Source: a virus. From it: a stretch of 20,547 nt of DNA. Under the pieces are notes generated by a model that was not told where the DNA came from, ran no database searches, and saw nothing but the letters and a program-made list of their open reading frames with translations. The DNA is taken from positions 1 through 20,547 of IMG/VR virus record IMGVR_UViG_3300044675_003679. One strand, 5' to 3'. The position numbers were made by a program, and so were the translations under genes. Of the stretch, positions 1 to 20,547 are shown one piece after another (position 1 is the first letter of the stretch; each line of letters starts with the position of its first letter).

Positions 1-161
1 ATGGGGTGTTTGATGTAATAACGAGCGGTCTTTTTCCCGCTCTGTCCGTCCCGCATCCAAAGCAATTTGCAGGCGGTGGGATACAATTCCGTCCCCTGCG
101 GGATGGTAATGGTGACACCTTGGCGGGTGGTGAGGCGGTGGGTGGCGTTTAGTACGAACAT
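1..161 (-). CDS. Small unknown protein, C-terminus cut off by window edge
   Basis: An open frame of 53 codons starts at the ATG at 161-159 and runs off the left edge without a stop. The product begins MFVLNATHRLTTRQG and contains a PQGTELYPTACKLLWMRDG stretch. I do not recognise a family. The start is supported by its own promoter at 187-215 and by the leader element CAATCCTTCCAACCAC, which also precedes the next gene upstream (223-459). Here that element is followed by eight extra bases before the ATG. The gene is the leftmost visible member of the leftward series of small early genes, so its function may be host takeover or anti-defence, but this is inference from position only. Confidence 0.6.
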   Translation of the reverse strand, partial: MFVLNATHRLTTRQGVTITIPQGTELYPTACKLLWMRDGQSGKKTARYYIKHP

Positions 162-186
162 GGGCGGTTGTGGTTGGAAGGATTGC

Positions 187-215
187 AGTCTAGCAGGGTG
201 GCGGTGGTGTGTCAA
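187..215 (-). promoter_or_regulatory. Sigma-70-type promoter for the gene at 1-161
   Basis: On the minus strand the -35 box TTGACA (215-210) and the -10 box TAGACT (192-187) are separated by exactly 17 nt. The predicted transcription start near 180 leaves a leader of about 20 nt. One of seven near-identical early promoters in this region. Confidence 0.8.
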
Positions 216-222
216 CTGGGGC

Positions 223-459
223 TTACTGCCAGTCATAAACGCATTGAGGGCAGACTTCATGCGTACCACGCATGACGGAGGAAGAGATGCGAGACCGCTT
301 GTTCCAGTATATAGCCTTAACAGTATAACGCTCTCCCGCCAAGTCGTTGCAACAGTCACAACGCCAAGAAGAAAAACAATTGTGGAGCGGGTTGCCTTGC
401 TCGTCTTGGATGGTCTCAAGCCGTTCAAGTTTCGGGTGGATGTAGTTGGTGGGCTTCAT
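223..459 (-). CDS. Small zinc-ribbon-like protein
   Basis: Encodes 78 residues with two cysteine clusters: C34, C36 and C37 in RCDCCNDLAGER, and C70/C73 in CPQC near the C-terminus, with an extra C28. This spacing is typical of a small zinc ribbon, so metal binding and nucleic-acid or protein contact are likely, but no specific family is recognised. The start at 459 lies about 12 nt after the predicted transcription start of its own promoter (477-505), with the G-free leader CAATCCTTCCAACCAC directly before the ATG and no Shine-Dalgarno sequence. It belongs to the leftward early gene series and follows the ArdA-like gene. Confidence 0.75.
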   Translation of the reverse strand: MKPTNYIHPKLERLETIQDEQGNPLHNCFSSWRCDCCNDLAGERYTVKAIYWNKRSRISSSVMRGTHEVCPQCVYDWQ

Positions 460-476
460 GTGGTTGGAAGGATTGC

Positions 477-505
477 AGTCTACAGGGTTGGCAGGATTGC
501 GTCAA
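477..505 (-). promoter_or_regulatory. Sigma-70-type promoter for the zinc-ribbon gene
   Basis: Minus-strand -35 TTGACG (505-500) and -10 TAGACT (482-477), spacer 17 nt. The spacer shares the word CTGCCAACC with the promoters at 1325-1353 and 1911-1939. Confidence 0.8.
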
Positions 506-514
506 GTGTCCCGC

Positions 515-880
515 TCACATGGAGCGGAACACAAAACCATTGTCCTCATCAAACCAGTAATCCCCAGACCAGACCAAATCCCTGCCGAATTTCTCATAAT
601 CGAAATACATTTGCAGGTTGTCGGGCATCTCGGAAAGCATACCGCAATCATCGACCAATTGCTCCGCAAAGCGGGTCATGTTGTCGAATTCGCCTTGATA
701 GGCTTCTTCAACCTCTTCGAGGGTAGTGGTGGTAACCTCTTCATGGGTGATATGGTAATTCTTGCAGTACGAGAAGACAATCTTCTCGTCACCCGCATCT
801 TTAAAGCGGGTAGTGTTGTCATCGAGAGAGAGCAACTCGATGATGCGGGCGGTGAGTTTTTCGGAGGGAGTTTTTTCCAT
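515..880 (-). CDS. ardA: ArdA-like antirestriction protein (short form)
   Basis: Encodes 121 acidic residues whose C-terminal half carries the ArdA signature: EEAYQGEFDN (58-67), a region GMLSEMPDNL (80-89), then YFDYEKFGRDL (92-102) and a final GFVFRS. ArdA proteins are elongated acidic DNA mimics that occupy the DNA groove of type I restriction-modification enzymes, protecting incoming phage or plasmid DNA. Typical ArdA is about 165 residues; this one lacks most of the N-terminal domain but keeps the most conserved part. The frame is open further upstream (to 922), but those codons would overlap the -10 box at 913-918, so the ATG at 880 is the real start. It lies among other small early genes, which fits expression on genome entry. 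Confidence 0.8.
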   Translation of the reverse strand: MEKTPSEKLTARIIELLSLDDNTTRFKDAGDEKIVFSYCKNYHITHEEVTTTTLEEVEEAYQGEFDNMTRFAEQLVDDCGMLSEMPDNLQMYFDYEKFGRDLVWSGDYWFDEDNGFVFRSM

Positions 881-912
881 ATGCGTGATGTGAGCGGTGG
901 GTGAAGGTTTGC

Positions 913-941
913 AGTATCTCAAGACTGCGGAGAATTGTCAA
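913..941 (-). promoter_or_regulatory. Sigma-70-type promoter for the ArdA-like gene
   Basis: Minus-strand -35 TTGACA (941-936) and -10 GATACT (918-913), spacer 17 nt. It overlaps the last codons of the upstream gene (stop at 919). The leader to the ATG at 880 is about 27 nt, the longest of the set. Confidence 0.85.
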
Positions 942-1302
942 GGTGGGCTCGCTTCATGTACTCCACGATGGCAGAGACTTGTCGCAAAACAAAATAGGTG
1001 TGTCCGTCCATGTGGTGATTATTGCAGTCCTTAGCCTCTAGGATTAAATCGTTAATAATAGCAAAAACAACAGTATTCAAATCTTCATTACTGACTTTGG
1101 AGATGTCAGAGCGACAGGCATCCAGCATGGCATCAAATTGCTTTTGCAGGGCGTTGTTATAGGGAACGATGCTCTCGTCCCGCTTGGGGTTTCCAAAGCC
1201 TAGGATTTTATTCCTAGTGTCATAGACTTCTTGGCGGTGCTGGCGGTGAGCAGTTTTTTCCGCTTCCGTGAATTCGTTGTGGTTGATTTCGTTGTTTCTC
1301 AT
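919..1302 (-). CDS. Unknown small early protein
   Basis: Encodes 127 residues, largely helical in appearance, with an N-terminal charged region (NEFTEAEKTAHRQHRQEVYD) and a hydrophobic stretch VVFAIINDLILEAKDC. No recognised family. The ATG at 1302 is chosen because the frame's earlier possible start overlaps the promoter at 1325-1353, while 1302 follows the G-free leader CACCCACCAACCAC found before several neighbours. It has its own promoter and no Shine-Dalgarno sequence. Position next to an ArdA-like gene makes a role in countering host defence possible, but nothing in the sequence shows it. Confidence 0.7.
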   Translation of the reverse strand: MRNNEINHNEFTEAEKTAHRQHRQEVYDTRNKILGFGNPKRDESIVPYNNALQKQFDAMLDACRSDISKVSNEDLNTVVFAIINDLILEAKDCNNHHMDGHTYFVLRQVSAIVEYMKRAHLDNSPQS

Positions 1303-1324
1303 GTGGTTGGTGGGTGAGGGTTGA

Positions 1325-1353
1325 AGTATCGCAGGTTGGCAGAGTGTTGTCAA
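1325..1353 (-). promoter_or_regulatory. Sigma-70-type promoter for the gene at 919-1302
   Basis: Minus-strand -35 TTGACA (1353-1348) and -10 GATACT (1330-1325), spacer 17 nt, preceded by TGC (extended -10-like). It overlaps the stop codon of the gene at 1350-1550. Confidence 0.85.
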
Positions 1354-1550
1354 TCGACCATCGAGATGGTCTTGCGGACAATCTTGTCGTTGCTGTCGTA
1401 TTTCCAGAGATAGAGTCGAATCGTGGATTCAACTCCGTCCTCATGCTCGACATCGTAACGCTCTAGGGTGGACAAGAACCATCCCTCTTTAAGCCAAGCA
1501 GACAGAATCATGGCGTGGTCTTTGGAAAACCCGATGTGTACAGATTCCAT
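1350..1550 (-). CDS. Unknown small protein, coupled to its upstream neighbour
   Basis: Encodes 66 residues beginning MESVHIGFSKDHAM and containing AWLKEGWFLSTLERYDVEHED. No family recognised. The ATG at 1550 lies four bases after the stop codon of the upstream gene (ending 1555), so translation is probably coupled. A longer TTG-started version (from 1574) would overlap that gene and is less likely. Unlike most genes here it has no promoter of its own and no C-rich leader, so it should depend on the promoter at 1911-1939. Confidence 0.65.
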   Translation of the reverse strand: MESVHIGFSKDHAMILSAWLKEGWFLSTLERYDVEHEDGVESTIRLYLWKYDSNDKIVRKTISMVD

Positions 1551-1554
1551 GTTG

Positions 1555-1887
1555 TTAGAAAAGGCGAGAGTCAACCTCGGTCATGTCGTAACCATGCTTG
1601 GACAGGATATCGCACACCTTGTGCGACAGGTCAAAGCACCCATCGTAATCAAGGCATTTCTTGTCTAGGTCAAAGGTAAGAGAGCCTTCTCCGTAGCAGG
1701 AGGAATCATCGGAACAGATTTCCCACCAGCCTCGGATATAGTCGTTATCGTCTTCACGCTCGTAGACACCGATGTTGACTGTGTAGCCTTTGGACTTTTC
1801 GGTGTCGAATCCGCTGGAGGTGGTCATGCGGACGATTTCGTTGATGTGCTGGGAGATTTCCAGCGTCTTCTTTCGGTTGTTGCTCAT
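1555..1887 (-). CDS. Unknown small acidic early protein
   Basis: Encodes 110 residues, strongly acidic, with the segments VYEREDDNDYIRGWWEICSD and FDLDKKCLDYDGCFDLSHK (five cysteines in all). No recognised family. The ATG at 1887 is preceded by a G-free leader (CATCCAACCACACAC) and by its own promoter at 1911-1939; upstream in-frame codons would overlap the -10 box. The acidic composition resembles DNA-mimic inhibitors in general, and the ArdA-like gene lies two genes downstream, but there is no motif that proves such a role. Confidence 0.7.
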   Translation of the reverse strand: MSNNRKKTLEISQHINEIVRMTTSSGFDTEKSKGYTVNIGVYEREDDNDYIRGWWEICSDDSSCYGEGSLTFDLDKKCLDYDGCFDLSHKVCDILSKHGYDMTEVDSRLF

Positions 1888-1910
1888 GTGTGTGGTTGGA
1901 TGAGGATTCA

Positions 1911-1939
1911 AGTATCGCAGGTTGGCAGACTATTGTCAA
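1911..1939 (-). promoter_or_regulatory. Sigma-70-type promoter for the genes at 1555-1887 and 1350-1550
   Basis: Minus-strand -35 TTGACA (1939-1934) and -10 GATACT (1916-1911), spacer 17 nt. The spacer and -10 are almost identical to those at 1325-1353 (shared TCTGCCAACCTGCGATACTT), which indicates recent duplication or recombination between the two sites. Confidence 0.85.
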
Positions 1940-2304
1940 ATAGTCCCGATGGGTACAGCCTTGTTGATGTGCAGGCTCGATTCCATGAACGCCTCGTTTT
2001 GCAATTCGGTGGCGGTCATCTTTTCGGTTTCGACATACATGGTGTCCCTATTGGTGATAATCTTAATGATTTCAACTTCCTGCTTCTTGTCGCTCCAGTT
2101 GACCTGCGAGATGACCGAGAGGAGGGCATTCATGGCGGTGAAGTGGACGAAATGGTGCATCGTGTTGTCCATTTTCTTGAACATGATGGCGTAGGAGTAC
2201 TTCAACTTGCCAGCGTTGCTGGTCAGTTCAAGCATCTTGGGGTGAGTCGTGAACTCGTTTTCGGTCACGATGTCGTTATTGTAGTAGGAGCGGTAGGTTT
2301 CCAT
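1936..2304 (-). CDS. Unknown small early protein
   Basis: Encodes 122 residues beginning METYRSYYNNDIVTENEF. The middle has a methionine- and histidine-rich stretch (MDNTMHHFVHFTAMNALL) followed by a beta-like segment (KQEVEIIKIITNRDTMYVET). No recognised family. The ATG at 2304 follows the short leader CCTCACCCACCGCAT and its own promoter at 2326-2354; codons further upstream in this frame overlap the promoter. Its stop lies within the -35 box of the next promoter (1911-1939), showing how tightly the promoter cassettes and genes are packed. Confidence 0.7.
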   Translation of the reverse strand: METYRSYYNNDIVTENEFTTHPKMLELTSNAGKLKYSYAIMFKKMDNTMHHFVHFTAMNALLSVISQVNWSDKKQEVEIIKIITNRDTMYVETEKMTATELQNEAFMESSLHINKAVPIGTI

Positions 2305-2325
2305 ATGCGGTGGGTGAGGATAGAT

Positions 2326-2354
2326 GTTATACCAGAGTGGTTTGATAATGTCAA
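2326..2354 (-). promoter_or_regulatory. Sigma-70-type promoter for the gene at 1936-2304
   Basis: Minus-strand -35 TTGACA (2354-2349) and -10 TATAAC (2331-2326), spacer 17 nt ending in TGG directly before the -10. Near-consensus and close to the promoter at 3012-3040. Confidence 0.88.
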
Positions 2355-2359
2355 GTGGC

Positions 2360-2674
2360 TCAGTAGTCACCGCTGTCATCGACAGGCTCATCGTCATCAT
2401 CGACAGGCAGGTCGTAAGCGTAGGCTACGGCTTTGTTGTGATAGGCTTCAGCGATGCGTTTGAGCAGAGCCTTGTCGGTTACAGGCTTGGCATCGAGGTC
2501 AATGGCTTCAAAGGAGTAGTCAGCGACATCCCAGCACCAATGGTGGTCTGTGGCTTGGGAGCCCCAGTATTCATAAGCACCGATGCCGTCATCGATGAGT
2601 TCAAGTTCAAGTTCACCAGCGACAAAATATTCGCCCTTGTCGATGATGACGCTAGTTTCGTAGGTAACAGTCAT
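2360..2674 (-). CDS. Unknown strongly acidic small protein
   Basis: Encodes 104 residues, very rich in Asp and Glu, ending in a DDDDEPVDDSGDY tail. It contains a beta-rich N-terminal half (TYETSVIIDKGEYFVAGELE) and a tryptophan-rich centre (HHWCWDVADYSFEAIDL). I do not recognise the family. The ATG at 2674 follows a G-free leader (CACCAACCAACCAC) like its neighbours, but no promoter is visible in front of it. Instead the tRNA-Arg gene ends 28 nt upstream, so it is probably carried on the transcript from the promoter at 3012-3040, and cleavage at the tRNA 3' end would create its messenger 5' end. Its charge would suit a DNA mimic, as an inference only. Confidence 0.7.
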   Translation of the reverse strand: MTVTYETSVIIDKGEYFVAGELELELIDDGIGAYEYWGSQATDHHWCWDVADYSFEAIDLDAKPVTDKALLKRIAEAYHNKAVAYAYDLPVDDDDEPVDDSGDY

Positions 2675-2702
2675 GTGGTTGGTTGGTGGGTAAAGAGTGG
2701 AT

Positions 2703-2774
2703 TGACCCTGCTTGGAATCGAACCAAGATTCTCTGCTTAGAAGGCAGATGTTCTATCCGTTGAACTACAGGGTC
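2703..2774 (-). tRNA. tRNA-Arg(UCU)
   Basis: A full cloverleaf reads on the minus strand: acceptor GACCCTG pairs with CAGGGTC (2774-2768 with 2710-2704), a D arm GTTC...GAAC, an anticodon arm TCTGC/GCAGA around the loop CTTCTAA (anticodon TCT, decoding AGA and AGG), and a T arm CTTGG-TTCGATT-CCAAG. The discriminator base is A and the 3' CCA is not encoded. The gene starts 6 nt after the stop of the gene at 2781-2993 and lies 28 nt before the next start, so it is transcribed inside a protein-coding operon. Phage tRNAs commonly supplement codons rare in the host. Confidence 0.93.
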
Positions 2775-2780
2775 TTTCCG

Positions 2781-2993
2781 TCAGAAGTTTCCGAACACGA
2801 ATCCAGCAACGCTGGAGTCAAGGCGATGCCTGCCGTTAGGGGTATTCACGGCTTGCATCAACTTGTGGTGAACGAACTTTTCAAAAGCCTCGATGAACTC
2901 GGGCTTGGCTTGCCGTCCATTCTGGCGAATGATTTGACGCACTCGCTTGACACAGATGAGGGTGGGCTTGCTCTTGCTATTTTTCTTTCGCAT
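2781..2993 (-). CDS. Small basic protein, possible histone-fold DNA-binding protein
   Basis: Encodes 70 residues with a lysine/arginine-rich start (MRKKNSKSKP). A helix VKRVRQIIRQNG (15-26), a longer helix KPEFIEAFEKFVHHKLMQAV (30-49), then NGRHRLDSS (53-61) and a short last helix follow. That order and the late GR-x-RL-D motif resemble the helix-strand-helix layout of bacterial and archaeal single-domain histones, whose L2 loop reads NGRKTV-x-x-x-D. The middle helix is several residues shorter than usual, so the assignment is tentative. The ATG at 2993 has its own promoter (3012-3040) and a G-free leader. A DNA-compacting or nucleoid-modifying early role would fit if the fold is right. Confidence 0.65.
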   Translation of the reverse strand: MRKKNSKSKPTLICVKRVRQIIRQNGRQAKPEFIEAFEKFVHHKLMQAVNTPNGRHRLDSSVAGFVFGNF

Positions 2994-3011
2994 GGTGGGT
3001 GAGAGGAAGAT

Positions 3012-3040
3012 GTTATACCACAACGGCAGACATCTGTCAA
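3012..3040 (-). promoter_or_regulatory. Sigma-70-type promoter for the basic protein, tRNA-Arg and following gene
   Basis: Minus-strand -35 TTGACA (3040-3035) and -10 TATAAC (3017-3012), spacer 17 nt. It overlaps the stop of the upstream gene (3037). The next visible promoter downstream is at 2326-2354, so this one probably drives 2993-2360 including the tRNA. Confidence 0.88.
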
Positions 3041-3348
3041 GAGGCTCTGCTTTCCAGACGCTTCTTGTGCTGGCTCAAGCAGGACTGGACGGAGATTTCG
3101 ACATTCTTCCAATGAAGTCGATAGTCTCGTCTGGTCTTAGCCCAGTTGGTTTTTTCCTTGGGGAATCCGATGCTGGGGTCTTTGGCAAGACCAACCAGAA
3201 CATCAAAGATATCCTTGGCGGTGTCGTTAGTGAAAGCCTCTTCAGCCTGCTCAAAGGTCAGAGCATGGGTGTAGAATTGGCTGGTGTAGGAGAGGAAGCG
3301 GTTAAGTTCCCTCTTGTTCTTGAACATCTTGGTGTCGATTTTGCTCAT
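3037..3348 (-). CDS. Unknown early protein following the regulator gene
   Basis: Encodes 103 residues starting MSKIDTKMFKNKRELNRF, with a helical segment ALTFEQAEEAFTNDTAKDIF and a basic C-terminus ending QHKKRLESRAS. No recognised family. It overlaps the 3' end of the helix-turn-helix gene by 47 nt. A second ATG in the same frame at 3381 would add 11 residues and lengthen the overlap to 80 nt; I prefer 3348 for that reason, but neither start has a Shine-Dalgarno sequence. It lacks a promoter of its own and is probably co-transcribed with the regulator. Confidence 0.65.
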   Translation of the reverse strand: MSKIDTKMFKNKRELNRFLSYTSQFYTHALTFEQAEEAFTNDTAKDIFDVLVGLAKDPSIGFPKEKTNWAKTRRDYRLHWKNVEISVQSCLSQHKKRLESRAS

Positions 3349-3832
3349 AGGCGTTTCCGACACTCTCTTGTTTTCCTCCATCCGTCAATGACTTTTCGTC
3401 AATGACATTTGCGTCCAATATAATATTATTTATCTCATCGTGCGTGATACGCATCCTGTGTTCGACCACGGCAGTCGGCTGGTCGTTGAGCAGGTTTATC
3501 TTGTCGATGAGAATCCCCAATGAAATAGGCATTGCGGTGATGGGGATGTTGTCGATTTCCTCGTTCAGCCTGCTCGCTCCCTTGCCCACGACATTACGCA
3601 ATGTGTTGACCACATTCTTTCGCCACGCCTTGTCATCCAACGCTGGCATTGACTTGCGGATGCCAACGACTGTGTGGGCTGACACGCCTGTTGCTTCCTG
3701 TATTTCACGCTGTGTATTCCCTTCCGTAATCATTTGCTTTATCTTCTCACGCAATGGCTCTGGCAGACGCTCACCTGTGTGGTTCTGCTTCTGGTCGTTT
3801 CCGATGATTTCATTTTTTGACTTGAACTCCAT
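3302..3832 (-). CDS. Helix-turn-helix DNA-binding protein, candidate early regulator
   Basis: Encodes 176 residues. Residues about 26-62 form a clear homeodomain-like helix-turn-helix: PLREKIKQMITEG, then NTQREIQEATGVSAHTVVGI. The rest is helical, with no catalytic motif. It is the first gene of the leftward block and diverges from the rightward recombination operon 128 bp away, the usual place for a regulator that chooses between the two. A terminase small subunit has a similar domain but is less likely without a large subunit nearby. The ATG at 3832 is chosen because the promoter at 3838-3866 would start transcription at about that base, giving a nearly leaderless message. The frame remains open upstream to a TTG at 3937 and an ATG at 3871, so a longer product is possible. 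Confidence 0.68.
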   Translation of the reverse strand: MEFKSKNEIIGNDQKQNHTGERLPEPLREKIKQMITEGNTQREIQEATGVSAHTVVGIRKSMPALDDKAWRKNVVNTLRNVVGKGASRLNEEIDNIPITAMPISLGILIDKINLLNDQPTAVVEHRMRITHDEINNIILDANVIDEKSLTDGGKQESVGNAYEQNRHQDVQEQEGT

Positions 3833-3837
3833 GACGA

Positions 3838-3866
3838 AATGTAGTAGGACATTGGGCTTATTGCAA
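3838..3866 (-). promoter_or_regulatory. Possible promoter giving a leaderless regulator transcript
   Basis: Minus-strand TTGCAA (3866-3861) and TACATT (3843-3838) are 17 nt apart, and the predicted start is at or next to the A of the ATG at 3832. Both boxes are weaker than in the other early promoters. Confidence 0.45.
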
Positions 3867-3960
3867 CCCATATGTCGCTTATTGCCGCCGCTGTAGTGTT
3901 CACGACCTTCTTGGTCTTGCCAGTTTTTATTTACCAAATCTTCACAGATAACAACGAATA

Positions 3961-4410
3961 ATGAAAAGTTTTAAGATATTTATTAGCCCTGCTCCTACAC
4001 ATCAAGGGGCGTTAAGAATCCTCAAGAACAAGGCTGGGCGTATGTTTGTTGGCAAGATGTCCAACAGCAAGGCTACGCATTGGATGAAGGAATTCATCGC
4101 TCAAGCGTCCAAACACAAGCCCAGCGAGCCGTACAACTTTCCGTTGGAGGTGACGATTGGCTTTGAGTACGACTACTTGAAGAAACACAAAGCGTCCGAC
4201 AGGAAACAGATTCTGCCCAAGGAGACACGACCAGACTTGGATAACCTTGAGAAGATGGTTCTTGACTCTTTGGTCAAGGCTGGGTTCATGGTCGATGACT
4301 CTCTGGTAGCCATAAAACACAGCCACAAAATTTATACTGGATGCAACTGCATTTCCATTGACATCTCCAGATTTTCTTGGTATACCTACAATCCTTCCAC
4401 CCATGAGTAA
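3961..4410 (+). CDS. rusA: RusA-family Holliday junction resolvase
   Basis: Encodes 149 residues. RusA enzymes are dimeric, metal-dependent endonucleases that cut four-way DNA junctions formed in recombination and replication. The signature is present: RPDLDNLEKMVLDSL (90-104) with D92, D94 and D102, then GFMVDDSLVAIKH (108-120) with D112/D113 and K119, matching the family's acidic cluster and catalytic lysine. Length is near the family's usual 120-150. It opens the rightward recombination and replication operon. No Shine-Dalgarno sequence and no confident promoter was found in the 128 bp between the two divergent starts. Its last codons overlap the exonuclease start by 8 nt (ATGAGTAA). Confidence 0.88.
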   Translation: MKSFKIFISPAPTHQGALRILKNKAGRMFVGKMSNSKATHWMKEFIAQASKHKPSEPYNFPLEVTIGFEYDYLKKHKASDRKQILPKETRPDLDNLEKMVLDSLVKAGFMVDDSLVAIKHSHKIYTGCNCISIDISRFSWYTYNPSTHE

Positions 4411-5200
4411 CTACACCCGAGTCGTAAAGAACATGGCTGACGCTGACTATCGTAATGAAGTCGGTGTGAGCCAATCCATGCTGAAGCCGTTTTTCGTGTC
4501 TCCAGCCCACTACAAGCATCAGTTCACAGTCGAGCGTGAGGTAACGCAAGCGATGATTGTCGGTACTGCCACGCATCTCGCCTGCTTCCAGCCTGCGTTG
4601 TACGACAGTTCCGTTGCCGTGTCGCAGAAGTTCGACAAGCGTAAGACCGAGGACAAGATTGCCTATGCCAAGTTCCAAGAGGACAACGCTGGCAAGATTA
4701 TCCTTACACAAGACGAGAACGCCCTGTGTCTTGATATGGCTGAGAAGGTTCGTAGCCACCCGATGTTTTACCAGTTCTGTACTAAGGGCGATGCGGAGGT
4801 TTCTTTGTTTTCCGATGTCCTGCCTTTTGAGAACATTAGGCTGAAGGGTCGGCTTGACTGGGTGAATTGGGATACCAAGTGCGTCTTTGACTTAAAGACC
4901 ACCAACGCCAACCTTTCTGAAATGTACAAGGTTAAGAATGTTTTTCTTGATAACATGTACCACATGCAAGCCGCCTATTACCTCACCTTGCTTCAGCACA
5001 ACGGATTCGATGGCTTCCGCTTCTTCTTCATCATGGTCGAGAAGGAAGCCCCGCATGGTGTGCGTGTGTTTGAGGTGTCGGAGAAGTCCATCAAGCGACA
5101 GATGGAACTCATCAATCTGGCTCTAGCCAAGTTGGAGCATTGCGTCCAGCATGACGCTTGGGTTTCCTACGAGACGGACTCCACTATCATCGACATCTAA
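4403..5200 (+). CDS. RecE-like PD-(D/E)XK exonuclease
   Basis: Encodes 265 residues of the exodeoxyribonuclease VIII C-terminal / PD-(D/E)XK type. The N-terminal motif SQSMLKPFFVSPAHYKHQ (23-40) and GTATHLACFQP (54-64) are characteristic; the nuclease core follows in GRLDWV and, about 13 residues later, VFDLKTT (the D...D-x-K triad), then a helix HMQAAYYLTLL with the conserved Q..Y. Such enzymes resect double-strand ends 5' to 3' and pass the 3' strand to an annealing protein, here the ERF product at 6704. The start at 4403 overlaps the resolvase stop and is preceded by CAATCCTTCCACCC, which resembles the C-rich leaders of the leftward early genes rather than a Shine-Dalgarno sequence. Confidence 0.85.
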   Translation: MSNYTRVVKNMADADYRNEVGVSQSMLKPFFVSPAHYKHQFTVEREVTQAMIVGTATHLACFQPALYDSSVAVSQKFDKRKTEDKIAYAKFQEDNAGKIILTQDENALCLDMAEKVRSHPMFYQFCTKGDAEVSLFSDVLPFENIRLKGRLDWVNWDTKCVFDLKTTNANLSEMYKVKNVFLDNMYHMQAAYYLTLLQHNGFDGFRFFFIMVEKEAPHGVRVFEVSEKSIKRQMELINLALAKLEHCVQHDAWVSYETDSTIIDI

Positions 5201-5201
5201 G

Positions 5202-5864
5202 ATGAAACAACATAAGGATATCACCTTTGGTGGTATTTACATCCCTAGGGAAGTTTTCAATTCGGAACTTAGCCCGATGGCTAAACTCTTGTATGGCGTT
5301 ATCCAATGCCTAGACGGAGAGGATGGTTGCTACGCCAGCAACGCCTACCTATCCGAGGTGTGTGGTATCTCTGAGTCTACTGTCAAGGAGCATATCTCCA
5401 ACCTAATCGAGGCTAACTTCATCGTCAGACATGAGGCGTATGGCGAGACTAGGGTGATTAGAACCTGTGGTTCTGAAGCCATGAAGGGGGGAGCCAGAAA
5501 ATCGGCTACCCCCAGCCGAAAAATCGGCTACCCCCCAGCCGAAAAATCGGCTACATATATACAAGATAAGGATAAGAAGAATAGAGAAGATACAAAGGGA
5601 GATGCTGTCGCACTCCCTCATGGGGAGTTGTTCAAGAAGGCTTGGCTTGACTGGGAACAGTACAGGCGGGAGAAGAAGAAGCCATTGACAAAGACAACCA
5701 TCACCCTTCAACTGGGTGACATGACATCTTTGTCCGAACCAGAGGCTATCGCCACCATCACTACCTCCATGCGTAACGGCTGGCTGGGTCTATTCCCGCC
5801 TCAGAGACAGTCTGGCGGGGTCAAGCGTGTCACCACTAGGGAGGAACACTCCAATGGCTTCTAA
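5202..5864 (+). CDS. Helix-turn-helix replication protein (lambda O-like)
   Basis: Encodes 220 residues. Residues about 10-75 form a winged helix of the kind found in phage replisome organisers: SPMAKLLYGVIQCLDG, then ASNAYLSEVCGISESTVKEHISNLIEANFI. A variable, charged middle with the repeat-encoded KSATP/KIGYPP/KSATY segment separates it from a C-terminal helical part (AWLDWEQYRREKKK onwards). Position directly before the DnaC-like loader mirrors the O-P arrangement of lambda, so it likely binds the origin and brings in the loader and host helicase. The gene itself contains iteron-like repeats at 5492-5554. It starts one base after the exonuclease stop, with no Shine-Dalgarno. It overlaps the loader start by 11 nt. 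Confidence 0.75.
   Translation: MKQHKDITFGGIYIPREVFNSELSPMAKLLYGVIQCLDGEDGCYASNAYLSEVCGISESTVKEHISNLIEANFIVRHEAYGETRVIRTCGSEAMKGGARKSATPSRKIGYPPAEKSATYIQDKDKKNREDTKGDAVALPHGELFKKAWLDWEQYRREKKKPLTKTTITLQLGDMTSLSEPEAIATITTSMRNGWLGLFPPQRQSGGVKRVTTREEHSNGF
5492..5554 (+). repeat. Three iteron-like tandem repeats, candidate replication origin
   Basis: Three direct copies of about 22-23 bp lie at 5492-5513, 5514-5536 and 5537-5554 (the last lacks the C run). The core is AGCCGAAAAATCGGCTAC, and the core itself is an inverted repeat (AGCCGA / TCGGCT around AAAA; the first copy is imperfect in the left arm). An AT- and purine-rich stretch follows (5555-5600). Lambda carries its origin iterons inside gene O in the same way. 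The unit lengths of 22 and 23 are not multiples of three, so successive copies are translated in different frames, which argues that selection is on DNA rather than on protein. Confidence 0.7.
5838..5844 (+). promoter_or_regulatory. Consensus Shine-Dalgarno for the helicase loader
   Basis: AGGGAGG stands 9 nt before the ATG at 5854. It is notable because nearly all other genes in the window lack such a site, and it fixes this start, which overlaps the upstream gene by 11 nt. Confidence 0.8.
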
Positions 5865-6537
5865 GTGCCACCATTGCAGTTCTGATGGTATGCCCATCTA
5901 CAGCATGGAGACTGGGAACTTCATGGACATGGTGTTGTGCGAGAAGTGCTATAAGCATGAGTGGGCGTTGAAGCCACCGCACAATTACGAGATGGTGTTT
6001 AAGCAACTTGGACAGGCGTGGTGCGGGGATGGAATGCACCCAGAGATGCCAAAGGCTTTCGTCAATACGGACATGGAGTACAGCGATTTCATGCGTAAGG
6101 TGAAGTCGTGGAAGCCTGTGGATGGAAAGTGCGGTGTCATCCTGCATGGGCAGACTGGCATCGGCAAGAGCAGGGCTGGCTGGTGGCTGTTCAACAAGTT
6201 GTGGATGGACAACCATACCAGCAGTAAGTTCATGCAGATGCGGAAGTTTGAGGGCATGATTGAGAAGGGCTTTGACGAGAAGAAGCATGCCAAGGTTCTT
6301 GACGCTTTGATTTCTTGTCGGGTCTTGGTTTTGGATGACCTAGGCAAGGAGCGTCTGACCCCCAGAATGGAGACTGACCTGTTTGCCATCATGGATGAGC
6401 GTACCTCCAACCTGCGGACTACAATCATCACCACGAATTATACTGGTGATGGACTCATCGAGCGGTTCAATAGCAAGGAGACTGGCGTTGCTTTCGTCAG
6501 ACGGCTTAGGGATTACTTCACTTCCATTACCGCTTGA
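5854..6537 (+). CDS. DnaC/IstB-type AAA+ helicase loader with zinc finger
   Basis: Encodes 227 residues. The N-terminus has a four-cysteine zinc site (C5, C8, C29, C32; CHHC and CEKC). An AAA+ core follows: Walker A GQTGIGKS (99-106), Walker B VLVLDDLGKE (157-166), sensor 1 TTIITTNYT, and a late arginine-rich RRLRDYF. This matches DnaC and IstB-like proteins, which load the replicative DnaB helicase onto origin DNA using ATP. Length is near the family's usual 220-250. The gene overlaps the replication initiator and has a strong Shine-Dalgarno site, suggesting a high translation rate relative to its neighbours. No helicase gene is visible, so the host or a gene outside the window must provide one. 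Confidence 0.88.
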   Translation: MASKCHHCSSDGMPIYSMETGNFMDMVLCEKCYKHEWALKPPHNYEMVFKQLGQAWCGDGMHPEMPKAFVNTDMEYSDFMRKVKSWKPVDGKCGVILHGQTGIGKSRAGWWLFNKLWMDNHTSSKFMQMRKFEGMIEKGFDEKKHAKVLDALISCRVLVLDDLGKERLTPRMETDLFAIMDERTSNLRTTIITTNYTGDGLIERFNSKETGVAFVRRLRDYFTSITA

Positions 6538-6562
6538 CCAGCCAGTAAAACAATGTTATATT
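6534..6562 (+). promoter_or_regulatory. Sigma-70-type promoter for a short RNA
   Basis: TTGACC (6534-6539) and TATATT (6557-6562) are 17 nt apart; the -35 box overlaps the loader stop codon. Transcription should start near 6569. Confidence 0.78.
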
Positions 6563-6568
6563 CCGTGG

Positions 6569-6650
6569 CGTAGTTGTTAGTGGGTCATCGCATGAAAAAC
6601 CGAAAGGTTTTTGTAGCCCTTATTCGTGGTTGGATAAGGGCAATTTTTTT
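6569..6650 (+). ncRNA. Putative ~80-nt double-hairpin phage RNA or leader/attenuator
   Basis: Between the loader and ERF genes lies a self-contained unit: its own promoter (6534-6562), a first hairpin AAAAACC-GAAA-GGTTTTT (6594-6611) with a GNRA tetraloop, and a terminator hairpin ending in a T run at 6650. A second promoter for ERF begins just after it, so the unit can be transcribed and terminated alone. GGGT at 6582-6585 could pair with GCCC at 6616-6619, the same bases that form the left foot of the terminator, so an alternative fold is possible. I do not recognise an RNA family. It may be a trans-acting small RNA, or read-through control between the two halves of the operon. Confidence 0.6.
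6616..6650 (+). terminator. Rho-independent terminator
   Basis: Perfect 8-bp stem GCCCTTAT / ATAAGGGC (6616-6623 with 6634-6641), 10-nt loop, then AATTTTTTT. It would also stop read-through from the loader gene, unless antiterminated. Confidence 0.85.
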
Positions 6651-6655
6651 CTCCG

Positions 6656-6683
6656 TTGACGCAGGCGTTTTCTATGGTATAAC
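6656..6683 (+). promoter_or_regulatory. Sigma-70-type promoter for ERF and the genes after it
   Basis: TTGACG (6656-6661) and TATAAC (6678-6683), spacer 16 nt, directly behind the terminator. The predicted start near 6690 gives a leader of about 14 nt without a Shine-Dalgarno sequence (it contains TTATCCATCCT). Confidence 0.78.
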
Positions 6684-6703
6684 AGGACTCGATTATCCAT
6701 CCT

Positions 6704-7486
6704 ATGAAAGACGATACCTCCGCTCTAAACGACTCCAAGAAGGCTGAACTTCACTCCGCTCTCATCAAGGCTATTGGTGAGACTAAGGACATCGTTGCCG
6801 ACAGCAACAATCCTTTCCACAAGTCCAAGTACGCCAGCCTGTCGGCTCACCTGTCTGCCATCAAGCCCATCTTTGCCAAGCACAACCTTGCCATCATCCA
6901 GTTCCCCTGCTCGTCTAGCACCCTCTTTGGTGAAGCCGAGAGTGGCGTTGGCGTGAAGACCATCGTCATCCACAGCAATGGTGCTTCCCTTGAAGCGTCC
7001 TGCATCATCCCTGTGGAGAAGGGTGCTAGTGGTCAGCAGGCTGGTGCTATCATCTCTTATTTGCGTAGATACTCTCTGGCTTCCGTGGCGGGCGTGGCTA
7101 CCGAGGATGACGATTGCGAGATTGACCGCATCTCTCGCCCTGCTTCCCAGAACTCCACCACAAAGTACATTCCAAACACAAATGTTAGCAAGCCTGCTCA
7201 AGTTTCTGGTAATGCTCCTGCTCCTGCTAACGCTCCAGTCGTGCCTACTTCTGCTGGAGACATCGACCCTTCCATTCCTGTTCCTTTCGGCAACAACAAA
7301 GGCACTCCAGTCGGTGAACTGCCCCTTAACGATTTGACTTACTGGGCTACCAAGTGGGAGCCTCGTCCGTATGAGAAGACTGGCAAGGTGACCGCTAAGG
7401 ATGCCAAGTTGAAGGCTACTGCCGTAGCCCTGTACGAAATGGTTTCCAGCGGTCAGTCCGAGGGTTCTGATGAAGTTCCCTTCTGA
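6704..7486 (+). CDS. erf: ERF-family single-strand annealing protein with SSB-like tail
   Basis: Encodes 260 residues. The ERF core spans about 12-140: NPFHKSKYASLSAHLSAIKP (36-55) and GQQAGAIISYLRRYSLASVA (110-129) followed by the acidic EDDD. ERF proteins coat and anneal single-stranded DNA in phage recombination; the RecE-like exonuclease at 4403 is its natural partner. After a Pro/Ala/Asn-rich linker (150-190) comes a small second element, VPFGNNKGTPVGELPLNDL (193-211), resembling the short PFGK-x-KGKPL-x-ELP module seen in other phage and bacterial proteins. The last residues, SDEVPF, look like the acidic tip of SSB, which recruits DNA repair partners. It has its own promoter (6656-6683). 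Confidence 0.88.
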   Translation: MKDDTSALNDSKKAELHSALIKAIGETKDIVADSNNPFHKSKYASLSAHLSAIKPIFAKHNLAIIQFPCSSSTLFGEAESGVGVKTIVIHSNGASLEASCIIPVEKGASGQQAGAIISYLRRYSLASVAGVATEDDDCEIDRISRPASQNSTTKYIPNTNVSKPAQVSGNAPAPANAPVVPTSAGDIDPSIPVPFGNNKGTPVGELPLNDLTYWATKWEPRPYEKTGKVTAKDAKLKATAVALYEMVSSGQSEGSDEVPF

Positions 7487-7638
7487 TGGCTGAGAAGGAC
7501 ATCCGCAAAATCGAGCAAGCCAGCAAGATTCTAGGCATCTCTTTTGATGAACTAGAACTTGCCCTTGGCATGCTTGATGAAGTCAAAACCAAAATGAACG
7601 AATGGGAAAAGACTAATGGACTACGAAAAAAAGACTAA
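7486..7638 (+). CDS. Unknown 50-residue helical protein
   Basis: A 50-codon gene starts at the ATG that shares its A with the ERF stop codon (TGATG, 1-nt overlap). The product begins MAEKDIRKIEQASKILGIS and is highly charged and helical (SFDELELALGMLDEVKTKM). No family recognised. The tight coupling to ERF and the 23-nt overlap with the next gene support translation. A role linked to ERF is possible but unproven. Confidence 0.65.
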   Translation: MAEKDIRKIEQASKILGISFDELELALGMLDEVKTKMNEWEKTNGLRKKD

Positions 7639-7822
7639 AGGTCTATCTATGTTTAGGCTGGTCGCTGGCAGGGCGATTAGCAAGAAGACCTATGCTTCCT
7701 TCTCGCACAAGGAACTGCTCGATATTATGAAGGAACTTGACGAAAAAGTTCCTAGAAAGAACCCGCACATGGTTCCCAAATATTATAGAGATGAAAATAA
7801 CAAACCGAAACATCAAGCCTAA
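7616..7822 (+). CDS. Unknown small basic protein
   Basis: Encodes 68 residues, lysine-rich at both ends (MDYEKKTKGLSMFRLVAGRA at the start, ending NKPKHQA), with a helix SHKELLDIMKELDEKV. No recognised family. It overlaps the preceding 50-residue gene by 23 nt and the metallophosphoesterase gene by 32 nt, so all three are probably translated from one transcript. The basic charge would allow nucleic-acid contact; nothing more specific can be said. Confidence 0.6.
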   Translation: MDYEKKTKGLSMFRLVAGRAISKKTYASFSHKELLDIMKELDEKVPRKNPHMVPKYYRDENNKPKHQA

Positions 7823-8576
7823 ACTGAAGAAGAACGGATGGACTAAGTTCGTCTTCTTCTCCGACAATCATGGCGATATGCAGGATGACGATACCTGCAA
7901 TGCCTTGGTCAAGTTCATCAAGGACTTCAACCCCGACATCAAGGTACACGGAGGTGACGGATTCGATATCCGCAGTCTACGCAAGAACGCCATCGGTGCT
8001 GAAGAGTACAATTCGATGGACAATGACATCCTTGTGGGATTGGAATTCATCCGCAGGACTAAACCCGATGTATATCTCTACGGAAACCATGAGCATCGTT
8101 TGTTCAAGTCCATCGAGTCTACTGGCAACGGAATCATCAGAGACTATTGCAAGAGAATCGTAAGGGACATCGAGCATGAGTTGCGAATGAATGGATGTAA
8201 GTTGATTCTGCCGTATCATGCCGAGGAAGGCGTGTACGAGATGGGTCCGATATCCATGTGCCATGCCTACAGCGTGAACCAAAACAGCGTCAGAGAGCAT
8301 GCCATCCATTACTCTCCCAAGGGCGGTGCGACTTTAATTGGTCACCTGCATACTATCATGCAAGCCAACGCCAAGCGTCATGGCGGTGTCGTTGGATTTT
8401 GCGGTGGTTGCCTGTGCAACAAGCGTAAGATGGGCTATGCCACCACTCACTTAAATACGAGTTCGTGGGGCAACGGCTGGCTTTATGGATGGGTGAAGGG
8501 CAACAATTGGAAAGTGTTGCAAGCCCATAAAGTTGGAGGAAAGTGGCTTGCTCCTATTGACTTTAGATTGTATTGA
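7791..8576 (+). CDS. Calcineurin-like metallophosphoesterase
   Basis: Encodes 261 residues with the metal-binding motifs of the family in order: SDNHGD (24-29), GGDGFD (54-59), GNHEHR (98-103) and, near residue 183, GHLHT. These ligands coordinate two metal ions in enzymes that cleave phosphomonoesters or phosphodiesters, including DNA nucleases such as SbcD/Mre11. The substrate cannot be told from sequence; its position after the recombination genes makes a DNA or nucleotide substrate plausible. The ATG at 7791 is taken because residues before it lie in the overlapping small gene. The C-terminal quarter contains a cysteine-bearing GFCGGCLCNKRK segment and a tryptophan-rich stretch. Confidence 0.85.
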   Translation: MKITNRNIKPKLKKNGWTKFVFFSDNHGDMQDDDTCNALVKFIKDFNPDIKVHGGDGFDIRSLRKNAIGAEEYNSMDNDILVGLEFIRRTKPDVYLYGNHEHRLFKSIESTGNGIIRDYCKRIVRDIEHELRMNGCKLILPYHAEEGVYEMGPISMCHAYSVNQNSVREHAIHYSPKGGATLIGHLHTIMQANAKRHGGVVGFCGGCLCNKRKMGYATTHLNTSSWGNGWLYGWVKGNNWKVLQAHKVGGKWLAPIDFRLY

Positions 8577-8592
8577 TGGTAGACTGCTATCG

Positions 8593-8877
8593 ATGACTAA
8601 CGATATTATTATTGAACGAGCCAAGGCTCTTGGAATCTCCCTCCAACGAGCCTTGGAAATGACCAACCCAGATAACTTTGACTTGAATAAAGTCCCTGTT
8701 ACTCCAAAGAAAAATTGCCTAGACAACCTAGACCATCACATGGTCCGTTTGAGAGGCAAGTACTACCTCAAGGTTGTTATTAATGCCAAGTGCCACTCCA
8801 AGCCTCTATCCGTTGACCCAATCGAAGCCAGACGCATGCGTGACGAATTTCTTAACGACAATGGATTCTACAACTAA
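8593..8877 (+). CDS. Unknown small protein
   Basis: Encodes 94 residues. The N-terminal part is helical (IIIERAKALGISLQRALEM). The C-terminal half reads VRLRGKYYLKVVINAKCHS and then DPIEARRMRDEFLN, a short beta sheet followed by a helix that recalls AP2-type or integrase arm-type DNA-binding folds; this is only a resemblance. The ATG at 8593 is used; the frame is open upstream to 8533 but that would overlap the phosphoesterase. The next gene follows after a single base. Confidence 0.65.
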   Translation: MTNDIIIERAKALGISLQRALEMTNPDNFDLNKVPVTPKKNCLDNLDHHMVRLRGKYYLKVVINAKCHSKPLSVDPIEARRMRDEFLNDNGFYN

Positions 8878-8878
8878 C

Positions 8879-9109
8879 ATGAAGGAGCAGGTCAACCGCC
8901 TAGGCTTTGGTGCTTGGGCTGAGAACAAGATTGTCAACTTCATCGAGGACTGGGGTGATACCATGCGTATCAGCGAAGGCAACATGAGCATCGAGAACGA
9001 TTGCTACACCATCAACGCTAGGTTCGGTGATGGCTCCGTCAGCATCAGCATTCGTGCTTATGTCGATGGTGATGGCTGGCAGACCCTAGACCAGAACATC
9101 AAACTCTAA
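8879..9109 (+). CDS. Unknown small protein
   Basis: Encodes 76 residues starting MKEQVNRLGFGAWAENKI; the remainder alternates short beta-like segments (YTINARFGDGSVSISIRAYVDGD). No recognised family. The ATG lies one base after the preceding stop. Another in-frame ATG at 8861 would overlap the previous gene by 17 nt and is less likely. Its stop shares bases with the next start (TAATG). Confidence 0.65.
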   Translation: MKEQVNRLGFGAWAENKIVNFIEDWGDTMRISEGNMSIENDCYTINARFGDGSVSISIRAYVDGDGWQTLDQNIKL

Positions 9110-9558
9110 TGCGAAACCTATATAAGCCAGTCCGCTACAATGTAGCCAGCATCCAAGCCCAGCAGACGCTTGGAGGCGATTGTATGGAGTCCAACGAAAA
9201 CGGAATCTGGGTTGAATTCCGTGACTATCTGCGATTGCTTGAGGACTACAAGTCCTCGCAACAATGGAAGCGAGAGGCTGACGCTGAGACGCTGAAGTTC
9301 GACAGCGGTGACTGGTTCGCAAGCAAGACCCTGCCAGAGCGTATCAAGCATATTATTGAGGCTAACGCTTTCTCCAACGACCAATGGAAAGATGTCGATG
9401 CCGAGAACGCCCGCCTCAAGTCCGAGGTCAAGCGGCTGGAGCATGAAGTTCGCTATTGGAAAATTGAAGCCAAACACGACCATGAACGATGGCTCAATGC
9501 GTTGGCTGAACTAGATAAGCATGTCAAAGATGTACCCAGACCATCCAATGAAGCGTAA
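9109..9558 (+). CDS. Unknown protein with C-terminal coiled coil
   Basis: Encodes 149 residues. The C-terminal third (ENARLKSEVKRLEHEVRYWK onwards, about residues 98-135) has the heptad pattern of a coiled coil, suggesting self-assembly. The N-terminal part contains a tryptophan- and acid-rich stretch without a known motif. No family recognised. The start overlaps the previous stop by one base. Its 3' end overlaps the next gene by 38 nt, a common arrangement through this stretch of small genes. Confidence 0.65.
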   Translation: MRNLYKPVRYNVASIQAQQTLGGDCMESNENGIWVEFRDYLRLLEDYKSSQQWKREADAETLKFDSGDWFASKTLPERIKHIIEANAFSNDQWKDVDAENARLKSEVKRLEHEVRYWKIEAKHDHERWLNALAELDKHVKDVPRPSNEA

Positions 9559-9736
9559 GGCTGTCGAAAACGCCCATCGTGCCAGAGAACTCAAGGATGC
9601 AGGAGATGCCCTTGGGAGGCAGGTTCTTACCCTTATGCTTAAGGGACTAGCCCCAGACGAACTAATCAACGCCTATGACCGCTGGCGTGATGTTTCCGTA
9701 GGCAAGCCAAACTGGGGTAAGACCTGCAAGAAATGA
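9521..9736 (+). CDS. Unknown small basic protein
   Basis: Encodes 71 residues beginning MSKMYPDHPMKRKAVENAHR, with a helical middle (ALGRQVLTLMLKGLAPDELI) and a basic end (GKTCKK). No recognised family. Three ATGs are possible (9521, 9530, 9548); the first gives a 38-nt overlap with the previous gene, the last an 11-nt overlap and a preceding CCATCC element like that before ERF. The true start is uncertain by up to nine residues. It overlaps the next gene by 4 nt. Confidence 0.6.
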   Translation: MSKMYPDHPMKRKAVENAHRARELKDAGDALGRQVLTLMLKGLAPDELINAYDRWRDVSVGKPNWGKTCKK

Positions 9737-9933
9737 TTCACGAATTCAACAGACCAATCCCAGTCAAGACCGACATCGGGTATGGATATCTTCTGTATGT
9801 CCAAGAGGCTGGCACTTTCTGCAATGACATGTTTGCCGTTGTCCTAGAGAAGGACGGCAAGATTCGCCATATGCTTACCGACCAATTCTCCGTAATCCGA
9901 AACGACACATTTGACATCAAAAACGATGAGTGA
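9733..9933 (+). CDS. Unknown small protein
   Basis: Encodes 66 residues, beta-rich in appearance (KTDIGYGYLLYVQEAG, MFAVVLEKDGKIRHML). This looks like a small single-domain fold, but no family is recognised. It starts within the ATGA overlap with the previous gene and ends 8 nt into the next one, so it belongs to the same translationally coupled series. Confidence 0.6.
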   Translation: MIHEFNRPIPVKTDIGYGYLLYVQEAGTFCNDMFAVVLEKDGKIRHMLTDQFSVIRNDTFDIKNDE

Positions 9934-10132
9934 CCCAACAAACAAACCTAGACCCAACTCGTCCTATGCTAGTGCTTCCGTACTGCTAGGCATCTCCGTA
10001 GATACCATAGAAATCTGCATGCCTATGCTTAAGTATATTGACAGTTTGGATTCCCACGACAAGGACTTTTGGAAAAAGGCTTCCGAAAATTGCAAGAAGA
10101 CCAACAATGCTCAAGGCAAGACGATTGACTGA
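9926..10132 (+). CDS. Unknown small protein
   Basis: Encodes 68 residues beginning MSDPTNKPRPNSSYASAS; the centre (VLLGISVDTIEICMPMLKYI) is hydrophobic but contains charged residues, so it is more likely a packed helix than a membrane segment. No recognised family. It overlaps the previous gene by 8 nt (ATGAGTGA) and the next by 26 nt. Confidence 0.58.
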   Translation: MSDPTNKPRPNSSYASASVLLGISVDTIEICMPMLKYIDSLDSHDKDFWKKASENCKKTNNAQGKTID

Positions 10133-10403
10133 AGAGGAACTTAAGGACAACGACAAGCGTTATGAAGGGTGCTTTATGTTTGAACCTAGAGCGTTCCTTG
10201 ATTGGGCTATAGACAAGAAGATACACAGCCGTGGTTGTGTCCAGTACAACTACGACAGGCTGGTGCTGGCGTTCATGCTATCCAACAATTGGGATGAGAA
10301 CTCCGCTGTCTCTTGGGTCGATTACAACATCGAGTTCAACCCGAAAGACCCTAAGATGCCTACTGTTTATCGGGAGCCTGCGGACGATGACGATAGCGAT
10401 TAA
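10107..10403 (+). CDS. Unknown small protein, last gene of the rightward operon
   Basis: Encodes 98 residues starting MLKARRLTEEELKDNDKRYE, with a central motif-like stretch FEPRAFLDWAIDKKIHSRG and an acidic tail ending ADDDDSD. No family recognised. The last 44 nt overlap the 3' end of the leftward lipoprotein gene in the opposite direction, so this is where the rightward and leftward transcription units meet. A perfect inverted repeat begins 3 nt after its stop. Confidence 0.6.
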   Translation: MLKARRLTEEELKDNDKRYEGCFMFEPRAFLDWAIDKKIHSRGCVQYNYDRLVLAFMLSNNWDENSAVSWVDYNIEFNPKDPKMPTVYREPADDDDSD

Positions 10404-11061
10404 TCGTATATCTAACCAAGATATACAGTCCGTCCGCTATGGCAAATCCAATACCTAACCCCATCATCCAAGCAAACCAATTGGTGTCAACAATCCACGC
10501 AAATGATGTGGCTAAAGCACCTCCAGCAACGAGTATTAACCCCCTAGACTTGAATGGAGTAAACGCCACAGCCAGTAATCCAGCCGTTACAATAGCCATG
10601 CCTATGCACGACACCATCCACAGAATCTTATCCTTCATCTCCCTTTGACGCTCTTTCTCAGAATTTTCGGCAAGTGCCTCTGCGATAGCGATAGCACTCT
10701 CCTGTTCCTCTACTATAGCCCACAGTTTGTTGGTCTCAGACTCAACCTTCAACGCCTTCTCTTGGTCTTCCTTGACCGCTTTCGTGTCGTTGGTCGTAAC
10801 CATTCGTCTATAGGACTCGACTCGCTCGACTGATGGTTCTCTGATTCCAGAGAGCCTTGTGATTTGCCCTTCGATGATTTGTCTTCTAATCCCATCATCG
10901 AGAGTAGGTGCGACAGCAGAAAGGGCAGAATTTGCGTCACTAACGATTTGTTCGACTTTTTCAATGTAGTTGTCTTTATCTTTGTTTGTTAATATGACTG
11001 GCTTTGGTTGCTCCGTGGTAGAACAACCAACCAGCAGGACGGAAGCCAGCAGGATTCTCAT
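10360..11061 (-). CDS. Lipoprotein with three C-terminal membrane segments, candidate spanin
   Basis: Encodes 233 residues. A lipoprotein signal is clear: MRILLASVLLVGCS with the lipidated cysteine at C13. Residues about 25-145 are charged and helical (coiled-coil-like around 95-142), then three hydrophobic segments at about 147-167, 173-191 and 195-216, with a basic tail. A lipid anchor at one end and a membrane anchor at the other is the layout of unimolecular spanins, which join the two membranes of Gram-negative cells in the last step of lysis; those normally have one membrane segment and are shorter. Two genes upstream is the holin, which supports a lysis role. No endolysin is recognised. 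It overlaps the upstream gene by 4 nt (ATGA). Confidence 0.7.
   Translation of the reverse strand: MRILLASVLLVGCSTTEQPKPVILTNKDKDNYIEKVEQIVSDANSALSAVAPTLDDGIRRQIIEGQITRLSGIREPSVERVESYRRMVTTNDTKAVKEDQEKALKVESETNKLWAIVEEQESAIAIAEALAENSEKERQREMKDKILWMVSCIGMAIVTAGLLAVAFTPFKSRGLILVAGGALATSFAWIVDTNWFAWMMGLGIGFAIADGLYILVRYTINRYRHRPQAPDKQ
10406..10426. repeat. Perfect inverted repeat at the convergent gene junction
   Basis: GTATATCT and AGATATAC (8-bp arms) flank a 5-nt loop AACCA. It lies just past the stop of the last rightward gene and inside the 3' end of the leftward lipoprotein gene. It has no T run on either side, so a terminator role is doubtful; a protein-binding site or an mRNA-stabilising hairpin is equally possible. 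Confidence 0.5.
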
Positions 11062-12413
11062 CGTTGGAAACTGCTCAATGTATCGTCAAGAGACATTCCA
11101 ACAGGGACATACCTTCTTGGGTCAAGATGTACGCTTTGCTCGCCTCTGAACATGGCAGGCGTTTGTCTTGCTGACATGGCTCCACGATAGTCACCCCTAG
11201 TGCCACCAGTATTGAATCTGTTGGCATCGTAAGCCCCCATCGACATAAAGTTAAGCATAGCATCAGACTGGGCTCCAGCCTGCGACAGCAACCAGTTGTT
11301 GCCAGCACTCTGGTAAGCCTCATGTCTTGCTGGAACGCTCATGCCAGAGTCAATAGCACCATATAATGCAAGTCCGCTCATGCCGTAACTGGCCCCAGTC
11401 CTTGCAACATTGGTTGCGTTTGTCGCAAGGGTTCTGAGTCCAGCGTATTTCTCTGGTGGTCCATAAATTGTTGTTGTTTGGTTTGAACCCATAACCTCTC
11501 CCTTTGTAGGATATGTATATTCTATTTTTCCAACTCTTCTTTCTTCCGCTGGGTTAGTACCAACAGCAAATGGTCTTGGTCTTGGTTGAGGCTCTGCTGA
11601 ATCTGGAAAAGGGTCTTCTACGCCTTTATGCATTAAATTACTTTTTCTTTTCAAATCCGTTTCATCCGCTCTTTCGATTGCAAGTCTTTCCCCTGTTAAT
11701 ATCGAATTCCTATCCATTATTCTGTTTGCTCTATCTATTGCAGGACCAAACCATCCGTCACGAAACATTATTTTTGCTGGTCTTGTTGGTGTTATGACTT
11801 GAGTGTCAACTTTTGTTGTATGTAATCTTAACTCTTCTGCTAGGTCTAAGGTGTCTCTAGGAGAGTTTGCAAGCGTATACCTAGTTAATCCACTTTCGTC
11901 TGGGTTTCTGTATTTTAAAACAGAAAGCAAAGCCCTGTTTTCAAGTGTTTCAGCCCCTGCTTTGTTTGCCAAATCCCAATATATTGGATTTTTTTGACCA
12001 GAGTAACGATATGTAGGACGGCCCATTTCGTCCATTCCAATTAATTCTTGAGTTCCATATTGTGATTTATATGGTGTTAAGAAATCAAGTCTTTTATTAT
12101 TTCTTTGAGCCATTATCCTATCCATATTCATGTTATCAACTCTTATTCCAGTATATGTTTCTGGCAAAGGGTCCATTCCAGAAATTTTATTAATTAAACC
12201 TTCAAAAGGAACACGACTTGGGTTTGTCATTCCTTGTGACCAGTAACTTCTGAACGAATCGCTAGTCATCAAATTGGCGGCACTATTTGCTTGGTCAACT
12301 CCAGTAAATACATTACGCTTATAGAAGGGAATGTTAGCCCATTTGTCAAGGTTTCTAGGTGTGATTCCAGAGCCTAAAACTCCGTAGTCGTATGTTGATT
12401 CTCTATCAGCCAT
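11058..12413 (-). CDS. Unknown 451-residue protein, possibly virion-associated
   Basis: Encodes 451 residues with no recognised domain, signal peptide or membrane segment. The N-terminal part begins MADRESTYDYGVLGSGITPR; the C-terminal part is Gly/Ala/Ser-rich (ARTGASYGMSGLALYGAIDS) and ends in a conserved-looking VHLDPRRYVPVGMSLDD. Placement between the holin and the lipoprotein, on the same transcript as the giant polyvalent protein, suggests a late gene, either structural or internal to the virion. The first ~300 codons (11500-12413) are clearly AT-rich, while the last ~150 match the GC-richer neighbours, as if two segments of different origin were joined. It overlaps the holin stop by 8 nt and the lipoprotein start by 4 nt. 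Confidence 0.75.
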   Translation of the reverse strand: MADRESTYDYGVLGSGITPRNLDKWANIPFYKRNVFTGVDQANSAANLMTSDSFRSYWSQGMTNPSRVPFEGLINKISGMDPLPETYTGIRVDNMNMDRIMAQRNNKRLDFLTPYKSQYGTQELIGMDEMGRPTYRYSGQKNPIYWDLANKAGAETLENRALLSVLKYRNPDESGLTRYTLANSPRDTLDLAEELRLHTTKVDTQVITPTRPAKIMFRDGWFGPAIDRANRIMDRNSILTGERLAIERADETDLKRKSNLMHKGVEDPFPDSAEPQPRPRPFAVGTNPAEERRVGKIEYTYPTKGEVMGSNQTTTIYGPPEKYAGLRTLATNATNVARTGASYGMSGLALYGAIDSGMSVPARHEAYQSAGNNWLLSQAGAQSDAMLNFMSMGAYDANRFNTGGTRGDYRGAMSARQTPAMFRGEQSVHLDPRRYVPVGMSLDDTLSSFQR

Positions 12414-12702
12414 TGGATTGTTTTCTCAGTTTAGATTTGATGAAGTTAAATAACTCTGGAGCAATGCTACCAGAGATACTGCAAAAGACGCTCTTGTATA
12501 AGGGGTCAATTTCTGCCTTGTGTATCGAGAAGTAGCAAAGCACACCCACTATAGCCCCAGCGATTATCATCCGAATCCACTTAGTCGTGTTGTACTTCTC
12601 GTCCGTCAAGATAAGTCTGGCTAACATTCCAGCCCCGCCAAGAATGGCGAATAGCCACCCAGTCTTCTTGAATTCCTCAAGTGCCTCCTGCATGTCGTTC
12701 AC
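12406..12702 (-). CDS. Phage holin (LydA-like, three membrane segments)
   Basis: Encodes 98 residues with three hydrophobic stretches: WLFAILGGAGMLARLIL (16-32), WIRMIIAGAIVGVLCYFSI (42-60) and a weaker SVFCSISGSIAPELFNFI (71-88), followed by a basic tail KSKLRKQ. Size, the GG-x-x-x-x-AR-x-I pattern in the first segment and the GS-x-AP-x-LF-x-F pattern in the third fit small phage holins, which open the inner membrane at lysis time. The likely start is the GTG at 12702, overlapping the stop of the giant gene by 4 nt (GTGA); an ATG at 12693 is an alternative. Translational coupling would tie holin dose to the large protein. Confidence 0.75.
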   Translation of the reverse strand: MNDMQEALEEFKKTGWLFAILGGAGMLARLILTDEKYNTTKWIRMIIAGAIVGVLCYFSIHKAEIDPLYKSVFCSISGSIAPELFNFIKSKLRKQSNG

Positions 12703-15700
12703 TTTTGTATTCCGTTTCTATGGATGTCTCTGATGAGGTCATCAATGATGGAGGTTTCGTCATCTCTGACCGAGACTGAAGTCTTCATCGGGTTGAACAG
12801 TCTGTACTTGCCGTTGAACTTCAGTATTTGGTAGCCAAGGGCGTTGGTGAATCTCATGGCTGTAGCCTTGGTGTTGTAGTCAAGACCTCTGATTTCAGCG
12901 TCCTCAAACATATTGAATGTTATCGCCCTGTCAATCAGAGCCAGAGGCATAGGCTCGCCTTCCGTACCATACTCTGGTAACATGCCAGCAATCTGGACAG
13001 TACGCTTAGGTCTGGTGACCTGTGCAACCGCAGGCTCGCTAGGCATCATAACCAGCAGAGGCTCCAAGGTTACTGGGTCAATCATTATGGGCGTGATGTT
13101 CTGGTCACGCATGGACAACAGCATCTGGATGAATGCGTTCTCCTTGATTTCCTTGATTCTAGCCAGTTCAGCAAAGGCTGGGTTCTCACTAGCCAAGATA
13201 GCCAGTCCGTTCTCAGCCCGCATGTTGCGTGACTTGAGGGCGATGGTTCTTTCCAGTTCTAGTCTGCGAATGACAATTTGAGCCTGCTGGATGGTGTTCA
13301 CATAGGCGATTGGCTTTCTGTTGTATGTGATTCCAGTAATCGGAGACACATAGTTGTTCTGCATAACCTCCAGTTTTCTGCCCTTCTTGACCACGGAGAA
13401 CCTGCCGTCCGCTGTGCTGGCATCCTCAGATGTACCTTTAAGCGTGAGGTTATCGTCAACATTAAGCGACTCGATGATGTACTTGGATAGCGTTGGGTCT
13501 TTGAGCATCTCGATGAAGCCCTTGCCAAGAGCCTTGGCTTGCTTTTCCATGTACTCCTTGTCCGTAACAACCTCGACTGGCGTAACCTGTTGTTTGGGAG
13601 CGACCACCTGTGGAGCGGCTGGCTCTGGCATGACAACCTCTGGAGCCTTGGTAGCCTGCGTAGAAGCAACAGGAGTCTTCTCTGGTATTGACGCTTTTGG
13701 CTTTCTGGTGGGCTGGGCTTTTGGCTTTGGAGGAAGTTGGCGGGTGGCTTCCGTGACCGCTGGAGGAACCGCAGAAGCCTCCACACGCTTAGGTGCAGGG
13801 GTAGGCTTGGACGGAGCCGCAACAGGAGCCTGTGGAGCCACAGGAGCGGCAGGAACAGCGGTTGCCGTTCTCTGGGCTGAAGCCAAGGCTGACGGACTCT
13901 TGCTCTGGTACTTTGTTTTGTCGAACTTCTTGTCAAGTTGCTGGAGAACAGAGGCAAGGTCTGGGTGGTACTGACCAGACATCGTTCTAGGTCCGCTTTG
14001 GAATGGACTTGGAACAAGAAGAGAAACCATCTGCTTGCCGTTATCCATCGCATAGTACTTGCCCATCTTCTGGTCGAATCCGACCTTGTAGATGCCGTAG
14101 TAGTCAGCAAGACCTCCAGCCTTAACCTGCGACTCGACAACACCCAAGTCATCCATAGCCTTATCCACAGGGATAGCCCTCTCAGCAGGCTTAACGACCT
14201 GCGTCTCTGCCGTGGCAGGATTGACCTTTGCTGGCGAGCCGAGTCTGTCGGCTTGAGTTTCACCTTGAGTCTGTTGTCTTCCACCAATGTACTTATCAAC
14301 TAATGTGATGGCATCATCTGGGAATGGAGCCGTGTTAACCTTTCTAAACACAGTCTGACCAGTATCCTTATCCAAGAACTGCTGGGTTATTGTCACACGC
14401 TTTCCAGCGGGGTTGAATATCTCTATCTCGTTCTCCTTGTTAACAACAAACTTGAATCCACGATAGTTAGCGACACCTTCCTTGATAAGTTGCTGGGCAA
14501 CCTTTGACTGCTCGATGCCGTTGACTGGAGCGGATGCCTCTTCCTTTGTTGTCTTAGGAATGACAGGCATCGGTACTGGTGATTCATACTCTCCAACAGA
14601 GCGGTCCCTTGGCTTCTTGGGAACGCCCTGCACATCGCCAACAGTTTCTGGCTCTCCAGCCCCAGCCTTCTTACGCTTAGGAGCCGCCTGCCACATGGGT
14701 TGACCATCCTTGATGGCATCCATCTGCGGGGTGCGGTCAAGGATAAGACCTCTTTGTGATGCTGACTTTTGTGGGTCACCAATAACAGTTTTTGGCAATC
14801 CAGTCTCAATATCTGATAACTTTATTGCTTGTAGTGATTCTGAAAGTTTACCCTGTCGTTTTTCAATAGCATAATTTAATGCCTTAGTTGCTTCTTCTGA
14901 AGACATTTCAGCACCTTGCATTAAATAATCTCTGAATCTTTCTAAATTTGGATATTCTGGAACCTCCAATATTTCCCTTGCCATTCCATCCAGTTTTTTC
15001 ATCGTTCCTTCTGCGTCTAAACCAGTTCTTTCTTGAATGGATAAATGTGCTTTATTTAAAGTATAAACCATTGACTGAACCTCTCCTAATGTTTTATCTT
15101 TAGAAGTGAGGCTCTTATTTTGTCTAAGTTTTCCACCAAACTTCTTGGTGTACCCTTCCATAACCTTTGGAAGAATCTTGCTGTAGAAATATCCAGACTC
15201 ACCACCAGTAAGTATCTTAGGCAGTTCTGGTGGGATAAGTATGATGCCCTCGTAATCACCATCTACCATCTCCTTAAGCAACTTCTTAAACATGAGTTTG
15301 GAGAAGTCCTCGGTGCGGAGGAATGGCATGAACTCCGTGAAAGCAAAATTATCCTGCATCTGCTGGTCTGTCATAAATGCCTTCATCATTCCAGAATCTT
15401 CAGTTCCAAATTTGTCTCTAAAATCATACAATGTATGACCCATTCTGACAGCCATTCTATCTTCAATGTACTTGTAGATTTCTTCCCTTGCTTCTCTTAA
15501 AGATTTTTCATCTTTAAATAAACTTGCGGCATCAGTTCGTCTTGCGATTTTACTATCGTCTTCCCCCAAAACCAAAGCGTCAATTTCAAGACTCGTATCT
15601 TTCATTGCTATACTGCCTTCTATTGACTCATCAAAGTTAGGAATGCCTAACCCTACTAGACCTTTACGCTCTTTAATTATGGCATCTCTTACCATCTCTC

Positions 15701-18700
15701 TTGTGATTGGTGTAAAATCTTTTTGCCTATGACTTAACGAATCTATTCCAAGACTTATGGATACATTGTTAAGAAGTCTGCTTATCTTTGACGAAAGCAG
15801 TCCATTAAACAATTCCATCTTGGCTTTATCTAGAATAAGCGGAGGAAGATTAGCACTTGTTGTATTTTGTTGTGGAACAAGAATGTTCATTGCATCCTCA
15901 TAATTCAACTTGGTAGCAATGCTTCTAGACAAATCCATCTCTGAAAGAATTGTCGTTCTTCCAATATTATCTATGCTCTTTTTAAGAGTTTCTATTACTC
16001 TTAACTTCTCTTCTTTGAATAGTTGGAATCTAGGATTTTTTACAAGTTCTCTCTGGTTAAGTACAACCCTATCTTCCTTTCTTGACAGTTTTCTTTTTTC
16101 ATCAAGAAGGTCCATCTTTTGAATTCTTAAATTGCTTTCTTCTTTAGGAGTAAGAGTAGCATTACTTAACTTATCATTAAGTACTGACACTTCTGATTCT
16201 ATTTGCTTGATTCTTTCAATGTCTTGTTGAGTAAGAATATTTCTTGTTACTTTGTCATTTCTTCCCTGCATCTTCTGAGCCGTGTCGGACTGAAGTTCCA
16301 TGACAAACAACATTTTCTTTTTGGTTGGGTCAACCAATGAAGATTCAGATTGTGGCGTTAAGTATGATTGAACAAGTTCAACAGTATCCATGAACATGCC
16401 CCTTGCTCCTTCTGGGGTTGTCTCAAAAGTAGCATGCTTTGCGAATTCTACTTGAGGCTGGTCTGTTCCGTAAAGTTTCTCTGAATTATTTTCTCCAAAA
16501 CCTCTAATAATAGAGTGTGGAAATAACGCTTGGTCATCAATTGTTGTTTTTCCAAATGACCTAATATTATAATCCCAAAAGTAGTCAGAAAGACCACTAT
16601 TTTTTAGAGGTTTTGCATGCTTTAAATAAAGTTGTTTAAGTCTTCCAATAATTTCATTATACAACTCTGGCTTTGCATGCATTAATCTGTCTACAACAAA
16701 CCCAAGCGATTCATATTTTGAAGCCGCTGGGATTGTGACATCATTGGCAAATGAAGTTGTTGACAATGTTCCACCGATAAAAATATCAAATATTTCTTGA
16801 GGTGACTTTGTTCTTAATCCTTCAAAATCTAAAGCATTATTACTTCCGTCAAAGAAATATTTTATGTTTCTTGTAAGTCTTTCTACAGCATCAACATCGT
16901 TGGGATTGTTTTCACCACGAAATTCTTTTGCATAATCTTTACCTTTTCCTCTTCCAGCATCTGGAGGAGGAGACGGAACTTCAGTCTCTCTGTCAAGATA
17001 GATGTCTGACACTCTGGCAAACGCCATGATGTTTTCATGGTCTGCAAAGTGTCCTCCTTCTCCGCCAGAATAATCTGTGCCTTGAGGGGCTCTAAGCAGA
17101 AGCACACGATAGTTAGTTGATGGGTGCAGTTCGTCATAGCCCTTGTTTGCTGGGGCATACGATTCATATCCTCCCTCGACTTGGCTTTGGACTTGAGGAT
17201 TGTTCGGGTCCATTCCCTGTAAGGAGTACCAAGCCGTATTAGTTTTGTCCTCTTGCAGTTCAAACTTATGGGTTCTGATGTACTCAAGCAGAGCCGCTTT
17301 ATCGACCTTGGCCTTGGTTGAAGGATTAAGTTTCTTCTGCTCCTCGACCCATCCAGCGATATCAAGGAACTCAAGTTCTGACTTGACGATTCCTGTGCCT
17401 CTTGTGGGGTCAAGCAAGCCCATCAGTTCGTTAAGGCTGGTCTTATCAGTAATCTTTTCCTCAACGAACTTCTCAACAGCCGAGTAGAATGTACGCTTGG
17501 CTTCTTGTTTGCCTTGGTTGGCATTGTCAGCCTGCTGGAGGAACGGCAGTTCCAGAGGAACATCGTTAACTAGTCCAAGACCTCTTGGGACTGGGCTTTC
17601 CATCGTGCTGTTGTCTATGACCGCAATGTTCTCATCCACATTGTCTGGGAAGATGACATATTGGTTATGCGTAAGCAGTTCGTTCTTTCCAGCCTCAGAA
17701 ACATCGTCAAGGATGTTCAAGGCTATCAGAGCGTCATGGTTGCCATCCTTGGCTTTTTTGATGTATTTATCAAGACCCTTAGTCCAGTACTGCTCCTTAA
17801 AGTCAACGACAAGAGGATTGCGTGACTTAATCAATGCACGAACAACGCCACCCTTTGGTCCAGCATTATTGGCAAAATACTTGGCAACAGCCATGTGGGA
17901 GGCAAACCAAGTTGCTCCAGCATGCGACAGTTTAGGATTCCAATTGACATCAAAGTCACCACGCATGACTCTGTTGCTTCTTGTTCCGTGGACAGCGGTA
18001 AGAACAACAGGCTGTCCTGTCTTGAACTGCGTGTTGTAAAGACCAAGAGACATTCCCTGCACGACAGCCTCTTCAGCGGACTGACGCATCACGACTGTGT
18101 GAGCAGGCATGTTCCCAAGGAAGTTATCCCTAATGGCGATTGAGTTAAAGATATCTCCGTCAAGGATAGCCTGTTCCCAGTTAGCCCGCAGATACTTACG
18201 CTGTTCAGCATCCTTAGCCCCATATGTTGAGGCGTGTTGCTGGAACATCGAGATGTTGTCTGGGCTGAACTCGCCTGTGTTCTCAGAAATGTGCTTGGCG
18301 TTCTTTCCGTCAAAGATGATGTACGACCACGCCTTGCCTTCAGCGGTATTCCAGTAGGCAATGGAATCGACACCCTTGGACCTAAGCCAGTTTTGCAACG
18401 GCAAAGACTGCTGGTAGGCTTCATTAGCAATACGCTTGAACGCTGGAGTAAGCATCTCGCTACCCATGCCAGTAGAAATCAAGTCCATCTGGGCGGCGGC
18501 ATACTGGTTAGGCTTGTTAGCGTTTATCTGCTTCTGTTTGTCGATAAACTCTCTAAGGAACTTAATGTCCGCATCCGTGACATCGCCAATATCCTGTTTG
18601 ATTCTGGCTCTGCTGGACGCACCTTCATAGTTGTTTTGGTGAACGGCTTCACGCTGGTCTGGCAACAAGGATGCCAAGATTGACTCAGCAACGCTTTGTG

Positions 18701-20547
18701 GTGACCATAGCCCTCTGTCTGCCATACGCAACGGCTTCTTGATGTTGACAACAAGAGGCATAAGACTGTTGTAGGTCTTGTCCGCTGGGATGTTTCTGGC
18801 AACACCAAGGTTATAGTTTCTGAGCATTGCGGCTTCCTTAGTGCCGATATGCAGGCCAAACTGCCCCATGTTTACCACATCGAATGGTTTTCCAGCGACA
18901 AAGCCATGATAGTAAACAATGACTGAATCAGTAGCCTCATCATGTCCAATACTACCCTTGACGAACTGCTTAAGATTGCCAGCCGCTCTAGCACCCATCT
19001 CAACCTTACCACCCTTAATCGCTAATAGGATATCTGATGGCGTAAAGCCTTGGATGTTTTGTGTGCTATTAGTATATATCCAATCTGGCAACACTTCCTT
19101 GCCAGCCCAAATTCTTGTCTTACCAGCGGTAGAAGAGACATCCATCGAGACTGTACGGACGCTGACAGGAATATCCTCGTCTTCCCGAGGAACCCGAGTT
19201 GGAGCCGCTTGGTACAGTTCTTGGGCTCTGTAGTATGCTCGCTCCGTATAAGGAACACGCATCTTGTCATCAGTACCAAGGACGCTTCTGATGGCATCAG
19301 CACGAATGTTAGTCCAAGCGATGTCTCTGCCACCCTTGCCTTGACCATAAGACCGCAACTGGTAGTGATGCCAGTCAATCTCTGGGAGGTCGAACTCAAC
19401 ATCATCCACATCGACATCCCCGCCAGTCATCTTCTTTGATGGGAAAGCACCGATAGCCGCACAAGCAAGACGCTTCTTAGCCTTGCCCTCGTCTCCACCG
19501 CCAAAGAATCTTGAACCACCCAAGGCTGTCTTTGCCGAGTAGTTCTCGATAAGCCTATACACATCCTTCTCAAACTCGACCATGCTTGACCAACGCTTGC
19601 GTGTTTCCTTCTCATTCTTCCACATCCATTGGATGCGTCTCTGCAAGACATCGATGTCAACGCCACGGAGCATGAAAGCGGCATGTGGCTTCTTGTAGTC
19701 AAACTTACCGCTCTTTGGGTTTCTGAGTGTCGCTCTCAGTTCCATTCCGTAGAACACCATGTTCTTTTCAACGGCAGACCAATCTTCCTTGCTCCGCTTT
19801 AACTTTCTACCAGACTCATCGACATGGGTGAATCCAGCATACTTGACACGAACAACATTGTTCATGGAAGTTCCTCCGTCAAGAATCAGAGGTGCAATCT
19901 GTGCAATAGCCTCCATCTGCTTCTTAGGCAGGTGCTTCTGAAGAATCTTGAATCCTTCAACTGTTGGAATACCAGTAAAGATAATCGAGCCCTTTCTGGC
20001 TGTAGCAACAAGGTCATCAATTTCGCCAGTTCTAGGTCTGTTGCGGTTGCCCCAAACGCCTGTACGCTTGACCAACTGCTGGAGTTCCTCCTTGGTAGGA
20101 AGCACACCCTTACGCTGTGCGTTGGTAATATCTGATTGCGTGGTTCTGTAGTTACGCCAGCCCTCTTGGAATAACGCACCATTCTCGTTTTCCGTGTCCA
20201 AGGACTTCATGTCTGGCATGTCCTTTTCTGAAGCGTAGAAGAAGAAACCAGTTGCTACACCCTTCTTTTCAGCATCAAGAAGGTCAAGTGCGGCAGACTG
20301 GTAACGCTTTAAGTTCTCAGCGTTAACCTGTTCTTCTGGCTTTCTGACATAGTTGCCAGTTGTCTGGTCAACATCGAACTCATGCTCAATGCCGTTTTCC
20401 TCGACAAAGTTCTTGAGCATCGCTGGGGATAACTTGGAAACATCGATGTTATACCCATTAAGATTCATACTACGCTCCCTGTGGACACGGATGAACTTCT
20501 TGAAAAGGTCACGCATGTATGGGTCAACGATAGCCTTGCCATCGGAA
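12699..20547 (-). CDS. Giant polyvalent protein with two ADP-ribosyltransferase-like domains (5' end beyond window)
   Basis: An open frame of over 2,600 codons; numbering here is from the in-frame ATG at 20516, although the frame stays open to the window edge. Residues about 530-757 form an ART-PolyVal-like domain (VYYHGF, LHIGTKEAA, then a closing NTGEFSPDN). A second ART-like domain lies at 835-965 (AVHGTRSN, GATWFASHMAVAKYFA, NPLVVDF). A large-polyvalent-protein module follows: FYSAVEKFVEE (1008 on), YRVLLLRAP (1134), HFADHENIMAFAR, ELQSD (1407) and FYSKILPKVMEGY (about 1776). The C-terminus has a Pro/Ala-rich linker (2216-2317) and several small repeated modules. Such proteins are thought to enter the host with phage DNA and modify host targets. 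It sits directly upstream of the holin on the late transcript. Confidence 0.82.
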   Translation of the reverse strand, partial: SDGKAIVDPYMRDLFKKFIRVHRERSMNLNGYNIDVSKLSPAMLKNFVEENGIEHEFDVDQTTGNYVRKPEEQVNAENLKRYQSAALDLLDAEKKGVATGFFFYASEKDMPDMKSLDTENENGALFQEGWRNYRTTQSDITNAQRKGVLPTKEELQQLVKRTGVWGNRNRPRTGEIDDLVATARKGSIIFTGIPTVEGFKILQKHLPKKQMEAIAQIAPLILDGGTSMNNVVRVKYAGFTHVDESGRKLKRSKEDWSAVEKNMVFYGMELRATLRNPKSGKFDYKKPHAAFMLRGVDIDVLQRRIQWMWKNEKETRKRWSSMVEFEKDVYRLIENYSAKTALGGSRFFGGGDEGKAKKRLACAAIGAFPSKKMTGGDVDVDDVEFDLPEIDWHHYQLRSYGQGKGGRDIAWTNIRADAIRSVLGTDDKMRVPYTERAYYRAQELYQAAPTRVPREDEDIPVSVRTVSMDVSSTAGKTRIWAGKEVLPDWIYTNSTQNIQGFTPSDILLAIKGGKVEMGARAAGNLKQFVKGSIGHDEATDSVIVYYHGFVAGKPFDVVNMGQFGLHIGTKEAAMLRNYNLGVARNIPADKTYNSLMPLVVNIKKPLRMADRGLWSPQSVAESILASLLPDQREAVHQNNYEGASSRARIKQDIGDVTDADIKFLREFIDKQKQINANKPNQYAAAQMDLISTGMGSEMLTPAFKRIANEAYQQSLPLQNWLRSKGVDSIAYWNTAEGKAWSYIIFDGKNAKHISENTGEFSPDNISMFQQHASTYGAKDAEQRKYLRANWEQAILDGDIFNSIAIRDNFLGNMPAHTVVMRQSAEEAVVQGMSLGLYNTQFKTGQPVVLTAVHGTRSNRVMRGDFDVNWNPKLSHAGATWFASHMAVAKYFANNAGPKGGVVRALIKSRNPLVVDFKEQYWTKGLDKYIKKAKDGNHDALIALNILDDVSEAGKNELLTHNQYVIFPDNVDENIAVIDNSTMESPVPRGLGLVNDVPLELPFLQQADNANQGKQEAKRTFYSAVEKFVEEKITDKTSLNELMGLLDPTRGTGIVKSELEFLDIAGWVEEQKKLNPSTKAKVDKAALLEYIRTHKFELQEDKTNTAWYSLQGMDPNNPQVQSQVEGGYESYAPANKGYDELHPSTNYRVLLLRAPQGTDYSGGEGGHFADHENIMAFARVSDIYLDRETEVPSPPPDAGRGKGKDYAKEFRGENNPNDVDAVERLTRNIKYFFDGSNNALDFEGLRTKSPQEIFDIFIGGTLSTTSFANDVTIPAASKYESLGFVVDRLMHAKPELYNEIIGRLKQLYLKHAKPLKNSGLSDYFWDYNIRSFGKTTIDDQALFPHSIIRGFGENNSEKLYGTDQPQVEFAKHATFETTPEGARGMFMDTVELVQSYLTPQSESSLVDPTKKKMLFVMELQSDTAQKMQGRNDKVTRNILTQQDIERIKQIESEVSVLNDKLSNATLTPKEESNLRIQKMDLLDEKRKLSRKEDRVVLNQRELVKNPRFQLFKEEKLRVIETLKKSIDNIGRTTILSEMDLSRSIATKLNYEDAMNILVPQQNTTSANLPPLILDKAKMELFNGLLSSKISRLLNNVSISLGIDSLSHRQKDFTPITREMVRDAIIKERKGLVGLGIPNFDESIEGSIAMKDTSLEIDALVLGEDDSKIARRTDAASLFKDEKSLREAREEIYKYIEDRMAVRMGHTLYDFRDKFGTEDSGMMKAFMTDQQMQDNFAFTEFMPFLRTEDFSKLMFKKLLKEMVDGDYEGIILIPPELPKILTGGESGYFYSKILPKVMEGYTKKFGGKLRQNKSLTSKDKTLGEVQSMVYTLNKAHLSIQERTGLDAEGTMKKLDGMAREILEVPEYPNLERFRDYLMQGAEMSSEEATKALNYAIEKRQGKLSESLQAIKLSDIETGLPKTVIGDPQKSASQRGLILDRTPQMDAIKDGQPMWQAAPKRKKAGAGEPETVGDVQGVPKKPRDRSVGEYESPVPMPVIPKTTKEEASAPVNGIEQSKVAQQLIKEGVANYRGFKFVVNKENEIEIFNPAGKRVTITQQFLDKDTGQTVFRKVNTAPFPDDAITLVDKYIGGRQQTQGETQADRLGSPAKVNPATAETQVVKPAERAIPVDKAMDDLGVVESQVKAGGLADYYGIYKVGFDQKMGKYYAMDNGKQMVSLLVPSPFQSGPRTMSGQYHPDLASVLQQLDKKFDKTKYQSKSPSALASAQRTATAVPAAPVAPQAPVAAPSKPTPAPKRVEASAVPPAVTEATRQLPPKPKAQPTRKPKASIPEKTPVASTQATKAPEVVMPEPAAPQVVAPKQQVTPVEVVTDKEYMEKQAKALGKGFIEMLKDPTLSKYIIESLNVDDNLTLKGTSEDASTADGRFSVVKKGRKLEVMQNNYVSPITGITYNRKPIAYVNTIQQAQIVIRRLELERTIALKSRNMRAENGLAILASENPAFAELARIKEIKENAFIQMLLSMRDQNITPIMIDPVTLEPLLVMMPSEPAVAQVTRPKRTVQIAGMLPEYGTEGEPMPLALIDRAITFNMFEDAEIRGLDYNTKATAMRFTNALGYQILKFNGKYRLFNPMKTSVSVRDDETSIIDDLIRDIHRNGIQK

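Follow-up and report, generated by a model that had tools for sequence, protein, structure and literature searches.

Co-changing loops and gene leaders in related uncultured phages suggest an RNA switch for phage gene expression

Between the genes for a DnaC-like loader and an ERF-like single-strand annealing protein of an uncultured phage lies a compact element, which is a new non-coding RNA family and probably works as a phage-encoded antisense small RNA, pairing with the start regions of the phage's own mRNAs and blocking their translation. The complementarity of its exposed loops to gene leaders is the most informative feature of the unit, and the changes that loops and candidate targets undergo together in related phages suggest an RNA switch for phage gene expression.

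The window, i.e. the whole stretch of DNA analysed (20,547 nt), is a 20.5-kb viral contig. Its plus strand carries genes for a RusA-like resolvase, an exonuclease, an O-like replication initiator, the DnaC-like loader (5827-6537) and the ERF-like protein, and positions 1-3400 of the minus strand hold a battery of small genes, many of them served by a promoter of their own. The promoter-leader cassettes of this battery are near-identical (repeat families D1, D2, D4 and D5; minus strand, 1-3400), and a tRNA-Arg (TCT; 2703-2774, minus strand) lies inside it, immediately upstream of one of the CCAACCAC leaders described below. In the replication initiator gene, three tandem units of about 22 nt (AGCCGAAAAATCGGCTACCCCC; 5492-5558) are possibly origin iterons, and a 2605-aa protein with no Pfam or PHROG match takes up 38% of the contig (12699-20516, minus strand). 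No DNA match to the window was found among cultured phages, whose ERF relatives stay below 60% identity (best among the matches listed, 36.5% over 55% of the protein); among bacterial genomes the nearest ERF occurs in Verrucomicrobia MAGs, with 41% over about half the protein. The parts of the unit and the gene that follows it are:

6534-6562, plus strand: sigma70-like promoter of the small RNA (TTGACC, 17 nt, TATATT; 10/12, with extended -10), its -35 box overlapping the dnaC stop codon
6569-6650, plus strand: predicted small RNA of ~80 nt (about 82), its start inferred from the -10 box and its end from the T tract
6580-6590, plus strand: S1 segment GUGGGUCAUCG, the 5' anti-leader element, whose GUGGGU complements ACCCAC in the leaders of presumably early genes
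6595-6612, plus strand: GNRA-loop hairpin H2 (AAAAACC-GAAA-GGUUUUU) from the predicted fold, AACC-GNRA-GGUU in most relatives
6616-6650, plus strand: strong intrinsic terminator, with a stem of 10-11 bp (6616-6641) and a tract of seven T (6644-6650)
6626-6633, plus strand: apical anti-leader element GUGGUUGG in the terminator loop, its GUGGU invariant in members at the dnaC-erf site
6656-6683, plus strand: ERF promoter (TTGACG, 16 nt, TATAAC), recurring at the same place in relatives
6704-7486, plus strand: gene of the ERF-like single-strand annealing protein (phrog_2324, E 5e-30), downstream of the unit

At the level of sequence, the element is an independent non-coding transcription unit with its own promoter and terminator. 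An earlier note on this DNA had described a promoter, a GNRA hairpin, a terminator and a second promoter for ERF, and all four lie where it had placed them; the ERF promoter, whose -10 box ends in C, had been missed in the first promoter scan. The 86-nt RNA folds at -25.3 kcal/mol, against -16 kcal/mol for shuffled sequences (z -3.5), and outdoes 200 of 200 shuffles. By count alone the terminator is unexceptional, with four terminator-like sites in 2.5 kb where 2.1 are expected, and it is accepted despite this because conservation and covariation settle its reality.

Regarding conservation, ERF relatives were taken from IMG/VR and the region upstream of erf was read. The unit lies between dnaC and erf in 15 related contigs (L002-L014, L020 and L187), its order there being a TTGA box over the dnaC stop codon, S1, a hairpin of the AACC-GNRA-GGUU type, a terminator with apical GUGGU and the erf promoter; the small-RNA promoter recurs through this overlapping TTGA box, with a weak -10 box in some relatives. 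A covariance model built from five members (R1) recovers the remaining ones as well as a variant located after dnaC, the loop of which holds only UGGUU (L168). The earlier note had proposed a covariance check of the hairpins in related phages, which finds them conserved and the terminator stem covarying. In the structural alignment, which is fitted to the structure of the model and hence leans towards it, 98.9% of cells are paired, a level that 0/500 shuffles reach, and sliding the partners destroys the signal; double (compensatory) changes concern 13 pairs, i.e. 12/12 in the terminator and the innermost one in H2. The same stem covariation is seen in a model-free table built outward from the loop. 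Across members the terminator stem is fully rewritten around a GUGGU that stays unchanged in those at the dnaC-erf site.

In Rfam 15 no family matches at the gathering threshold, the best sub-threshold scores being RydC with 15.1 bits (48 needed), SmY with 14.0 (39) and anti-hemB with 11.4 (49.5). The assignment to a new non-coding RNA family follows from this lack of an Rfam match and from the overlapping open reading frame not being conserved, and the family itself appears secure. The suggestion of the earlier note that this might be an undescribed phage small RNA thus gains support from the promoter, the hairpins, the terminator, the invariant loop in relatives, the covariation and the Rfam result. 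The unit was not found in the other ERF or DnaC relatives examined, nor in any of 66 further loci from a DnaC-based search, and it therefore belongs to one phage lineage. DNA patterns combining the hairpin with GUGGU returned mostly chance matches in IMG/VR; L228, which came from narrower DNA patterns beside known members, is a chance match without terminator and was rejected as a member. Run on 288 Verrucomicrobia genomes, R1 gave a single weak match (L280), a candidate at most.

Of note, a second hairpin-plus-terminator unit occurs in the clade B contigs of L007, L009 and L013. This three-hairpin unit sits at the 3' end of another gene (L248:927-979, minus strand; L243:4356-4408, minus strand; L256:16240-16297, plus strand), in the order hairpin, U-rich linker, hairpin of the AAAACC-GAAA-GGUUUU type, terminator and next promoter, and is possibly a 3'UTR-derived sister RNA. 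In L353, a phage without the RNA family, a different intergenic hairpin with the loop GUCAUGGUUGGU, followed by a terminator, stands immediately downstream of dnaC and could be a comparable RNA without relation to this one.

Target comparisons covered the phages' own genes and leaders, and promoter-driven leaders were used because the first-ATG gene caller had set many starts wrongly. The leaders are short, rich in C and A, and seldom carry Shine-Dalgarno-like motifs. The window loop GUGGUUGG exactly complements CCAACCAC, which occurs six times on the two strands of the window, once opposite the loop itself and five times in minus-strand leaders, while permuted 8-mers of the same letters occur 0.9 times on average; ATG follows directly in three of the five leaders, 4 nt away in one and 8 nt away in one. 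The predicted targets in the battery are:

2675-2682, minus strand: CCAACCAC, adjoining the ATG of gene 2360-2674
1892-1899, minus strand: CCAACCAC, 4 nt before the ATG of gene 1555-1887, within a 10-nt match (AUCCAACCAC)
1303-1310, minus strand: CCAACCAC, adjoining the ATG of gene 919-1302, with ACCCAC for S1 upstream
460-467, minus strand: CCAACCAC, adjoining the ATG of gene 223-459
170-177, minus strand: CCAACCAC, 8 nt before the ATG (159-161) of the next battery gene
515-880, minus strand: ArdA-like antirestriction gene, a battery member and weak predicted target, its leader offering ACCCAC to S1 (6 nt) and AUCACG to the loop (6 nt, one G-U)

The matching is specific to lineages. In clade C (L010, L020 and L012), leaders of the leftward battery end in CCUACCAC-AUG or UCCACCAC-AUG, and the loops read GUGGUAG(A/G) and GUGGUGGG. 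When loops are swapped and leaders with at least 7 Watson-Crick nt counted, the window loop fits 4/10 of its own leaders and 1, 1 and 0 in the clade C contigs; those of L010 and L020 fit 5/12 and 4/13 of their own and none in the window or L012, and that of L012 fits 3/12 of its own, yet 2/10 in the window. With GUGGU held fixed, the actual next three bases of the window and clade C loops rank 1, 3, 1 and 2 among 64. Base by base, ACCAC is preceded by A in 4/4 promoter-called leaders of the window, mostly by U in L010 (5/7) and L020 (4/8) and by C in L012 (3/3), and the loop bases of the window, L010, L020 and L012, i.e. U, A, A and G, are complementary to these. Some starts in the L187 contig are preceded by CACCACA, the complement of its loop UGUGGUG, the few promoter-called leaders there giving no signal. 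The clade B1 loop (GUGGUU) mismatches the base before ACCAC, and the fit of GGUGGU to ACCACC in some leaders spans six nt only. Exposed segments complementary to mRNA translation starts are thus found, weakly so for the clade B1 loops and L187.

The S1 segment adds a second line of matching, although it is partly paired in predicted folds. In clade C, S1 (UGUGGGUUGA) matches the leaders UCAACCCACA over 9-10 nt. In clade B, S1 reads UGGUUCAU(C/A)AUG and complements the start region of the O-like initiator, over 14 nt in L011, 13 in L013, 10 in L007 and L009 (allowing one G-U each) and 8 in L005; at the base before the AUG, C of the small RNA faces G or A faces U, which is a compensatory change. 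The scan took all ATGs of reading frames of at least 60 codons, such that matches of 8-9 nt include chance ones, and those of 13-14 nt (L013, L011) rank top in their contigs. For L004 and L014, S1 finds its best match at the ERF start (10 nt). The idea that the RNA pairs specifically with the ERF leader in every lineage was considered and rejected: L014 and L004 show good pairing (10-11 and 10 nt), but the swap test across lineages falls short of significance (p 0.08), RNAduplex energies having been set aside as too permissive.

Overall, the case for the predicted target pairing varies between clades, being good in some and weak in the rest. When both segments are shuffled, the observed mean pairing is reached in at most 4/300 trials for 9 of 13 phages, this composition test not being significant for L006, L007, L009 and L187. 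ACCAC stands within ~20 nt of the start in 20/185 cases in clades A, C and D and in 7/268 in five control contigs without the RNA (p 0.0004), the controls being more distant phages and the contigs having been grouped after the pattern was seen. As the promoter-leader cassettes inside one phage look like, and probably are, copies of one cassette, leader counts are not independent, and what counts as independent is that about four lineages agree; only 3-4 lineages carry loop-leader covariation.

These results bear on two other accounts of the element. It might be a plain transcription boundary, where the terminator ends the replication operon and the ERF promoter follows, with no function in trans and with coincidental complementarity. 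Terminator and promoter do stand where such a boundary is expected, terminators covary anyway to preserve their stem, and G/U-rich loops match C/A-rich leaders partly by composition; still, a boundary could do without a promoter immediately upstream, a conserved GNRA hairpin or an invariant loop carried by a fully rewritten stem, and loop and leader bases change together, making this account unlikely. Alternatively, a real small RNA could have host mRNAs, host small RNAs or ribosomes as its main targets, the matches to phage leaders reflecting shared C/A-rich starts with few Shine-Dalgarno motifs. Several phage small RNAs (PreS, VpdS and AgvB) act on host RNAs (PMC12197685), and G/U-rich loops would fit many C/A-rich leaders, but the matching to the phages' own leaders is lineage-specific and one phage gene is matched over 13-14 nt in L011 and L013, both of which argue against this account, and it is considered improbable.

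Far less credible is a cis attenuator, the other function proposed in the earlier note, where alternative GGGU-GCCC pairing would govern read-through from the replication genes into ERF. The window does contain four complementary bases (6582-6585 and 6616-6619), but their predicted pairing probability is 0 in the complete RNA and 0.04 when the transcript ends after the left arm; 13 relatives show no conserved counterpart, the longest complement there being 0-4 nt. The supposed attenuator signature is therefore neither predicted by folding nor conserved, no mutually exclusive antiterminator pairing is found, and ERF has its own conserved promoter past the terminator, which leaves control of read-through unsupported as well. 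Least probable of all is a small protein gene: the 57-aa frame (6574-6747, MKNRKV...; ATG at 6591) is open in the window and its first residues are similar in L006-L008, but start and frame are lost or altered in most other relatives, several with internal stops, where the stems keep pairing.

For the favoured antisense RNA, the following course can be proposed. From its own promoter, a transcript of ~80 nt would carry S1, the GNRA hairpin and the terminator hairpin with its apical GUGGU, and S1 and the loop would pair with the phage's promoter-driven genes at their start codons and short C/A-rich leaders. For the window clade and clade C these genes would be the leftward battery, ArdA-like antirestriction gene included, and for clade B the replication initiator. 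Once the replication region is transcribed, pairing beside or over the AUG would occlude ribosomes, and for this reason repression is the expected sign. Because the RNA would be made from the replication region, the simplest scenario is that it turns the leftward battery off, its targets in other clades being the initiator and in some cases ERF. A fuller reading, falling somewhat short of likely, is a one-RNA switch in which the leaders of a presumably early battery share an 'address' read by two exposed segments, both co-evolving as a lineage-specific RNA code. The phage antisense RNAs described in model phages mostly act on a single target or a few; the present case, on comparative sequence alone, points to a phage small RNA that has multiple targets and co-evolves with them, in uncultured phages whose leaders are largely devoid of Shine-Dalgarno motifs. 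The predictions are exact, i.e. one loop base against one leader base, repeated across several genes, and the covariance model allows further members to be searched for.

Among described regulators, PreS of lambda and VpdS of VP882 are likewise phage-encoded, trans-acting small RNAs (PMC12197685). Both are described as Hfq-binding, PreS acting on host dnaN and VpdS on phage and host mRNA levels. In Listeria, the LhrC1-5 small RNAs can pair with mRNA starts through several redundant single-stranded elements including the terminator loop (PMC5880928). The likeness lies in these redundant anti-start elements; however, LhrC1-5 are host-encoded, with CU-rich elements against Shine-Dalgarno sites and no sequence relation to the present RNA, which is phage-encoded and turns G/U-rich elements (GUGGGU, GUGGU) towards C/A-rich leaders, few of them with Shine-Dalgarno-like motifs.

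The c4 RNA of P1/P7 is reported to block translation through complementary sequences that are probably in RNA loops (PMC12197685), and together with P22 sar RNA it resembles the present element, as predicted, in the pairing of a phage-encoded RNA around a phage gene start. Both c4 and sar regulate one target, ant, in immunity control, whereas here the RNA adjoins ERF and several separately promoted genes share a leader motif; no Rfam match links it to them, and its predicted targets, small battery genes and the initiator, include none annotated as antirepressor; by the comparisons made it belongs neither to these RNAs nor to LhrC. Similar in being a short phage antisense transcript, the lambda OOP RNA likewise arises in the replication region. 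Its antisense partner is cII, whereas the present RNA occupies an intergenic gap facing no recognised gene on the other strand and has its predicted targets elsewhere. Placed beside these systems, the element would constitute a new family within the phage-encoded antisense small RNAs, presumably a repressive one.
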